A DNA stretch of 64,000 bases. Source: Roseovarius sp. S88 (lineage in GTDB: Bacteria > Pseudomonadota > Alphaproteobacteria > Rhodobacterales > Rhodobacteraceae). The translations under genes were made by a program, and so were the position numbers. The notes beneath the pieces were generated by a model. That model was not told where the DNA came from and did not search any database. It worked only from the letters and a program-made list of their open reading frames with translations. The stretch is taken from contig NZ_CP146069.1 in the NCBI RefSeq assembly GCF_037023735.1, positions 1,157,501 to 1,221,500 of the forward strand. Reading direction: 5' to 3'. Position 1 is the stretch's first letter, and every line of letters begins with the position of its first letter. Shown here piece after piece: positions 1 through 64,000 of the stretch.

Positions 1-1
1 T

Positions 2-1681
2 AACGTTTATTCTCTTGGCTTTGTCTGTGTTGCTGCGACCGCGGTGGCAGGCGTTGACTACTACACCCAAAGCACCAAAGGCGGCTATGCCTTGGGTCAA
101 ATGCCGATAGATGCGTATTTTGCCTCTTATTCCGACCGAATGTCACAGGCAAGCGCAGACAAAGCTGCGGAAAAGGCTGAGAAAGAACGTCAGACTGCCT
201 GGAAGCGCGGAGCCCAGGAATATCTACCTGAAGCACCAGAAGGCTGGACACGCCGGTCTTTGACCGAAGGCGATAATGCATCTGTCATGCCGTACAAACC
301 TGCGTCTTCGAACAACAACGTTGGAGCGTCGCTTCTGGAAACGATGAATGCCCGTGAGCAACGTGCCGAGGATCGCAAACGCGCCGAACGCAGCTGGGTC
401 TATGAAAACGGCTCCGAAGCCATCTATGTCGAAGTAAAGCTCTATGAGCGTCCCAGCAGCAACTCAATGATCGGTTTGGTCGCCGCCACAATTGAAGGGA
501 TCAATTTCAACTTTGGCGAGTCTGAAAAAGGCTATGCAGTGATCGGCGGTGTGGGATATGTCGAGCAGTTCGGGATGGATGGCAAACGTCCCCACCATTT
601 CCGTGTGCTCAACGCGACGCTTGGCTTTGGGCACGAAGCGCAGATCATGGTACATGCTAATGCATCTACTGAGTCGACTCGCCAAATCCTTGCAAATATC
701 GACTATGACGGTCTGAACGCGCTCTTGCCTCAGCCCATGGCGACCGTCGGCAATGACGTGGTGCTGGACGAAGACCTGAGCGAAGTCGCCGTGGCAAAAC
801 AAATGCACGACCTTCGCTCTGAATTTCTGCAACTGCGCGCCACCGAGGCGCAGTATCGCATGGCCAATATGGATGCTACGGCGATGATAGTGAACACCTA
901 CACCCAAGGCTATGGCGGTGACGGGTTGCTCGATATCACAGGCGGCAAGCAAATGAACCTCAACTCCTTGATTGATGTCGGGTATCACACCGCCATTGCG
1001 GCCTTGATGGAAGGCAAATCAGCGACTGAGATTTCTGCCGAAGTGGGCAAACTTGTCAACGTAGCCGTCGCCTTTGCGGATGCTGAATCAGCAGCGCAAG
1101 CACAAGCCAACAAAGAACAAGCGCCGGAAATGTCGCCTGAGCTAGCCCGTGAGTTGGGCGGGTATAGCGAAAGCAACAATTCCACGGAAACTTTGTCGTC
1201 CCAGATTGCCGCTGCAACAGCTGGAATTACAGGCGATCAGGCCGCGACAGGCGGGGCACGGTCCCCGGGTGCCGTGATGATGGAAATCGACCAAGCAGCC
1301 TCTGACGCAGAGGAAGGTATGGTGTATTCCAAGTCCGTAGACCCTGCCGAGTTGGACGCCTTCATGGAAAAGCGTGGCTCGTCAGCGGCAGAAATGCGCA
1401 TGGGCTTTGCACTCGCGGCACGGGTTTTTGAGGGTCAGCACGGTCTGGCCGAAAACAGCTGCCGTTACGAAGGGGCGCGGTATCGTCTCGAATGCGATGC
1501 GACCAAGACAAATGAAGAGGTCAAAGGCATGGCCGCTCTCATTCAGCGCCTGACGGGGCAAAGCGAAGAGCCTGCGTTGAAACCGCAGGTGCAACAGCAA
1601 AGCGCGCCAAAGCCGTCACGTCTGAAGCTGTCCAATGGCTCAAACTCCGGCAGTGCTTGCGTCGGAAGCTTCTGCAACTAA
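2..1681 (+). CDS. Hypothetical membrane-anchored protein, 5' end outside the window
   Basis: The frame is open from base 2, so the start codon lies before the window. The GTG at 44 is only the first start-like codon inside it. The residues encoded by bases 2-43 (NVYSLGFVCVAATA) plus the next few are hydrophobic and look like the end of a signal anchor. Then follows a charged Ala/Lys/Glu-rich helix, a folded middle (around residues 120-230 of the visible part), a long Ala/Glu-rich region and a C-terminus ending SACVGSFCN with two cysteines. I do not recognise the family. The context gives no clue, because the next gene is a flavoprotein 144 bases downstream. It is most likely an inner-membrane protein with a periplasmic domain. 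Confidence 0.6.
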   Translation, partial: NVYSLGFVCVAATAVAGVDYYTQSTKGGYALGQMPIDAYFASYSDRMSQASADKAAEKAEKERQTAWKRGAQEYLPEAPEGWTRRSLTEGDNASVMPYKPASSNNNVGASLLETMNAREQRAEDRKRAERSWVYENGSEAIYVEVKLYERPSSNSMIGLVAATIEGINFNFGESEKGYAVIGGVGYVEQFGMDGKRPHHFRVLNATLGFGHEAQIMVHANASTESTRQILANIDYDGLNALLPQPMATVGNDVVLDEDLSEVAVAKQMHDLRSEFLQLRATEAQYRMANMDATAMIVNTYTQGYGGDGLLDITGGKQMNLNSLIDVGYHTAIAALMEGKSATEISAEVGKLVNVAVAFADAESAAQAQANKEQAPEMSPELARELGGYSESNNSTETLSSQIAAATAGITGDQAATGGARSPGAVMMEIDQAASDAEEGMVYSKSVDPAELDAFMEKRGSSAAEMRMGFALAARVFEGQHGLAENSCRYEGARYRLECDATKTNEEVKGMAALIQRLTGQSEEPALKPQVQQQSAPKPSRLKLSNGSNSGSACVGSFCN

Positions 1682-1825
1682 GGGATTTCACATGAATTCG
1701 TGACACGGCGTGCCCGTCACAGGCGCGTCGCGTCGCTTTTGCGCATCCTTGCGTCGGGTAGACCCGCCTTGCGAACGCAGGCGTGGTAAATATCCTGCCA
1801 GCAAGTCTGCAGGGAGTCGCGCTTC

Positions 1826-4328
1826 ATGAAAACCCAAGTCAAAGCCCTAGTCGTTGGTGGCGGTGCCGTTGGCACCTCGATTGCGTATCATCTGGCCAAA
1901 GCAGGCTGGGACGATGTGATGCTTTTGGAGCGCGACGAGTTGACATCGGGGTCAACTTGGCATGCCGCAGGGCTTTTGCCGCTTTTCAACATGTCCTATG
2001 CGACGACCCACATTCACAAATACTCCGTCGATTTCTACAAGACACTTGAGGAAGAAACCGGCTTGAATGCTGGTTTCGCGGTTGTGGGCAACCTGCGCAT
2101 GGCGCAAACCCAAGAGCGCATGGACGAGTACATGCTTTATGCGTCCACGGCTGAGACCTGCGATGTGGATTACGAGTGGCTGACACCGGATCAGATCAAG
2201 GAACGCTGGCCGCTCATTCGCACCGATGACCTCAAAGGTGCGATTTATCACACCGAAGATGGCTACATTAATCCCGCCGATGTCACGCAGGCTATGGCCA
2301 AAGGCGCACGTCAGCGCGGCGTGATGATTGAACGCAAATGGCAAGCCGATGCCTTTCACTGGAATGGCACCCATTGGGAAGTCACCTGCACCAAGATGGT
2401 CGAGCAGGGCGGCAACCTTGTGCCCTCTGACGAGCAGGTGGTGATCACTGCCGAACATGTGGTGACTGCAAGCGGCAACCACGCACAACGCACCGCCAAG
2501 ATGCTGGGCATCAAGATGCCGGCAATCCCGGTGGAGCATACATTTATCGTCATGGACAAAGACCCCGAGCTAGTCGAATGGCGCAAAACCAATCCCGAGC
2601 ACCCCGTGGTGCGCGACGCGGACTCGCAGTCCTATGCACGCGAAGAGCGGGGGCTGGATCCTGGGCATCTACGAGGTGGGTGCGCCTGCGCGGTTTGAAC
2701 ATGGTGTCCCCGACAGTTTCCGCGCCGATCTCTTTCCGCTCGATCTTGATCGGATTGCAGAACAATACATGGCGATGACCGAGCGCGTGCCGTCTTGCGC
2801 GGACTCAGGGCTGAAGGATGATTTCAACGGCCCCATCTGCTACACGCCGGATGGCAATCCACTGGTCGGTCCGGCCCCAGGCCTGCGCAACATGTGGCTG
2901 GCCGAGGGGTTCAGCTTTGGCATCACCGCCGCAGGCGGCACCGGCTATTACCTGGCGCAGATGATGGTCGAAGGCGAAGCCGAGATCGACATGGCCTCGC
3001 TTGACCCCAAGCGTTACTCGCAAAACTGGATGACCACCGAGTTTGCGGCGCGCAAGAACGAAGAGTGCTACAACCACGTCTACATCTTGCACCACCCGGA
3101 TGAAGAGCGTGAGGCCTGCCGTCCGTTGCGCACGGCCCCGGCCTATGATCGCCAGAAAGCACGCGGCGCACAGTTTGGCTGGGTCAACGGTTGGGAGCGT
3201 CCCAACTACTACGGGCCGTTGGATGCGCCAGCCAGCTTTGACCATGACAGCCGCTCATTCCGGCGTGGCGCATGGTGGCAATATGCAGTGGAAGAGGCGA
3301 AAGCCATCCGTGAAGGCGTGGGCCTGATCGACGCCACCGCCTTTACCAAGCACATTGTCAAAGGCCCCGGTGCGACAGCGTTCCTCGACTGGTTCACCTG
3401 TAACAAGCTGCCGCGCGTGGGGCGGATCAACCTGACCTACGCGCTCACCTCGCACGGCACAACGCGCACGGAATACACCATCGTGCGGCAGGCTGAGAAC
3501 GAATTTTACTGCGTTTCCGCAGGCGCTTGGACGGAATATGACGCCGATTTCCTGCGCAAGGCCGCCGAAGATAAGATGGGCGAGTTCGGCTACATCGAAA
3601 TTCAGGATGTGACAACGCAGTGGGGTGTCTTCGCCATCGCCGGTCCGAAGTCCCGAGATGTGTTGAACGAGGTGATCAAGGACGCCGATCCGGCCACGGC
3701 CCTTTCGAACAAGCGTTTCCCATGGCTTTCCGCCCGCCAGATCGAGCTTGGCATGTGCCCCGTGAATGCGATCCGCGTGGCCTATACAGGCGAGCTGGGC
3801 TGGGAGCTGCATCACCCCATCGAGATGCAGAACTACCTTTTCGATCTGCTCGAAGACGCGGGCAAAAAGCACGGCATGAAGCTGGTTGGCGCGCGAGCGC
3901 AAAACTGGCTGCGGCAGGAAAAATCCTATCGCGCATTTGGCACCGAACTGGGCCGCGATGCTACGCCGCTCGAGGCTGATCTGCCGCGCTTTGTTGACCT
4001 TGAAAAAGACTTCCACGGCAAGGCCAAGCTGGTGGAAACCGGTGTGCGCGTGAAGTGCTGTACGGTGCTGATTGACGGCCCGGACGATGCCGACCCTTGG
4101 GGCCGCGAAGCGCTTTACACCGACGACGGCACCCGCGTCGGTCGCCTGACCTCAGGCGGCTATTCCGTGCATTTCGGTAAGTCCATTGGCATGTGTTATG
4201 TGCCACCGGAACTGGCGGTGGAGGGCACAAAGCTGCGCGTCAAAATACAGGACAAGCTCTGGGATGCGGTTGTGACCTGTGACAGCCCGTATGACCCGAA
4301 GAACGAGGTCATCCGCAAAGACGGCTAA
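1826..4328 (+). pseudogene. Dimethylglycine/sarcosine dehydrogenase-like FAD-GcvT protein, split by a frameshift
   Basis: Two overlapping frames (1826-2698 and 2634-4328) together give one full-length protein of about 834 residues. The N-terminal part has a Rossmann FAD motif (VVGGGAVGTSIAYHLAKAG) and GSTWHAAGL, whose histidine is the covalent flavin site in dimethylglycine dehydrogenases. The second part completes the FAD domain (WILGIYEVGAPARFEHGVPD) and carries the GcvT folate-binding domain and its C-terminal barrel. Homology passes from one frame to the other at the run of five G at 2649-2653. The downstream frame is +1, so one base is extra or two are missing. The start at 1826 has a GGGAG ribosome site. 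The rest of the protein looks undamaged, which fits a recent mutation or a sequencing error. The reaction would be oxidative demethylation of dimethylglycine or a similar amine, passing C1 units to tetrahydrofolate. Confidence 0.85.
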
Positions 4329-4330
4329 AC

Positions 4331-4369
4331 GAAAAGCCCGCGTGCGGTGTGCGCGCGGGCTTCGTTTTT
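4331..4369 (+). terminator. Bidirectional intrinsic terminator
   Basis: A 9-base stem, AAGCCCGCG at 4334-4342 with CGCGGGCTT at 4354-4362, is followed by a T run at 4365-4369 and preceded by AAAA. It sits 3 bases after the flavoprotein stop and faces the convergent DUF937 gene, so it can serve both strands. Confidence 0.85.
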
Positions 4370-4386
4370 CCTGTCTCTAAGGCAGG

Positions 4387-4998
4387 TTACTTCATAAATT
4401 TCTCAAGAATGTCGTCCATAGGAGAGCCATCCCCATCGGCATCGAGCATTTGCAAGAGCGGCCCAAGACCACCGCCTTCGCTGTCCTTCGCGCCGCCCAT
4501 GAGACTTCCAACGAGGCCCATGATGCCGCCGCCTGCGCCTTCAGAGCTTCCCATCAGGCCAGCGGACATGCCGTCAATCGAAGCATCCGGCATGTTTTTC
4601 TGCAGCCCGCCCTGGATCATCGCTGCCAATGCTGGCAGGAATTGCGCCACGGTGCCAGCGTCAATACCGCTTCGCTGGGCGGCCTCCTGCGCCAGTCCGT
4701 CGGCTTCGGTCTTGCCGCCGAGCAGGTTTTGCAGAAAGTCCATCCCCTGCGCCTGACCACCCGCACTTGCCGCGGATTGTGCATCCTCGAAAAGCCCCGC
4801 CTGGCTTTCGCCACGAAACGCCTCCAGCACCTGCGCTGCGCCGCCTTTCTGCGCGCGTTGCTTGGCGGCCGAACCAATCGCCGGTGCCAGCATCTGTGTC
4901 AGGCTTTGAGCCTTTTCATCATCCAGCCCGAATTGTTGCGCCAGTTGCATCAATCCCTGGCCGCCCTGAGCCTGCTCCAATAATTTCAAAAGTGACAT
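4387..4998 (-). CDS. DUF937 family protein
   Basis: A 203-residue soluble protein that begins MSLLKLLEQAQGGQGLMQLA and contains the repeated Gln/Gly/Ala-rich helical pattern of DUF937 proteins (AQQFGLDDEKAQSLTQMLAP). A Gly-rich, Met-rich middle (GGIMGLVGSLMGGAKDSEGG) leads to a short acidic C-terminal segment, MLDADGDGSPMDDILEKF. That segment resembles an EF-hand-like calcium loop (DADGDGSPMDD), which is an inference only. No signal peptide is seen. The family has no established biochemical role. The gene stands alone between two convergent or unrelated units and ends just beyond the shared terminator. Confidence 0.75.
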   Translation of the reverse strand: MSLLKLLEQAQGGQGLMQLAQQFGLDDEKAQSLTQMLAPAIGSAAKQRAQKGGAAQVLEAFRGESQAGLFEDAQSAASAGGQAQGMDFLQNLLGGKTEADGLAQEAAQRSGIDAGTVAQFLPALAAMIQGGLQKNMPDASIDGMSAGLMGSSEGAGGGIMGLVGSLMGGAKDSEGGGLGPLLQMLDADGDGSPMDDILEKFMK

Positions 4999-5099
4999 TG
5001 CATCCCCTCAGTTAAAGAAATCTGAATACAAGGTCGGCGAAACACGCCCGTATTGTAAGGGGAATTCAGGATGCCTTGCCGCATAAGCGTTGGATTGCC

Positions 5100-5894
5100 T
5101 TAGCGCGCACGCGCTTTGAGCCATCGATTCCAAGTGGCGCGATTGCCGCCAAAAACATTGATATCCACATCCCCCTCAACACCCGGAACGCGGCCTGTGC
5201 CGGTGTATTGCCAGAAACTCCAACGCTGTCCGGGGTAAGTTTTGTCGAGCGTCTTGGCTGTGGACCGCAGCCAGAACTCTTCGTTGAGTCGGCCAATACC
5301 CGTGTCGCGATAAAACTCTATCGTGGTGTAGATGATCGGGCGCTGGCCGTAGTGGCGTTCGAGCATGTCCATGAACACCCTCGCCTGCCGCCTAACCTCG
5401 CGACCCGAGGGGCGTTTGGTGCAGGTGGGCGAAAATGGATTCCATTCCAGATCAAGCACCGGCGGAAGCGCACCCCGCCGCTTGGGTACATTGCGAATGA
5501 ACCACCGCGCCTGTACTTCGGGCGGCGTGCAGAAATAGTAGAAATGATATGCCCCGCGCGGCACACCTGCGCGCCCGGCCTTGCGCCAGTTTTCGTTGAA
5601 CCGTGGGTCCAAAAGGTCGCCGCCCTCGGTCGCTTTGATGAAGGCAAAGGATATGCCCGCCGCCTTCACGCGCCGCCAGTTGATGGCGTCCTGAAAGCGC
5701 GCAACATCAAGGCCATGGATGGCGTATCGTGATGGCGCGCGACCAGACCAGGATACAGGGTCGCTATCGCCGTATTTTAAGCCTTTGGGAGGGGTTGTAT
5801 CAGCGCTCGCCTGGTCTGTGGAGAAAGCGACTAAGGAAATGAAAAATATAGATAAAAAACATATTTTTAAAAGCCATGCTCGGCAAGAATTCAT
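5100..5894 (-). CDS. GH25 family lysozyme (N-acetylmuramidase), secreted
   Basis: A 264-residue protein with an N-terminal hydrophobic signal peptide of about 30 residues (LLKICFLSIFFISLVAFS, then ASAD). The mature part shows the GH25 signature: HGLDVARFQ near the start, FIKATEGGDLLDP, PPVLDLEWNP (the DxE acid pair) and WSFWQYTGTG near the end. Enzymes of this family cleave the beta-1,4 bond between N-acetylmuramic acid and N-acetylglucosamine in peptidoglycan. The start codon overlaps the stop of the upstream DUF938 gene by 4 bases, so the two are probably co-transcribed. The first 80 bases are unusually AT-rich compared with the rest. No phage genes surround it, so a housekeeping wall-remodelling role fits better than a phage lysin. 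Confidence 0.88.
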   Translation of the reverse strand: MNSCRAWLLKICFLSIFFISLVAFSTDQASADTTPPKGLKYGDSDPVSWSGRAPSRYAIHGLDVARFQDAINWRRVKAAGISFAFIKATEGGDLLDPRFNENWRKAGRAGVPRGAYHFYYFCTPPEVQARWFIRNVPKRRGALPPVLDLEWNPFSPTCTKRPSGREVRRQARVFMDMLERHYGQRPIIYTTIEFYRDTGIGRLNEEFWLRSTAKTLDKTYPGQRWSFWQYTGTGRVPGVEGDVDINVFGGNRATWNRWLKARAR

Positions 5895-6556
5895 CGCTGC
5901 TCCTTAGGCCTTTCGGTGACAAAGGCCAGATTGTTGGCCGGCATGTCTTCTATGGTATGAACCTGTAATCCGGCGGCTTTGACCCAAGCTACCACATCGG
6001 CGTCGTTCTTGTACCCAATCTCCGGGTCCTGCGCCTGCAAACTTGCGTGAAACCGCCGATCTCCTTCTGACGTCGCAGACCCGTCCCGTAGAAACGGACC
6101 ATAGAAGATGAATCTGCCTCCAGGCACCAAGGCCTGAGCGGCCTCGGAGATCAGAATGCGCGCTTTCGGCGTCGAAATAAGATGCAGCAGGTTTACAAGA
6201 AGTATGAGCGCAGTCTGCCTGTGATCCGCGTGCCAACCGGGCAGGGTGGCATCAAGGTGAACCGATGGTTCAATGTTGCCCAGGTGAGTCTCCCGCGCCC
6301 AAAGGTTGATACTTGCCAGCCGGTCTTTGGCCACATCAGTGGGGTGCCAGATAAGCCCCGGCGTAACGCGCGCAAATTGCGCTACATGCTGGCCCGTGCC
6401 GCTGGCTATTTCCAACGCATGCCCGTCTTGCGGCGCGTGTTTTTGAAGCAAAGCCGCGATGGCATCGGCGTTGCGCTCGGCAGCAGGAGCATGCATGCGC
6501 CCCTCTTCATCAGCATGCGCCACAGAGATGCGCGGTGGAGGCGGGGAGTCTGGCAT
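5891..6556 (-). CDS. DUF938 SAM-dependent methyltransferase-like protein
   Basis: A 221-residue protein with a class I SAM-binding motif, ALEIASGTGQHVAQFA, at about residues 47-62. It also has the DUF938 hallmarks: RMHAPAAERNADAI near the N-terminus, HPTDVAKDRLASI, and LVPGGRFIFYGPFLRDG in the second half. The methyl acceptor of this family is not known to me. It is translated with the downstream lysozyme gene (4-base overlap). The region upstream of its start is shared with the divergent Hint-domain gene. Confidence 0.82.
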   Translation of the reverse strand: MPDSPPPPRISVAHADEEGRMHAPAAERNADAIAALLQKHAPQDGHALEIASGTGQHVAQFARVTPGLIWHPTDVAKDRLASINLWARETHLGNIEPSVHLDATLPGWHADHRQTALILLVNLLHLISTPKARILISEAAQALVPGGRFIFYGPFLRDGSATSEGDRRFHASLQAQDPEIGYKNDADVVAWVKAAGLQVHTIEDMPANNLAFVTERPKEQR

Positions 6557-6726
6557 CAGAGACCTTCACGGTTGATTAAGAGCTTTGTGCCTATGCTAAA
6601 GCTTGTCGCAGCGTTGAAAAGTGGCGAAAACCCGGCTTTCGGCACAGGAATTCCCTACTTCGACCCCAAATGCGGCGCATTGACCTAGAATTCTCAACAA
6701 TAGCTGAGGACGAATGGGAGTTTCAC

Positions 6727-7368
6727 ATGGGCTATGTCGCTTCGATCACTGCACGGACAAAAACCAACCGTCGGTATCTGACCGGGATTTGTGGCGAGGC
6801 CAATGTGCGCACGCCGCTTGGTGGACGTCGCATCGAGATGCTCAATCCGGGCGACATGGTTGTGACGCGCAACAACGGCTTACAGCCTGTGCGCATGATC
6901 TGGAGCTGGACCGTGACCGCAGACGAGATGCGCGCGCACCCTGAACTTGCCCCAATCCGTCTCAAGACTCGCGCGATTGGTCCGATGATGCCTGGGCGCG
7001 ATCTGCGCATAGCCAGCGGTCACCGCGTTCTCATTCCCGGCTACCGCATTGCCGGATCAGAAGACAATCAAGGCTGCCTGATGCGTGTCGACGGAGTGGC
7101 GCATAACAGTGACAAGGCCTTTGCCGAGCGTACCGCAGAGGAAGTAACTTACTACAACGTGGTCTTTGATCAGCACGAAGTGATCACCGCCGAAGGGCTT
7201 CCGGTTGAATCTTTCCTACCATCTCCCAAGGCGCTTAACCTTCTGGATGTCTCGGCTCAGCAGGCGTTGAAAGAACTCTTCCCGGTTCTCAGCAGCCGAC
7301 GTTGTGCCTATCCTGGCCTGTCGGTGCCCGTCGCCCGCGCGAGTGCGTATCTGGCGCAGACGGCGTAA
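6727..7368 (+). CDS. Hint (hedgehog/intein-type) domain protein
   Basis: I chose the ATG at 6727 because GGGAG lies about 9 bases upstream. The frame is open back to 6670, but that segment looks like leader. The 213-residue product is almost entirely a Hint_2-type domain: a first-position cysteine in GICGEANVRTPLGG, RIEMLNPGDMVVTRNNGLQP, then RIASGHRVLI and VVFDQHEVITAEGLPVESF. Hint domains form the self-splicing fold of inteins and hedgehog proteins. In roseobacters they often occur at the ends of secreted repeat proteins, but here the domain stands alone with no visible partner. The C-terminal His-Asn pair of inteins is absent, so splicing is not expected. Function is unknown. Confidence 0.75.
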   Translation: MGYVASITARTKTNRRYLTGICGEANVRTPLGGRRIEMLNPGDMVVTRNNGLQPVRMIWSWTVTADEMRAHPELAPIRLKTRAIGPMMPGRDLRIASGHRVLIPGYRIAGSEDNQGCLMRVDGVAHNSDKAFAERTAEEVTYYNVVFDQHEVITAEGLPVESFLPSPKALNLLDVSAQQALKELFPVLSSRRCAYPGLSVPVARASAYLAQTA

Positions 7369-7381
7369 GGCCTCAACGCGC

Positions 7382-7415
7382 TAGACTTGGCCGAATAGAT
7401 GGCAGGCCAAGTCTA
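7382..7415. terminator. Hairpin between convergent genes
   Basis: A perfect 11-base inverted repeat, TAGACTTGGCC (7382-7392) and GGCCAAGTCTA (7405-7415), with a 12-base loop. It lies between the convergent Hint gene and the methyltransferase gene. There is no clean T run on either side, so its action as a terminator is inferred from position. Confidence 0.5.
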
Positions 7416-7434
7416 AATTCATATATTTACGCAG

Positions 7435-8250
7435 TTACAACGGCCGTTCAGATTTGCGGGCGGTCATAATGTAAGCCGTCGTCGGGAACAAGGCTTCTCC
7501 CGTATTTGCTTCATAGGGCGCGAGCCTTGCTTCGGCCTCTGAAAGTACCTTCTCGATTTTGTCTTCGCTCAAATTGATGCCAAACAGCGGTAGCCAACCG
7601 CGAAGTTCCGCTTCGACCATGGTTCTTGTGCTGGGAAACCGTGCCTCATTGGTTTTCGTCTCAAAGCGGATGTCGTGCAGCCCAGCCTGCGATACGAGGT
7701 CTGCGACCGCGTCTGGTTCTCCCAAACAAAAGGGCAACCTGACCGCGTGTCCTGCGGCGCTTGAGACTTGTTCATCCAGCAGAGCGGCAATATCGCCATA
7801 AATAGGGTTTTGATCGACGAAATGCCAAAGGGCCAGAGACAGGTAACCGCCTGGTTTCAAGGCGCGATGCATCTCTTCCAATGCCTTTACTTTGTCCTCA
7901 AAAAACATCAGCCCAAATTGAGAGAGCACGGCATCGAATGCGTTCGCATCCACCGGCAAATCTTCTGCGCGGCCCAACCTCCAGTCGATGCGGGATTCAA
8001 GCTCTTGCGCTGCGGCCAGCATGCCGGGTGCGGGATCGACAGCAACGACCTGTCCTTCTGGGCCTACATGGGCTAACGCATGCCTTGAAAGCACACCGGT
8101 CCCACATGCGACGTCCAAAACGTGTGCACCGGTTTGGATATCCACGCTATTCAGGATGTGACTGGGCCAAGCAGAAAAGAGCGCAGGAACAAACAAAGCT
8201 TCATACCCTCGGCCTGCCGCTAATTCTTCGGGTGTCACAGAAATTTTCAT
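7435..8250 (-). CDS. Class I SAM-dependent methyltransferase
   Basis: A 271-residue protein with the SAM-binding motif I HVLDVACGTGVLSRHAL (about residues 43-59), the acidic end of strand 2 (VVAVDPAPGMLAAA) and motif II/III DAVLSQFGLMFFEDK and ALKPGGYLSLALWH. The fold matches the UbiE/UbiG-like group, but nothing identifies the acceptor. It starts with ATG at 8250, 160 bases from the stop of the transporter gene behind it. It forms a single-gene unit convergent with the Hint gene. Confidence 0.8.
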   Translation of the reverse strand: MKISVTPEELAAGRGYEALFVPALFSAWPSHILNSVDIQTGAHVLDVACGTGVLSRHALAHVGPEGQVVAVDPAPGMLAAAQELESRIDWRLGRAEDLPVDANAFDAVLSQFGLMFFEDKVKALEEMHRALKPGGYLSLALWHFVDQNPIYGDIAALLDEQVSSAAGHAVRLPFCLGEPDAVADLVSQAGLHDIRFETKTNEARFPSTRTMVEAELRGWLPLFGINLSEDKIEKVLSEAEARLAPYEANTGEALFPTTAYIMTARKSERPL

Positions 8251-8352
8251 CAGTTTGGCTCTCCGGTGTCGAGTATCGTACCTGTTCGCCTGCCTCGAAC
8301 GTAGCAGATTTTGTGTCCAACCTGAATGTCAGATCCTACGTCCGGAAAAGAG

Positions 8353-8381
8353 CAAAAAAAGCCCCACGCGACCCGTGGGAC
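8353..8381 (-). terminator. Intrinsic terminator of the BMP transporter operon
   Basis: Read on the minus strand, a stem built on CCCACG/CGTGGG (plus strand 8363-8368 with 8374-8379) is followed by seven T (plus-strand A run 8354-8360). It lies about 30 bases downstream of the substrate-binding protein gene. Confidence 0.75.
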
Positions 8382-8409
8382 TTTCACAAGTGAAAAGCTG
8401 TATTTTGAC

Positions 8410-9480
8410 CTATTGCGGAATTTCCGCCGTCAGCCCCTCAACGTAAAAATCCATGCCCAAAAGCGTGCCGTCGTCGGCCACCTCGCCTTCGGCCAGCCAG
8501 GGTGTGCCGTCTTGCTTATTCAGAGGCCCGGTAAACGGGTGGTATTCACCAGACGCGATTGCGTCTTTCATCGCCAGTGCCTCGGCCTTGATATCTTCCG
8601 GCACAGCGTCGGAAATCTCGCCAATCTCGACCATGCCGGGCGCAATGCCGTCCCAGGTCTCAGTGCTTTCCCAGCTTCCATCAATCACCGCTTGCGTGCG
8701 CGCGACATAGTACGGCGCCCAGTTGTCGATGATCGAACTCACCCGTGGCAACGGCGCGTATTCGGACATGTCAGAGGCTTGACCAAAGGAAATCACACCG
8801 GCTTTTTCCGCCGCCGCCTGAGGCGCGGTGGAATCTGTGTGCTGCAGGATCACGTCTGCGCCCTGATCAATCAGAGCCGTGGCCGCGTCCGCCTCTTTTG
8901 GCGGATCAAACCATGTGTAAACCCAGATCACCTTGAACTCGACATCCGGGTTCACCGCCTTGGCGTGAATATAAGCTGCGTTGATCCCGCGAATGACCTC
9001 GGGGATGGGGAAGGACGCGATGTAGCCGATGACGTTCGACTTGGTCATCTTACCAGCGATGTGCCCCTGAATGGCGCGGCCTTCGTAAAAACGCGCGGAA
9101 TACACCGACACATTGTCGGCGGTCTTGAAACCAGTAGCGTGCTCAAATTTCACATCTGGAAATTTCGACGCCACGTTGATCGTGCTGTCCATATACCCAA
9201 ACGACGTGGTGAAGATCAGATCCGCCCCTTGCAAGGCCATCTGCGTGATTGCCCGCTCAGCATCGGCACCCTCGGGCACGCTTTCCTGATAAACGGTCTC
9301 AACCTTGTCGCCAAAATGCTCTTCTACGGCGAGACGCCCCTGATCATGTTCATAGGTCCAGCCGCCATCACCGATCGGGCCGACATAGATAAAGCCAACC
9401 TTTGTCTTGTCTTCGGCGACGGCCGCGCCAGCCATCCCAAGCGCCACAACAGCACTGGTAAGTATACGGGTTAAGGACAT
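8410..9480 (-). CDS. BMP family ABC transporter substrate-binding protein
   Basis: A 356-residue periplasmic protein with a signal peptide (ILTSAVVALGMAGAAVA, cleaved before EDK) and the Bmp/PnrA-like fold: KVGFIYVGPIGDGGWTYEHDQG at the start of the mature protein, ADLIFTTSFGYMDS, FEHATGFKTADNVSVY and VILQHTDSTAPQ. The family binds nucleosides or other purine-related compounds. There is no lipobox cysteine, as expected for a Gram-negative periplasmic protein. It is the last gene of the importer operon, downstream of the ATPase and the two permeases, and is followed by a terminator. The exact ligand cannot be read from sequence. Confidence 0.88.
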   Translation of the reverse strand: MSLTRILTSAVVALGMAGAAVAEDKTKVGFIYVGPIGDGGWTYEHDQGRLAVEEHFGDKVETVYQESVPEGADAERAITQMALQGADLIFTTSFGYMDSTINVASKFPDVKFEHATGFKTADNVSVYSARFYEGRAIQGHIAGKMTKSNVIGYIASFPIPEVIRGINAAYIHAKAVNPDVEFKVIWVYTWFDPPKEADAATALIDQGADVILQHTDSTAPQAAAEKAGVISFGQASDMSEYAPLPRVSSIIDNWAPYYVARTQAVIDGSWESTETWDGIAPGMVEIGEISDAVPEDIKAEALAMKDAIASGEYHPFTGPLNKQDGTPWLAEGEVADDGTLLGMDFYVEGLTAEIPQ

Positions 9481-9507
9481 GCAGATACTCCCTGTTTGAA
9501 TTGGCCC

Positions 9508-10428
9508 CTAATCCGAGGCGTGAAAGGTGCGGCCCAGTGATCCGGGCGCGCGGGATTTGTCGGCTGACATGATGACCAGCACGAGGATCGTGATCAAGTA
9601 GGGCGACATGCTGAGATATTCCACTGGAATGGCAACACCTGCGGCTTGCAGATTGAGTTGCAGCACACTGATCCCGCCGAAAAGCCAGGCGCCGAGCAGT
9701 ACGCGCCCCGCTTTCCAACTGGCAAAGACCACGAGGGCCAGGGCAATCCATCCCGACCCGGCAGTCATACCTTCGGTCCATTGGGGCACGCGCACAAGGC
9801 TCAGATACGCGCCGCCTAAGCCGGCACAGGCCCCGCCAAAGAGAATGGCGAGGATGCGGATACGGATGACCTTGTAGCCCAGGGCATGGGCCGCACCGTG
9901 GTTTTCGCCAACGGCGCGCAGGATCAGGCCCGCGCGGGTGCGGTTGAGCACAAACCAGACGGCTGCCACCAGCGCCAATGCAAGATAAACCATAAGGTCA
10001 TGTGAAAAGAGGATTGGGCCCAGGACAGGTAGGTCCGACAGGATAGGTATATCAAGGCTGGCCGTGGCGGGTGGTTTGATCCCCTGATAACCTTGTCCCA
10101 GAAGCGCGCTGAGTCCGAGCCCGAAGAGCGTGAGCGCCAGACCTGAGGCCACCTGATTGGCCAGCGTAAACTGCGTGAGGATGGCGAAGAGAAAGGCCAG
10201 CGTAGCTCCGCCCATCGCCGCAGCGATAAAGCCCACAAAAGGCGAGCCGGTATTCACTGCAATGGCAAAGCCACAGATGGCACCGGTGATCATCATCCCT
10301 TCAACCCCGAGGTTGAGTACGCCTGCGCGCTCAACCACCAACTCGCCCAATGCGGCCAGCAGGATGGGTGTCGAGGCGACGATGAGGGATGCCAGAAGGA
10401 GCGTGGGATTGATTGAGGAGAGGTCCAT
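9508..10428 (-). CDS. ABC transporter permease (BMP/nucleoside type, second subunit)
   Basis: A 306-residue integral membrane protein with many hydrophobic helices and family motifs LGELVVERAGVLNLGVEGMM, RTRAGLILRAVGENHGAAHALGY and GGACAGLGGAYLSLV. It matches the branched-chain-amino-acid-like permeases paired with BMP proteins (the NupC/YufQ-like subunit). Its ATG shares one base with the stop of the upstream permease (TAATG arrangement), and 27 bases separate it from the substrate-binding protein gene. It forms the transmembrane heterodimer with the gene upstream. Confidence 0.87.
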   Translation of the reverse strand: MDLSSINPTLLLASLIVASTPILLAALGELVVERAGVLNLGVEGMMITGAICGFAIAVNTGSPFVGFIAAAMGGATLAFLFAILTQFTLANQVASGLALTLFGLGLSALLGQGYQGIKPPATASLDIPILSDLPVLGPILFSHDLMVYLALALVAAVWFVLNRTRAGLILRAVGENHGAAHALGYKVIRIRILAILFGGACAGLGGAYLSLVRVPQWTEGMTAGSGWIALALVVFASWKAGRVLLGAWLFGGISVLQLNLQAAGVAIPVEYLSMSPYLITILVLVIMSADKSRAPGSLGRTFHASD

Positions 10429-11510
10429 TATGCCACCTCCGCCGTTTTCCAGCGCAGCCGGTAATTCGTCAGTACATCAACCGCTAAAAGGAAGAACAAC
10501 AGCATCCCCTGAAACATCTGGATCGCCGCAGCGGGCAGGCCGAGATTGGATTCGGCGTTCTCACCCCCGATGATCGTCAGTGCAAGCAACAGCCCGGCCA
10601 GAAGAATTCCGACCGGGTGCAGACGGCCCAGAAACGCCACGATAATGGCGGTGAAGCCATAGCCCACGTTGAAGTCGATGTTGATTTGTCCCGCGGGCCC
10701 CGAGACTTCAAACATGCCTGCGAGACCGGCCAAGGCTCCGGACAGTCCCAAGCAGATCAGTGTCAGACGGGCAGGGTTCACACCGGCAAACCGCGCGGCC
10801 TTGGGCGCTTGGCCTGTGAGTTTGATCTGAAACCCCAGTAGATGCCGGGTGAAGAGCACATAGGCGAAGATGACCGCGATCAGGGCCGCGACCACGCCCC
10901 AATGTACCCCCGTGCCCGCAAAAATCTCGGCATTATGAGCAGAGGGATATTGCTGCAGGTTGCGCGAACCGGGAAAGCCGCGCCCGTCGGGGTTGCGCAA
11001 AAGCCCAAGCGCCATTTTGGCCAAGAGCTGTTCGGCCACGTAAACGAGCATGAGCGAGACGAGGATTTCATTGGTTCCAAACCGGGCCTTCAAAATCCCT
11101 GGGATCATGCCCCAGGCCCAACCGCCGAAAGCCCCGGCAATGACCATCAGTGGAAAAATATACGCCGCTTCAAGCGGATAATAGGCAAGGCCCACGCCAG
11201 CGCCCGCCAACGCACCCATGATGTATTGTCCCTCGGCCCCAATGTTCCAGATGCCTGCGCGGAACCCAAGGCTGAGACCTATGGCGATTAGGATCAGAGG
11301 CGCGGCTTTCACCAAGAGCTGAGGCCGGTAATAAAAGGCGAACTCGCCAAACACCGGATCCCAGAAGATGGTGCGAATGGCCTCAACAGGGTCCTTTCCC
11401 AGGACGGCAAAGAGGGCGCCACCAACGAGCATAGTGATGATCACAGCACCCACAGGCGCCAGATAGGACCAGATGCGCGACGGCTGGGGGCGCTTTTCAA
11501 GCCGGATCAT
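10428..11510 (-). CDS. ABC transporter permease (BMP/nucleoside type, first subunit)
   Basis: I chose the ATG at 11510 (MIRLEKRPQPSRIW) because AGGAG lies 8 bases upstream. The frame extends to 11588, but that part overlaps a repeated intergenic element. The 360-residue protein has the expected helices and the motif AIGLSLGFRAGIWNIGAEGQ of the NupB/YufP-like subunit. It is transcribed after the ATPase gene and joined by a TAATG overlap to the second permease. Confidence 0.87.
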   Translation of the reverse strand: MIRLEKRPQPSRIWSYLAPVGAVIITMLVGGALFAVLGKDPVEAIRTIFWDPVFGEFAFYYRPQLLVKAAPLILIAIGLSLGFRAGIWNIGAEGQYIMGALAGAGVGLAYYPLEAAYIFPLMVIAGAFGGWAWGMIPGILKARFGTNEILVSLMLVYVAEQLLAKMALGLLRNPDGRGFPGSRNLQQYPSAHNAEIFAGTGVHWGVVAALIAVIFAYVLFTRHLLGFQIKLTGQAPKAARFAGVNPARLTLICLGLSGALAGLAGMFEVSGPAGQINIDFNVGYGFTAIIVAFLGRLHPVGILLAGLLLALTIIGGENAESNLGLPAAAIQMFQGMLLFFLLAVDVLTNYRLRWKTAEVA

Positions 11511-11567
11511 ACCGGATCTCCTATATGCAGGATTCGGGGCTCTGTCCCCGCCGCCCTTTGGGCGCCT

Positions 11568-11599
11568 CCCCCAGGATATTTTGAGCAAAAAGAAAGGGA
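11568..11599 (+). repeat. Intergenic repeat family A, copy 1
   Basis: The core AGGATATTTTGAGCAAAAAG followed by AAAGG is a divergent member of a family seen six times in this window (consensus around GTATTTTnGAACAAGAAAG). It sits between the ATPase and first permease genes of the BMP importer, on the strand opposite to their transcription. Confidence 0.5.
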
Positions 11600-11609
11600 A
11601 GGGGCGCGT

Positions 11610-13127
11610 TTAGCCATGTGCCACCTCCATCCCGTGTGCGCCGCCCATCATCAGGCCGATTTCCTCAACGGAGAGCGTGTTGGAGGCTTTGATATCAGAC
11701 AAACGCCCTTCGTTGAGGGCTGCAAACCGGTCGGAGATTTCCAGAAGCTCATCAAGATCCTGGCTGATGCAAAGCACGGCCGCCCCATTGGTGGCCAGAT
11801 CCAGCAGAGCCTGCCGGATGGCCGCGGCGGCCGCTGCATCGACGCCCCAGGTGGGTTGATTGACAACAAACACAGCCGGGCGCTGTACAACCTCGCGCCC
11901 GATGACAAATTTCTGAAGATTTCCCCCCGACAAAGCACGCGCCGCGACATCGGCACTTGGGGTGCGGACATCGAATTTCACGATGATGGACTCTGCAAAA
12001 TTTTTCGCGGCCGACCAGTTGAGAACCCCCTGCCAATGCAGGTTTTGGCGCGCAAACCCTGTCAAAAGCGCGTTTTCGGTCAGGCTCATATCCGGGGCTG
12101 CGGCATGACCCAGCCTCTCTTCGGGGGCGGCCAGCAATCCTAGCCGGCGCCGTTCGGAGGGACCGAAATTGCCAATGGGTGTGCCTTGGAACACGATAGT
12201 GTCAGGAGCGCCTCGCGCCTCGCCGGAAAGCGCGGCCAGCAGCTCATCCTGACCATTGCCCGCCACGCCGCCGATGCCAAGTATTTCCCCCGAATAAAGG
12301 GCAAAGCTGATATTTCTCAGAGACATGCCAAAAGCAGACGAGGGCGGGCGTGAAAGGTTTCGCAATTCCAGTATCACGTCGCCGGCTCTGTGATCTGCGC
12401 GCGCCGGGGTGGCAAAGCTGTTGCCGACCATCATCTCAGCCATGTCGCGCGCCGATGACTCGGACGGAACACAAGTGCCGACCTTGCGTCCGTGCCGAAG
12501 GATCGTGGCCTGGTCACACAGGCGCTGAATTTCTTCCAGTTTGTGGGAGATATAAAGGATCGCGACACCTTCGGATGTGAGTTTGCGTAAGGTTTGAAAC
12601 AGGATTTCGACCTCTTGCGGGGTGAGGACTGACGTCGGTTCATCCATGATCAGAAGCCGGGGGTCTTGCAGAAGGCAACGAATGATTTCGACGCGCTGTC
12701 GTTCCCCTGCAGAAAGGTCGCCAACCATGCGGCTTGGATCCAGCGGCAAGCCATAACCGTTTGAGACATCCCGAATGCGGGCTGAGAGCTGCCGCATCGG
12801 CGGTGGGGTCTCCATGCCAAGGGCCACGTTTTCAGCAACGCTAAGAGCTTCAAAGAGCGAGAAATGCTGAAACACCATGGCCACGCCTGCGGCCCGGGCG
12901 TCACTGGGTTCTTTGGGCGCAAAGTCCTGTCCAAGCAACAGCATGGTGCCTTGGTCTGGCGCAACCAGACCGTAAATCATTTTAACCAGCGTTGACTTGC
13001 CAGCCCCGTTTTCCCCCAAGAGCGCATGCACCTGGCCTGGATGGATGTCAAAGCTCACATCGTCATTGGCCACAACCCCGGGATAGGTTTTGGTCAGGCC
13101 GGAAAGTCTCAGCAAAGGCTCTGTCAC
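11610..13127 (-). CDS. ABC transporter ATP-binding protein with two ABC domains (BMP/nucleoside importer)
   Basis: A 505-residue double ATPase. Domain 1 has an intact Walker A (LLGENGAGKSTLVKM), signature LSAGERQRVEI and Walker B LLIMDEPTSVL. Domain 2 has a degenerate Walker A (GVAGNGQDELLAALSG, no GKS/T), signature LSGGNLQKFVIGRE and NQPTWGVDAAA in place of a normal Walker B. This asymmetry is normal for RbsA/YufO-type importers. It is the first gene of the operon; 99 bases holding a dispersed repeat separate it from the permease. Its start at 13127 faces dnaE across a 167-base divergent region. Confidence 0.9.
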   Translation of the reverse strand: MTEPLLRLSGLTKTYPGVVANDDVSFDIHPGQVHALLGENGAGKSTLVKMIYGLVAPDQGTMLLLGQDFAPKEPSDARAAGVAMVFQHFSLFEALSVAENVALGMETPPPMRQLSARIRDVSNGYGLPLDPSRMVGDLSAGERQRVEIIRCLLQDPRLLIMDEPTSVLTPQEVEILFQTLRKLTSEGVAILYISHKLEEIQRLCDQATILRHGRKVGTCVPSESSARDMAEMMVGNSFATPARADHRAGDVILELRNLSRPPSSAFGMSLRNISFALYSGEILGIGGVAGNGQDELLAALSGEARGAPDTIVFQGTPIGNFGPSERRRLGLLAAPEERLGHAAAPDMSLTENALLTGFARQNLHWQGVLNWSAAKNFAESIIVKFDVRTPSADVAARALSGGNLQKFVIGREVVQRPAVFVVNQPTWGVDAAAAAAIRQALLDLATNGAAVLCISQDLDELLEISDRFAALNEGRLSDIKASNTLSVEEIGLMMGGAHGMEVAHG

Positions 13128-13294
13128 GCGCCGTGTGTCCCCCCGGTTTCCGGCAACCCCGCGTCTGCTTAGCCCAAGGCGGGCAGGCGCTGCAATGGGC
13201 CGGGTCCAGGATGGGGCAGTTGTCCACAGAAAATGCCTCTGATTTGGGCACTCACCTCTGGCGAAGGGCAGGGTGGTCGCCTAGGATCGCCACC

Positions 13295-16200
13295 ATGAGC
13301 AGAACCCCTCGATTCATCCATCTTCGTCTTCATACTGAATATTCGCTTCTTGAAGGGGCCGTGCGCCTCAAAAAGCTCGCGGATCTCTGCGTCACCCACG
13401 ACATGCCGGCGGTTGCTGTGACCGACACCAACAATATGTTCGCGGCACTGGAGTTTTCCGTGGCTGCCAGCGGGGCCGGTGTGCAGCCGATCATGGGGTG
13501 TCAGTTCGATCTGCAATACCTCGCGCCTGAACCCGGTAAGCGCGCAGTGCCACCCGCCCCCGTCGTTCTGTTGGCGCAAAACGAACAGGGGTATGAGAAC
13601 CTCATGAAGCTCAATTCGGCGCTTTACCTGCGCGCGGATGGGCAGTTGCCACACCTGACAATCGAAGACCTTGAGGCGCATGCTGAGGCGGTCATCTGTC
13701 TCAGCGGTGGTCCGGATGGCGCGGTGGGCAAGCTCTTGCAGCTTGGTCAGCACGCAGCGGCCGAGGCTTTGATGACACGGATCAAGGCAGCATTCGGAGA
13801 CCGGCTCTATGTAGAGTTGCAGCGTCACCGCGGTGAGGCAGGCGTGCCAGAGGCCGAAGTGCTCACGGAACGCGGTTTTGTCGAGATGGCTTATGCCATG
13901 GATTTGCCTTTAGTGGCGACGAACGATGTCTATTTTCCCAAGGCAGACATGTACGAGGCGCATGACGCGATGATCTGCGTGGCCGAAGGGGCTTATGTGG
14001 ATCAGTCCGAGCCGCGCCGAAGGCTGACGGCCGAGCACTACTTCAAAAGTCCGGCAGAGATGGCGACGCTATTCGCTGATTTGCCTGAGGCCATTGAAAA
14101 TACGGTGGAAATTGCGCAACGCTGCGCATTCGGAGCTTACAAACGCGATCCAATCCTCCCAAAATTTGCAGATGATGAGATCGAAGAACTGCGCCGACAG
14201 GCAGAAGCGGGTCTCAAAGAGCGGCTGGCCGTTATTCCCCATGCGACCTCTGTCGAAGAGTACGAAAAGCGCCTCGACTTTGAGCTTGGCATTATCGAAG
14301 GCATGGGTTTTCCTGGCTATTTTCTGATCGTTGCCGATTTCATCAAATGGGCCAAGGAAAAGGATATTCCGGTTGGTCCCGGGCGCGGTTCGGGTGCAGG
14401 CAGTCTTGTGGCCTATGCGCTGACGATCACCGACCTTGATCCGCTGGCTTACTCGCTTCTTTTCGAGCGGTTCCTGAACCCAGAGAGGGTCAGTATGCCG
14501 GATTTCGATATCGACTTCTGCATGGATCGTCGCGAAGAGGTCATTCAGTACGTTCAGCAAAAATATGGCCGCGACAAGGTGGGGCAGATCATTACGTTCG
14601 GCGCGCTTTTGTCCAAGGCGGCGGTGCGCGACCTTGGCCGGGTGTTGCAGATGCCCTATGGACAGGTGGATCGACTCAGCAAAATGATCCCGGTTGAAGG
14701 TGTGAAACCTGTGAGCATCGAAAAGGCGCTCGCTCAGGAAGAGCGCTTGCGCGATGAGGCCAAGCGCGAAGAGGTGGTCGACCGTCTGCTGAAATACGGC
14801 ATGCAGGTAGAAGGTCTGCTCAGAAACGCCTCGACCCATGCAGCGGGTGTAGTGATTGGTGATCGGCCTTTGGATGCTTTGGTGCCGCTCTACCAGGACC
14901 CACGTTCTGACATGCCGGCCACGCAGTTCAACATGAAGTGGGTGGAACAGGCCGGGCTGGTCAAATTCGACTTTCTCGGCCTGAAAACCCTGACCGTTAT
15001 TCAGAACGCAATGGCGCAGATCCACGCTTCAGGTCGGGATTTGCATGTCGCCGCTGATGGCACGCAGCTTTATGAACCTGCCGAAGGCGCGGTCAATCAG
15101 ATCAACGCCATTCCGCTGGATGATACCAAAACCTATGAGCTTTATGCCGCCGCCAAAACCGTCGCTGTGTTCCAGGTGGAAAGCTCCGGCATGATGGATG
15201 CGCTCAAGCGCATGAAACCCGATTGCATCGAGGACATCATCGCACTTGTAGCGCTCTACCGCCCTGGCCCGATGGAGAACATTCCGAAGTTTTGCGAGGT
15301 GAAAAACCAGCTTTCAGAGCGCGAAACGCTGCACCCTTCGATTGATCACATTCTGGATGAGACCCAGGGTATCATCGTCTACCAAGAACAGGTTATGCAA
15401 ATCGCCCAGGAGATGGCGGGTTACAGCCTTGGCGGTGCGGACCTTCTGCGCCGCGCGATGGGCAAAAAGATCCAAGAGGCGATGGATGCCGAGCGGCCGA
15501 AATTCATTGCTGGCGCCAAGGAAAACGGTGTCGATGACGCCAAGGCGCTAGAGGTATGGAACCTCTTGGATAAATTCGCCAATTACGGATTCAACAAATC
15601 CCATGCGGCGGCCTATGCTGTCGTCAGTTATCAGACGGCGTGGCTCAAAGCGAACCATTCGGTGGAGTTCATGGCCGGAGTGATGAATTGCGACATTCAT
15701 CTCACTGATAAGCTGGCTGTCTATTTTGAAGAAGTGCGCAAACAACTTGATCTGCCCTGGGCGCCGCCTTGCGTGAACCGCTCAGAGGCGACGTTTTCCG
15801 TCAAAGACGGTGTTCTGCACTATGGGCTCGGCGCACTCAAGAACGTGGGTGCCGAGGCGATGCGCCTGATCACCGAAGTGCGGGGTGACAAACCCTTTGT
15901 TACGCTCTTTGATTTTGCGCGGCGGGTTGATTTGAAATCCATTGGCAAGCGGCCGCTGGAAATGCTGGCCCGCGCGGGCGGTTTTGATGAACTGGATCGC
16001 AACCGCCGCCGTGTGTTTGACAGCCTTGAGGCGTTGATGCGGTATTCCGCAGCCATATTCGAACAACGCGCCTCCAATCAGGTTTCACTCTTTGGCGAAG
16101 CGGGCGATGACCTGCCCGAACCGCGTCTCAGCCCGGTAGAAGACTGGCTTCCGGCGGAGCGATTGACCGAAGAATTCACCGCTGTGGGCTTTTACCTCTC

Positions 16201-16798
16201 TGGTCATCCGCTAGACGACTACATGGCCGCGCTGCGCCGCAAGGATGTCAAAACGCTGGATGAGGTCACGGAATTGGCCGCGCAAAAGGGCGCGCTTGTG
16301 GCTAAAATGGCCGGGGTCGTTGCAGGGCGTCAGGAACGCAAATCCGCACGCGGCAACCGCTTTGCCTTTGTTCAGCTCAGCGATGTGACTGGCGGATACG
16401 AAGTCACAATGTTTTCCGATACGCTGGAAAGCGCAAGAGACGATCTGGAAACCGGTGCGCAGATTGTCTTGGGCGTTGAGGCCACCATGGAGGCCGATCA
16501 ACTCAAGCTTCTGGCTCGAAGTGTGCAGCCCGCTGATGCCGTTGTGGCCGATGCAGGTGCCTCGGGTCTGCGGATATTTGTGGAAAGCGAAGCTGCGATC
16601 CCATCGGTCGCAAGTGTCCTGACCTCTGCCGAAGATCTCAAACAGCGGACAGGAAGAGGGCCCATCTATTTTTGCCTGATGCATCAGGGACTTCCAGGAG
16701 AAGTCGAGATTGCCGCGGGGCGCGAATTCCCTGTAACACCCAAGATCAAAGGCGCAATCAAAAGTCTTTCAGGTGTTGTGACAGTCGAGGATATCTAA
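13295..16798 (+). CDS. dnaE: DNA polymerase III alpha subunit
   Basis: The replicative polymerase of about 1167 residues, starting MSRTPRFIHLRLHTEYSL. The open frame to 12992 runs into the divergent ATPase gene and is not coding. Visible parts are an N-terminal PHP domain (HLRLHTEYSLLEGAV), the palm with GPGRGSGAGSLVAYAL and the catalytic aspartates MPDFDIDFCMDRREEV, a third acidic site KFDFLGLKTLTVI, helix-hairpin-helix/finger segments, and a C-terminal OB domain. The length equals the E. coli type. It is followed after 2 bases by an alpha/beta hydrolase gene, perhaps in the same transcript. Confidence 0.97.
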   Translation: MSRTPRFIHLRLHTEYSLLEGAVRLKKLADLCVTHDMPAVAVTDTNNMFAALEFSVAASGAGVQPIMGCQFDLQYLAPEPGKRAVPPAPVVLLAQNEQGYENLMKLNSALYLRADGQLPHLTIEDLEAHAEAVICLSGGPDGAVGKLLQLGQHAAAEALMTRIKAAFGDRLYVELQRHRGEAGVPEAEVLTERGFVEMAYAMDLPLVATNDVYFPKADMYEAHDAMICVAEGAYVDQSEPRRRLTAEHYFKSPAEMATLFADLPEAIENTVEIAQRCAFGAYKRDPILPKFADDEIEELRRQAEAGLKERLAVIPHATSVEEYEKRLDFELGIIEGMGFPGYFLIVADFIKWAKEKDIPVGPGRGSGAGSLVAYALTITDLDPLAYSLLFERFLNPERVSMPDFDIDFCMDRREEVIQYVQQKYGRDKVGQIITFGALLSKAAVRDLGRVLQMPYGQVDRLSKMIPVEGVKPVSIEKALAQEERLRDEAKREEVVDRLLKYGMQVEGLLRNASTHAAGVVIGDRPLDALVPLYQDPRSDMPATQFNMKWVEQAGLVKFDFLGLKTLTVIQNAMAQIHASGRDLHVAADGTQLYEPAEGAVNQINAIPLDDTKTYELYAAAKTVAVFQVESSGMMDALKRMKPDCIEDIIALVALYRPGPMENIPKFCEVKNQLSERETLHPSIDHILDETQGIIVYQEQVMQIAQEMAGYSLGGADLLRRAMGKKIQEAMDAERPKFIAGAKENGVDDAKALEVWNLLDKFANYGFNKSHAAAYAVVSYQTAWLKANHSVEFMAGVMNCDIHLTDKLAVYFEEVRKQLDLPWAPPCVNRSEATFSVKDGVLHYGLGALKNVGAEAMRLITEVRGDKPFVTLFDFARRVDLKSIGKRPLEMLARAGGFDELDRNRRRVFDSLEALMRYSAAIFEQRASNQVSLFGEAGDDLPEPRLSPVEDWLPAERLTEEFTAVGFYLSGHPLDDYMAALRRKDVKTLDEVTELAAQKGALVAKMAGVVAGRQERKSARGNRFAFVQLSDVTGGYEVTMFSDTLESARDDLETGAQIVLGVEATMEADQLKLLARSVQPADAVVADAGASGLRIFVESEAAIPSVASVLTSAEDLKQRTGRGPIYFCLMHQGLPGEVEIAAGREFPVTPKIKGAIKSLSGVVTVEDI

Positions 16799-16800
16799 CT

Positions 16801-17601
16801 TTGGATGCTGTTGCTCCGGACAATTCTTCCCGTGTGATCGAAGGAGAAGTCTATGCTTCGCATCAGCTCGGTGGTGCATCTGTTTCTCTTTGTTGCGATT
16901 TGTATCTGCCATCAGTCCCATCACCCCCTCTTTTCGTGTGGTTTCACGGTGGTGCGTTTGTGACAGGTAACTTTCGCCAGCGCGTTTGCCGAAGGATGGG
17001 GAGAGTATTGACCAAGCACGGCATCGCGGTAGCAAGTGTGCAGTATCGGCTGAAAGCAGAGTTTGACGATCTGTCTGAGGCCGTCCAAATGCAGTATGAT
17101 GCGCTTCAAGCCAAACGCCGCAATCACCTCAGGCTTTTGCTGTCGCATGACCGGGCGCTGGCGGCGATGGAAGATGGTTTGGCCTTCGTGAGATGGGCAA
17201 ATGACAATGCAGATCGGTTCGGGTGGTCCGATACAAGAATTTTGGCGGGTACGTCAGCAGGTGGAATAAACGCGTTCAACATGGTTTTCACTGCACCTGC
17301 TCTGGGCATTGAGTGTTCTAAACCAGCCGGAGTTTTTTCAGCATCTGGGGGCTACGCCTATCCTTCATTGGTTTCTCCCGAGTTGTCTGGCCCGATACTG
17401 GCCATCCACAATCCCGAAGACAAACGTGTACCGATCAAATCAGTCAGGCGCATGAAGCGGGTGATGGGTAAGCAGGTACGGCTGATCGAATCCGATACAA
17501 TGATCCACAGCCACATCACACCTTTCCCGGATGAACGCCGGTTCGCGACTTTTAAACGAATTGCAGATTTCGTGCATTCGGCGCGCGACAACAGTAAATA
17601 A
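16801..17601 (+). CDS. Alpha/beta hydrolase (carboxylesterase-like)
   Basis: About 266 residues if begun at the TTG at 16801, two bases after the dnaE stop, with GAGG 10 bases upstream. A GTG at 16834 and an ATG inside dnaE (16672) are alternatives. The sequence before 16801 is out-of-frame dnaE. Motifs are the oxyanion-hole segment FVWFHGGAFVTG, the nucleophile elbow LAGTSAGGINAF (GTSAG), a late acid in HNPEDKRVPIKSV and a C-terminal IHSHITPFPDE histidine. This matches the esterase/lipase group with HGG motifs. The substrate is unknown. An ATG at 16853 with a better ribosome site (AAGGAG) opens a different, short frame. Confidence 0.75.
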   Translation: MDAVAPDNSSRVIEGEVYASHQLGGASVSLCCDLYLPSVPSPPLFVWFHGGAFVTGNFRQRVCRRMGRVLTKHGIAVASVQYRLKAEFDDLSEAVQMQYDALQAKRRNHLRLLLSHDRALAAMEDGLAFVRWANDNADRFGWSDTRILAGTSAGGINAFNMVFTAPALGIECSKPAGVFSASGGYAYPSLVSPELSGPILAIHNPEDKRVPIKSVRRMKRVMGKQVRLIESDTMIHSHITPFPDERRFATFKRIADFVHSARDNSK

Positions 17602-17636
17602 CGCTCTGACATCACTTCAGAATTGTGTTGCGATCA

Positions 17637-17831
17637 TCACCAATGCGGCGGGGGTTTATCTCCTGCAAGAACCTGGCCTGTGTTCATGGCTTCACGCTCT
17701 GCTTCGGCTTCCATCAAAAGCTGAACGCGACGGTTGAGCATCGCGATCGTGGCTTCCTGACGTGCGATCACGTCCGACAGCTCATCAACGGTGCGCTGCA
17801 AATGCGCAATGTTCTCTTCCAGCCGTTCCAT
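17637..17831 (-). CDS. slyX: SlyX family protein
   Basis: A 64-residue coiled-coil protein (MERLEENIAHLQRTVDELSD, then VIARQEATIAMLNRRVQLL) ending in DKPPPHW. The helical heptads and the basic, Pro-rich tail with final HW are typical of SlyX. The molecular function of the family is not settled. It is convergent with the hydrolase gene, 35 bases apart. Confidence 0.85.
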   Translation of the reverse strand: MERLEENIAHLQRTVDELSDVIARQEATIAMLNRRVQLLMEAEAEREAMNTGQVLAGDKPPPHW

Positions 17832-17972
17832 ATCGCAATTATCGGCAAAGCGTTAACGCGGTCAATGTGGCGCACCAATTCGTGATGCTTGGGCGCGAAT
17901 ACGCCATCGCTTGCCCACAGGCGGCCCTTCGGCTAGACCGCCTCGCAGATGCCCAAGCCAAGGACGTTGGAC

Positions 17973-19460
17973 ATGGCCAAGATGAAAAAAGCCCCAAGAC
18001 CCAAGGCGGAAACGCCCAAAGGGTTCCGTGATTATTTCGGTGTCGAAGTCACCGAACGTGCTGATATGCTGCACAAAATTGCCGGGGTGTATCATCAATA
18101 TGGCTTTGACGCGCTTGAGACGAGCGCAGTTGAGACGGTCGAGGCGCTGGGGAAGTTTCTGCCCGATGTGGATCGCCCGAATGAGGGTGTGTTTGCCTGG
18201 CAAGAGGCGGACGAAGACGGCGCGGGCGACTGGATGGCGCTGCGCTATGATCTGACGGCGCCCTTGGCGCGGGTCTATGCGCAGCACCGCAATGATCTAC
18301 CCACACCGTATCGGCGGTATGCGATGGGACCAGTCTGGCGCAATGAAAAGCCTGGGCCGGGGAGGTTTCGTCAGTTTTATCAATGTGATGCGGACACTGT
18401 GGGCACGGCAAGCATGGCCGCGGATGCCGAGATCTGTGCGATGCTGGCGGACACGCTGGAGGCGGTCGGGATTCCGCGCGGCGATTATGTGGTGCGGGTG
18501 AACAACCGGAAGGTTCTGAATGGCGTGCTCGAAGTCATGGGCCTTGAAGAAGGCGAAACACGCGATGCGGTGCTGCGTACCATCGACAAGTTTGACAAGG
18601 TGGGCGAGGCCGGCGTGCGGGAGCTTTTGGGCAAGGGACGATTGGATGCGTCGGGTGCATATATTGAAGGAGTCGGATTGAGCGATGATCAGGCTGGCCC
18701 CGTTTTGGGTTTCCTGACCTCGAAATCAGACGAAGCGTCAGAGACCATTTCGAACGTGCGCCAAGCGGTTGGTGGCAGTCAAATGGGACTTGAAGGTGTG
18801 CAAGAACTTGAAACCATTGCCAATCTTCTTGTCGCTCAAGGCTACGAACCTGACCGCATCGTCATCGACCCTTCCGTTGTCCGTGGTCTCGGCTACTACA
18901 CCGGCCCGGTTTACGAGGCCGAGCTCACCTTCGAAATTCACGATGAAAAGGGCCGCAAGCGTCAATTCGGTTCGGTCGCGGGCGGCGGGCGCTATGATGA
19001 TCTGGTCAAACGCTTCACCGGTCAGGCTGTGCCAGCCACGGGTGTCTCCATCGGTGTGGACCGACTCTTGGCGGCTTTGCGCGAAAAGGGTCGGATTGGC
19101 GGTAGGGTCGAGGGCCCTGTGGTTGTGACGGTCATGGATCGCGACCGGATGTCGGATTATCAGGCGATGGTCGCCGAGCTGCGCCAGGCAGGCATCCGCG
19201 CCGAAGTTTATCTCGGGAACCCCAAAAACTTCGGCAATCAGCTCAAATACGCTGACCGGCGTGGCAGCCCGGTTGCAGTGATCGAGGGCGGTGACGAAAA
19301 GGAAAAAGGCATCGTGCAGATCAAGGACCTGGTCCTCGGCGCGAAGATTGCCGAAAGCGCCACGCTAGAAGAATGGAAGGAACGGCCCAGCCAGTTTGAA
19401 GTGCCACGCGACCAACTGGTTGCCAAGGTGAAAGAAATCCTCGACGGGCAGGGGAAATGA
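17973..19460 (+). CDS. hisS: Histidyl-tRNA synthetase
   Basis: Class II synthetase of 495 residues. I chose ATG 17973 ([20 protein letters not shown]) because AAGGA lies 8 bases before it; ATG 17949 is in frame but lacks a site. Motif 1 lies around GFRDYFGVE, motif 2 is [20 protein letters not shown], the histidine-specific signature is [14 protein letters not shown], motif 3 is [13 protein letters not shown], and a C-terminal anticodon-binding domain follows. It charges tRNA-His. It overlaps hisZ by 4 bases (ATGA), coupling tRNA charging and histidine synthesis genes in one operon. Confidence 0.96.
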
Positions 19461-20542
19461 CCAACCTTGCCGCGATCAAAGCCGAGGCGTTGCGCCTGCG
19501 TGGGATCTTTGAGGCCGCCGGGGCCACCCCTGTGGGCCCACCAGTTTTGCAGCCTGCGGACACATTGCTTGATCTTTATGGCGAAGACATCCGTGCGCGT
19601 GCCTATGTGACGTCAGATGCGCTTCGTGGCGAACAAATGCTGCGCCCGGATTTCACCGTGCCCGTGGTGCAGATGCACATGGAGCACGGTGCCGAACCGG
19701 CCTGTTACACCTACGCAGGAGAGGTGTTTCGCCGCCAGGAGGATGACCCGGATCGGGCCAGCGAGTACCATCAGGTCGGATTTGAGCTGTTTGACCGCGA
19801 GGCCCCTGAGGCCGCTGATGCTCGTGTATTTTCAGAGATTTACAATATTCTGAAGCCACTGAAGCTGCGGGCGTCAACGGGGGATATCGGCATTCTCACC
19901 GCAGCGGTGTCCGGCTTGCAAACCACAGACCGTCGCAAGGCGGCCTTGATGCGCCATATCTGGCGGCCCCGCCGGTTCCGTGCGCTTGTGGACCGGTACT
20001 CCGGTCGCGCATCTGTGCCGGAAAGCCGCGCCAGCCTCTTGGCTATGGACAACCCGATGGAGCAAGCCGCCCCTCTGATCGGTCTGCGCAGCCATGCTGA
20101 GATCGAGGCGCGCATTGCCGCTCTGCGCGAAGATGCAGCAGCCCCAAATTTGTCTGAAAACGATGTCGCCCTGTTGGATGCCATTCTGTCTGTGCGCGAA
20201 ACATCTGTTAACGCGCTGGAACATCTCCGCGATATCGCGGTTGATCTGCCCTCCATCAGCCCCGCTGTTGCGCGGCTTGCCAAACGGCTTGACGCGCTCA
20301 ACGCTGCTGGCATCGACGTGACAGTGCTTGATTTCGAAGCCAGCTATGGCCGCACGCAGATGGAATACTATGACGGGTTTGTTTTTGGTTTCTATGCGCC
20401 GGACCGTCCGGATTTGCCGCCAGTCGCTAGTGGTGGGCGCTACGACGCGTTGACCCGGCAATTGGGGCAGGGGCGCGAAATTCCCGCAGTCGGCGGTGTC
20501 ATACGGCCCGGTCTGGTGGTTGAACTCGGAGGCGCGGCATGA
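19457..20542 (+). CDS. hisZ: ATP phosphoribosyltransferase regulatory subunit
   Basis: A 361-residue HisS paralogue without aminoacylation function. It keeps the class II core ([55 protein letters not shown]) but is shorter and lacks the anticodon domain. HisZ binds the short form of HisG and confers histidine feedback control on the first step of histidine biosynthesis. It lies between hisS and hisG with 4-base overlaps on both sides, which supports stoichiometric expression. Confidence 0.93.
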
Positions 20543-21234
20543 GCATCAAGATCGGTGTGCCCTCCAAAGGGCGATTGATGGAAAAGACCTTTGACTGGTT
20601 TGCCAAGCGCGGCATCACGTTGGGCCGGGCTGGATCTGATCGTGAATACTCAGGCTTTGTAGAAGGTATCGACGGTGTTGAGCTGGTCCTGCTGTCCGCT
20701 GGAGAAATCCCCCGGGAATTGCGCGCCGGGCGCATTCATCTGGGCGTGACCGGCACCGATCTTGTGCGCGAAAAACTGGGGCAATGGGATCAGGTGGTTG
20801 AGGAATTGGAGCCTTTGGGCTTTGGTCAGGCTGACCTCGTGCTGGCTGTCCCGCAGGCTTGGGTCGATGTGAATACGCTGGATGATCTGGACGCAGCGGC
20901 GGCGGCCTTTCGGTCTGTGCACGGGTTTCGGCTTCGCATCGCCACCAAGTACCATCGCTTGTGCCGTGAGTTTCTGCGCGAGAATGGCGTGGCCGATTAT
21001 CAGTTGGTCGACAGCCAGGGCGCCACGGAAGGTACGGTCAAAAACGAGACCGCCGAGGCGATCGCCGACATTACATCTACAGGTGACACAATGCGCGCCA
21101 ATCATTTGAAAACACTGGAAGACGGCTTGATCTTGCGCAGTCAGGCCACGCTCTATCGCGCGCGCCGTGCAGATATCTGTGATCTGGATCGCAAAACGCT
21201 CGGTGAGCTGATCGAGAGCTTGGGTGTTTCTTGA
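20539..21234 (+). CDS. hisG: ATP phosphoribosyltransferase catalytic subunit, short form
   Basis: A 231-residue protein starting [20 protein letters not shown]. Motifs include GVTGTDLVREKLGQWD and the PRPP-binding loop EAIADITSTGDTMRANHL. It lacks the C-terminal regulatory domain of long HisG, consistent with the adjacent hisZ. It catalyses condensation of ATP and PRPP, the committed step of histidine biosynthesis. It is the last gene of the hisS-hisZ-hisG operon. Confidence 0.95.
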   Translation: MSIKIGVPSKGRLMEKTFDWFAKRGITLGRAGSDREYSGFVEGIDGVELVLLSAGEIPRELRAGRIHLGVTGTDLVREKLGQWDQVVEELEPLGFGQADLVLAVPQAWVDVNTLDDLDAAAAAFRSVHGFRLRIATKYHRLCREFLRENGVADYQLVDSQGATEGTVKNETAEAIADITSTGDTMRANHLKTLEDGLILRSQATLYRARRADICDLDRKTLGELIESLGVS

Positions 21235-21403
21235 GGGGATAACCGCGTTTGTGGTTTGATATCTGCAAGCTGTAAGAGTTTTTCTGTGGATAACCTAAAT
21301 TGCAAGTTCTCAGATGTGAAAACCAAAAGCCAAGTTGCCTTTGTTTCTTCCCAGAACCGTATCAAAGCGTTAACCTTTATGAATATCAAAGGGATAGAAC
21401 GCG

Positions 21404-22576
21404 ATGATCATCCGCTCCATCAAGGCGACGCCGGTTAACATTCCTTTTGTCGCCCCGTATCGGTTCAGCTATGGCGCGATTGCTTCTTTGACCAAAACGG
21501 TGATCGAGCTTGAGACAGAAGATGGGGTTGTGGGTCTTGGCGAATGTGCCGACGGGGATCGGGCTGCCGATGTCGAAGTAATGGGTGTGCGCCTTGTCGG
21601 ACGTGACATTCGGCTTGTGACCGAGGCCGTACGTCTTTGTGTACCCAGTATGGCCTATTCTCCCTGGGACAATGTGCTGGCCAAACGGCGTGTGTTCGGT
21701 GGCATCGAAATGGCCATGTGGGATGCGCGTGGCAAAACCGAAGGCCTTCCCCTGTGGCATCTTCTTGGTGGCAAGGTCCGCGATGAGATTGCGCTGACCG
21801 AATATTTCGCCTTTCGCGATCCCGGCCCGGCGCATCCCGGTGAGGCCACACCGGTTGAGATCGCAAAATTCTGTGCCGAGATGATCGACAAACACGATGC
21901 TCAGATTTTTGAAGGCAAGCTGGCGACATTCGACCTGACAACCGAAGTGGACATGGTCCGCGAGGTGCGCGCGGCGATTGGCGACCGCGAATTGCGGCTT
22001 GATGCCAATGGCGGGTGGGTCTTGCCCACCGCAAAGCGTGCGATCAAGGCGCTTGGGCCGTATGACGTGGCGTGGTACGAAGAACCCGTTGAAAACTATG
22101 AGGAAATGGCCGCTTTGCGGTCCGTTACAGAAGCGGGGCTGTCAAGCCACCGGATCGATCTTCGCCGCGCGGTGGAGCTTGGCGCGCCGGACGCAATCGT
22201 GACCAATATCAATGAATTGGGTGGCATGTCCGGGGCTGTGGATTTCATCCGATCCTGCGTGCGATTTGATATCGGGTTTCGATTTCACAGTGGCGAAACA
22301 GGTGTTGCAAGCGCCGCTTACCTGCATCTCAGTGCCGCACTGGAGCCTGTGCGAGAGGCCAGCCAGACCTTGCTGCGCTGGTACGCGGATGACGTGATCG
22401 AAGGCGGCCCGATGCAGCCGCGTTCCGGCACATTGCCAGTGCCCACCGGGCCGGGTTTGGGCGTTGCGATTGATCCCAAAGCGCTGGCGCGCTGCCATCA
22501 GCGGTATTGCGACGAAGGCGCGTTTCCTGCGGGGCAAACCGGCGGCGGATATGGGGGACATTTTCGCAAGAGTTAG
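21404..22576 (+). CDS. Enolase-superfamily (mandelate racemase/muconate lactonizing type) enzyme
   Basis: A 390-residue protein with the capping domain (TPVNIPFVAPYRFSYGAI) and the barrel. FEGKLATFD would supply the base on strand 2, RLDANGGW the first metal aspartate and AWYEEPVENYEEM the second metal acid. The third ligand position (LSSHRIDLRRAVELGAPDA) lacks the usual acidic residue, as in the glucarate-dehydratase-like branch where His or Asn may serve. FRFHSGETGVASAAYLH carries a possible catalytic histidine. It probably dehydrates an acid sugar, but the substrate is unknown. It has its own 169-base upstream region and a modest ribosome site (AAGGGA). Confidence 0.78.
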   Translation: MIIRSIKATPVNIPFVAPYRFSYGAIASLTKTVIELETEDGVVGLGECADGDRAADVEVMGVRLVGRDIRLVTEAVRLCVPSMAYSPWDNVLAKRRVFGGIEMAMWDARGKTEGLPLWHLLGGKVRDEIALTEYFAFRDPGPAHPGEATPVEIAKFCAEMIDKHDAQIFEGKLATFDLTTEVDMVREVRAAIGDRELRLDANGGWVLPTAKRAIKALGPYDVAWYEEPVENYEEMAALRSVTEAGLSSHRIDLRRAVELGAPDAIVTNINELGGMSGAVDFIRSCVRFDIGFRFHSGETGVASAAYLHLSAALEPVREASQTLLRWYADDVIEGGPMQPRSGTLPVPTGPGLGVAIDPKALARCHQRYCDEGAFPAGQTGGGYGGHFRKS

Positions 22577-22585
22577 ATCCGTCGA

Positions 22586-22614
22586 ATTGGGTATTTTTGA
22601 CAAGAAAGAAGCCC
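22586..22614 (+). repeat. Intergenic repeat family A, copy 2
   Basis: GGGTATTTTTGACAAGAAAG followed by AAGCCC, between the enolase-superfamily gene and the DCC-family gene. It is one of the best-conserved copies of the six. Confidence 0.6.
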
Positions 22615-22681
22615 GTGTGACGATCTGCATCTTGGCGTAGAAATCTGAAAGACTTAAGTTTTCGCCGAAAGGATCAATGTC

Positions 22682-23143
22682 ATGCGACCCCAGCCACATC
22701 CCGCCTATTCTTATCGCGATGATCCTGAGGTTCCGACATTTGACGAGACGCGCATACATGTCGTGATGGATGCAGAATGCGCGTTGTGTTCACGCGCTGC
22801 CCGGCGGATCGCGCGGCTTGACCGAGAGGACGCCGTTCGCATTGCCCCTGCGCAAGGGGCGCTGGGTCAGGCGCTTTTGCGGCACTATGGTATGCGTCCT
22901 GACGACCCGGAAACCTGGCTCTTGGTAGAAGAGGGACACGCCTATGGTTCGCTGGATGCCATGTTGCGCTTGTTCCCCAGGTTTAGCGCGATTTACGCGC
23001 CTTTGCGCATCTTGTCGGCTCTGCCTTTTGGCTTGCAGGATTGGATCTACGCCCGCATCGCGCGCAACCGGTATCGCCTCTTTGGTCGCGCGGATTTATG
23101 TGCTTTGCCGGATGCGGCGGTGCAATCAAGGCTGGTGCGGTGA
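22682..23143 (+). CDS. DCC family (DUF393) thiol-disulfide-oxidoreductase-like protein
   Basis: A 153-residue protein with the signature VVMDAECALCSRAARRI (DxxC..C at about residues 30-36), followed by the helical LDAMLRLFPRFSAIYAPLRI region and IARNRYRLFG. The family is predicted to be thioredoxin-like, but its biochemical role is not established. The stop is overlapped by the GTG start of the next gene (GTGA), so the two are translationally coupled. The start has AAAGGA 9 bases upstream. Confidence 0.82.
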   Translation: MRPQPHPAYSYRDDPEVPTFDETRIHVVMDAECALCSRAARRIARLDREDAVRIAPAQGALGQALLRHYGMRPDDPETWLLVEEGHAYGSLDAMLRLFPRFSAIYAPLRILSALPFGLQDWIYARIARNRYRLFGRADLCALPDAAVQSRLVR

Positions 23144-23667
23144 CAAGCGTCTACGCGCAGATTTTGGGCGCTGAAGGGCTGGTGGCGTTGGCACCGGAAT
23201 GCCGAGTTTTGCATGAAAGCATGGGCCGGTTCGAGGGTGAGATTACGGTTGAGATGACGCGTAACCCGTTCTTGCGATTGGCCTTGAGATGCGCGGGTTT
23301 TCCAAAGGCGTTCGAACAGGCGCCCCTGAGTTTTACCAAGGAAAAACAAGGGCAAAGAGAGGTTTGGATCCGCCAAATTGGAGATCAGGTGATGCGCACT
23401 GTTCAATGGGTGGAAGACGGGGACATGTTAGCGGAACGCCTGGGCGCGATGACAGCGATCAGCCGCCTATCGCCTGCTTCAGGTGGTCTTGACCTGACAG
23501 AGTGGCAGTTTCGATTTGCAGGTCTTGCTGTGCCGCGTTGGGCTGCGCCGAATGTCATGGCCAGCGAACGACCAGATCAGGGGCTGTATCGCTTCGAGAT
23601 CGCCATTTGCCTGCCTTGGAGTGACAAGCCCATCGTGCGCTATCATGGTTGGTTGGCCACAAGTTAG
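23140..23667 (+). CDS. DUF4166 domain protein
   Basis: I chose GTG 23140 (MTSVYAQILGAEGLVALAPE) because it overlaps the previous stop by 4 bases; the upstream open frame lies inside the DCC gene. The 175-residue product begins with the DUF4166-typical LAPECRVLHESMGRFEG and continues with WIRQIGDQVMRTVQW and LPWSDKPIVRYHGWL. It has no signal peptide or membrane segment. Function is unknown; in this arrangement it partners the DCC protein. Its stop overlaps the convergent phnX stop. Confidence 0.72.
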   Translation: MTSVYAQILGAEGLVALAPECRVLHESMGRFEGEITVEMTRNPFLRLALRCAGFPKAFEQAPLSFTKEKQGQREVWIRQIGDQVMRTVQWVEDGDMLAERLGAMTAISRLSPASGGLDLTEWQFRFAGLAVPRWAAPNVMASERPDQGLYRFEIAICLPWSDKPIVRYHGWLATS

Positions 23668-24446
23668 GTCGTGTCCAACCGGCGTACGAGTTCGGGCAAA
23701 TCCGCCACTGTGTCGATGACATGATCTGCGCCTGCATCTACAAGGATTTTTGTGGCATGCGCGCGTAGTGTGGCGATTTCAGTCTCGGACAAAGCCACCA
23801 ATTCCTGAGGCGTTTTTCCGACCGCGTTCCCGGACAGCGCTACGCCAACAGTCACGCATCCTGCCGAAACGCCTTCGGCAATGCCCGGTGCGGTATCATC
23901 TACTTTGAGGATTGAATCGGGCGGATAAGCCGCCAGATCAATCATGCATTGATACATCCCTAACGGTCCGGGTCGCCCTTCGGGCAGATCATCGGAACAC
24001 ACCAGATTGTCCGGCACGTACCCCTGTGCCGCTGCGACAGGCAGCACGTTTTCCATGATTGAGCGGGTATATCCGGTGGTCGAGCCAATCTTGAGACCCA
24101 TCTTGCGCAATGCCGCTATGGCTTCGGCACAGCCGGGCACCAGATCCGCATACTCCGCCGCAACCTTTTCATTCATCGGAACGAAAACCTTGTAGACCTC
24201 ATCGACATCGGCATCTGTCGGGGCACGCCCATGCGCATCCTGCCATTGCCGCGCGATGGAGGGCATGTCCATCATCACTCGGATGTGGTCCCATTTGGCC
24301 ACGCCCATCGGCGCGCGGGCTTCATCGATTGTGACCGTGAGACCGAACTCTGCAAAGGCTTTGACAAACACGCCCATCGGGGCGAACGACCCAAAATCAA
24401 CGGTTGTACCGGCCCAGTCAAAGACGACAGCAGTAAAACGGGACAT
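23664..24446 (-). CDS. phnX: Phosphonoacetaldehyde hydrolase (phosphonatase)
   Basis: A HAD-superfamily enzyme of 260 residues. The nucleophile motif is VVFDWAGTTVDFG, and the cap lysine that forms the Schiff base is in MGVAKWDHIRVMM. IGSTTGYTRSIMENVLP and ILKVDDTAPGIAEGVSAGC complete the HAD motifs. It hydrolyses phosphonoacetaldehyde to acetaldehyde and phosphate. I chose ATG 24446 (AAAGGA upstream); a TTG at 24452 is also possible. The usual partner transaminase phnW is not in this window, so its substrate source must be elsewhere. Confidence 0.92.
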   Translation of the reverse strand: MSRFTAVVFDWAGTTVDFGSFAPMGVFVKAFAEFGLTVTIDEARAPMGVAKWDHIRVMMDMPSIARQWQDAHGRAPTDADVDEVYKVFVPMNEKVAAEYADLVPGCAEAIAALRKMGLKIGSTTGYTRSIMENVLPVAAAQGYVPDNLVCSDDLPEGRPGPLGMYQCMIDLAAYPPDSILKVDDTAPGIAEGVSAGCVTVGVALSGNAVGKTPQELVALSETEIATLRAHATKILVDAGADHVIDTVADLPELVRRLDTT

Positions 24447-24511
24447 GAGCAACGGTTCCTTTCTTTCAGCTCGAACGCACTGGCCTGCAAGGTGAAGAGA
24501 AGTTTGACAGG

Positions 24512-25525
24512 CTACAGCCCTTCAAAGAAAGCCGTCAGGTTGTGGCCAAGGGCGTCGGAGACATATCCGCCTTCCTGTACGAGAACCAGTGGCAGCCCAG
24601 TGCCTGCGATGGTCGATGCGATCCGGGTAAAGCCCTGCGTGCTTACCGCCAGGCCTTGGAACGGGTCATCTTCATGCGCATCAAGGCCCAAAGCAACCAC
24701 GATGGCCGTCGCCCCGAAGTCGGAAATCGCACCCAATGCTGTGTCCAATGCTGTCAGAAAAACGGCGTCGTCACTGCCGCGCATCAAAGGCAGGTTGAGA
24801 TTTGCCCCCTCACCTTGCCCTTCTCCGCGTTCTTCTGCATGGCCCCAGAAGAAAGGATAAAACCCATCCGGATCGGCATGGATCGAAACGGTCAGCACGT
24901 CGCCACGTGCATAGAATATGCCTTGTGTGCCATTGCCGTGATGCACATCCACATCCAATATTGCAGGGTGCATCCTATGATCCAGCAACCGCTGCGCCGC
25001 GATGGCGGAGTTGTTCAGAAAGCAAAAGCCGCCTGCCTGATCGGCATAGGCATGATGCCCTGGCGGTCGGCAGAGCGCATAGGCATGTCTGTCGCCCGCC
25101 AGAACCGCATCCGTCGCGGCAATGGCCGATTGTGCCGAGGCGTAGGCCGACATGTAGGTGTGCGGCCCGATTGGACAGGCCGTATCAGCCTGATGGTAGC
25201 CGGCCTGACCCACTGCTGAGCTGGGATAGCCATCGCTGCGCGCGCGGGGGTGCACATTTGGAATGACCTCCGGCGCGGCGCCTGGCAGGACTTTCCATCT
25301 TTCGTGAATCGTCTGCAAAAAGGTCAAATACCGCGCGTCATGCACCGCCGCGATGGGCGCCAAACCCGCATCAGGTGGCGTATGAAAAATAGCTCCCGCA
25401 TCTTCTGCCCCTTTTCGCAAAAGCTCAATGCGCTCAGGGCTTTCCGGGGATGGTTTGATTACGCCCTGGTGAAGGAAGTTCTGCGGATGATGCGCGGCTT
25501 GTGCGGAATCGAGAAAAACTTTCAT
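24512..25525 (-). CDS. Histone-deacetylase-family amidohydrolase (acetylpolyamine deacetylase-like)
   Basis: A 337-residue arginase-deacetylase-fold enzyme. CRPPGHHAYADQAGGFCF holds the catalytic histidine pair, ILDVDVHHGNGTQGIF and GLDAHEDDP supply the zinc ligands (Asp, His, Asp), and EGGYVSDAL has the transition-state tyrosine. Bacterial members mostly deacetylate acetylpolyamines or other small amides. Its start lies 95 bases from the divergent Rieske-glutamate-synthase operon. ATG 25525 is preferred; a GTG at 25534 would add three residues. It follows phnX on the same strand after about 65 bases. Confidence 0.87.
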   Translation of the reverse strand: MKVFLDSAQAAHHPQNFLHQGVIKPSPESPERIELLRKGAEDAGAIFHTPPDAGLAPIAAVHDARYLTFLQTIHERWKVLPGAAPEVIPNVHPRARSDGYPSSAVGQAGYHQADTACPIGPHTYMSAYASAQSAIAATDAVLAGDRHAYALCRPPGHHAYADQAGGFCFLNNSAIAAQRLLDHRMHPAILDVDVHHGNGTQGIFYARGDVLTVSIHADPDGFYPFFWGHAEERGEGQGEGANLNLPLMRGSDDAVFLTALDTALGAISDFGATAIVVALGLDAHEDDPFQGLAVSTQGFTRIASTIAGTGLPLVLVQEGGYVSDALGHNLTAFFEGL

Positions 25526-25620
25526 GCCTGACACTCAAATCAGATCACGTTTTTTCTGTAAACCTAGCCTTACAAATTCAAATGCAGCAACATCGCGACA
25601 AATCAAGTTAAGGGAATCGC

Positions 25621-27231
25621 ATGAAAAAAGTCTCGGTCGCTAAGTTAGACACCCTGCCGGATCGCAAACCACAATACGCGCTGGTGGGTGAGGTAGACCT
25701 CGTGGTGGTGCGATTTGATGAGGAGGTGTCGGTGATGTATGGCCGCTGCCTGCATCGTGGGGCGCTCATGTCGGACGGTTTTGTGCAGGGCGATAACCTG
25801 ATTTGCGGACTGCACTACTGGGATTACCGTCTCGACTCGGGCGTGTCGGAATATAACAACGCCGAAGTACTGCCAAAATTCACCTCCTGGACTGATAATG
25901 GTGAGGTTTGGGTAGATGAGGATGAAATCAACGCCTGGGCCAAAGATCACCCCCAACCGTTTCAGCGCGATGAGTACTTAGGCCTTTATGCCGACACGAG
26001 CCACGGCACGGAAGAAGAGCCGCATAACGCACTTGTTCAGCGCTACGCACGCGAAGGACTTTCCAAAACAGGCCATCACGGCGTGGTCGACAGCATGGGG
26101 GTGCCGCGGGCCGAGCTGCCGGATTGGGATGACATTCAGATCATCACCGCGCAACTTCATCGCGCGCCGCTTCTGGACGACGACCCAGTAAGCACAGAGG
26201 TTGTGATCGGCCCGAATGCACAGAAGCCCTTAACACTTGATATCCCGCTCTTCGTCTCTGACATGAGCTTTGGCGCTTTGAGCGAGCCGGCCAAATTGGC
26301 ACTGGCGCGCGGGGCAGAGCTTGCCGGAACCGGGATTTGCTCAGGCGAGGGTGGCATGCTGCCCGAAGAGCAGGAAGCCAACAGCCGCTATTTCTATGAG
26401 TTGGCCTCGGCCCGGTTCGGATTTGAGTGGGATAAGCTGGACCGAGTGCAAGCCTTTCATTTCAAAGGCGGGCAGGGGGCCAAGACCGGCACGGGCGGGC
26501 ATCTGCCCGGAGCCAAGGTCAAAGGCAAGATCGCCGATGTGCGTGGACTTGAAGAGGGGCAGGACGCGATCTCGCCTGCGCGCTTCCCGGAATGGACAGA
26601 TCCCAGCCAGATCAAGGACTTCGCTGATCAGGTGCGCGACCGCACAGGCGGTATCCCAATCGGCTTCAAGCTCAGCGCGCAGCATATTGAAAAGGACATA
26701 GACGCGGCCCTAGAGGTGGGCGTGGACTATATCATTCTCGATGGGCGCGGCGGCGGCACAGGGGCCGCACCGCTCATCTTCCGTGACAATATTTCGGTGC
26801 CGACCATTCCAGCCTTGGCACGGGCGCGACGGCATTTGGACCGCCTTGAGCGCGGCGATGTGAGCCTTGTCATCACAGGCGGGTTGCGCAAGCCGGTTGA
26901 TTTTGTGAAGGCGATGGCGCTGGGCGCGGATGCTGTGGCGCTGTCCAACTCAGCCATGCAAGCGATCGGCTGTATCGCCATGCGTGCCTGTCACACCAAT
27001 AACTGTCCGGTCGGTATCGCCACGCAAAAACCGTATCTGGTGAGCCGTCTGGTGATTGAAAAATCCGCGCGGCAGTTGGCCAATTTCTTTGAGGCTTCGG
27101 TAGAGTTGATGCAGGTGATGGCCCGAGCCTGTGGGCATGATCACCTCTCGAAATTCAACGCAGATGATCTGACTACCTGGAAACGCGACATGGCCGACCT
27201 GTCAGGCGTGGCCTATGGAGGCCTGCAATGA
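25621..27231 (+). CDS. Rieske-fused FMN-binding glutamate-synthase-family protein
   Basis: A 536-residue fusion. Residues 1-110 form a Rieske [2Fe-2S] domain: Cys43-x-His45 in RCLHRG and Cys62-x2-His65 in CGLHYWDY. The rest is the FMN/3Fe-4S domain of glutamate synthase: DMSFGALSEPAKLAL, GEGGMLPEEQ, QGAKTGTGGHLPGAKV, LDGRGGGTGAAP and the cluster cysteines in CIAMRACHTNNCPVGIATQ. It has no glutaminase domain and no NADPH subunit nearby, so electrons probably come from the Rieske domain or another carrier. It starts an operon of six genes and overlaps the next start by 4 bases. It has no membrane segment, so it is cytosolic or peripheral. Confidence 0.88.
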   Translation: MKKVSVAKLDTLPDRKPQYALVGEVDLVVVRFDEEVSVMYGRCLHRGALMSDGFVQGDNLICGLHYWDYRLDSGVSEYNNAEVLPKFTSWTDNGEVWVDEDEINAWAKDHPQPFQRDEYLGLYADTSHGTEEEPHNALVQRYAREGLSKTGHHGVVDSMGVPRAELPDWDDIQIITAQLHRAPLLDDDPVSTEVVIGPNAQKPLTLDIPLFVSDMSFGALSEPAKLALARGAELAGTGICSGEGGMLPEEQEANSRYFYELASARFGFEWDKLDRVQAFHFKGGQGAKTGTGGHLPGAKVKGKIADVRGLEEGQDAISPARFPEWTDPSQIKDFADQVRDRTGGIPIGFKLSAQHIEKDIDAALEVGVDYIILDGRGGGTGAAPLIFRDNISVPTIPALARARRHLDRLERGDVSLVITGGLRKPVDFVKAMALGADAVALSNSAMQAIGCIAMRACHTNNCPVGIATQKPYLVSRLVIEKSARQLANFFEASVELMQVMARACGHDHLSKFNADDLTTWKRDMADLSGVAYGGLQ

Positions 27232-27593
27232 TGGCCGCGGGGCTGGTGATTTTGGCGGAATACTGGCTCATGATGGGTGCAGTTGTCGCGCTGATCTTCC
27301 TTACAATCGGCATTGACCGCATCGATGAAGATGCGCGCGGCGCCTACATCTTTCGCCCACTGCTGGTTCCCGGCGTTTTGCTCATCTGGCCGTTGGTGCT
27401 ATGGCGCTGGTACGCGCTAGAGACGGGTCGCTCCGATGAAACCAAACGCTACAAAGCGGTGCGCGGGGCGCATGGTTTCGTTGCGATTGGCATGGCCATC
27501 TCTATTGCGATCATCATCGCCACGGGGCTCAGCATCAAACAAACCTGGCCCGCTCATGTCGCGCCTGAGCGACTTTCGGAGGCAGGGCAATGA
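27228..27593 (+). CDS. Small membrane protein of the Rieske operon
   Basis: A 121-residue protein with three predicted helices: residues 3-28 (LVILAEYWLMMGAVVALIFL), 43-64 (LLVPGVLLIWPLVLWRWYAL) and 82-103 (HGFVAIGMAISIAIIIATGL). Charged loops ETGRSDETKRYKAVRGAH lie between the second and third. It is not recognised. It overlaps both neighbours by 4 bases, so it is part of a translationally coupled set and may be a subunit that anchors or assembles the redox complex. Confidence 0.7.
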   Translation: MMAAGLVILAEYWLMMGAVVALIFLTIGIDRIDEDARGAYIFRPLLVPGVLLIWPLVLWRWYALETGRSDETKRYKAVRGAHGFVAIGMAISIAIIIATGLSIKQTWPAHVAPERLSEAGQ

Positions 27594-28633
27594 GCGTCAA
27601 GTATATCCCTGTCCAATGGAACCCGAACAAGTGGATCTATGACGGTATTATGCTAGCCGGTGTCGCGGCCTTTCTTTGGATATTTATCCACATCACCCCC
27701 GAAATCCTCAGCCACGAGCGCCCGATCAACAGCCAGGTGCACAACGCCCGCGCCTTTGGGGCCTGCGCATTCCTGATGCTCTCGATCATCCTGGCGATTG
27801 GTCCTCTGGCCAAGCTCGACACGCGTTTCATGCCGCTGCTCTACAATCGTCGCCATTTTGGGGTGATGACCGCTTTTGTCGCGACCGCCCATGCGGGGTA
27901 TATCCTCAATTGGTATTTCGCCTTTTCGTTCGTGCCCAAATGGGATGCGCTGCTTTTGTCAAACACGAACTACGGCCAGCTTTTGGGCTTCCCGTTTGAG
28001 GCGCTGGGGGCGTTGGCTTTGGTGATTTTGTTGATCCTCGCCGCGACAAGCCATGATTTCTGGCTCAAGTTTCTCACAGCTCCAGTCTGGAAGCGCCTGC
28101 ATTACCTGATCTACGCGGCTTATGTCTCCGTGGTCGCGCATATCAGCCTTGGCATCCTGCAAGATCAGCAGAGCCTGTTCTTGCCCATCTTTTTCATCGT
28201 TACGGCTTTCGCTGTCGCACTCCTGCATGTCTGGGCTTTTCTGGCGGAACGCAAAACGGGCGACCCGCTGGCCACAGCGGATGGCGATTGGATGCGCATC
28301 TGTCAGGCGGATGAGATCGAGGAAGGGCGCGCGCGCATCGCGCTTTTGCCCGATGGCAAGCGTGTGGCGGTGTTCAAACATGAAGGCAAGCTTTCGGCCA
28401 TATCGAACGCCTGTGCGCACCAAAACGGCCCTCTGGGTGAAGGGCGCATCATTGATTGCCTCGTAACGTGCCCCTGGCACGGGTTTCAATACCGGGTGAC
28501 CGATGGCCAATCCCCGGCACCCTTCACCGAGAAAATTCCAACCTACAATCTGCGTGTCGAGAACGGCGCGGTTCTGGTCGATCCGCATGCCAACCCGCCC
28601 GGCACGCATGTTGATCCTGTCGAGGTGGCGTGA
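27590..28633 (+). CDS. Ferric-reductase-like transmembrane domain fused to a Rieske domain
   Basis: A 347-residue protein. The first 230 residues hold about six membrane helices like MsrQ/YedZ ferric-reductase-type domains, with candidate haem histidines in RRHFGVMTAFVATAHAGYIL and RLHYLIYAAYVSVVAHISLG. Residues about 240-330 are a cytosolic Rieske domain with CAHQNGPLGEG and CPWHGFQY (CxH, Cx2H). This suggests electron flow between the membrane quinone/haem side and a soluble Rieske cluster. Direction and partner are inferred. It is coupled by 4 bases to the previous gene and 1 base to the next. Confidence 0.85.
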   Translation: MSVKYIPVQWNPNKWIYDGIMLAGVAAFLWIFIHITPEILSHERPINSQVHNARAFGACAFLMLSIILAIGPLAKLDTRFMPLLYNRRHFGVMTAFVATAHAGYILNWYFAFSFVPKWDALLLSNTNYGQLLGFPFEALGALALVILLILAATSHDFWLKFLTAPVWKRLHYLIYAAYVSVVAHISLGILQDQQSLFLPIFFIVTAFAVALLHVWAFLAERKTGDPLATADGDWMRICQADEIEEGRARIALLPDGKRVAVFKHEGKLSAISNACAHQNGPLGEGRIIDCLVTCPWHGFQYRVTDGQSPAPFTEKIPTYNLRVENGAVLVDPHANPPGTHVDPVEVA

Positions 28634-29397
28634 TGTCTGACAATAAAGACAAACCGTTTTTCGTAGGCTACCTGACTGCTCCTGACGGATTGCGCAGTTT
28701 CCTCATCGGGATCGGCATTGGCTTGGTGTTGCTCATGGCAGGCGTGGGCCTTGGCATTGGGGCCACACAGGATGATCCCGGCAATGGCGCCTTTCGGGGC
28801 GACTATGGCCGCCAAACCGTAACTGGTGTGATGGAACTGACACCTTATCCCGTGGTGCGTGTCACCCAAGGCAGCGAACATGTCCCTGAGGGGCACACGC
28901 TCATGCTTTCGGCAGGCGGCAAACAAAGCCTGATGAACCGGGTGCGGGATTTGGACGGCGAGCTTGTCACGGTCTCCGGCACTATTCTGGACCGGGGCGA
29001 GTTGGACATGATGCAGGTGCGCGGCGGGCAGAATGGCATTGCGAGAGCGGAAGGCGACGCGCCGGAGATGGAAAGCGAAGACCTGGGGCGTTGGCGCATT
29101 GCAGGTGAGATTTGCGATGGAAAATGTCTGGCTGGGGCGATGCGCCCTGGCACAGGTATTGCGCATAAGGCTTGCGCCAACCTCTGTCTGATCGGAGATA
29201 TCCCACCGGTCTTCGTCAGCACGCAGCCCGTCGAGGGCAGTGAATTTCTGTTGGTCGTCGGCCCGGGTGGCACGATTTTCCCGAAATCCGCCTATGACCT
29301 TGTTGCGGCCTATATTTCGGTAGAGGGCAAGGTGGTGCGCCATGGTGATCTTCTGGTGTTCCATCTGGAGCCGGACACAGCGGAGCTGGTGCAATGA
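28633..29397 (+). CDS. Membrane-anchored protein with a CxxxC-H-CxxxC motif
   Basis: A 254-residue protein with one membrane helix (residues 21-44, SFLIGIGIGLVLLMAGVGLG) and two beta-rich segments that look like OB-type barrels (TVTGVMELTPYPVVRV, LVTVSGTILDRGELDMMQV; then LLVVGPGGTIFPKSAYDLVA, YISVEGKVV). Between them lies EICDGKC followed by HKACANLC (Cys161, Cys165, His178, Cys181, Cys185), a likely metal or cluster site. I do not know a name for it. ATG 28633 shares a base with the upstream stop. The domain is probably periplasmic. Confidence 0.72.
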   Translation: MSDNKDKPFFVGYLTAPDGLRSFLIGIGIGLVLLMAGVGLGIGATQDDPGNGAFRGDYGRQTVTGVMELTPYPVVRVTQGSEHVPEGHTLMLSAGGKQSLMNRVRDLDGELVTVSGTILDRGELDMMQVRGGQNGIARAEGDAPEMESEDLGRWRIAGEICDGKCLAGAMRPGTGIAHKACANLCLIGDIPPVFVSTQPVEGSEFLLVVGPGGTIFPKSAYDLVAAYISVEGKVVRHGDLLVFHLEPDTAELVQ

Positions 29398-29663
29398 TCC
29401 GGCGGCTGATCTGGACCGGAATTGCAGCCACCGCCGGTTTTGCCCTTCTCTACATTTCCCGCTTTTGGGTGTTTCAACTTTGGGGCCGTGAGGGGCTTTT
29501 CGGTATCGAGGCTCTACGCCCCCAGGGCGGATTGCTGGCGCGATGGCTGCGCGGCACGGATTTCGCTGATTTTGAACTGGTGATCTGGGTCGTGCTCAGC
29601 TTCCTGACCCTCACCATTCTGCAAAAACTCTATGACCTAACCAGTGGCGGGAGCCACGAGTGA
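29394..29663 (+). CDS. Small two-helix membrane protein of the Rieske operon
   Basis: An 89-residue protein with helices at about residues 5-22 (LIWTGIAATAGFALLYIS) and 62-78 (LVIWVVLSFLTLTILQK) joined by a loop with FWVFQLWGREGLFGIEALRP. It is not recognised. Overlaps of 4 bases on both sides place it firmly in the operon. It may be an accessory subunit of the membrane Rieske protein. Confidence 0.68.
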   Translation: MIRRLIWTGIAATAGFALLYISRFWVFQLWGREGLFGIEALRPQGGLLARWLRGTDFADFELVIWVVLSFLTLTILQKLYDLTSGGSHE

Positions 29664-29674
29664 AAGGAAAAGAC

Positions 29675-31654
29675 ATGGCCAATGAAGCACTTGACTGGAT
29701 TTCCGTGGGCTATGTCGAGGACTTGCCCGAAGGCCGCGTGAAAACTGTCACGGCACGCACCACCTCGATCTGTCTGGTGCATTTCGACGGACAATGGGCG
29801 GCGATGGACAACCGCTGCCCGCATCAGAATGGACCTCTTGGCGAAGGCTCCATCGAAAAAGGCGTGGATGACCAATGCTGGGTGCGCTGCCCCTGGCATG
29901 GCTGGGATTTTGATCCGCTGACCGGTAAACCTCCCGGCGGGCACGAAGACACCGGACAAAAGATGTTTCCGATTGACGTGCGTGATGGAGAGATTTTTGT
30001 AGGGTTGGAGCCGGAACCAGAGGCCCCGCGCACAATCAGTGACGCGATGGTCGAAACCTTTGTGAACTGGGGACTGAAGTCTGTTTTTGGCATGGTGGGG
30101 CATTCCAACCTTGGCCTCGCCGAAGCCATCCGGCTCAAGGTGGGCAGCAAAGATCTCAAATACTATGGCATCCGCCACGAAGGAGCCGCAGCTTTCGCCG
30201 CCTCTGCTTACGGCAAGCTCACGGGCATGCCCGCAGGGTGCCTGACCATTGCAGGTCCTGGAGCCACCAACCTTCTGACCGGAATGTGGGACGCCAAGGT
30301 GGATCGCGCCCCCGTGCTGGCGCTGACGGGGCAGGTGCAGACCCAGGTGCTTGGCCCCGGTGCATTTCAGGACATTGATCTGGCGTCTGCCTTTGCCGCT
30401 GTGTCCCGCTTTTCACAACCGGTCTTGGGCGGGGCCAACGCCGTTGAGTTGGCCGCACTGGCCTGCAAAAACGCCATCATCAATCAAGATGTCGCGCATC
30501 TCATCTTCCCCGATGACGTGCAAACCGTGCCCTCCGACAAGCCTGCAAGCCATCCCGAGGGCCGTATCAGCCGCGTGGATGTGACACCATCTGCATCCGA
30601 CCTTGACGCTGCAACGGACAAGATCAATGCCGCCAAACGGCCCATAATCATTGTCGGCCACGGTGCCTTTGATGCGCGCGAAAAAATCATTGCATTGGCT
30701 GAGAAACTTGGTGCGCCAGTGCTGACCACGTTCAAGGCCAAAGGCCTGATCCCCGATGATCATCCAAATGCCGCAGGCGTTCTGGGCCGGTCAGGCACGC
30801 CCATTGCCAGCTGGTTTATGAATGAAACTGATCTTATCATAGCTCTGGGCGCAAGCTTCTCAAATCATTCGGGAATTGAACCCTCCAAGTCGATCATTCA
30901 GGTCGACTATGACCGGATGCAATTGGGTAAATTTCACCCGGTTGACCTTCCCGTCTGGGGAGAGGTCGGTGTTTTTTGCGACTCCATGGCTATCCGCGTC
31001 AAACCGAACACCAAAGCCGTTGATCAGGTCAACGAACTGGCCGACCGCTGGCGCATCTGGCGGGATGAAAAGACCATGCGCCTGACAGAGGATCACGGCA
31101 CCGGCCTGCATTCCGCGGCGGTGTTCAAGGCGCTTTCGGAACTTGCACCTGATGACGCAATCTTTGCTGTGGATGTGGGCAACAACACCTATTCCTTTGG
31201 CCGCTATCTGGAAACCAAAGGCACACAACGCGTTCTTATGTCTGGCTATCTTGGCTCTATCGGCTTTGGTCTTCCCGCAGCATTGGGTGCCTGGGCCGCG
31301 GCGCAGGATTTTGACGCCCTCAAAGGGCGCAAGGTCATTTCGATTTCCGGCGATGGCGGCTTTGGTCAGTACCCGATGGAGTTCACCACAGCCGTGAAAT
31401 ACGGCATGAACATCACCCATCTTCTCCTGCATAACGGTCAGTTGGGCAAAATTTCCAAAGAACAACGCGCTGGGGAATGGCCGGTGTGGGAGACGGACTT
31501 GGTGAACCCGCCTTTTTCCGCCTTTGCACGGCTCTGCGGCGGTATCGGCGAAAAGGTCACCGAAGCCGATCAGATTGCACCAGTGCTCAAGGAGGCCCTG
31601 GCGGCTGACGGCCCGGCGTTGGTCGAATTCATGACAGATGCGGAGTTGGTTTAG
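29675..31654 (+). CDS. Rieske-fused thiamine-diphosphate enzyme (acetolactate-synthase-like)
   Basis: A 659-residue fusion, begun at ATG 29675 because AAAGGA lies 6 bases upstream; GTG 29660, overlapping the previous stop, is the alternative. Residues about 1-115 are a Rieske domain (RCPHQNGPLGEG and RCPWHGWDF). The rest is a three-domain ThDP enzyme: GIRHEGAAAFAASAYGKLTG with the cofactor-activating glutamate, PGATNLLTGMWDAKVDRAPV, a central Rossmann-like domain, and ISGDGGFGQYPMEF to HNGQLGKI as the ThDP/Mg motif. Such enzymes decarboxylate or carboligate 2-oxo acids. The fused cluster suggests that electrons are drawn off the intermediate, as in pyruvate:quinone oxidoreductases. The substrate is unknown. 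Confidence 0.86.
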   Translation: MANEALDWISVGYVEDLPEGRVKTVTARTTSICLVHFDGQWAAMDNRCPHQNGPLGEGSIEKGVDDQCWVRCPWHGWDFDPLTGKPPGGHEDTGQKMFPIDVRDGEIFVGLEPEPEAPRTISDAMVETFVNWGLKSVFGMVGHSNLGLAEAIRLKVGSKDLKYYGIRHEGAAAFAASAYGKLTGMPAGCLTIAGPGATNLLTGMWDAKVDRAPVLALTGQVQTQVLGPGAFQDIDLASAFAAVSRFSQPVLGGANAVELAALACKNAIINQDVAHLIFPDDVQTVPSDKPASHPEGRISRVDVTPSASDLDAATDKINAAKRPIIIVGHGAFDAREKIIALAEKLGAPVLTTFKAKGLIPDDHPNAAGVLGRSGTPIASWFMNETDLIIALGASFSNHSGIEPSKSIIQVDYDRMQLGKFHPVDLPVWGEVGVFCDSMAIRVKPNTKAVDQVNELADRWRIWRDEKTMRLTEDHGTGLHSAAVFKALSELAPDDAIFAVDVGNNTYSFGRYLETKGTQRVLMSGYLGSIGFGLPAALGAWAAAQDFDALKGRKVISISGDGGFGQYPMEFTTAVKYGMNITHLLLHNGQLGKISKEQRAGEWPVWETDLVNPPFSAFARLCGGIGEKVTEADQIAPVLKEALAADGPALVEFMTDAELV

Positions 31655-31838
31655 GCAGGAATAGTGTATTCTTCTCAGTGAATGCTGCCGCGCCTATGCG
31701 TGGTTATCCAAGAATTAATCATTGTAAACAAACCATAGCTGACCAAAGCCTGTCGCCCGCGATCTAGATAGCCATTGTCGCTCAAGCTGCGATGTGTCAG
31801 AACAAACCGCAAGTTGAATACGGTTCAGAGACCCACCA

Positions 31839-32492
31839 ATGACTGATTTCGCAACCCGCAGAACCATGATGGTTGATACTCAAATCCGGCCTTCGGATGT
31901 TACGAAGTTTCCTGTAATCGAGGCCATGCTGTCTGTCCCGCGCGAAGCGTTTGTCCCTGATGCGCTGCGCGAGGCGGCTTATGTCGGCGAAAACATTGAT
32001 CTGGGCGGCGGGCGCGTGATGCTGGAGCCCCGCACATTGGCCAAGCTTTTGGATGCGCTCGACATTCAGAATGATGAACTGGTGCTCGATCTCGGCGCAG
32101 GGCTTGGATATTCCTCCGCCGTCATCGCACGCATGGCCGAAGCTGTGATCGCGGTTGAAGATGACGAAACCCGCGCAACCGAGGCACAGACAATCCTATC
32201 AGACCAGGGGGCCGACAACGTTGTGCTCCACCATGGCGCACTGACCGAAGGCGCTGCAGAGCATGGGCCCTACGATGTGATCGTTGTCCAGGGCGCGGTT
32301 GAACAGGTGCCGCAATCGATCACAGATCAACTGAAAGAGGGTGGGCGCATTGGCTGCCTTTTTGCTGAACAGACTTTGGGTGCTGTTCGCATTGGCTACA
32401 AGATTGACGGAGACATCAACTGGCGGTTCGCGTTCAACGCAGGTGCGCCTGTCCTAGCAGGCTTTGAACGCCACGCCGCTTTCACCTTGTGA
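31839..32492 (+). CDS. pcm: Protein-L-isoaspartate O-methyltransferase family protein
   Basis: A 217-residue SAM-dependent methyltransferase: [20 protein letters not shown] at the N-terminus, [23 protein letters not shown] motif [19 protein letters not shown] and [20 protein letters not shown]. This is the short roseobacter type usually found before tolC. The role would be repair of isoaspartyl residues, though this branch is divergent from the E. coli enzyme. The tolC gene begins 26 bases downstream. Confidence 0.82.
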
Positions 32493-32518
32493 CAAAAGGT
32501 TCACACGGGAGGCAGAGC

Positions 32519-33928
32519 ATGCAACCAAGAATAAAAAACTGGCTTAGATCAGCCAGCATCGGCATCGCGATCACACTTTCAACCAGCGGATTGCTGCGGG
32601 CCGAAACCCTCGCGGAAACCCTGGTGAGCGCATATGAACACTCAGGGCTTTTGGATCAAAACCGCGCGCTCTTGCGTGCCGCGGATGAAGATGCCGCGCA
32701 GATATTGGCTGCTCTGCGTCCGATCATCAACTACAGCGCTGATATCACACGAACTTTTGGCCAAACGCGAAATGGTTTTGGGACCTCCGGTCTGTCGAAC
32801 CAGGACGTGAATGTCGGCATTTCCCTGGAACTTCTGTTGTTTGATGGCGGTCAGACACGTTTTCAACTTGAGTCAGCAAAAGAGACTGTGCTGGCAACCC
32901 GCGAGGCGCTGCGCAGTGTTGAGCAACAGGTTTTGCTGCGCGCAGTCGCGGCCTTTCAGGACGTGCGTCGGAACCAGGAATTTGTCGCCCTGCGGAACAA
33001 CAACCTGCAACTGCTGCGTCAGGAATTGCGCGCCGCCCAAGACCGCTTTGAAGTGGGCGAGGTGACGCGCACTGACGTGGCGCAAGCCGAAGCACGCCTT
33101 GCCGCCGCTCGCAGTGAATTTGCCGCAGCAGAAGGTGATCTGGCGCAGTCCATCGAAGAGTTCCGCGCAGCGGTTGGCCGTCGACCCGGTGCCCTGCAGC
33201 CGCCACGTCAATTGCCCAACCTGTCTGGTGATATTGACGCCTCGGCGCAGATCGCCGTGCGCAATCACCCGGATATTCTGCAGGCACAGCGCCAGGTTGC
33301 GGCTGCTGAGTTGAACGTCTCAGCGGCGGATGCAGCAACCAAACCACGGACAAGCCTTTTTGGTAATGTCGCGGCAGGCGAAGAAATCGGTGGTGATGAC
33401 TTCAGTCGAACTGGAAGCTTTGGCGTTCAGGTTACGGGGCCAATCTATCAAGGTGGTCGCATCAGCTCGCTCAAACGTCAGGCAATGGCACAGCGCGATG
33501 CCAGCCGTGGCAACCTGCACGAAGTGCGCCACCGCATTGTTCAGGATGTGGGAAATGCCTACGCGATCTTGCGTGCCGCACAGGCCCAGCGCCGCTCTAG
33601 CCGCGAACAGGTGCGCGCCGCGGACGTGGCATTTCGCGGGGTGCGTGAAGAGGCCGCACTCGGCGCGCGAACAACACTGGACGTGCTTGATGCCGAACAA
33701 GAACTGCTCGACGCGCGTGCCAACATGATTGCGGCAGAAGCCGATGTCGTGGTTGCCGCCTATTCCGTGCTGGCCTCTTTGGGGCAACTCACGGCCAAGG
33801 ATCTCAATCTCGATGTGCAGCTCTATGATCCGGCGGCGTACTACAATTTGGTCAAGGACGCTCCAGTGCCGATTAGCCCCCAAGGTCAAAAGCTCGATCG
33901 CGTGCTGCGAGCCTTGGGCAAAGAATAA
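32519..33928 (+). CDS. tolC: TolC family outer-membrane efflux/secretion protein
   Basis: ATG 32519 is supported by GGGAGG upstream; the GTG at 32489 is only an open-frame extension. The 469-residue protein has a signal peptide (SIGIAITLSTSGLLRA) and the twofold alpha-barrel repeat of TolC: EQQVLLRAVAAFQDVRRNQE and the matching second half RIVQDVGNAYAILRAAQAQR, and FEVGEVTRTDVAQAEARLAA versus LGARTTLDVLDAEQELLDAR. It forms the trimeric channel for type I secretion and multidrug efflux. It follows pcm in the same orientation. Confidence 0.93.
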   Translation: MQPRIKNWLRSASIGIAITLSTSGLLRAETLAETLVSAYEHSGLLDQNRALLRAADEDAAQILAALRPIINYSADITRTFGQTRNGFGTSGLSNQDVNVGISLELLLFDGGQTRFQLESAKETVLATREALRSVEQQVLLRAVAAFQDVRRNQEFVALRNNNLQLLRQELRAAQDRFEVGEVTRTDVAQAEARLAAARSEFAAAEGDLAQSIEEFRAAVGRRPGALQPPRQLPNLSGDIDASAQIAVRNHPDILQAQRQVAAAELNVSAADAATKPRTSLFGNVAAGEEIGGDDFSRTGSFGVQVTGPIYQGGRISSLKRQAMAQRDASRGNLHEVRHRIVQDVGNAYAILRAAQAQRRSSREQVRAADVAFRGVREEAALGARTTLDVLDAEQELLDARANMIAAEADVVVAAYSVLASLGQLTAKDLNLDVQLYDPAAYYNLVKDAPVPISPQGQKLDRVLRALGKE

Positions 33929-34004
33929 AATACGAAGGGTTTGGGTTATTGTGTGATTTTCCCGCTGGGGATACACTGCGCTCAGGCAAGATTGGTAATT
34001 GAGC

Positions 34005-35318
34005 ATGTCTGATCCCGTCTCTAATGCGGAAATCGAGGACGTTCTGTCCTCCATTCGTCGACTCGTATCTGTGAATCATCGAGGCGAAACGGGCCTTGGT
34101 GTCAAAGTCGAACCTCAGAGCCAAGTGTCCCATGACGATGACCAGGACATAGAAAACGATGCATCCCTGGACACCCAGATTGACCCGGCAGATACGCCGG
34201 ATGTCACCGTTTATGCGGAAGCCGAAGATGCGTCCGACAATGCCGCCAAGGGGCTTGAGCTTGGGACGACAGGTGTAAAGCTGGTTCTGACACCGTCCCT
34301 TCGCGTGAACGAAGAGGAACAGTCCGACGACACCGTTGATGAGCAGGCCACCCCTGCAGATCAACACGAATCAGATGCATCACACCTTGCAGAAGAGCAA
34401 GAAGACGCAGAGCATCAGGACGACGACTATGACGGCCATGAGTCGCTCGGAGAGGGCGATGACCCTCTGAAAGCACCTGAAGAAGGTTCAGATTTCGTTC
34501 GGCTGCGTCAAGAAGTTAAGACAAAGGCGTGGATGACCGACGACGTTGCCAGCGAGGCTGTTCCTGAAACGTCAGAGTCAGAGGACGAAACCTGGCCCGA
34601 GGACGCGTTGCAGGACGACGATTTGGATGCCGAGCTTGCTGCGACATCTCAGACCGAAGAGGCAGACGACTGGACAGAAGAAGACCTTCAGGACGACATG
34701 TCGGCACCCGAACCAGAGCCAGCCAAAGAGCCAGCCGCCAATGAGCTGGAGGCACGGATCGCCGAAGTAGAGGCCGCAGTGGCCGCGCGATCCGAACAAT
34801 GGGATCCAGACGCCGCAGAACAAGATGATTACGCCGGTGGACAAGTCGATCCTTTGCCCTGGGAAGATCACGGTGAAGACGAGGACGAGGTCGCGCCCGA
34901 GGATGAAGTCGAGGAAGTGAGCCCCGAAGACGTAGAGGCGATCGAAGAAGCGGTTGTTCTGGATGAAACGACCGAGCCTTCATCTGAGCCCCCTTCCGAA
35001 GACACTGTGCATGCACCTGTCGAAGAGCTCAGCCCCGACCCCCAACCTGAGCCGCTGAACCTTGCAGACGTGGCGCTGACGGACGATGTGACAGAGATTG
35101 TATCCGACGCTATCACCGAGAGTGCGGCAGAAGCGGCAGCAGACGCAGCTTGGTATTCCGAGGACATGGTCATTGACGAAAACACATTGCGCGATCTGGT
35201 CAGCGAGATTGTGCGTCAGGAATTGCAAGGGGCACTTGGCGAACGCATCACGCGCAACGTGCGCAAATTGGTGCGTCGCGAAATTCATCGGGCCATGATG
35301 GGGCAGGAATACGACTAG
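34005..35318 (+). CDS. Large acidic PopZ-like protein
   Basis: A 437-residue protein (ATG 34005; a TTG at 33999 is not preferred). It has three parts. A short N-terminal helix [17 protein letters not shown] matches the EEILASIRRIIS region of PopZ. About 340 residues of extremely acidic, low-complexity Glu/Asp/Pro/Ala sequence follow. A C-terminal block [20 protein letters not shown] then [15 protein letters not shown] aligns without gaps to the oligomerisation helices of Caulobacter PopZ as I remember them. PopZ anchors the chromosome and recruits proteins at cell poles; the linker here is several times longer than in Caulobacter (177 residues in total). The role is inferred. Its stop overlaps the convergent cobQ by 4 bases. 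Confidence 0.68.
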
Positions 35319-36775
35319 GTCCGCGTTTGCGGTGTTTCCGCCAAACTGAGCAACAAATCCAGGTTCATATGGGTCTCCAGATGGTTGGCCAGCGCATCGA
35401 GCGTGTTCTCGACCTGCTCGCCATATTGAAGATCAGATGCACCACCCAACTCCCGTAGATACGCAGCACGGAACGCGTCCGAGGCAAAAAGCCCATGCAG
35501 GTAACATCCCCGCACGCGACCATCCGAAGACGCTGCACCCTCTGTGCGATCTCCGACCTCCAGCCAGGCCCGTGCTGTGTCGGGACCAGTGGTTTTTCCA
35601 ATGTGAATCTCATAGCCCTTTACCATGTCACCTGTGGTCGAATATCTCGCGTCTGTCAGCGCCAGGCGTTTCTCCGGATGCATCACCGTTTTCACATCAA
35701 GAAAACCCAAGCCGCGAACCGCGCCGGGCGGTCCTTCAATGCCCTCTGGGTCAGCAATCTCCTGACCTAACATCTGATACCCGCCGCAAATGCCCAGAAC
35801 ATGCCCGCCGCGCCGAATATGCGCCTTAAGGTCCACATCCCACCCGTTGGCGCGAAAATCCGCAAGATCGCCAATGGTGGATTTGCTGCCGGGTATGAGC
35901 ACAAGATCTGCATCTCCCGGCAAGGCGCGCCCCGGCTCAACGATTTCGACACTGACGCTTGGTTCAGAGGAAAGCGGGTCAAGGTCATCGAAATTGGCAA
36001 TCCGGCTCAGCCTTGGCACAACCACCCGCAGCGCTCCGCCGGTCGAAGACCGGATATCCATCACATCCTCGGCAGGGAGCCGCCACGCATCCGCAAACCA
36101 TGGGATTACGCCAAGCGAAGGCCAACCGGTCCGCGCGGCAATCTCACTCAGACCCTCGTCAAATAGCCGGACATCCCCCCGGAACTTGTTGACCGCAAAT
36201 GCTTTGATCCGATCCGCGTCTTCTTCGGGCAAAATAACCTGTGTGCCCACAAGCTGGGCAATGACACCGCCCCGGTCAATGTCACCTACCAGCACAACAG
36301 GCACGCCAGCGGCCTCAGCAAACCCCATATTGGCAACGTCCCCGGCGCGCAGGTTGATCTCAGCCGGACTGCCGGCCCCCTCCACCAGAACAAGATCAGC
36401 CGTGTCGCAAAGCCGCGTGAAACTCTCCAGAACTGGCGGCAGCAGCTTGGGTTTCACCTTGGCATAGTCACGCGCGCGCAAAGTATCGAAACGCTGACCC
36501 TGGACCACCACCTGCGCGCCGATCTCTGACTCAGGTTTCAGCAAAACGGGGTTCATATCCGTATGCGCATCCCGCCCACAGGCCCACGCCTGCAAAGCCT
36601 GCGCACGCCCGATCTCACCGCCATCCACGGTCACAGCGGCATTGTTGGACATGTTCTGCGGTTTGAACGGGGCCACTGACAGACCGCGGCGTGTATATGC
36701 GCGCGCCAGCCCAGCCACGACCATCGACTTGCCGACGTTTGAGCCTGCCCCCTGAATCATGATGGACTGTGCCAT
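35315..36775 (-). CDS. cobQ: Cobyric acid synthase
   Basis: A 486-residue amidotransferase of adenosylcobalamin synthesis. The N-terminal dethiobiotin-synthetase-like P-loop is [19 protein letters not shown], with [20 protein letters not shown] and [14 protein letters not shown]. The C-terminal class I glutaminase has [16 protein letters not shown] (Cys) and [15 protein letters not shown] (His). It amidates the side chains of adenosylcobyrinic diamide using glutamine. No other cobalamin genes are adjacent. Confidence 0.96.
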
Positions 36776-36833
36776 GGCCTGACCTCATAGTACCCGCGTA
36801 ACAGGTATAACTCGTGCCACATCTTGGAAAGCC

Positions 36834-37418
36834 ATGAACACGCCCGCCCATGTGATTTTTGCGACTGCGGCCTTTGCACGCCCCTATGATCGAAAGCGCA
36901 CTTTTGCGGCTATGGCCGGGGCTTTGGCACCGGATCTGTCGCTCTATCTGATGGCCGCGACTTCGCTGTATGTTCTCGGGCTTAGCCCCAACTATGTTTT
37001 CAACACGCTCTATTTTTCGGATGCCTGGCAGCAGGTGTTCAAGGTCGACAATTCTTTCCTTGTTTGGGGTGCGGGGTTTGCCTTGGCTTGGTGGTATCAA
37101 GCGCGCAATGGCATGGTCTTTGCCGCCTCCGGGCTTATGCATCTGGCGCTGGATTTCCCATTGCACCACGATGATGGACGCCCGCATTTCTGGCCCATCA
37201 GCGACTGGGTCTTTCAAAGCCCCATCAGCTATTGGGACCGCGCACATCACGCCACCATCGTGGGTCCGATTGAAATGGCGCTTTCTGCGCTTTTCTGCGT
37301 GATCCTGATGCTGCGCTTCTCCAGCCTGCGATCTCGCCTGTTGATCGGAGCGCTGGCTGTGCTGCAACTATTCCCGGTCTTTATCTGGATGTTTATCTTC
37401 GCCAGTGATGCGGTCTGA
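36834..37418 (+). CDS. Predicted membrane-bound metal-dependent hydrolase-like protein
   Basis: A 194-residue protein with four or five hydrophobic helices and conserved polar motifs MNTPAHVIFATAAFA, AGALAPDLSLYLMA and GLMHLALDFPLHHDDGRPHFWPISDW. The spaced His/Asp residues in a membrane setting resemble the YdjM/DUF457 group of putative metal-dependent hydrolases. The activity is unproven. It is divergent from cobQ (58 bases) and is probably not related to it. Confidence 0.65.
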   Translation: MNTPAHVIFATAAFARPYDRKRTFAAMAGALAPDLSLYLMAATSLYVLGLSPNYVFNTLYFSDAWQQVFKVDNSFLVWGAGFALAWWYQARNGMVFAASGLMHLALDFPLHHDDGRPHFWPISDWVFQSPISYWDRAHHATIVGPIEMALSALFCVILMLRFSSLRSRLLIGALAVLQLFPVFIWMFIFASDAV

Positions 37419-37425
37419 ACCAAGC

Positions 37426-37457
37426 AAAAAGCCCTGCCAGAACTGACAGGGCCTTTT
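37426..37457. terminator. Bidirectional intrinsic terminator
   Basis: A stem of GCCCTGCCAG (37431-37440) and CTGACAGGGC (37443-37452), with one mismatch, is flanked by AAAAA before and TTTT after. It lies between the convergent membrane-protein gene and the 106-residue hypothetical gene. Confidence 0.8.
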
Positions 37458-37481
37458 GAGCAGCAAATTGATCGGAAAAGC

Positions 37482-37802
37482 CTACGCAGCTTCTGCCTGT
37501 GCAGCCGCATTGCGGCGTTCGCTCTCTTCACGAGACAGCGCGACAGACGTACGGACACCCTTGGAGACGAACTCCATCAGGCCGGAGACCACGCGCTCAT
37601 TGGGGTCGATCCCCGCGCATGACAAAACCTCCCGTCCGTCGCGCGACCGCGCCCAACGAGCGATCTGTTCCGGGCCATTGCCGTACTTCTTGTCGTCTGC
37701 AATGGCATCGTCCAGCGCAGCCAACACCACGGCTGCAAAGAGTTTACGGGCGCGATTGCCTTGTTCGGCATTGAACGCGGAGCCGTCAACGAAATCTCTC
37801 AT
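37482..37802 (-). CDS. Conserved hypothetical protein (probably DUF6280)
   Basis: A 106-residue soluble protein, MRDFVDGSAFNAEQGNRARK, then LFAAVVLAALDDAIADDKKY and RWARSRDGREVLSCAGIDPN. It resembles a short protein I recall from many roseobacters, annotated as DUF6280. No catalytic or DNA-binding motif is obvious. It ends in an Ala-rich tail. It is transcribed away from efp and ends at the shared terminator. Confidence 0.65.
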   Translation of the reverse strand: MRDFVDGSAFNAEQGNRARKLFAAVVLAALDDAIADDKKYGNGPEQIARWARSRDGREVLSCAGIDPNERVVSGLMEFVSKGVRTSVALSREESERRNAAAQAEAA

Positions 37803-37895
37803 GTTTCGTCCTTGTTTTTCTTTATTATTGTCTTTTCGGCGTAGCGACGTTTATGGCGGGTTTTCTTCGATTCGGATAGCCCCTGAATGCATAAC

Positions 37896-37918
37896 AGCCA
37901 TGCATTTTTCGCATGGCT
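37896..37918. other. Hairpin in the region upstream of efp
   Basis: AGCCATGC (37896-37903) and GCATGGCT (37911-37918) form a perfect 8-base stem with a 7-base loop, about 100 bases before the efp start. The 218-base region between the hypothetical gene and efp holds no other feature I can support. The hairpin may lie in the efp leader or may end transcripts coming from upstream. Confidence 0.35.
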
Positions 37919-38020
37919 TTCTGCAGGTGCAGCACGATATCTCGTCGTCTTGCCACCTGTCGCACAGCTAGATATAGGGAGGATCAAATATCGATCAACC
38001 TTTTGTCATGGTTTTGCCCG

Positions 38021-38584
38021 ATGCCCAAAATTAACGGAAATGAGATTCGCCCAGGCAATGTTCTGGAGCACAATGATGCGCTCTGGAGTGCTGTAAAAGT
38101 CGACCACGTCAAGCCCGGCAAGGGCGGTGCCTTTGCACAGGTCGAGATGCGCAATCTGCGCAATGGCTCTAAGTTGAACGAGCGCTTCAGAAGCGCCGAC
38201 AAGGTCGAGCGCGTGCGCCTGGAACAGAAAGATCAGCAGTTTCTCTACGAGAGCGATGGCATGCTTGTCTTCATGGATTCAGAGACTTATGAGCAAATCG
38301 AGTTGCCAGCCGAGCTTTTGGGCGACCGCCGTCCGTTCCTTCAGGATGGCATGACAATCATCGTAGAGTTTTACGAAAGCGAAGCGCTCAACGCCACTTT
38401 GCCACAAAAGGTAACCTGCCGCGTGGTTGAGACCGAACCGGTCGTAAAAGGCCAAACAGCGGCCAACAGCTTCAAACCTGCGATCCTCGACAATGGCGTC
38501 AAAGTCATGGTGCCGCCTTTCGTCGGGCAGGACGAAGATATCATCGTTAACACAGAGACAATGGAATACTCCGAACGCGCCTGA
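38021..38584 (+). CDS. efp: Elongation factor P
   Basis: 187 residues starting [19 protein letters not shown]. The open frame upstream to 37913 is leader sequence. The three-domain fold is visible, with the tip lysine at position 34 in [14 protein letters not shown], the residue that is beta-lysylated in EpmA-type bacteria, and the C-terminal signature [22 protein letters not shown] relieves ribosome stalling at polyproline. No clear Shine-Dalgarno site precedes the start. No modification enzyme gene is in the window. Confidence 0.95.
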
Positions 38585-38659
38585 TCTTGCGGTCTATTGC
38601 TGCTCTAACTAGCGAATGTCAGGCACGAATATCGTCGGCGGAGGACCGCTTACGCAACG

Positions 38660-39403
38660 TCATTCAGCTGTGGAAACTGGATAGCTGACTGTCGCGCCTC
38701 CTGCGATCATCGACTCAGTTGCTCGATCAAACCGCAAATACGCAATCCCATGCGCCCCTGATTGCGTGAAAAGCGTTCCAGCCGCTTTGCCATTCGCGGC
38801 GATTTCGGTGCCAACCGGCGCTTTACCCGAAACGCCGACCCGAGCCAGTCCTTTACGCAGCTCGGTCTTGTGTTTCATACGAGCGGTCACTTCCTGACCA
38901 ACATAACAGCCTTTGCGAAAATCTACGCCGTTCAGGCGCTCAAAACCTGCCTCGAGGATATAGGTGTCCGGCGTCAGCTCAACGCCCGTCTCCGGAATAC
39001 AATGCGCCACCCGGATGGCGTCAAAATCGGTGCTGTCATCACCGCTACTTTCACCATAGGAACGCCAGCCCATGGCGTCATGGCGCGGATCGGCGAAGGC
39101 TCCTTCTGGCATGTTGCTCGTTCCGCGCTTTACGCTCAAACCTGTTTCCTCAATCGCCACATCGGCGCGCAGCTTGTACATGTTGAGCCGCTGCGCCACT
39201 CCCTCCGCAATCGACGCGTCCACATCCAACAGCACGGCCTCCTTTTCTGGCACCAAAAAGAAGTCAGCGAGGTATTTCCCCTGTGGCGTTAAAATCGCCG
39301 CATAAACCAGCCCCTGATCCAGCTTGGCGATGTCATTGGTGATCAAGCCTTGCAGAAAGCTCAGCCTGTCGGCACCACTGATCCGGTAAATGCTGCGTGT
39401 CAT
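38660..39403 (-). CDS. ygfZ: Folate-binding YgfZ family protein
   Basis: A 247-residue GcvT-like protein started at ATG 39403 (GAGAGGG upstream); an in-frame ATG at 39415 would add four residues. It contains FLQGLITNDIAKLDQG and the YgfZ signature DFRKGCYVGQEVTARM with its conserved cysteine. The family (CAF17/IBA57) assists assembly or repair of iron-sulfur clusters in a folate-dependent way. That fits a genome rich in Rieske and radical-type enzymes, but no functional link is shown by context. Confidence 0.9.
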   Translation of the reverse strand: MTRSIYRISGADRLSFLQGLITNDIAKLDQGLVYAAILTPQGKYLADFFLVPEKEAVLLDVDASIAEGVAQRLNMYKLRADVAIEETGLSVKRGTSNMPEGAFADPRHDAMGWRSYGESSGDDSTDFDAIRVAHCIPETGVELTPDTYILEAGFERLNGVDFRKGCYVGQEVTARMKHKTELRKGLARVGVSGKAPVGTEIAANGKAAGTLFTQSGAHGIAYLRFDRATESMIAGGATVSYPVSTAE

Positions 39404-39468
39404 AGGCCCTCTCATTGATCCTTTCGTGACATATAGGCAGAAAGACGACGTGTAACAGAGGAATTCTC

Positions 39469-40140
39469 ATGCGCGCCAAGCTCTCGGTCATCATTCCGAC
39501 TCTGAACGCTGCATCAGGGCTTGAGAGATCTTTGCCATCTCTCGCTGAGGGCTTGCAGGTAGGGCTGATCCGTCAGCTCATTCTATCTGATGGCGGATCT
39601 GATGATGCAACGAAGCAGATTGCAGATGCGGCAGGCGCTGTTTTCCTGACCGGCCCGGCCTCTCGCGGCGGCCAGCTGCGCCGCGGGGCTGAGGTGGCGG
39701 AAGGGGAGTGGCTTCTCTTCCTGCATGCCGATAGCGTTTTGCCTGTCGGCTGGGCAGACGCCGTTATTGCACACATTTCCACAGGCGCACCTGCCGCCTT
39801 TCGATTGAAGTTCGATGGCGTTGGTCTGATGCACAAGGTGGTGGCAGGTTGGGCCAATCTGCGAAGTCGTGTGTTTTCTTTGCCCTACGGCGATCAGGGT
39901 CTTTTGGTGTCCCGCAAAGACTATGACTTGGCGGGCGGCTTCGAAGACATCCCGCTTATGGAAGATGTCGCCATGACGCGTGCCCTGACAAAGCGGATTA
40001 CGCTCTTGCCGCTGTCCGTCACCACGAGCGCTGAGCGCTACGAGCGCGATGGCTGGCTGCGGCGGGGCAGGCGCAATTTGGGTCTGCTGCTCAGGTACTT
40101 ATGCGGTGCCAATCCTGAAAACCTGGCGCGCCGCTACTAA
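39469..40140 (+). CDS. Family 2 glycosyltransferase (TIGR04283-like)
   Basis: A 223-residue GT-A enzyme: KLSVIIPTLNAASGLERSLP, LILSDGGSDDATKQIADAAG, GEWLLFLHADSVLPVGW (the metal-binding DxD-like HAD segment) and YGDQGLLVSRKDYDLAGGF. The pattern FLHADS with PYGDQG is characteristic of the TIGR04283 group. Acceptor and product are unknown. It has a GAGGAA ribosome site and is convergent with the phosphatase gene, 3 bases apart. Confidence 0.83.
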   Translation: MRAKLSVIIPTLNAASGLERSLPSLAEGLQVGLIRQLILSDGGSDDATKQIADAAGAVFLTGPASRGGQLRRGAEVAEGEWLLFLHADSVLPVGWADAVIAHISTGAPAAFRLKFDGVGLMHKVVAGWANLRSRVFSLPYGDQGLLVSRKDYDLAGGFEDIPLMEDVAMTRALTKRITLLPLSVTTSAERYERDGWLRRGRRNLGLLLRYLCGANPENLARRY

Positions 40141-40143
40141 ATC

Positions 40144-40860
40144 TCAGAACCAGGGCTTATACTTGGCCTGATAGTCCGCTTGCATTTCCAGATGATTGTA
40201 CTCCGTGCGCAGCCAATCCTCGACGCCAATGGGGTCTTTGGCGTTGCGTGTCTCATACACATCCAGAATGTGGTCCAGTACACCGGTCTTGGACTGTTTG
40301 ACATGCAGATACTTCAACCCCAGCATCTTGCGCGCCTCCTCCATGGGACGGCCTTCAATCACAAGAAGATAAAGCGCCGAGGCAAACCCGGCGCGGTCCG
40401 CACCTGATTTGCAATGCATCACAAAGGGTTTCTCGATGGATCGAAAATGCCCGATCAGCTTCAGAATATCTTCGGCTGGTGGCGCATGGCGGGCCTGCAT
40501 GCTGACGGAGGTCAGATTGAAACCCAGTTCACGACAGGTTTCTTCTTCCACAAGGTAATGCGCCGAAGGATAATCACCGCGCAGGTTCAAAACGGACTTG
40601 ATACCATCGGCTTTCATGCGTTCAAACCGCTTCCGAGTGGGGTGATTTGAGCGATACACCCCCGGCGCGATTTCAAAGAAGTTTGTCCAGATTCCACGCA
40701 GGATCGCATGATCAAACCACAGGTTGTAAATCTGCGCCCGCCGGCGGTTTTCAGGGGTGGACAAATCCGTGTTGTAGGAGGCGCGCAAATTCGCTTCCCA
40801 CTCCGATATGCGTTTGAAAAGCTTCACGTGATTGCGCCCCACCGGATCCGTCGGTCCCAT
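40144..40860 (-). CDS. Tyrosine/dual-specificity phosphatase-like protein
   Basis: A 238-residue protein with the cysteine-phosphatase loop VMHCKSGADRAGFASALYL (HCx5R, Cys-Arg signature) and an upstream candidate general acid in the RGDYPSAHYLVEEE region. GVYRSNHPTRKRFERMKADG and IKSVLNLRGD match the DSP-type fold. The start is uncertain, since ATG 40860 has no strong ribosome site. The substrate could be phosphotyrosine or a phosphoinositide; sequence alone does not decide. Confidence 0.78.
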   Translation of the reverse strand: MGPTDPVGRNHVKLFKRISEWEANLRASYNTDLSTPENRRRAQIYNLWFDHAILRGIWTNFFEIAPGVYRSNHPTRKRFERMKADGIKSVLNLRGDYPSAHYLVEEETCRELGFNLTSVSMQARHAPPAEDILKLIGHFRSIEKPFVMHCKSGADRAGFASALYLLVIEGRPMEEARKMLGLKYLHVKQSKTGVLDHILDVYETRNAKDPIGVEDWLRTEYNHLEMQADYQAKYKPWF

Positions 40861-40971
40861 TTAGGGTGCAGGGCGCACAAGCACAAGCGTTAGGACAGAC
40901 CAAGAGCATTGGGGAATTGACGGCAGATGGCATCACAGTAAGCTCTCGGTCGCGACCACAAGGAGTGCCTC

Positions 40972-42201
40972 ATGAACGGCGCAGGCGGACGGCCCTATCT
41001 TGCAATTCCCGGACCTTCGATCATGCCGGACCGCGTGCTTCAGGCGATGCATCGCCCTGCACCCGATATCTATTCTGGCGCCTTGGTTGACTCGATCCCA
41101 CCGCTTGTCGATGACCTGCGCGCCGTTGCCCGCACCAAGGGGCAGGCGGCCATTTATATCGGCAACGGCCATGCGGGCTGGGAAGCCGCAATGGCCAATA
41201 CGCTGCAACCGGGTGACAAAGTGCTTTTCCTGGCGACAGGCCGGTTTGCCTATTCGTGGTCCGAGATGGCCGAAGGGCTGGGGATCGCATTCGACGTGCT
41301 TGATTTCGGGCGGCAAAGCCCTGTGGATCCCGACCGTGTCGAGACGGCGCTCCGGGAGGATAAATCCCATGACATCAAAGCAGTGATGGTCTGCCACGTG
41401 GATACCTCTACATCCGTTCGCAACGACATACCGGCCATTCGCGCCGCCATGGACGCCGCGGGCCATCCGGCGTTGCTATTTGCTGATTGTATCGCATCGC
41501 TGGCCTGTGACCGGTTTGAAATGGACGCATGGGGCGTTGATGTGACAATGGCCGCCAGCCAAAAGGGCCTGATGACCCCGCCCGGATTGGCCTATGTCTT
41601 TTTCAATGAAAAGGCGGCTCAAGCGCGCATTCGTATAGACCGGGTCAGCCGGTACTGGGATTGGGTGCCGCGGTCGCGTCCTGAGATGTTCTACCAGTAC
41701 TTCATGGGCACCGCCCCGACGCACCACATCTTTGGTCTGCGCGCTGCGCTGGACATGATCGCCGAAGAGGGGCTAGACGCAGTTTGGACACGGCATGAGC
41801 GGCTGGCCCACGCCATATGGGCGGCCTGTGAAATCTGGGCGCAGGATGGCCCTTTGCGGCTCAACATCGCCAATCAAGACCATCGCAGCCGGGCGGTCAC
41901 GTCGCTTTCGCTTGATGGGCAAAACGGCACACGCCTGCGGCAATGGCTTGAGGCTGAGATGGGCCTGACGCTGGGCATTGGGCTTGGCATGGAAACGCCG
42001 GATGATCCTGGATCAGACAGGGCGTTTCGCATTGGTCACATGGGGCATGTGAACGGTCAGGCGGTTCTGGGCGTACTAGGGGCTATGGAAGCCGGTCTAA
42101 AGGCTCTGAACATCCCGCATGGTGTTGGAGGTATTGACGCCGCCGCCCGTGTGCTGGCCAAAGGCTCAAAGACTATGCCCGACGCAAAAGCAGCCGAGTG
42201 A
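40972..42201 (+). CDS. PLP-dependent aminotransferase of the serine/alanine-glyoxylate family (class V)
   Basis: A 409-residue protein with AAGGAG before the ATG. It begins YLAIPGPSIMPDRVLQAMHR. The PLP lysine is in MAASQKGLMTPPGLAYV and the cofactor aspartate in ALLFADCIASLACDRFEMD. IGNGHAGWEAAMANTLQPGD is the phosphate-binding region. The family makes glycine from glyoxylate using serine or alanine; which donor is used cannot be decided. The 3' end overlaps a small membrane-protein gene on the other strand by 29 bases. Confidence 0.86.
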   Translation: MNGAGGRPYLAIPGPSIMPDRVLQAMHRPAPDIYSGALVDSIPPLVDDLRAVARTKGQAAIYIGNGHAGWEAAMANTLQPGDKVLFLATGRFAYSWSEMAEGLGIAFDVLDFGRQSPVDPDRVETALREDKSHDIKAVMVCHVDTSTSVRNDIPAIRAAMDAAGHPALLFADCIASLACDRFEMDAWGVDVTMAASQKGLMTPPGLAYVFFNEKAAQARIRIDRVSRYWDWVPRSRPEMFYQYFMGTAPTHHIFGLRAALDMIAEEGLDAVWTRHERLAHAIWAACEIWAQDGPLRLNIANQDHRSRAVTSLSLDGQNGTRLRQWLEAEMGLTLGIGLGMETPDDPGSDRAFRIGHMGHVNGQAVLGVLGAMEAGLKALNIPHGVGGIDAAARVLAKGSKTMPDAKAAE

Positions 42202-42352
42202 TGGCCCAGTTGATCAACCATCCCACAGCCAGCACGATGTGAAAGCCGAAGACGGACCATAAAACCATGAATATCCAAATTAAATTCACCGCGCCCATGA
42301 CAAGAGCAGCGTTGGTGTAATTCGGGGCTTCTGAAACGTTACGGTCACGCAT
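42173..42352 (-). CDS. Small membrane protein, conserved hypothetical
   Basis: 59 residues from ATG 42352 (MRDRNVSEAPNYTNAALVMG). There are two hydrophobic helices, ALVMGAVNLIWIFMVLWSVF and IVLAVGWLINWAITRLLL, ending in basic RRA. It follows hisC on the same strand after 84 bases. Its stop lies inside the end of the opposite aminotransferase gene. No function is known to me. Confidence 0.65.
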   Translation of the reverse strand: MRDRNVSEAPNYTNAALVMGAVNLIWIFMVLWSVFGFHIVLAVGWLINWAITRLLLRRA

Positions 42353-42436
42353 GATCAAAGCTTATCGCAGCTTTCGCAAATTGCAGGTAAAATTTCTGCG
42401 TTCGGCATAAAATTTCCAATATTGCTGTGGAAACGG

Positions 42437-43543
42437 CTATTTTCGAGCGTCTGACAGGGCACGCGGGAACGCCTGTGCCAGCAGGTCCATGTCGTGGTTT
42501 GGGCCACAGCTGATGCGAATGCATCTATCCTGCGGCGCAACAAACGGCATTCGGACAAAGATGCCTTGCGACACCAGCGAGGCAAGCACGCGTCGGGCAA
42601 AGTCCCCGTCCTTCCCACAATCAACAGCCACGAAATTCGTCGCCGAAGGCAGGGTGTGCAACCCCTCTGACGCAGCGATCTCAGCGATCCGGTCCCGCGC
42701 TGCCGCCACATCCGCACAGGTCTTTGCCAGCCACTCGGCGTCCTGCAAAGCCGCCAGCGCACCGATCTGCGCCACCCGGTTCATCCCGAAATGGTTGCGG
42801 ATCTTGTCAAAGCTCTGGATCAGCTCCGCAGCAGCCATGGCGTAGCCGACACGCGCCCCGGCCATACCGTAGGCTTTGGAAAAGGTGCGCATGCGAATAA
42901 CGCGGGGGTCGTCAATCGCAATGTTCGGTGCTGTACCTTCTGGCGCAAACTCCACATAGGCCTCATCCAGTACCAACAAACAGCCGTCGGGCAAATCGTC
43001 CTGCGCGCGGGCAAGCGCCGGTCCTTCATGCCAGGTGCCCATCGGATTGTCCGGATTGGCGAGATACACAAGCTTCGCGCCAACTTCTTTCGCTTTGGTA
43101 AACAGGGCGGACGGATCCTCACGGTCGTCTGTATAAGGCACCTTGTGCAACACCCCACCAAACCCCGCCACATGGTAGTTGAACGTGGGATAGGCCCCGT
43201 CCGATGTCACCACCGCATCACCCGGCCCGATCATGAGCCGCACGAGGTAGCCCAGAAGCCCGTCAATCCCTTCGCCCACAACGATATTTTCCATCCCCAC
43301 GCGGTGATGCTTGGCCAATGCCTGGCGCAGATCATGGCTGGTTGGATCGCCGTACATCCAGACATCGTCAGTAGCCGCCTGCATTGCGGCGATGGCTTTG
43401 GGGGAGGGTCCAAAGACATTCTCATTGGCCCCAAGCCGCGCGGCAAAGGACGTACCACGGCTGCGTTCCTGCTCTTCGGGGCCGACGAAAGGCACCGTGG
43501 CGGGCAGGGATTCAACCAGGTTCGTGTAACGCGGGCCGGACAT
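42437..43543 (-). CDS. hisC: Histidinol-phosphate aminotransferase (class I/II fold)
   Basis: 368 residues from ATG 43543 (MSGPRYTNLVESLPATVPFV); the frame extends 18 codons upstream without typical sequence. It has LGANENVFGPSPKAIAAMQ, VGEGIDGLLGYLVRLMIGPG, LANPDNPMGTWH, LLVLDEAYVEFAPEG and the PLP lysine motif RTFSKAYGMAGARVGYA. It transfers the amino group in histidine biosynthesis and, in many bacteria, to aromatic 2-oxo acids. It is separated by 22 kb from hisS-hisZ-hisG, so the name rests on sequence; an aromatic aminotransferase role is possible. Confidence 0.87.
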   Translation of the reverse strand: MSGPRYTNLVESLPATVPFVGPEEQERSRGTSFAARLGANENVFGPSPKAIAAMQAATDDVWMYGDPTSHDLRQALAKHHRVGMENIVVGEGIDGLLGYLVRLMIGPGDAVVTSDGAYPTFNYHVAGFGGVLHKVPYTDDREDPSALFTKAKEVGAKLVYLANPDNPMGTWHEGPALARAQDDLPDGCLLVLDEAYVEFAPEGTAPNIAIDDPRVIRMRTFSKAYGMAGARVGYAMAAAELIQSFDKIRNHFGMNRVAQIGALAALQDAEWLAKTCADVAAARDRIAEIAASEGLHTLPSATNFVAVDCGKDGDFARRVLASLVSQGIFVRMPFVAPQDRCIRISCGPNHDMDLLAQAFPRALSDARK

Positions 43544-43642
43544 ATCCGCAGATAACGCTATCCGTTTGCATCGCGCAAGCCCTTGAAAATCATGCATTCA
43601 AACATAGATGCGACTCGTTCGCAAAAACTGGAGGGCTAGTAT

Positions 43643-43807
43643 ATGCCCAATTTGACACGCCGCAGTTTCATTGCCGCGACGCTCGCCGCCGGGGGCGTAC
43701 GCGCCGTGCCGATGATCGCCTCGCGCACAGGCGGGCGGCGTATTCTTACGCTGGTTTATGACAAGGGTTTGGGCATGATGCGCGCCGTGGAGCGGGTTGT
43801 GCCCTGA
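43643..43807 (+). CDS. 54-residue twin-arginine-type small protein
   Basis: ATG 43643 is preceded by GGAGGG 8 bases away, and the frame ends with TGA at 43805. The product MPNLTRRSFIAATLAAGGVR continues with VPMIASRTGGRRILTLVYDK and GLGMMRAVERVVP. RRSF plus a hydrophobic Ala-rich stretch looks like a Tat signal, but almost no mature protein follows. I recall similar short reading frames in roseobacters. It lies 99 bases from the divergent hisC start and 59 bases before the crotonase gene. Confidence 0.6.
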   Translation: MPNLTRRSFIAATLAAGGVRAVPMIASRTGGRRILTLVYDKGLGMMRAVERVVP

Positions 43808-43866
43808 CGTCGCGCTGGTCAGCGGGCCACTCTTGCGCTTTCATGGGGGCAACCAAGGAGGTCCCT

Positions 43867-44655
43867 ATGCCGCGCGTTTCCGTTGAATTCGAAGACCATA
43901 TCGCCCGGGTTACACTGACTCGGCCCGACAAACGCAATGCCTTGGACATCAAGATGGCCGAAGCGATAGTCAATGCAGGTCAAGAGCTTAGCGCTCGCGA
44001 TGACATCCGCGCCGTGGTGCTCGCGGGCGAAGGGCAGGCCTTTTGCGCCGGGCTTGACGTGATGAGTTTTGCCCAATTCGCCGCTCAGGATCCCGAGGCG
44101 TTCGTCATGCCGCGCACCCATGGCTGTGGCAACCTGTTTCAGGAGGTCGCCATGGTGTGGCGCAAACTGCCCGTACCGGTGATCGCGGCCCTGCACGGGG
44201 TGTGCTATGGCGCGGGGTTTCAGTTGGCGCTAGGGGCTGATATTCGGATTGCGGATCAAGAGGTTAAGCTGGCGATCATGGAAATGAAATGGGGGCTCAT
44301 TCCGGATATGGGTGGCATGGTTCTGTTGCCTCGGCTGACGCGGTCGGATGTGATCCGACAGATGACCTATACGGCAACCCCGATTGAGGCGCAGAAGGCG
44401 CTGGACTGGGGTCTGGTGACGGAGATTGCTATGGATGCGCAGGCGCGCGCGATGGAATTAGCCACTGAAATTGCAGGGAAATCCCCATCGGCAATTCGCG
44501 CGGCCAAGCGTCTGATTGGCTTGGCCGAAAGCGGCGCGGAGGACGATGCGGTGCTTTTGGCCGAGAGCCGGGAACAGGCCGATCTCATCGGCAAACCGCA
44601 TCAAATGGAGGTCATCGCCGCCAATATGGCGGGGCGCGCGCCAAAGTTCGAGTAA
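43867..44655 (+). CDS. Crotonase/enoyl-CoA hydratase family protein
   Basis: 262 residues from ATG 43867, chosen for the perfect AAGGAGGT site 4-6 bases upstream; an ATG at 43843 is weaker. Motifs are ARVTLTRPDKRNALDIKMAE, GQAFCAGLDVMSFAQ and GVCYGAGFQLALGADIRIAD (oxyanion hole), then MKWGLIPDMGGMVLLPRL, where an Asp replaces the usual catalytic Glu segment. It may therefore be a hydratase, isomerase or thioesterase variant. It is followed by an 11-base tandem repeat and the valS terminator. Confidence 0.85.
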   Translation: MPRVSVEFEDHIARVTLTRPDKRNALDIKMAEAIVNAGQELSARDDIRAVVLAGEGQAFCAGLDVMSFAQFAAQDPEAFVMPRTHGCGNLFQEVAMVWRKLPVPVIAALHGVCYGAGFQLALGADIRIADQEVKLAIMEMKWGLIPDMGGMVLLPRLTRSDVIRQMTYTATPIEAQKALDWGLVTEIAMDAQARAMELATEIAGKSPSAIRAAKRLIGLAESGAEDDAVLLAESREQADLIGKPHQMEVIAANMAGRAPKFE

Positions 44656-44667
44656 GGGCCAAAATCA

Positions 44668-44722
44668 ACGTCGGTATCACGTCGGTATTGCGTCGGTATC
44701 ACGTCGGTGCGGATGTCGGTGT
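44668..44722 (+). repeat. Five 11-base tandem repeats
   Basis: Units ACGTCGGTATC, ACGTCGGTATT, GCGTCGGTATC, ACGTCGGTGCG and GATGTCGGTGT follow each other without spacers. They begin 13 bases after the crotonase stop. The first four are nearly identical and the last has drifted. Confidence 0.85.
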
Positions 44723-44728
44723 GCCTGA

Positions 44729-44761
44729 AATGAAAACGCCGCACTTTTGTCCGGCGCGGCG
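44729..44761 (-). terminator. Intrinsic terminator of valS
   Basis: On the minus strand, CGCCGC and GCGGCG (plus strand 44756-44761 and 44737-44742) form a stem followed by TTTTCATTT. It is 38 bases beyond the valS stop. Confidence 0.7.
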
Positions 44762-44765
44762 CTGG

Positions 44766-44796
44766 TTTTGAGTATTTTTGGAACGATGAAAGAGCC
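44766..44796 (+). repeat. Intergenic repeat family A, copy 3
   Basis: TTTGAGTATTTTTGGAACGA followed by TGAAAGAGCC. It lies between the valS terminator and the valS stop and closely matches copy 6 at 55130. Confidence 0.6.
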
Positions 44797-44798
44797 GG

Positions 44799-47700
44799 TC
44801 AGCCCAGCTCATTCAACCGCTCAAGCGCGGCCTTCAGCTTGGCCTCTTCATCTTCCTTGATGGCAAGGTTTTCGCGCGCCTCGTTGACCACCTCATCAGG
44901 CGCGCTTTCGACGAATTTCGGGTTGTTGAGCCGCCCCCGCAGACCGCCGAGTTCCTTGGCGAGCTTGCCGAGAGTTTTCTCCAGCCGCGCCTTTTCCTCG
45001 GCCACATCAATCACATCTGCTAGCGGCAAACCGAAGCTCGCGCCCTCGGCCGCAATGGTGATGCAGCCCTTGGGGAAAGTGTCGACCTCTGTCAGACCCT
45101 CAATACGCGCCAGCCGCTGGATCATCACCTCGTTGTTGGTCCAGGCAGCACGTGCTGCGTCGGACATGGCGGTGACGACCAAAGGCGTCTTGAGACCCAC
45201 GGGCACATGCACCTGCGCGCGCGCGGATCGAACGCTTTCAATCAGCGAAATGGCCCAGTTCATCTCGGCATCGGCCGCTGGATCAATCAGCTCTTCACCA
45301 TAGGTCGGCCAATCGGCATGGATCAACATTTTCTCGCGTTTTCCAAGGGTTCCCCAGAGTTCTTCAGTCACGAAGGGCATGATCGGGTGCAGCAGGATCA
45401 GGCATTGGTCAATGACCCAGGCCATTGTTTCCTGCGTCTCGGCCTTGGTCGCCGCATCGCCATCCATAAGCAGGGGTTTGGAGAATTCCACATACCAATC
45501 ACAGACTTTGCCCCAGACAAAACCATAAAGCGCATTGGCGGCGTCGTTGAAGCGGTATTGCGAGAGCGCGGAATCGACGACACCGCGAATTTTCGCAGTT
45601 TCGCCGAGAATCCAACGGTTTACCGTGGCTTTTGGTTGTGGAATTGTACCGCTGCTGCCAACCGCCTCATTCATTTCGGCGAAACGGGCGGCATTCCAGA
45701 GCTTGGTGCCGAAATTCCGATATCCTGCAATACGTTGCGTGGAGAGCTTCAAGTCGCGGCCCATGGCGGCCATGGCGGTGAGCGTAAAGCGCACGGCGTC
45801 GGCACCGTATTCGTCGATCAGCTCCAACGGGTCGAGGACATTGCCCAGCGATTTGGACATTTTCTTGCCCTTCTCGTCGCGGACAAGAGCGTGGACGTAA
45901 ACGTCGTTGAAAGGTTTTTGATCTACGACGGCGTATTGCATCATCATCATCCGGGCGACCCAGAAGAAAATGATGTCAAAGCCGGTGACGAGGACGGAGG
46001 TGGGGAAGTATTTTTTGAGTTCGGGCGTGTCTTCGGGCCAGCCCAGCGTGCCGATGGGCCAGAGACCGGAGGAGAACCAGGTATCGAGCACGTCGGGGTC
46101 GCGGTAGATAGCAAGATCAAAACGGCCGTCGCCGCCAGCGCCTGGCACAACGGCATCTTGAAGGTCGCTCGCAATTGATATTCGAACATTGGGAAAAGCG
46201 TCCGCGTAATACGCTTCCGCTTTGGCCACGGCTTCCTCCGCAGTTGGTGCGCAGAAATATTCAGGGCGCAAAAACTCTTTGTCGAAGTCACGCCCATCGT
46301 AGTTCGCCAGGGCTTCTTTAGATGGCCCGTACCAAACCGGAATCTGATGTCCCCACCAAAGCTGGCGGGAGATGCACCAGGGTTCGATGTTTTCCAGCCA
46401 GTTGAAATAGACCTTGCGGTCCTGTTCCGGCATGATGGTCACCTCGCCGGATTTCACCGCCTCGATGGCGGGGCCGACGATTTTGTCTGTATCTACAAAC
46501 CATTGGTCGGTCAGCATCGGTTCGATCACCACCTTGGAGCGGTCGCCGAAGGGCTGCATGATGGGTTTCGCTTCGACCATCGGGATGGTGGGGTGCAACC
46601 CCACCCTACCTTCGGCGTCGGCGTTTTCCCATTCGGGGTTGGCGGTCATGACGGCGAGACCTTCGCTGGTGATCTGGTCGACCACCAACTTGCGGGCCTC
46701 GAACCGGTCGAGGCCGCGCAGGTCGTCAGGGACGAGGTTGATGGTGTCTGTCTCGGCCTCACTCAAGCTGCGCTCGCCCTTGGCCACAGCCATGGCGATC
46801 TGGGCCGCCTCGGCATAGGGCGCACCATCGGCCCGCATGGCACCTTTGGTATCCATCAGGCGGTACATGGGGATGCCGCCGCGCTTGGCGACCTCGTAGT
46901 CGTTGAAGTCATGCGCGCCGGTGATTTTCACAGCACCCGAGCCGAAGTTGGGGTCGGGATACTCATCCGTGATGATGGGAATGAGGCGGCGATGCTCTTT
47001 CGGACCCACCGGAATTTCGCAGAGTTTTCCGACGATTGGCGCATAGCGCTCATCGGATGGATGAACCGCCACAGCCCCGTCGCCGAGCATGGTTTCAGGC
47101 CGCGTGGTGGCGATGGAGATATAGTCGCGCTCTTCCTCCAGCGTGATATTGCCGTCTTCATCCTTTTCCACATAGGTGTAGGTCGCGCCGCCCGCGAGCG
47201 GGTATTTGAAGTGCCACATGTGGCCTGCCACTTCAATATTCTCGACCTCAAGGTCCGAGATGGCGGTTTCAAAATGCGGATCCCAATTGACCAGCCGCTT
47301 GCCGCGATAGATGAGGCCCTTGTTGTACATATCGACAAAGACCTTGATCACCGCGTCGTGGAAATTGCCGTCCTCGCCTTCGGGGGCCGAGGGGGCGCCA
47401 GACATGGTGAAGGCTTCGCGCGACCAGTCACAGGACGCACCAAGGCGTTTCAACTGGCCGATGATGGTGCCGCGCGATTTGATTTTCTGCTGCCAGACGC
47501 GCTTTTCAAAGGCGTCGCGCCCCATTTCCGTGCGCGAAGGTTCCTGATTCTCGGCCATGTCGCGCTCAGTCACCATCTGCGTGGCGATGCCCGCGTGATC
47601 GGTGCCCGGCTGCCAGAGCGTGTCGAAGCCCCGCATCCGGTGCCAGCGGATAAGGATATCTTGCAGCGTGTTGTTGAACGCGTGGCCCATATGTAGCGAA

Positions 47701-47849
47701 CCCGTCACATTGGGCGGTGGGATCATGATGGAAAACGGCTCGGCCCCCGGCTTGGCATTTGCCCCGGCCTTGAAAGCGCCGCTCTCTTCCCAGGCCTTTG
47801 ACAGGCGTGGTTCGGCCTCGGCCGCATTGAATGTCTTGTCCATGCCCAT
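44799..47849 (-). CDS. valS: Valyl-tRNA synthetase
   Basis: A class I synthetase of 1016 residues. I chose ATG 47849 ([20 protein letters not shown]) with GAGG 9 bases upstream; the frame extends another 36 codons into a repeat-containing region. HIGH motif [15 protein letters not shown], editing domain ([17 protein letters not shown]), KMSKS in [14 protein letters not shown], and a C-terminal coiled coil ([19 protein letters not shown]). It charges tRNA-Val. Several long open frames lie on the opposite strand but carry no motifs. Confidence 0.97.
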
Positions 47850-47925
47850 GTCGCGGGACCTCGTGCTCGTCTTTTGCGTTGACGCTCGAATACCCAAATG
47901 GCCGGGCAAGGGGAAGAGGCAGGGA

Positions 47926-47953
47926 GGGGTATTTGGAACAAGAAAGAAGCAGC
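47926..47953 (+). repeat. Intergenic repeat family A, copy 4
   Basis: GGGGTATTTGGAACAAGAAA followed by GAAGCAGC. It forms an inverted pair with copy 5 at 48091, about 140 bases away, upstream of valS. Confidence 0.6.
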
Positions 47954-48090
47954 ACACGCTTTCTTAACCATGGATTGGTAGGACATGCGGGCGGTACAGG
48001 CTGGGGAGCCGATGACCGCACAAGGAAGAAGCCGCCCCACCTGTGCCTGGCCGCAGCGCAGGACCTCGCATGGGTCGGGGCGCTTCGACT

Positions 48091-48120
48091 GGGCTTCTTT
48101 CTTGTTGAAAATACCCGAAA
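48091..48120 (-). repeat. Intergenic repeat family A, copy 5 (inverted)
   Basis: Read on the minus strand it is TTTCGGGTATTTTCAACAAG then AAAGAAGCCC. It lies just beyond the end of the TmpB-like gene and is inverted relative to copy 4. Confidence 0.6.
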
Positions 48121-48126
48121 AGCGCG

Positions 48127-48750
48127 TCAGTTGCGGTCAGCGGCCCGTTTTTCATCAACCAGCGGTTCGCGTACGCCTGATCGGATCACGTCGGGGTCAT
48201 AGGGCTGTCGGGCGAACACCTTTTCGACCATGGGTGCGAAGAATTCGAGTGGCAGGTCGTCGTAGTCGGGGTCAAAGCTCGCCTGATCCCAGCGTTCGCA
48301 GAACTCGGCGCAATCGTTGAAGTATTGGTGACCGGCGTGACGGTCGCGTTTGTTGGGATCTGCTCCGTCGAGGTGGTGGCCGTAATAGACCATCTGAAAA
48401 TCGCCATGGGTGGCCACCACCCAGGTGCATTGTTCGCGCACGAAGGGTTTAAGGATCGTGGCGGCGTATTCATCGTGATTGTAGGGCGCGTAGATGTCAC
48501 CGATATCGTGCAGAAGGGCGGCGACAACCCAGTCGATATCCGCGCCATCCCGCCAGGCGCGGGTGGCCGATTGCACCGAATGACCCAGGCGTGTGACCTG
48601 ATAGCCTGACAGGCTTTCGTCCAACTCGACCATCGCTTTCATCAGGCGGCGGGCGGTGTGTTTGGTGTGGTCAATTTCATGAGCGGTCAGGAATTCGTAA
48701 TCTTCCTTCGTGCCGTCCTTCATCTGGGTGAAGCTGACTTTGTCGATCAT
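48127..48750 (-). CDS. HD-domain oxygenase, TmpB-like
   Basis: A 207-residue HD protein: His57 in LGHSVQSATRAW, the pair His81-Asp82 in ALLHDIGDIYAPYNHDEY, and further His/Asp residues in VATHGDFQMVYYGHHLDG. This ligand set and size match the PhnZ/TmpB diiron oxygenases, often annotated as phosphohydrolases. TmpB, described from the roseobacter Leisingera caerulea, cleaves the C-P bond of hydroxylated trimethylaminoethylphosphonate to glycine betaine and phosphate. The 4-base overlap with a PhyH-type dioxygenase gene is the main reason for this call. The exact substrate is inferred. Confidence 0.75.
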   Translation of the reverse strand: MIDKVSFTQMKDGTKEDYEFLTAHEIDHTKHTARRLMKAMVELDESLSGYQVTRLGHSVQSATRAWRDGADIDWVVAALLHDIGDIYAPYNHDEYAATILKPFVREQCTWVVATHGDFQMVYYGHHLDGADPNKRDRHAGHQYFNDCAEFCERWDQASFDPDYDDLPLEFFAPMVEKVFARQPYDPDVIRSGVREPLVDEKRAADRN

Positions 48751-49628
48751 CCGTAAAACCCTTTCGTGTCCGCTTCAGCGCCGTCCATCAAGGCAGCGGC
48801 TTGCGCTTTTCTGATCTCATCGTAAAGCGCAAGGCTCTCTGGCGTAAAGGGCGCGCGGGGTGCGGTAAAGTTGATAAAGTTGCCGGTGCGGTCCGCGCCG
48901 CGGGCAAGGATGGCATAATCCTTGGCAGCCACTTCCTGCGCAATTTGCGGCGTGCAGTAGCGAATGGCGACCGCAATGCGACGGTCACTCGACACATTTG
49001 GTCCAGAGCCATGAATCATCAGCCCGTGATGCAGCGACATCTGCCCCGGCTGCAATTCGGCGGCCACCTTGTCTTGTGGTGCCACGTCCACGCGAATCTC
49101 TTGCCCGCGCGACAGCAGGTTGTTGTCATCATAGGTGTCGTCATGTGGGAGGATCGGGTTCTTATGCGAGCCCTTCACAAAATCCATGCAGCCCGATTGG
49201 CGCGTGGCGGGGCTAAGCGCAATCCAAGCGGTGCACAGCTGATCCACCGCGCCAAAGCCCCAATAGGTCAGGTCCTGATGCATGGACACAATGGCTTTTG
49301 TGTTTGGTTCCTTGATGAAGAACTCCACGCTCCAGATCAGGATATCCGGGCCAAGCAGACCCTCAATCACATCCAAAACCCGGTCATCTGCTGCAATCTG
49401 ATGCGCCATCGGGATCACGCAGTGGGAGTTGATGCGTTTGTAGGTATTGAGCGGCAAAGGCAAACCATTGTCGAGCCAGTCGGCCTCCAGCGTTTCTAGT
49501 TCTTTGCGCAGGCTTTGGGCCTCGGTCGCGTCCAGCACCGGGATGGGGCACAGGAAACCGTCGCGCCAGTATTGGTCGATTTGCGCCTCACTCAGACGGC
49601 CATTTTGAAGCAGGGTCATGTCGAGCAT
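48747..49628 (-). CDS. Fe(II)/2-oxoglutarate dioxygenase (PhyH family), TmpA-like
   Basis: A 293-residue cupin-fold oxygenase. Iron ligands His117-x-Asp119 are in VSMHQDLTYWGF and the distal histidine is in GLMIHGSGPN (about 206), followed by a 2-oxoglutarate-binding arginine near SSDRRIAVAIRY. PGQMSLHHG and SGCMDFVKGSHK are PhyH hallmarks. TmpA hydroxylates 2-trimethylaminoethylphosphonate at C1. The gene is preceded by GGAGG, overlaps the TmpB-like gene and is divergent from a LysR regulator. Confidence 0.77.
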   Translation of the reverse strand: MLDMTLLQNGRLSEAQIDQYWRDGFLCPIPVLDATEAQSLRKELETLEADWLDNGLPLPLNTYKRINSHCVIPMAHQIAADDRVLDVIEGLLGPDILIWSVEFFIKEPNTKAIVSMHQDLTYWGFGAVDQLCTAWIALSPATRQSGCMDFVKGSHKNPILPHDDTYDDNNLLSRGQEIRVDVAPQDKVAAELQPGQMSLHHGLMIHGSGPNVSSDRRIAVAIRYCTPQIAQEVAAKDYAILARGADRTGNFINFTAPRAPFTPESLALYDEIRKAQAAALMDGAEADTKGFYG

Positions 49629-49704
49629 AGTGGAACGCCTCCTCCTCGCGCTGAGTATAGCCTAGCGTCGGGCTGATCAGGCTCAAAACTGTGATACTGG
49701 ACGC

Positions 49705-49729
49705 TGAGGCTAAGTTCAGCTTAGTCTCA
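49705..49729. promoter_or_regulatory. Candidate LysR-type operator
   Basis: A perfect palindrome TGAG-N-CTAAG-N5-CTTAG-N-CTCA centred on 49717, in the 105-base region between tmpA-like and the LysR gene. It ends 4 bases before the LysR start codon and occupies its ribosome-site position, so binding would also affect the regulator itself. Confidence 0.6.
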
Positions 49730-49733
49730 ACCC

Positions 49734-50618
49734 ATGGCTGTCTCTGTCCCCTCTCTCAATTGGCTGCGCGTTTTCGAGGCCGCCGCTCGGGCCGAGAGCT
49801 TTGCCCGCGCCGCATCAGAGCTTAACATGTCGGCCGCAGCGGTGAGCCAACAGGTGCGCGCGCTGGAAGAGCGGTTAGAAACGCAACTCTTTGAACGGCA
49901 AGCACATGCCGTGCGGTTAACGGAGGCAGGTCGCGCCTACCTTCCTGGGGTTCAACAGGCTTTGTTGACGCTGCAAAGTACAACAGAAGGGCTATTCGGG
50001 GCCAATCGGGCCGAGCAACTCTATGTGCGTGCCGTCCTGCTCTTTGCTCATGGGATTCTGGCCGAAGGGCATGGCGATTTCTCGACCCAGAATCCCCAGA
50101 TCACGTTGCAGATTGATACCGGCAATAGCATTGGTGATTTCTCGCAGGGTTTCAGCGACCTTCAGATCGTGTTTGGTAATCCGTCAGCTTACGGCGCGCA
50201 GGGCGAAGCCCTGTTTTCTGAAAGGCTCTACCCGGTGGCCTTGCCCGAGATCGCGGCGCAGATCACATCGCCCGGAGACCTTTTGCGCCAGACCCTCATA
50301 GAAGTCGGCACGCATCGTGCAGGCTGGCCACATGTGTTTGAAAGCTCAGGCATCTGGCCGGGGGCTGTCAAATACATCTTTGCCGACAGCACGATCATGG
50401 CCTTTGCGTTGGCGCGGTCGGGCACAGGTGTGGCCCTGGCGCGTGCGCCTGCCAGTGATCGGGCGATGGCAGAGGCCGGGCTGGTGCCATGTCTCGAAGG
50501 GTTCTCAGTTGCAGGACAAGAGGCGTATCATCTGGTCTACCCGGATCGTGCGGCCCTGCGGCCAGCGGCGCGTCGCTTTCGCGAGTGGTTGGTTGCCTAT
50601 TGTGCGGAGCGGTCTTAG
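49734..50618 (+). CDS. LysR-type transcriptional regulator (GcvA-like)
   Basis: A 294-residue protein with an N-terminal winged helix-turn-helix (LNWLRVFEAAARAESFARAA, SELNMSAAAVSQQVRALEER) and a periplasmic-binding-like effector domain. The AAVSQQV turn is typical of the GcvA/AmpR branch. No ribosome site is visible before the ATG at 49734; the spot is filled by a palindrome. Its divergent position suggests control of the TmpA/TmpB-like pair, with a phosphonate or betaine as effector (inference). Confidence 0.87.
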   Translation: MAVSVPSLNWLRVFEAAARAESFARAASELNMSAAAVSQQVRALEERLETQLFERQAHAVRLTEAGRAYLPGVQQALLTLQSTTEGLFGANRAEQLYVRAVLLFAHGILAEGHGDFSTQNPQITLQIDTGNSIGDFSQGFSDLQIVFGNPSAYGAQGEALFSERLYPVALPEIAAQITSPGDLLRQTLIEVGTHRAGWPHVFESSGIWPGAVKYIFADSTIMAFALARSGTGVALARAPASDRAMAEAGLVPCLEGFSVAGQEAYHLVYPDRAALRPAARRFREWLVAYCAERS

Positions 50619-50680
50619 CCCCTTGCGGGACGGGTCGGCGGGGCGTATACGCGCGGCCTGAACCCCAAAGGGAATGCATC

Positions 50681-51469
50681 ATGCCGGGCAGTGCCAATCT
50701 TAACATTATGCTGAAGGCTGCCCGCAAGGCAGGCCGGTCGCTGGCCAAGGATTTCCGTGAGGTTGAAAACCTTCAGGTGAGTTCAAAAGGCGCAGGCGAT
50801 TTCGTCAGCCGCGCGGATATCGCAGCCGAGGCCATTCTGAAAGAAGAGCTGATGGGCGCGCGCCCGACCTATGGCTGGCTGGCCGAAGAAGGTGGTGAAG
50901 AAGCGGGGCAGGACCCCACACGTCGCTGGATTGTGGATCCGCTGGATGGCACGACGAATTTTCTGCATGGCTTGCCGCACTGGGCCATCTCTATCGCATT
51001 GGAGCACAAAGGCCAGGTTGTGACCGGCGTGATTTACGATGCAGCCAAGGACGAGATGTATTTCGCCGAAAAAGGCGAGGGCGCTTTTTTGAATGACAGC
51101 CGCTTGCGAGTGTCGGACCGCAAGGTCATGATCGAGTCGATTTTTGCGACAGGTGTGCCATTTGGTGGCCGTGCGGATTTGCCTGAGACTCTGCAGGATC
51201 TGGCACGGCTTATGCCCACATGTGCTGGGGTGCGCCGGTGGGGATCGGCTGCGCTGGACATTGCCTATGTCGCGGCCGGGCGCTATGAGGGCTTCTGGGA
51301 GCGGCGTTTGAATGCCTGGGATCTGGCCGCAGGGCTGATCATCCTGCGTGAAGCAGGCGGGTTGGCCGAACCTTTGGTGCCAGGTGGCAATATTCTGGAA
51401 GATGGCGATATCGTCTGCGCAAATGAAGCGATCTTTTCGACTTTTGCCAAAGTGATCCGCGACGCCTGA
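50681..51469 (+). CDS. Inositol monophosphatase family protein (SuhB-like)
   Basis: 262 residues from ATG 50681; the longer frame to 50489 overlaps the LysR gene. Metal motifs are WLAEEGGEEAG, IVDPLDGTTNFLHGLPHWAI and the C-terminal AWDLAAGLIILREAGG. The family dephosphorylates inositol phosphate or related sugar phosphates, and SuhB also acts in rRNA antitermination. Which applies here is not visible. It ends 4 bases before a double-hairpin element facing the TetR gene. Confidence 0.87.
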   Translation: MPGSANLNIMLKAARKAGRSLAKDFREVENLQVSSKGAGDFVSRADIAAEAILKEELMGARPTYGWLAEEGGEEAGQDPTRRWIVDPLDGTTNFLHGLPHWAISIALEHKGQVVTGVIYDAAKDEMYFAEKGEGAFLNDSRLRVSDRKVMIESIFATGVPFGGRADLPETLQDLARLMPTCAGVRRWGSAALDIAYVAAGRYEGFWERRLNAWDLAAGLIILREAGGLAEPLVPGGNILEDGDIVCANEAIFSTFAKVIRDA

Positions 51470-51472
51470 GAT

Positions 51473-51520
51473 CAAAAGCCGTTTGAAGGCTATTGCCAAT
51501 ATCTTTCAAAAAGAAGTTGG
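51473..51520. repeat. Double-hairpin element, copy 1 (degenerate)
   Basis: Two adjacent imperfect hairpins: CAAAAGCC..GGCTATTG at 51473-51495 and CCAATATCTTT..AAGAAGTTGG at 51496-51520. The layout matches 53901-53948. It lies between convergent suhB-like and TetR genes and probably terminates both. Confidence 0.65.
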
Positions 51521-51525
51521 GCTGC

Positions 51526-52152
51526 TCAGGCCGCTCCGGCAGGGCGCTGTGTGAAAAGCAGTTTCACATACGTTCGAAGCTGAAGGATTTGCGCGGCAAG
51601 TGTTTCGCGCTCGCCCAGCACCTTTTGCAGCACAATTGCCCCTTCGGCGACCCCGGACACCATGTCGCCTAGGGCATCAAGGTCGACTGGTTCCGCTGGA
51701 GGGTAACGTTCGGCGATTTCTTCGAACATTGCGCGAAACCGGGCGCGCCAGGCCAAAATCGCCTCACGGTTCAACTCCCGCACACCACGATCAAAAAGGC
51801 GGTCCTGGTAAGCGGCGGCGGCGATTACACAGCCAGGGTGGCCATTTGGCAGATCTGCAAGAACTTCGGCCAGAAGTTTGAGGCCAATGAGCATGGCATG
51901 CAGCGGGTCGTCATTAAGCTCTCGCGCCCGGCCGAACACATCGTCAAAGAGCGCGTTCTCGGCGCCGATGTAGCGTTCCAGCAAGGCGCGGGCCAGCGCG
52001 TTCTTGTCTTTGAAATGGTAAAAGAACCCGCTGCGCGAAATTCCCACCGCAGCAACAATTTCTTCGATAGATGTGGCCTCAAACCCTTTTTCCAGCACGG
52101 CCTTTTCGGCGACATCCAATATCTGTGTTTTTGTGTTGGGTTTCTCACTCAC
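51526..52152 (-). CDS. TetR family transcriptional regulator
   Basis: 208 residues from GTG 52152, chosen because AGGAGA lies 8-10 bases upstream; the open frame continues to 52218 without family sequence. The N-terminal helix-turn-helix is KTQILDVAEKAVLEKGFEAT followed by SIEEIVAAVGISRSGFFYHF. The C-terminal ligand domain has GHPGCVIAAAAYQDRLFDRG. It is divergent from the homocysteine methyltransferase gene across 184 bases holding repeated GAGTCCAG motifs, so it may regulate that gene. Confidence 0.86.
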   Translation of the reverse strand: MSEKPNTKTQILDVAEKAVLEKGFEATSIEEIVAAVGISRSGFFYHFKDKNALARALLERYIGAENALFDDVFGRARELNDDPLHAMLIGLKLLAEVLADLPNGHPGCVIAAAAYQDRLFDRGVRELNREAILAWRARFRAMFEEIAERYPPAEPVDLDALGDMVSGVAEGAIVLQKVLGERETLAAQILQLRTYVKLLFTQRPAGAA

Positions 52153-52172
52153 GGCCCATTCTCCTGTACTGC

Positions 52173-52263
52173 GAGTCCAGTTGACACTAATCTGGTCCGG
52201 TAGTTCATTCCAGCACACGTTTTAAATTGTTGAAATTAAGCAAAATTTATAGAGTCCAGGACT
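52173..52263. promoter_or_regulatory. Divergent region with repeated GAGTCCAG motifs
   Basis: GAGTCCAG occurs at 52173 and 52252. The second is part of the palindrome AGTCC-A-GGACT (52253-52263); the first is part of ACTG-N6-CAGT. An AT-rich stretch (TTTTAAATTGTTGAAATTAA) between them may hold promoters. These are candidate TetR operators. Confidence 0.35.
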
Positions 52264-52336
52264 GTACCACAGGCGCACTCGCGGTGACATGTGGCACAGG
52301 ATATGTCCCGACCATTCTCATTTTGGAGTGAAGATT

Positions 52337-53281
52337 ATGCGACTGACAAAATTTTTAAAAAGCGACCGTTACTATCTCACGGATGGAGGTCTGGAAACCT
52401 TTATGGTCTTCGACAAAGGGTATGACCTGCCGTGTTTTTCCGCAGCTGTCCTGCTTGAGACCGAAGGTGGGCGAGCTGAGCTGAATGCCTATTTTGACCG
52501 GTTCATTGGCTTGGCCAAGGCCGATGAGCGCGGCTATGTTCTGGATGTGCCGACATGGCGGTCCGGGATGGCCTGGGCCGAGGCATTGGACAAAAGCGCG
52601 GCGGAGCAGATGCAAGTGAATACAGATGCGGTGCGCTTTGTTGAGGCCATCCGCGCGCGCCACGAGACCGAGGTATATCCGATCCTGCTCAATGGATTGG
52701 TCGGACCGGCCGGTGACGCCTACGCGCCGGGCACGCTTTTGCCTGAGGACGAAGCCTTAGAGACGCACACACCACAGATTGCCGCGCTGGCAGGGGCTGG
52801 TGTGGATTTGATCAGTGCGCTGACGCTCACCCATTCTGAGGAGGCCGTAGGTATTGTCCGAGCTGCGCAAAAGGCAAATGCGCCTGTGGCTATTGCCTTC
52901 ACACTGGAAACCGATGGGCATTTGCCCTCGGGCCAACCCCTGGGCGAGGCGATTGCGCAGGTGGACAGTGCGACGGAAAATGGGCCGATCTACTATATGA
53001 TCAACTGTGCCCATCCTGATCATTTCCGGGACCAGCTGTCTGGTGGTGCAGACTGGCTTGCCCGGATTGGCGGGCTGCGCTGCAACGCCTCTCGCCTCAG
53101 CCATGCGGAATTGGATGCCGCCGAAGAGCTGGATGATGGTGATCCGCAAGAGCTGGGTCGCTTGAATGCCGATTTGCTCGGGATGTTGCCGAATGTTCGC
53201 GTGTTCGGGGGATGCTGTGGCACGGATCACCGACATGTGGAATGCATGTCGCATCATGCCTCTGACCAACGCGCGGCGTGA
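52337..53281 (+). CDS. Homocysteine S-methyltransferase family protein
   Basis: 314 residues from ATG 52337 (GGAG about 9 bases upstream; the GTG/ATG extension to 52289 is not supported). The zinc thiolate ligands are in YYMINCAHP and FGGCCGTDHRHVE, and the barrel begins YYLTDGGLETFMVFDKGYDLP. Such enzymes move a methyl group from betaine, S-methylmethionine or a similar donor to homocysteine. The donor here is not fixed by sequence. The GNAT gene begins 14 bases downstream. Confidence 0.85.
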   Translation: MRLTKFLKSDRYYLTDGGLETFMVFDKGYDLPCFSAAVLLETEGGRAELNAYFDRFIGLAKADERGYVLDVPTWRSGMAWAEALDKSAAEQMQVNTDAVRFVEAIRARHETEVYPILLNGLVGPAGDAYAPGTLLPEDEALETHTPQIAALAGAGVDLISALTLTHSEEAVGIVRAAQKANAPVAIAFTLETDGHLPSGQPLGEAIAQVDSATENGPIYYMINCAHPDHFRDQLSGGADWLARIGGLRCNASRLSHAELDAAEELDDGDPQELGRLNADLLGMLPNVRVFGGCCGTDHRHVECMSHHASDQRAA

Positions 53282-53295
53282 GACGGAGCGAAAGG

Positions 53296-53892
53296 ATGAA
53301 AGATCTGATGACACAGATGATGCCCGAAGACGCCCGGATTGAAGACGCACCTGCATTGGCGCAGCTCGTGGTGATGGCCGGTCACGGCATGCCTTTGCTG
53401 GTGTGGGAAGAGATGCGCGAACCTGGTGAAGATGTCTGGGACGTGGGTGCGCGTCGGGCCGCGCGCGAAGAAGGGCAGTTTTCCTATCGCAAGGCGCGCG
53501 TCATTCGACGGGATGGTACGGTGATCTCCTCACTGGTGGGATACCCATTGGATGAGGTGGTGCCCGAGGCCGAGCTTGACGATCTTCCACCGCTGTTCCG
53601 CCCCTTGGTAGAGCTTGAAAACGAGGCGGTGCCCAGTTGGTATGTGAATGTCTTGGCGACCTTTCCGGAGGCGCGCTGCAAGGGCGCGGCAAAAGCGCTT
53701 TTGCAAGATGCCGAAGCGCAGGCCAGAGCATCGGGACAAACGCGGATGAGCATTATCACGAGTGACGACAATCCCGCGCTCAAGCTTTATGAGCATGTCG
53801 GCTATCGCCAGATTACGCGCCGCCCCGTGGTGCGTGACGGATGGAAGACGGACTCCAAAGAGTGGATTCTGCTGATCAAGAACCTGGGTTAA
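53296..53892 (+). CDS. GNAT family acetyltransferase
   Basis: 198 residues from ATG 53296, with GGAG 7 bases upstream. The acetyl-CoA-binding segment is VNVLATFPEARCKGAAKALL followed by ITSDDNPALKLYEHVGYRQI. The N-terminal half (APALAQLVVMAGHGMPLLVW) matches a roseobacter-type GNAT subgroup. The acceptor is unknown. It is co-directional with the methyltransferase and probably co-transcribed; it ends before a double hairpin. Confidence 0.82.
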   Translation: MKDLMTQMMPEDARIEDAPALAQLVVMAGHGMPLLVWEEMREPGEDVWDVGARRAAREEGQFSYRKARVIRRDGTVISSLVGYPLDEVVPEAELDDLPPLFRPLVELENEAVPSWYVNVLATFPEARCKGAAKALLQDAEAQARASGQTRMSIITSDDNPALKLYEHVGYRQITRRPVVRDGWKTDSKEWILLIKNLG

Positions 53893-53900
53893 GCGCTGGG

Positions 53901-53948
53901 CAAAAGCCTGTTGAAGGCTTTTGCCAATGTCTTTCAAAAAGACATTGG
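53901..53948. repeat. Double-hairpin element, copy 2 (perfect)
   Basis: CAAAAGCCT/AGGCTTTTG (53901-53923) is followed directly by CCAATGTCTT/AAGACATTGG (53924-53948), both perfect stems with 5-base loops. It lies between convergent GNAT and GFA genes and is probably a bidirectional terminator. Confidence 0.75.
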
Positions 53949-53954
53949 ATGAGG

Positions 53955-54320
53955 TTATCGATCTGATGGGTGGTTGACGCCATCATCCCACGGGATGGGC
54001 TCGTGCTCGGCGGGGTTCTGCCCTTCGATAGACCCGAAATTAACGCCATATTCGTTCGGGTTAGAGCGGCGCTGGTGATGCGTGTAAATCCCGCAGGTCT
54101 TACAAAAGAAGTGCTGCGCCGTGCCGGTGTTCCAGGTGTAAAGTGAAAGGTTGTCAGCGCCTTTGGTCACCTTGAGATCATCTAATGGCACGCTGACCGT
54201 TGGCGCGGCGCGGCGGCGGCAGAATGAGCAGTCACAGCGATGCGGAGAGGGAATGCCATCGGGCAGATTGAGCGAGAGTTCAACCGCGCCGCAGTGGCAA
54301 GTGGCTTTGTAGACGCTCAT
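53955..54320 (-). CDS. GFA family (glutathione-dependent formaldehyde-activating enzyme-like) protein
   Basis: A 121-residue zinc protein with the expected cysteine sets: ATCHCGAVELSL, HRCDCSFCRRRA and FFCKTCGIYTHHQR. Family members bind two zinc ions. The founding enzyme condenses formaldehyde with glutathione, but most relatives have other or unknown substrates. The start overlaps the rhomboid stop by 4 bases. Confidence 0.88.
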   Translation of the reverse strand: MSVYKATCHCGAVELSLNLPDGIPSPHRCDCSFCRRRAAPTVSVPLDDLKVTKGADNLSLYTWNTGTAQHFFCKTCGIYTHHQRRSNPNEYGVNFGSIEGQNPAEHEPIPWDDGVNHPSDR

Positions 54321-55060
54321 TTGCGGGTCACTTTCGGGATTGACGTTCGCACAAAGCGATAGGTGGCGTCCGGATGTGGCGGATGGCCGTCAGTTTGTTC
54401 CCAGAACCGTTGCCCGCCGCGACGCAGAAAGACGGGGATGGTGAGCAGGATACCCGCGATGAACCCGCCCGCATGCGCCCAATAGGCGACGCCGCCGGTC
54501 TCGGGATCGGCGCCAAGCCCGCCAAAGATCTGTATGGCAAACCACAGCACCAGCATGGTCCAGGCCGGAATGCTGATGATGCGGAAAATGATGATCAGGA
54601 TGATGAGAATATCGACCTTGGCCCGTGGGAAGAGCAGAAGATAGCCGCCCATGACCCCGGCAATCGCACCAGATGCGCCCACGGTTGGCACTTGGCTGAG
54701 GGGAGCTGAGATCAGATGCGTGACCCCCGCCGCGATGCCACAGGCCAAGTAGAAGACAAGGTAGCCCACATGGCCCATCTCGTCCTCCATGTTGTCGCCG
54801 AATATCCATAAAAACAGCATGTTACCCGCAAGGTGCATCCAGCCGCCATGCAGGAACATCGAAGTAAGCAATGTCTCATATGTGCCCTGTTGGCTGACAA
54901 GGACCGGCACCATAGCCCATTCGTAGAAAAACCCGTTGAGTGCGCGGGGATCGCTGAAAAGCGGCCAGTAGCTGAGGAAAATACCAATATTGAGCGCCAT
55001 CAGCACGTAGGTGACGTAAGGCACCCGACCAGACGGGTTGTGATCGCGAATAGGAAACAT
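54317..55060 (-). CDS. Rhomboid family intramembrane serine protease
   Basis: 247 residues with about six membrane helices. MFLHGGWMHLAGNMLFLWIF holds the conserved HxxxN region, the catalytic serine is in TVGASGAIAGVMGGYL (GxSG) and the catalytic histidine is in YWAHAGGFIAGILL. It cleaves transmembrane segments of partner proteins; the substrate is unknown. It is translated with the GFA gene through a 4-base overlap. Confidence 0.93.
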   Translation of the reverse strand: MFPIRDHNPSGRVPYVTYVLMALNIGIFLSYWPLFSDPRALNGFFYEWAMVPVLVSQQGTYETLLTSMFLHGGWMHLAGNMLFLWIFGDNMEDEMGHVGYLVFYLACGIAAGVTHLISAPLSQVPTVGASGAIAGVMGGYLLLFPRAKVDILIILIIIFRIISIPAWTMLVLWFAIQIFGGLGADPETGGVAYWAHAGGFIAGILLTIPVFLRRGGQRFWEQTDGHPPHPDATYRFVRTSIPKVTRK

Positions 55061-55129
55061 GCGACGACTGTGGCGAGGGACAGACGAGGGGTCAAGCGAT
55101 CAGTGTTGGCACGTTTGGATGGTGTGGGG

Positions 55130-55160
55130 TTTGAGTATTTTGGGAACGATGAAAGGGCAG
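55130..55160 (+). repeat. Intergenic repeat family A, copy 6
   Basis: TTTGAGTATTTTGGGAACGA followed by TGAAAGGGCAG, between the putA stop and the rhomboid start. It is nearly identical to copy 3. Confidence 0.6.
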
Positions 55161-55168
55161 GGTAGAGT

Positions 55169-58100
55169 TTAATCCATCCCGCCGAGGAGCGCCGCGTTGC
55201 CGCCAGCCGCGGTTGTGTCGACGCAGACGTGACGCTCTCCCATGACATGTCCAAGGTCTGGTTGCCCCGTGATCAGAGGCAGGATCGGGCCGTTTCGTTT
55301 GCTGAGAGCGGTGGTGTAGGCCTGCGCTTTGGTGGCATCGCCCCACCACAGAGCGCCTGCAAAATTGGACTGTGTGGTCAGGACCTCTGCTGCCAGAGCA
55401 CCAGTCACCGTTGCCGCGCGGCCACCAAGGGCCATGACGGCTTCGGCTTGCGCCTTGGCCGCGTCTTCGCCAGGGCCAAGACAGAGCAGGGGCGCGCGGG
55501 CATGAAGTGTGAGGCGGTTGGACTCTCCGGTCGGACCCGGCAGTACAAGGGCCGGTGAGGTTGGGATGTCGCGGTCTTGTGCCGCAACCAGTGCGGCCTG
55601 TGCTGCGTCAGGTGACATGTCCGTTGGCCATGTGGCATCGGTTTGTGTAACTGGGCGCGCTGAAAAGCGGGAAAGGTAATGCGGCCCGCCTGCCTTGGGC
55701 CCAGTTCCGGAAAGCCCTTCGCCGCCAAAGGGTTGGCTGCCTACGATGGCGCCGATCTGATTGCGGTTGACGTAAATATTTCCAGCATGAACCGCCTCGG
55801 TCACGTGTTGCACCCGGTCATCGATCCGGGTCATCAGGCCGAAGGTCAACCCGTAGCCGGTGGCGTTGATATCGGAGATGACCTGATCCAATTGATGTGA
55901 GGCAAACGTGGCAATATGCAGGACAGGACCAAAGATCTCGCGTTTCAGGTCCCCAATGCCCTGCACGCGGATCAGGGTCGGGGCGATGAAGTGACCTGAG
56001 TTTGGCGTGGGGATTTCATGCAAAAGACGCCCCTCGGCACGGGCGGCCTCGATATGTGCGGCAATACCGGCCTGAGCCTCGGCATCAATCACCGGGCCCA
56101 CATCGGTCTTCAGGTGCCAGGGTGCCCCCATGACAAGCGCATCCATGGCTCCGGTTAGCATTTCGGTCAGTCCCTCGGCGATATCTTCCTGAACATATAG
56201 ACACCGCAAGGCTGAACAACGTTGCCCGGCGGATTGAAAGGCGGATTCGACAATAGCTTGAACCGCCTGTTCTGGCAGGGCCGTGCTGTCGACGATCATT
56301 GCGTTTAAGCCACCGGTTTCGGCAATGAGAGGCGCGCCGGGGGCAAGATTTTGCGCCATGGTGGTGCGGATTTTGAGGGCTGTTTCTGTTGAGCCTGTGA
56401 AAGCCACGCCGCTGACGCGCGGATCAGATGTCAGTGCGGCACCGACGTCGCCTGCCCCGGGCAGAAGCTGTAGCGCGGTTTTGGGTACACCCGCTTTGTG
56501 CATTAGGGAAATTGCCAAATGCGCAATGAGTGGTGTTTGTTCAGCGGGTTTGGCCAGAACGGCGTTGCCCGCGGCCAGAGCAGCGCTGATCTGACCGGAA
56601 AAGATGGCGAGGGGGAAATTCCACGGTGAAATGCAGGTGAATGTGCCGACCGGTTTGGCGTCGGGCGCGTTGGCCCCGTAGTAGCGCAGGAAATCCACCG
56701 CCTCGCGCAGTTCGGCGACGGCGTCCATCAGGGATTTGCCCGCTTCGCGTGAGAGAACCGCGAAAAGTTCTCCGAAATTCTCCTCATAGAGATCAGCGGC
56801 ACGGGCCAGAACGCGACCGCGTTCTTTGGGGTCAGCGTTCCACGGTTTGGCGCTTTTGAGCGCCGTTTCAACATCCTCTGGGCTGGCGAAGGCAACCTGA
56901 CCGGGTTGATCCGAAGGGTCGGCGGGGTTTTGAACCGGGTGCGGCTCTTGCGGCGCCACTTTGGTCGCCAAGAGCGGTGCCGCCTGCCATGTCGCGCTGG
57001 CAAAGGGGGCTCGCGCAGCCTCGATCATATCAAGAGTTGGTTGATGGGTGAGGTCAAACCCTTTGGAGTTGATCCGCTCCGGCGCGAAAAGCTCTGGCCC
57101 CTTGGGCAGCTCCGCGCGCGTGTCGAGATAGGTTTCAAATGGATCGCGCGCGACCTCTTGGGGCGGGACGTCTTCATCCACAATCTGGTTCACAAAGCTT
57201 GAATTTGCGCCGTTTTCTAAAAGCCTGCGGACGAGATAGGCCAGCAAGTCACGATGCGCACCCACTGGTGCGTAGATGCGGCAGCGGGTGCCTTCGGCCT
57301 GCATGACGATGTTGTGCAGGGCCTCTCCCATGCCGTGCAGGCGTTGGAATTCAAAGGTTTCCTTATCTTCCGCCATATCCAGAATGGCGGCCACGGTATG
57401 AGCATTATGCGTGGCGAATTGCGGATAAATGCGGTCGGTCATGCCAAGCAACTTGCGCGCATTGGCGATGTAGGAAATGTCGGTGGCGGCTTTTGAGGTG
57501 AAGACAGGGAAACCATCGATGCCTTCGACCTGTGCGCGTTTGATCTCGGTGTCCCAGTAGGCACCTTTGACAAGCCGAACCATGATGCACCGATCACGCC
57601 GGGTGGCAAGGGCGTGCAGGTGGTCGATCACATGGGCCGCGCGTTGGCCATAGGCCTGCACCACGACGCCGAAGCCATCCCAACCCGCCAAAGCAGGCTC
57701 GGCCAATGTCGCCTCGATCACATCCAGAGATAGCGACAGGCGGTCCGCTTCTTCTGCGTCGATGTTCAGCCCCATGCGGGCTGACTTGGCCAACAAGGCC
57801 AGACTGCGCAGGCGCGGCATCAGGATGTCCATCACGCCGTCTTTCTGCGCGACCTCATAGCGGGGGTAGAGGGCCGAGAGTTTGACGGAAATCCCGGGGT
57901 TCTTACGGATATCATCATGCACGCAGGCCGAGGAGATGGCGGTGATCGCCCGGCTATAGGCAAGGTGGTATCGCGTGGCATCCGTATCGGTGCGCGCGGC
58001 CTCGCCCAGCATGTCGTAGGAGTAGGTGAACCCCTTTTTCTCCATCCCTGCGGCGCGGTCCATGGCTGAGGTGATTGTCTCTCCCAGAACAAACTGACGC

Positions 58101-58600
58101 CCCATCTCTTTCATCGCACGGCCCACGGCGGTGCGGATGACAGGCTCCCCCAACCGCTTGATGGCGGCACGAAGATGGCCGACCGGACCGGGGGCCTCTT
58201 CGGTCAGCACCTTGCCCGTCAGCATCAGCGCCCATGTTGAGGCGTTGACCAGAGGCGAGGTGGAATGCCCCATATGCTTGCCCCAGTCCGAGGGGGCGAT
58301 CTTATCTTCAATCAGCGCGTCAATCGTGTCGGCATCTGGCACCCTCAAAAGCGCTTCGGCCAGACACATCAGCGCCACGCCCTCATCGGTTGACAGCCCG
58401 TATTCCGCCAGGAAAACCTCCATCAATCCCGGATCGGAATGATCGCGAATGTCGCCGACAAGCGCGGCACCACGGGTCACGATGCGCGTGCGGTCCTCGG
58501 GCGACAACCCCGCCTGCTCTACAAGCTGGTCAATTGTCGCGGCTTCATCGGCATAGGTGACCAGATCAATTTCGCGGCGCAGGTCGGTGTCGTACGGCAT
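55169..58600 (-). CDS. putA: Bifunctional proline dehydrogenase / L-glutamate-gamma-semialdehyde dehydrogenase
   Basis: A 1143-residue enzyme. The N-terminal proline dehydrogenase barrel shows MVRLVKGAYWDTEIKRAQVE, YPQFATHNAHTVAAIL and FEFQRLHGMGEAL. The aldehyde dehydrogenase domain follows with NFPLAIFSGQISAALAAGNA, FTGSTETALKI, AETGGLNAMIVD (Glu) and SAGQRCSALRCLYV (catalytic Cys). A C-terminal extension of about 150 residues follows. It lacks the N-terminal ribbon-helix-helix DNA-binding domain of E. coli PutA, so control falls to the divergent Lrp-type gene. It oxidises proline to glutamate, with intermediates probably channelled. Confidence 0.96.
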   Translation of the reverse strand: MPYDTDLRREIDLVTYADEAATIDQLVEQAGLSPEDRTRIVTRGAALVGDIRDHSDPGLMEVFLAEYGLSTDEGVALMCLAEALLRVPDADTIDALIEDKIAPSDWGKHMGHSTSPLVNASTWALMLTGKVLTEEAPGPVGHLRAAIKRLGEPVIRTAVGRAMKEMGRQFVLGETITSAMDRAAGMEKKGFTYSYDMLGEAARTDTDATRYHLAYSRAITAISSACVHDDIRKNPGISVKLSALYPRYEVAQKDGVMDILMPRLRSLALLAKSARMGLNIDAEEADRLSLSLDVIEATLAEPALAGWDGFGVVVQAYGQRAAHVIDHLHALATRRDRCIMVRLVKGAYWDTEIKRAQVEGIDGFPVFTSKAATDISYIANARKLLGMTDRIYPQFATHNAHTVAAILDMAEDKETFEFQRLHGMGEALHNIVMQAEGTRCRIYAPVGAHRDLLAYLVRRLLENGANSSFVNQIVDEDVPPQEVARDPFETYLDTRAELPKGPELFAPERINSKGFDLTHQPTLDMIEAARAPFASATWQAAPLLATKVAPQEPHPVQNPADPSDQPGQVAFASPEDVETALKSAKPWNADPKERGRVLARAADLYEENFGELFAVLSREAGKSLMDAVAELREAVDFLRYYGANAPDAKPVGTFTCISPWNFPLAIFSGQISAALAAGNAVLAKPAEQTPLIAHLAISLMHKAGVPKTALQLLPGAGDVGAALTSDPRVSGVAFTGSTETALKIRTTMAQNLAPGAPLIAETGGLNAMIVDSTALPEQAVQAIVESAFQSAGQRCSALRCLYVQEDIAEGLTEMLTGAMDALVMGAPWHLKTDVGPVIDAEAQAGIAAHIEAARAEGRLLHEIPTPNSGHFIAPTLIRVQGIGDLKREIFGPVLHIATFASHQLDQVISDINATGYGLTFGLMTRIDDRVQHVTEAVHAGNIYVNRNQIGAIVGSQPFGGEGLSGTGPKAGGPHYLSRFSARPVTQTDATWPTDMSPDAAQAALVAAQDRDIPTSPALVLPGPTGESNRLTLHARAPLLCLGPGEDAAKAQAEAVMALGGRAATVTGALAAEVLTTQSNFAGALWWGDATKAQAYTTALSKRNGPILPLITGQPDLGHVMGERHVCVDTTAAGGNAALLGGMD

Positions 58601-58656
58601 GGCGGGTCTCTTGTAGATCGAAAGGGAATTGATCTACTGTATCATGCAAGTGCATG

Positions 58657-58695
58657 TCGTTTTTCCTGATAACAGGAATTATGCAGGAAAAACGA
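58657..58695. promoter_or_regulatory. Candidate Lrp-type operator between putA and putR
   Basis: A perfect 12-base inverted repeat, TCGTTTTTCCTG (58657-58668) and CAGGAAAAACGA (58684-58695), with a 15-base spacer, in the 122-base divergent region. A further near-palindrome, CATGCAAGTGCATG, lies just left of it. The position suits binding by PutR. Confidence 0.6.
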
Positions 58696-58722
58696 GCCAA
58701 AAATTGAAGGTATGGCAGGCAA

Positions 58723-59193
58723 ATGGAAGACTTGGAGTTAGATAAGTTTGATCTGGCGATTCTACGCATTTTGACAAGTGATGGCCGGATCAGCATTACC
58801 GACCTGGCCCGGGAAATCGGATTGTCGAAATCTCCCACGCAAGCACGACTGCGCCGACTAGAACGCGACGGGGTAATCTCAGGCTACCGCGCGTTGATTG
58901 ATCCGATCCGGCTGGGGCTGGATCACGTGAGCTTTGTTGAGCTGAGCATGACCGACACGCGAGAGGCGTCACTGGCGGCGTTCAACGCGGCTGTTCTGAA
59001 GATCCCAGAAGTTGAACAAGTGCATCTGATTGCTGGAAATTTCGACTATCTTCTAAAGATACGCACGCAAAGCATGAGTGACTATCGTCGCGTGCTGGCT
59101 GATCAGATTTCCAACCTGCCGCACGTCTCCAAGACCTCGACTTATGTGGCGATGGAGGCGGTGAAAGAAAACACTGTCCCAGATGTGATTTGA
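58723..59193 (+). CDS. putR: Lrp/AsnC family regulator of proline catabolism
   Basis: A 156-residue protein with the helix-turn-helix ISITDLAREIGLSKSPTQAR followed by LRRLERDGVISGYRALIDP and a C-terminal RAM effector domain (VEQVHLIAGNFDYLLKIRT). Lrp-type PutR proteins activate putA in response to proline in alphaproteobacteria. The divergent position and the operator between the genes support the name. Confidence 0.88.
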   Translation: MEDLELDKFDLAILRILTSDGRISITDLAREIGLSKSPTQARLRRLERDGVISGYRALIDPIRLGLDHVSFVELSMTDTREASLAAFNAAVLKIPEVEQVHLIAGNFDYLLKIRTQSMSDYRRVLADQISNLPHVSKTSTYVAMEAVKENTVPDVI

Positions 59194-59223
59194 TTTTCCA
59201 TCCCTCTGCGGCATCTTTGGCGC

Positions 59224-59769
59224 ATGAGACTTACGATCCTAGCCTGTGTTGTCGCTGGTCCGGTCTGGGCCAACGCTTGCCCCGAACCGCCCGACCACGC
59301 CGCCGCCCTATCTGATTTGATCAAGGCGGCGCGAGAAGCGCCGGATGAGGCCACGGGCCGGGCGCTTTCGGGGGAAATGTGGGCGCTTTGGGCCGATGCG
59401 CCAGATGCCAAGGCGCAAGAGCTTTTGGATGAAGCGATGGAGCGGCGGCGTGTGGCCGACTACGACGGGGCCACCAAGGCTGTGGATGCGTTGATTGCCT
59501 ACTGCCCGGATTATTCTGAAGGTTACAACCAACGCGCCTTTATCAATTTCCTGCGGGAGGATTTTGCCGCCGCTTTGCCCGATCTGGACCGCACATTGGA
59601 CATCACGCCGCGCCACACCGGCGCGTTGACGGGCCGGGCGTTGACACTGGCTGCGTTGGGACGAAACGCGGAAGCGACGCTGTCGCTGCGCGCGGCGCTG
59701 AATCTGAACCCTTGGCTGGGTGAGCGGCGTTTGCTGCAGCAACTGGAGCAACAGGAACAGGATCTCTGA
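59224..59769 (+). CDS. Secreted TPR-repeat protein
   Basis: 181 residues with a short signal peptide (LTILACVVAGPVWA, cleaved before NACPEP). The body consists of tetratricopeptide-like helix pairs (VADYDGATKAVDALIAYCPD, YSEGYNQRAFINFLREDFAA, LDRTLDITPRHTGALTGRAL, LGRNAEATLSLRAALNLNPW). It is probably a periplasmic scaffold. It precedes the SGNH lipoprotein gene by 8 bases, so the two are likely co-transcribed. Confidence 0.75.
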   Translation: MRLTILACVVAGPVWANACPEPPDHAAALSDLIKAAREAPDEATGRALSGEMWALWADAPDAKAQELLDEAMERRRVADYDGATKAVDALIAYCPDYSEGYNQRAFINFLREDFAAALPDLDRTLDITPRHTGALTGRALTLAALGRNAEATLSLRAALNLNPWLGERRLLQQLEQQEQDL

Positions 59770-59777
59770 CAAAGCGG

Positions 59778-60755
59778 ATGAGACAGGCCATGTGGCGCAG
59801 AGCGGCGAATATGGTTGTTTTGTCTGCACTTTTGGGCTGCAGCGCGGCTTTGCCAGACCGGCCCGTGCCCTCTGCGCCCGAACCTCAACCGGCCAGCACC
59901 CCTGCACCGAGCCCCGTCGCATTGCCTGCCGAAGAGCCGCCTTTGCCCAGTTTTCGCAACCCGCCCTTCGGACCTGATATCCTTGTGGTCGGCGACAGCC
60001 AGATTTCCTTTGGCGCGGGTGCGGGGCATCTGGCACTCTTTGGCAATCTGGCGCGTTCCTGCGGCGCAAATGCGCAAGAGCGGCGCCTACTTGAAAATCT
60101 TGACGCACAGTCAGTTGCGGCCATTGGTGTGCGGTCCTCCTCTCTCAATCACTGGAGCGCGCGGGACGCAGGTACAAAAGGCGTGATCTGTGACAAGGAT
60201 GCGCGGTTCGGGGTGAATGCCGGCACATATGGTGTGTCCGGACCGACGCGCAGCTATGTGCAGATTGGCGAGGACCGGCCTTATGAGTTTTGCCGCCCGA
60301 ACCAATCTCCGTTCGAGGCGATGTTTCGCGAGGGATATTACCGTCCCAAACTGGTTGTGCTGGCGTTTCTGGGCAATTCCGTTGACCGCTGGTCCGATCC
60401 TGCGACGGCAACAGCCGATCTGCGCGCAAGCATTGCGCAGATGCCTGATGAGAGCGCGTGCGTTGTCATGAGCACTGCGGCGGCGTTCGATGCTGAGGTG
60501 AACGCAAAACGACAACTGGCCCAGCGAAACCTGGCGCGCGCCGTCGCGGCGACAGGCGGGCGCTGCAGTTTTGCCGAAGCACTGACGCCCGATCTGGTCG
60601 CGTCGGTCACGGGCAATCCGAATGACTTCCGCATCAATGAAGCCGGAGAGGTTCTGGACAGATTTCATCCTAATACCAAAGGCTTTGAGCGTTTTTTCCA
60701 AAGTGCCACTCCGGCCATCTGCGCCGCTGTATTTGACCAGATTGGCCCCCCCTGA
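59778..60755 (+). CDS. SGNH/GDSL-like lipoprotein
   Basis: 325 residues starting MRQAMWRRAANMVVLSALLG with a lipobox LLGC (Cys21), then a Pro/Ala-rich linker and an SGNH-like domain. Block I is ILVVGDSQISFGAG, block III-like is FLGNSVDRW and block V-like is DRFHPNTKG. GDSQ replaces the common GDS(L). It also has SPFEAMFREGYYRPKLVVLA, shared with the gene downstream, with which it is clearly paralogous. It is probably an outer-membrane-anchored esterase or acyltransferase acting on cell-surface glycans; the substrate is unknown. Confidence 0.68.
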   Translation: MRQAMWRRAANMVVLSALLGCSAALPDRPVPSAPEPQPASTPAPSPVALPAEEPPLPSFRNPPFGPDILVVGDSQISFGAGAGHLALFGNLARSCGANAQERRLLENLDAQSVAAIGVRSSSLNHWSARDAGTKGVICDKDARFGVNAGTYGVSGPTRSYVQIGEDRPYEFCRPNQSPFEAMFREGYYRPKLVVLAFLGNSVDRWSDPATATADLRASIAQMPDESACVVMSTAAAFDAEVNAKRQLAQRNLARAVAATGGRCSFAEALTPDLVASVTGNPNDFRINEAGEVLDRFHPNTKGFERFFQSATPAICAAVFDQIGPP

Positions 60756-60863
60756 GCCCATTTTGCTTCAGGAATGCACGAAAAGTTCAAACACTGTGCA
60801 TAACCGCTGCGGCTTTATTGCCGTATAGACCTTGCAAGTGAATTGGGGAAAAGGCGGGTCGGA

Positions 60864-61784
60864 ATGGCGAAGGGTCTCAAAAACGCGTGCCGAGGTGCTT
60901 TGGTGATGTTTTTGTCTGCCATGATCGCGGCACCGCCACTCGCCGCTGAAGAGTTCAAATCACCCGATATCGTGGTTCTGGGCGACTCGCAGTTGAGTTT
61001 TGGCGCAGGTCCGGTTTTCCTCGATTTTTTCCAGAACATTGACCAGCACTGCGGCGCAGGTCCGCAAGGAGATACCGATTATACCCAACTTGGCGAAAAA
61101 AGCGTCGCGATCTTTGGCGTGCGCTCCACGTCGCTTGGATCATGGGTGGCGCGCAGTCGCCGGGGCAAGGCTGCGGTGTGCGAGGTCGACAAAAAGTGGA
61201 AAGCGAACGCCGCCACATTTGGAACCGTCAACACAGGCAAGAACAAATACGTCCAGATCGGCAAGGGGCGGAACTACCAGTTCTGCAAGAAAGGCCAATC
61301 GCCGTTTGAGGCGATGTTTGCCGAAGGGTATTACGAGCCGAAGCTGATCGTGATGAATTTCCTTGGCAATTCCGCGCGCCGCTGGGCCGAGGATAAGCAT
61401 CAGGCCTTGGCCGATGTCACAAAAGCGATGGAGCAATTGCCCGAAGACGTGCCCTGCCTCTTCCTGACCACCGCGCCGACCTACAAGAAAAAGACCGTGG
61501 ATTTGCGCCTTAAGGCGCAGGAGAACCTGAAATACGCCTTTATGAAAGCCGGGTCTCAGTGCAGCTTTGTCGAAGGTTTCACACCTGAAACCATTGCCGC
61601 CAACCAGGGTAACCGACTCTTTTTCCGGCGCAACAAGTCGGGCCGGGTGAAGGATCCGTTTCATCCCAATCAGAAAGCACAGGAAAACTTCTTCATGGTC
61701 CGCACACAGGACATCTGCCACGCCGTGCATCAGCAGCTTGCACCGCAGAACACGGAAACCGCTGTCCTTTTGCCTGCGCCCTGA
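60864..61784 (+). CDS. Secreted SGNH/GDSL-like protein, paralogue of the upstream gene
   Basis: 306 residues from ATG 60864; TTG 60843 would add seven. It has a Sec signal peptide (GALVMFLSAMIAAPPLAAEE) but no lipobox cysteine. DIVVLGDSQLSFGAG, VAIFGVRSTSLGSWVARSRR, SPFEAMFAEGYYEPKLIVMN, FLGNSARRWAED and KDPFHPNQKA align block by block with the preceding protein. Four or more cysteines are conserved between the two (for example QFCKKGQSP versus EFCRPNQSP). One copy is lipid-anchored and the other soluble. Function is unknown. Confidence 0.68.
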   Translation: MAKGLKNACRGALVMFLSAMIAAPPLAAEEFKSPDIVVLGDSQLSFGAGPVFLDFFQNIDQHCGAGPQGDTDYTQLGEKSVAIFGVRSTSLGSWVARSRRGKAAVCEVDKKWKANAATFGTVNTGKNKYVQIGKGRNYQFCKKGQSPFEAMFAEGYYEPKLIVMNFLGNSARRWAEDKHQALADVTKAMEQLPEDVPCLFLTTAPTYKKKTVDLRLKAQENLKYAFMKAGSQCSFVEGFTPETIAANQGNRLFFRRNKSGRVKDPFHPNQKAQENFFMVRTQDICHAVHQQLAPQNTETAVLLPAP

Positions 61785-61836
61785 AGGCAGAACTTTACAC
61801 CCGCGAAGAAGCCGATATGGTCCGCCCATGCCCCTT

Positions 61837-61923
61837 GCCCGCGTGGTGGAATGGTAGACACAGGAGACTTAAAATCTCCAGGCCGAATAGGCCGTGCCGG
61901 TTCGAGTCCGGCCGCGGGTACCA
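61837..61923 (+). tRNA. tRNA-Leu (anticodon UAA)
   Basis: An 87-base gene with encoded CCA. The acceptor stem is GCCCGCG with CGCGGGT (one G-U pair), the anticodon stem GGAGA/TCTCC encloses CTTAAAA with TAA at 61870-61872, a long variable arm follows as in tRNA-Leu, and the T loop is GGTTCGAGTCC. It reads UUA (and UUG by wobble). Confidence 0.93.
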
Positions 61924-61929
61924 AGGGGG

Positions 61930-61980
61930 CAAAAGCTTTCTGAAAGCTTTTGGGGAAGTCTTTTCAGAAAAGACTTCGGG
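61930..61980. repeat. Double-hairpin element, copy 3
   Basis: CAAAAGCTTTCTGAAAGCTT then TTG (61930-61952) folds as one hairpin and GAAGTCTTTT/AAAAGACTTC as the next, the same two-stem plan as 53901-53948. It directly follows tRNA-Leu and faces the convergent AT-rich gene, so it probably ends tRNA transcription. Confidence 0.7.
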
Positions 61981-62017
61981 TGGGTAGGCGCAAGTAAATG
62001 TACGGATGCAGATTTTG

Positions 62018-62053
62018 GGGCGAACGACCGCACTGAGCCCATAGCGGTCATCG
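62018..62053. other. Hairpin in the spacer after tRNA-Leu
   Basis: GACCGC and GCGGTC enclose ACTGAGCCCATA. The sequence resembles intergenic elements I recall from other roseobacters. A second small palindrome, GCTTTG-N5-CAAAGC, lies on the far side of the next gene at about 62556-62572. Both are weakly supported as mobile or structural elements. Confidence 0.3.
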
Positions 62054-62086
62054 CGACTAGCGCCAAAAAATTCAACTTCGGCTGGA

Positions 62087-62494
62087 TCAGTTGAACTCAA
62101 AGACACACTCTTCCAACGATAAAGAAGTTTTGTCGGATATAATCAGTTCATTTTCAGAAACATAAGCGAGAACAATATTCTGGTCCACGGCGGCAGTCTC
62201 AATTGTTTTTTTCCAACCGTCCAAGTCTCCACGAAATGACAAACTGAAAAAAACTCTGCCGTCCGGAGTTGTTACCCGACAATTTCCTTCTATCGCACCA
62301 CCAGCCTTAGCAAAAAAATAGTCTCTAGGTGCCGTCAGTTGCCTGAAAACCTTTTTTCCTTTGGAATTACTCGGCACGCAAAAAAACATCAAAACCGAAC
62401 CATTTTTTTCTTTTTGCCCTGGCACAAAAGATGGCTCATCAGGCTTAAGCAATCCCTTTCTAATTTTTTCAAGCTTTTCAAATGTCTTCTTCAT
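62087..62494 (-). CDS. AT-rich hypothetical protein, probably acquired
   Basis: A 135-residue protein starting MKKTFEKLEKIRKGLLKPDE, with VLMFFCVPSNSKGKKVFRQL, FFSLSFRGDLDGWKKTIETA and a C-terminal VSENELIISDKTSLSLEECV. No family is recognised. The base composition is clearly poorer in GC than every neighbour, and A/T-ending codons are common (AAA, TTT, GAA). It lies between tRNA-Leu and metG, which suggests horizontal acquisition near a tRNA, although no duplicated tRNA end or integrase is visible. The form (lysine-rich N-terminus, no signal) suggests a small cytosolic protein, perhaps an immunity-type protein, but that is a guess. Confidence 0.6.
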   Translation of the reverse strand: MKKTFEKLEKIRKGLLKPDEPSFVPGQKEKNGSVLMFFCVPSNSKGKKVFRQLTAPRDYFFAKAGGAIEGNCRVTTPDGRVFFSLSFRGDLDGWKKTIETAAVDQNIVLAYVSENELIISDKTSLSLEECVFEFN

Positions 62495-62581
62495 AGAAGT
62501 CCTCAGTCAGTTACAGACGATCAATTTCGAGAACAGTCTATCAGTTTAAAGCCAGCTTTGTCCCGCAAAGCGGACATCCAA

Positions 62582-64000
62582 TTACCCCCGCACCCCGGCA
62601 AACCTTTCTTCCCAGGTCTCGCGATCCTCATCACTGATCTTCGCAAAAAGCACATCAGGCACAGCGAACTCGTGTCCAGCAGGCAAAGTAAAAAGCGCGG
62701 CGTTCACTTCCTCGGGCCATTGCGTATCAAGCGTGTTCATCGCCGACAGCATCCGGGCGGCTGCGTCCGGGATAAAGGGCGCTGACAGTACTGCATAAAA
62801 CCGGATGAGGTTAAGCGCCAAACGCACCTGCATCGCGGCTGTTTCGGGATCTTCCTTGAACGTGGCCCAAGGGGCGGCGGATTGCAGGTATTCGTTGCCC
62901 GCCACCCAGATGGCGCGCAGCTCAGTTGCGGCTTTGCGCACTTCGATGGCTTCCATATGCCCTTCATAGGCGCGTAGGCGCTTGGTGAGATCGGCGATCA
63001 GCGCGTCTTCTTGTGCGCCATAAGCCCCACCCGCTGGCACGGCTTCGCCAAATTTTGAGCGGCAGAACTTGGTGACACGGCTCACGAAATTGCCCAGCAC
63101 ATCGGCGAGATCTTTGTTCACGGAGGTTTGGAAATTCTCCCATGTGAACTCAGAGTCGCTGCTTTCCGGTGCGTGGGACAGAAGCCACCAGCGCCAGTAA
63201 TCACTGGGCAGGATCTCCAGCGCCTGATCCATGAAGATACCGCGGCCCTGAGACGTGCTGAATTGCCCACCATCGTAGTTGAGGTAGTTAAACGATTTTA
63301 TGTAATCCACGAGCTTCCATGGCTCCCCGCTGCCGAGGATCGTGGCGGGAAAGCTCAGCGTGTGAAACGGCACATTGTCCTTGCCCATGAATTGTGTGTA
63401 GCGCACGTCGTCAGCACCTTTGTCAGTGCGCCACCAGCGTTCCCAGTCGCGGCTCGAGGCGGCCTCGGCCCATTCACCGGCGCAGGCGATGTATTCAATC
63501 GGCGCGTCGAACCAGACATAGAAGACCTTGCCCTCCATCCCCGGCCAATCATCATCCCCGCGCTTGACCGGAATGCCCCAGTCGAGATCCCGCGTGATGC
63601 CACGATCCTGCAACCCGTCACCGTCATTGAGCCATTTCCGGGCGATGGACGTGGTTAGAATGGGCCAGTCTTTCTTGCCATCAATCCAGGCATTCAACTG
63701 ATCGCGCATCTGACTTTGCTTGAGATAGAGATGCTTGGTCGCGCGCACCTCCAGATCGGTGGAGCCGGAAATGGCCGAGCGGGGCTCAATCAGGTCCGTG
63801 GGATCAAGCTGTTTCGTGCAGTCCTCGCACTGATCGCCCCGCGCCTTGTCATATCCGCAATTGGGGCAGGTGCCCTCGATATAGCGGTCCGGCAGGAAGC
63901 GGCCATCTGCGTTGGAATAGACCTGGCTTTCGGAGACTTCTTCGATCAGGCCAGCCTCGGCCAGGCGCCCCGCGAAATGCTGTGTCAGCGCATGGTTCTG
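62582..64000 (-). CDS. metG: Methionyl-tRNA synthetase, 5' end outside the window
   Basis: The frame is open to the right edge. The visible 472 residues begin [20 protein letters not shown] and include the zinc knuckle [68 protein letters not shown] and the KMSKS region as [17 protein letters not shown], a known variant in this bacterial group. The C-terminal anticodon domain is present ([16 protein letters not shown]). There is no C-terminal tRNA-binding EMAP domain. It charges initiator and elongator tRNA-Met. Confidence 0.95.

Follow-up and report, generated by a model that had tools for sequence, protein, structure and literature searches.

An operon with three Rieske proteins

The window, a stretch of 64,000 nucleotides from Roseovarius sp. 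S88 (contig NZ_CP146069.1), contains six adjacent plus-strand genes, here designated g1 to g6, at positions 25621 to 31654. The genes and their distinctive sites are as follows.

25621..27231, plus strand: g1, 536 amino acids, Rieske plus FMN glutamate-synthase-type domain (Pfam PF00355 and PF01645)
26971..27006, plus strand: g1 motif C-x5-C-x4-C (residues 451 to 462), predicted [3Fe-4S] cluster; the three cysteines occur in 33 of 33 sequences
27228..27593, plus strand: g2, 121 amino acids, membrane protein with three helices (hydropathy; at other loci, g3 is preceded by homologues or small membrane genes)
27590..28633, plus strand: g3, 347 amino acids, ferric-reductase-type transmembrane domain (YedZ/MsrQ-like; PF01794) plus C-terminal Rieske domain (PF00355)
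28633..29397, plus strand: g4, anchored protein, predicted to be extracytoplasmic, with an invariant D-x-K-C...M...H-x2-C-x3-C pattern (residues 162 to 185, bases 29116 to 29187; alignment of 18 sequences)
29394..29663, plus strand: g5, 89 amino acids, small membrane protein (homologues after g4 in L013, L015 to L019, and L152)
29675..31654, plus strand: g6, 659 amino acids, Rieske plus ThDP enzyme of the pyruvate oxidase/acetolactate synthase superfamily (Pfam, NCBIfam, PDB match, and conservation in 87 sequences)
31448..31450, plus strand: g6 codon for the invariant Lys592 (alignment with Escherichia coli pyruvate oxidase; Lys in 87 of 87)

As a preliminary description of this DNA had claimed, the co-directional genes overlap by four bases (ATGA) at 27228, 27590, and 29394 and by one base (TGATG) at 28633, and 11 bases lie between the g5 stop codon (29663) and the likely ATG of g6 (29675). 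An upstream in-frame GTG (29660), where the mechanical ORF call for g6 begins, is an alternative start. The Rieske, FMN-GOGAT, ferric-reductase-like, and ThDP domains of the same description were all recovered as Pfam matches in g1, g3, and g6, and the three Rieske domains carry the C-x-H...C-x2-H ligands. No match above the Pfam cut-offs was found for g2, g4, or g5. By hydropathy analysis, g2 has three helices and g4 a single anchor at its N terminus, and five of the six helices expected in g3 were detected; g5 remains a small membrane protein, with only one of its two claimed helices passing the threshold. A scan of positions 25400 to 31900 gave 4 promoter-like sites (2.7 expected; standard deviation, 1.8) and 11 terminator-like sites (6.5 expected; standard deviation, 2.5), none of which were used.

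The Rieske-ThDP enzyme

The g6 product is predicted to contain a Rieske domain and the TPP_enzyme_N, TPP_enzyme_M, and TPP_enzyme_C domains of Pfam, and this fusion was kept in all of the best 80 g6 relatives listed in a genome scan. The four Rieske ligands, the catalytic glutamate E169, and residues F231, Q232, and D560 were present in all 87 full-length sequences, which, like those counted for g1, were picked by length, favouring intact copies. Members were found in seven phyla (assigned from records, including some binned genomes), in the phylum of the window, and in haloarchaea, three of whose plasmids carry both g1 and g6. Apparently, g6 represents a large and so far undescribed family.

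The closest relative of g6 in the PDB is E. coli pyruvate oxidase, PoxB (E = 6e-91). Because the match stops at residue 529 of 572, g6 has no counterpart of the C-terminal tail of PoxB. The invariant Lys592 aligns with a Phe that we take to be Phe465, the electron-transfer residue next to the active site, and the classic ThDP-to-FAD path would therefore be altered. The best NCBIfam match was NF006377 (386 bits; cut-off, 742), and NF006591 gave 292.7 bits (cut-off, 792); g6 fell short of the cut-off in each of the 25 models listed of 60, and its classification as an ordinary acetolactate synthase or pyruvate oxidase was rejected.

Two alternative FMN partners

In g1, the C-x5-C-x4-C sequence is presumably the [3Fe-4S] motif of glutamate synthases, and K282, Q285, R308, and E243 presumably correspond to the 2-oxoglutarate-binding residues of ferredoxin glutamate synthase. 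These four residues, the cluster cysteines, and the Rieske ligands were conserved in all 33 sequences with an alignment of at least 480 residues, a limit that tends to select copies retaining the Rieske domain. A standard glutamate synthase was rejected, as the Pfam search detected no glutaminase (amidotransferase) domain; the score against NF008730 was 127.3 bits (cut-off, 1047). The same genome encodes a g1 paralogue (L002) with 40% identity.

At 21 of 80 genome loci, g1 adjoins g6 (<300 bp, same strand), one of these (L086) matching in the FMN domain only and two (L092 and L122) being cut at contig ends. Among 45 g6 genomes checked, 23 contained g1, 16 contained a flavodoxin-fold FMN_red protein, 6 yielded neither, and none had both (Fisher P = 1.2e-7, ignoring relatedness). 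When mapped on the g6 tree, the partner label changes eight times, with at least six changes forced by well-supported branches. Of 200 genomes in the phylum of the window, 4 encode the flavodoxin-fold protein, and these do not overlap with the five that carry g6; the protein is therefore not a dedicated partner of g6. At locus L158, a Rieske-FMN_red fusion gene immediately follows g3.

The membrane module

The g3 protein matches the MsrQ model weakly (E = 2.2e-9; 37.2 bits, under the cut-off of 130). Six histidines (H89, H101, H155, H171, H184, and H213) and R87, located 14 residues before H101, are invariant in 18 sequences. Judged by spacing, the arrangement of R87, H101, H171, and H184 may correspond to the YedZ/STEAP signature. 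A canonical two-haem NOX was rejected because an arginine stands where, by spacing, the first haem histidine is expected; a second haem held by H89 and H171 is possible. The Rieske ligands are present in 17 of the 18 sequences, one Cys being replaced by Ser in the Bacteroidota locus L135.

No Pfam or NCBIfam match was obtained for g4, nor any PDB match below an E value of 0.26. Residues that do not vary among the 18 aligned g4 sequences include D162, C165, M170, H178, C181, and C185. In the CxxxC of the preliminary description, the first cysteine, C161, varies in more distant sequences. g4 lies beside g3 in 15 of the 16 genomes of the class with g3; within the genus, only 2 genomes of 24 yielded it. 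A further match, in G100, was discounted as weak and interrupted by five in-frame stops. A plasmid search with a Bacteroidota g4 returned only five Rhizobium core loci. In the Rhizobium locus L022, a different small membrane gene with no tblastn likeness to g5 occupies the g5 place, and the g2 place is held by two small genes, as it is in Bacteroidota L125, L128, and L135.

Gene order in other genomes

The six-gene order is found in six genomes from two families of the class (the window, L013, L015, L016, L017, and L019). As it is kept in other genera and in another family, where g6 is 74 to 75% and g4 is 53 to 59% identical, the operon is not due to chance. The set is rearranged in a third family of the class (L149), which has g1-g2-g3-g4 and a divergent g6, with no g5 detected. 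It is also rearranged in Bacteroidota, where loci L128 and L135 read g1-g6-(two small membrane genes)-g3-g4 and L125 reads g6-...-g3-g4. L151 has g2-g3-g4-g1, with g6 absent from the locus. Among 16 genomes of the class with g3, counting that of the window, the fetched locus contains g1 in 4, g6 in 3, and neither gene in 12, so that a fixed six-gene pathway is only partly supported. Two parts of the operon, the membrane module g2-g3-g4 and the pair g1 and g6, dissociate from each other, and the components recur in different combinations across several bacterial phyla and, in part, among salt-loving archaea.

These data bear on the earlier claim that the set forms one redox pathway. A functional link among the Rieske-FMN, Rieske-ThDP, and Rieske-haem proteins is supported by the recurrence of the set in L019, L149, L128, and L135, and the order extends beyond close relatives. 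An indivisible six-gene set is not supported, since the genes also occur separately: neither a g1 orthologue nor g3 was found in 21 of the 45 g6 genomes checked, and 16 of the 45 have the flavodoxin-fold protein for g1.

The neighbouring genes for PhnX, a histone-deacetylase-like protein, and an isoaspartyl methyltransferase, which flank the operon in G008, were rejected as operon parts because they gave no tblastn hit in L015, L016, L017, or L019. An empty site could not be demonstrated in G006 and G012, in which two flanking genes are ~31 and 37 kb apart.

Proposed electron transfer and alternatives

The six genes look like an undescribed bacterial electron-transfer system. In agreement with the preliminary description, a full-text search of open-access papers found no described pathway of this composition, nor any ThDP enzyme with a Rieske cluster. 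g6 probably breaks down 2-oxo acids, and the reading that we favour, tentatively and at somewhat less than an even chance, is a Rieske-linked 2-oxo-acid oxidation system that is PoxB-like with a different electron exit. In such a system, cytoplasmic g6 would bind a 2-oxo acid on ThDP and decarboxylate it, and the electrons would leave via its own N-terminal Rieske cluster rather than via a lipid-binding tail to quinone. The acceptor would be the FMN partner, g1 here and the flavodoxin-fold protein in other lineages; with its Rieske, 3Fe-4S, and FMN sites, g1 could use the electrons to reduce a 2-oxo acid or an imine. In lineages with the membrane module, the Rieske domain of g3, on the cytoplasmic side, may exchange these electrons with the b haem(s) of the YedZ/MsrQ-like core, which would in turn connect to the putative extracytoplasmic C/M/H/C/C site of g4, to the quinone pool, or to both; the small membrane proteins g2 and g5 would be accessory subunits. 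The sequences establish the domain content, the conserved ligands, the linkage within the operon and across phyla, and, in the 45 genomes checked, the mutual exclusion of the FMN partners; we infer the substrate, its decarboxylation, the direction of electron flow, the membrane sidedness, the haem content, and the metal of g4. The lysine at the Phe position, the g6 genomes with neither a g1 orthologue nor g3, the g3 loci of the class in which g6 is missing (13 of 16), the six g6 genomes with neither FMN partner, and the occurrence of the flavodoxin-fold protein outside g6 genomes speak against this reading.

It is possible, if rather doubtful, that these proteins form a new class of 2-oxo-acid oxidoreductases, in which ThDP enzymes pass electrons to a Rieske cluster and a grid of Rieske domains connects them to exchangeable FMN partners (Rieske-GltS or flavodoxin-fold) and, in the class of the window and in Bacteroidota, to a transmembrane haem conduit that leads to a new extracytoplasmic Cys/His/Met metal protein, with an energetic tie to a cation/proton antiporter.

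The strongest alternative, although unlikely, is that g6 is a ThDP lyase or carboligase of the non-oxidative kind, with a Rieske domain that is structural or serves as a redox-sensing switch, and that the link to g1 and g3 reflects co-regulation. The FAD of acetolactate synthase has no use in net redox, and acetolactate synthases are among the close relatives of g6; the lysine in place of the electron-transfer Phe and nine actinomycete genomes in which g6 is accompanied by neither a g1 orthologue nor g3 also suit this explanation. However, the four Rieske ligands are invariant, the recurring partners of g6 include the redox proteins g1, FMN_red, and g3, and the two FMN partners are mutually exclusive in the 45 genomes checked.

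A reverse flow of electrons is also conceivable but improbable, with g3 drawing electrons from the quinol pool or the outside to the cytosolic Rieske clusters, g1 aminating a 2-oxo acid reductively, and g6 consuming reducing equivalents. The conserved putative 2-oxoglutarate-binding residues of g1 and the L151 locus are consistent with such a flow, but the potentials of Rieske clusters are generally too high to drive strong reductions, and we know of no electron-consuming ThDP enzyme of the POX/AHAS-type superfamily.

We give just as little credence to a stress or detoxification system directed at electrophiles or at reactive species of oxygen, chlorine, or sulfur, in which an antiporter would serve pH or ion homeostasis. 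It would accommodate the weak MsrQ match of g3, the sigma-70-family sigma factor and the single chlorite-dismutase-family gene near the Rhizobium core, the mercury-reductase, TauE/SafE, DsrE, or peroxiredoxin genes on haloarchaeal plasmid stretches with g6, and the Na_H_Exchanger-type gene within 3.5 kb of g6 at 18 of 94 loci scanned, in some lineages. Yet these neighbours vary among lineages, the exchanger was not found at 73 of the 94 loci, and Pfam revealed no MsrP-like molybdoenzyme gene in the operon of the window.

Mere co-location of several independent functions through recent shuffling of mobile parts is very unlikely: the scarcity of g4 in the genus and the separate occurrence of parts would fit, but the association recurs in different orders and phyla, and g1 and g6 identities correlate over 31 loci (r = 0.85, inflated by shared descent; permutation maximum, 0.28).

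Relation to known systems

To our knowledge, no ThDP enzyme uses a Rieske cluster. If g6 does, it would join PoxB, PFOR, and the dehydrogenase complexes as a further entry point for electrons from central 2-oxo acids into electron transport. The alternating use of two unrelated FMN partners lends itself readily to genetic testing; g4, conserved and containing cysteines, is outside any assigned family.

Like g6, PoxB of the POX/AHAS superfamily is a three-domain ThDP enzyme, and the catalytic Glu, GDG, and FQ motifs are kept. The N-terminal Rieske domain occurs only in g6 and the C-terminal tail only in PoxB, the presumed Phe465 position is Lys in g6, and the g6 score is far below the NCBIfam cut-off (292.7 versus 792 bits). 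Ferredoxin-dependent glutamate synthase and the stand-alone FMN glutamate-synthase proteins, presumably of the MgsC/GlxD type, share the Glu_synthase domain and the 3Fe-4S motif with g1, which differs in having no glutaminase domain and in its N-terminal Rieske domain. Type 5 CISD, described in PMC3174974 as a tandem CDGSH module joined to a glutamate synthase FMN domain, likewise has an N-terminal [2Fe-2S] module before this FMN domain, with two CDGSH motifs where g1 has a Rieske domain. In Vibrio fortis, the FMN domain is 70% identical to that of g1, and CDGSH was found in the Vibrio copy (L063). g3 shares the ferric-reductase transmembrane domain with YedZ/MsrQ and the FRD superfamily (PMC3591440 and PMC5676040) and, judged by spacing, may share the Arg at the first haem His position of the signature taken from PMC3591440. 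According to a figure legend of PMC3591440, architecture M4 has Rieske and FMN-binding domains on a ferric-reductase core. g3 differs from YedZ/MsrQ in not reaching the MsrQ model and in its partner gene, which is g4 instead of a molybdoenzyme.

Operon organization and conservation

A sequence check bore out the six co-directional genes at 25621 to 31654 of the window, with the junctions that the preliminary description had given (overlaps of 1 or 4 bases at all but the last, 11 bases). The genes, all on the plus strand, are as follows:

g1, Rieske and Glu_synthase (FMN) domains (Pfam)
g2, membrane protein with three helices
g3, Ferric_reduct and Rieske domains (Pfam)
g4, anchored protein with a Cys motif, matching no family
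g5, small membrane protein
g6, Rieske domain and complete ThDP enzyme (Pfam)

The G+C content of the operon (0.580) is similar to that of the window (0.577). Upstream (23664 to 25534, minus strand), a Pfam HAD hydrolase gene, whose start presumably resembles phosphonoacetaldehyde hydrolase (PhnX), adjoins a histone-deacetylase-like gene; three genomes of the same genus (G006, G012, and G777) have these two genes side by side as well, with no g1 in the 1.5-kb flank.

With g4 as the query, 3 of 40 relatives matched, the window's own genome counted, and 2 of 24 within the genus. Judged by overall similarity, the phylum is probably Pseudomonadota and the class Alphaproteobacteria. Of 398 genomes drawn from the phylum, eight matched, or seven once G100 was discounted (E of 3e-4 and five in-frame stops). 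Regions were fetched from every g4-matching genome except the window's own. The six-gene order was found to reach beyond close relatives, being kept in G008 (same genus), in G137, G221, and G246 (same family), and in G085 (another family of the class). At E <= 1e-100, g6 occurs in five of the 398 genomes, and the operon is present in all five. Gene g1 is more widespread (86 of 398 at E <= 1e-60). It matches over its whole length, including the Rieske domain, in 10 genomes and in pieces in two more (G316 and G174); five of the 10, all of family f53, lie outside the five g6 genomes. Many other g1 matches in the phylum cover the FMN domain only (59 to 73% identity). Among the open-access full-text matches listed, neither a Rieske-ThDP enzyme nor the six-gene set was described.

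The Rieske-ThDP family and its gene neighborhoods

Protein g6 represents a large family. A genome scan with its N-terminal part (267 residues; first row, an actinobacterial copy) returned at least 587 stretches and at least 568 relatives at E <= 1e-3, some of which may be ordinary ThDP enzymes. The loci examined were the best 80 of these relatives, ranked by similarity to the actinobacterial copy; all 80 align from g6 residue 24 or earlier and thus span the Rieske ligands. By record title, they belong to seven phyla: Actinomycetota, Bacteroidota, Gemmatimonadota, Acidobacteriota, Planctomycetota, Myxococcota, and Dadabacteria. Four haloarchaeal copies and one mycobacterial copy (52 to 57% identity) are plasmid borne. 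The window's class contributes seven copies to the g6 tree, and these group together with a support of 100.

Gene g1 is present in 26 of the best 80 g6 loci and is adjacent on the same strand in 21, among which L086 matches the FMN domain only and L092 and L122 end at contig ends. The order in the Bacteroidota loci L128 and L135 is g1-g6-two small membrane genes-g3-g4, and L125 has the same order without g1. On haloarchaeal plasmids, the distance between g1 and g6 is 1.4 kb in Salinirubellus, 4 kb in Halorarius, and approximately 17 kb in Halorubrum; a Haloferax plasmid carries g6 and is outside the three records with full-length g1. The haloarchaeal plasmid loci L060, L061, and L062 have in common mercury-reductase, DUF63, glutathione-S-transferase-N-like, M20 peptidase, and quinol-monooxygenase genes near g1/g6. 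Across 31 loci, the identities of g1 and g6 are correlated (r of 0.85; permutation maximum, 0.28), a value inflated by shared descent.

Of the 94 loci scanned, 21 have a Na_H_Exchanger-family gene in the neighborhood of g6 or g1; it lies within 3.5 kb of g6 in 18 of them and just outside the operon in L015 and L019. Three tested copies matched PF00999, and one copy scored against NCBIfam was nearest to CPA1 models, below their cutoffs. The exchanger genes include the following:

L015:12882-14264
L019:5004-6275
L061:13344-14576
L125:8709-9950
L138 and 16 further loci

Two alternative candidate FMN partners

Whole genomes were searched for 45 of the best 80 (34 picked for a locus without g1 and 11 for a locus with it; the other 35 were left out). 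Orthologues of g1 were found in 23 of these g6 genomes, one of them incomplete at a contig end; five further genomes with only 38 to 41% identical paralogues were excluded from this count. A flavodoxin-fold FMN_red protein was found in 16, both proteins together in none, and neither in six. The exclusion (Fisher p = 1.2e-7) holds in the 34 genomes lacking g1 in the locus (g1 in 12, FMN_red in 16, neither in 6; p = 3.7e-5), both p values being too small because relatedness is ignored. With locus and genome labels merged, the partner label requires eight changes on the g6 tree, at least six changes being forced by well-supported branches, and the alternation is therefore not confined to one clade. 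Four of 200 searched genomes of the window's phylum have FMN_red, none of them belonging to the five g6 genomes; the same search did not find it in G000, G137, G221, or G085, which all carry g6 and g1.

In L158, a fusion of Rieske and FMN_red (flavodoxin fold) domains (6257-7384) begins 12 bases after g3. This adjacency and the alternation of two unrelated FMN proteins suggest that the common requirement of g6 and g3 is an FMN partner within reach of a Rieske cluster.

The membrane module g2-g3-g4

Among 337 genomes of the class, 16 carry g3, the window's own counted, and g4 adjoins it in 15. The 16 fetched g3 loci contain g1 in four cases, g6 in three, and neither in 12, and a whole-genome search of G121 found neither g1 (E <= 1e-60) nor g6 (E <= 1e-100); g2-g3-g4 is therefore a separate unit. 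Its arrangement varies: g1-g2-g3-g4 with a divergent g6 in L149 and g2-g3-g4-g1 in L151. At L014:11274-16584 and L150 (two genomes, both from a single other genus) and on a Rhizobium plasmid (L022:704-6646), the module lies beside a ThDP enzyme, and genes for a CaiB-type CoA-transferase and a TPR protein are close by. This enzyme lacks a Rieske domain and was rejected as g6; the set may represent a different pathway that draws on this module.

Over 18 sequences, the invariant residues of g4 include D162, C165, M170, H178, C181, and C185. The Tenacibaculum g3 (L135:12512-13546) is the sole one of 18 with SPWHG for CPWHG, so that one Rieske Cys ligand is gone, although g1, g6, g3, and g4 are all present in this locus. 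In Croceivirga, a YHS-domain protein with an apparent signal peptide (L125:14293-14745) overlaps the end of g4. On a Methylocystis plasmid (L225), the gene next after that for an NAD-dependent formate dehydrogenase encodes a relative of the L158 fusion (69.5% identity).

Proposed electron route and comparison with known systems

In our main reading, g6 would work like E. coli pyruvate oxidase (PoxB), passing electrons through a Rieske cluster to g1 or FMN_red, with or without g3-g4. Both Rieske ligand pairs, E169, F231, Q232, D560, K592, E596, and Q597 are invariant in 87 of 87 aligned g6 sequences (86 long matches out of 91 loci, plus the window; at least 560 residues were required, biasing the set to intact copies). 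Judged by sequence, g6 bears the conserved equipment of a 2-oxo-acid ThDP enzyme. In g1, the 3Fe-4S cysteines and the residues corresponding to those that bind 2-oxoglutarate in ferredoxin glutamate synthase are kept in 33 of 33 sequences, so that g1 might use the electrons to reduce an imine or a 2-oxo acid. In the window's class and some Bacteroidota, g3 would add a route across the membrane to g4.

Several observations count against this main reading. Protein g6 often occurs without g1 or g3: of the 45 searched g6 genomes, four, all Bacteroidota, carry g3, and 21, including nine actinomycetes, lack both g3 and a g1 orthologue. In the class, g3-g4 without a nearby g6 is the rule, and FMN_red also occurs outside g6 genomes. 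The invariant g6 Lys is also predicted to break the known ThDP-to-FAD path: K592 aligns with a Phe of E. coli pyruvate oxidase, presumably Phe465, a residue with a role in electron transfer.

The last 43 residues of PoxB have no counterpart in g6, and the Rieske cluster is likely the electron exit standing in for this tail. The Vibrio fortis FMN-domain homologue (one copy examined) has two CDGSH motifs where g1 has its Rieske domain; it fits the pairing of CDGSH motifs with a glutamate synthase FMN domain termed "type 5 CISD" in PMC3174974, whereas g1 does not. The g3 fusion by itself is not new, since a figure legend of PMC3591440 gives Rieske and FMN domains on a ferric-reductase core as architecture M4. 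Over 18 g3 sequences, H89, H101, H155, H171, H184, and H213 are kept, and Arg87, 14 residues ahead of H101, fits, by spacing, the YedZ/STEAP signature in the same paper; g3 thus likely binds at least one haem, and two are possible.
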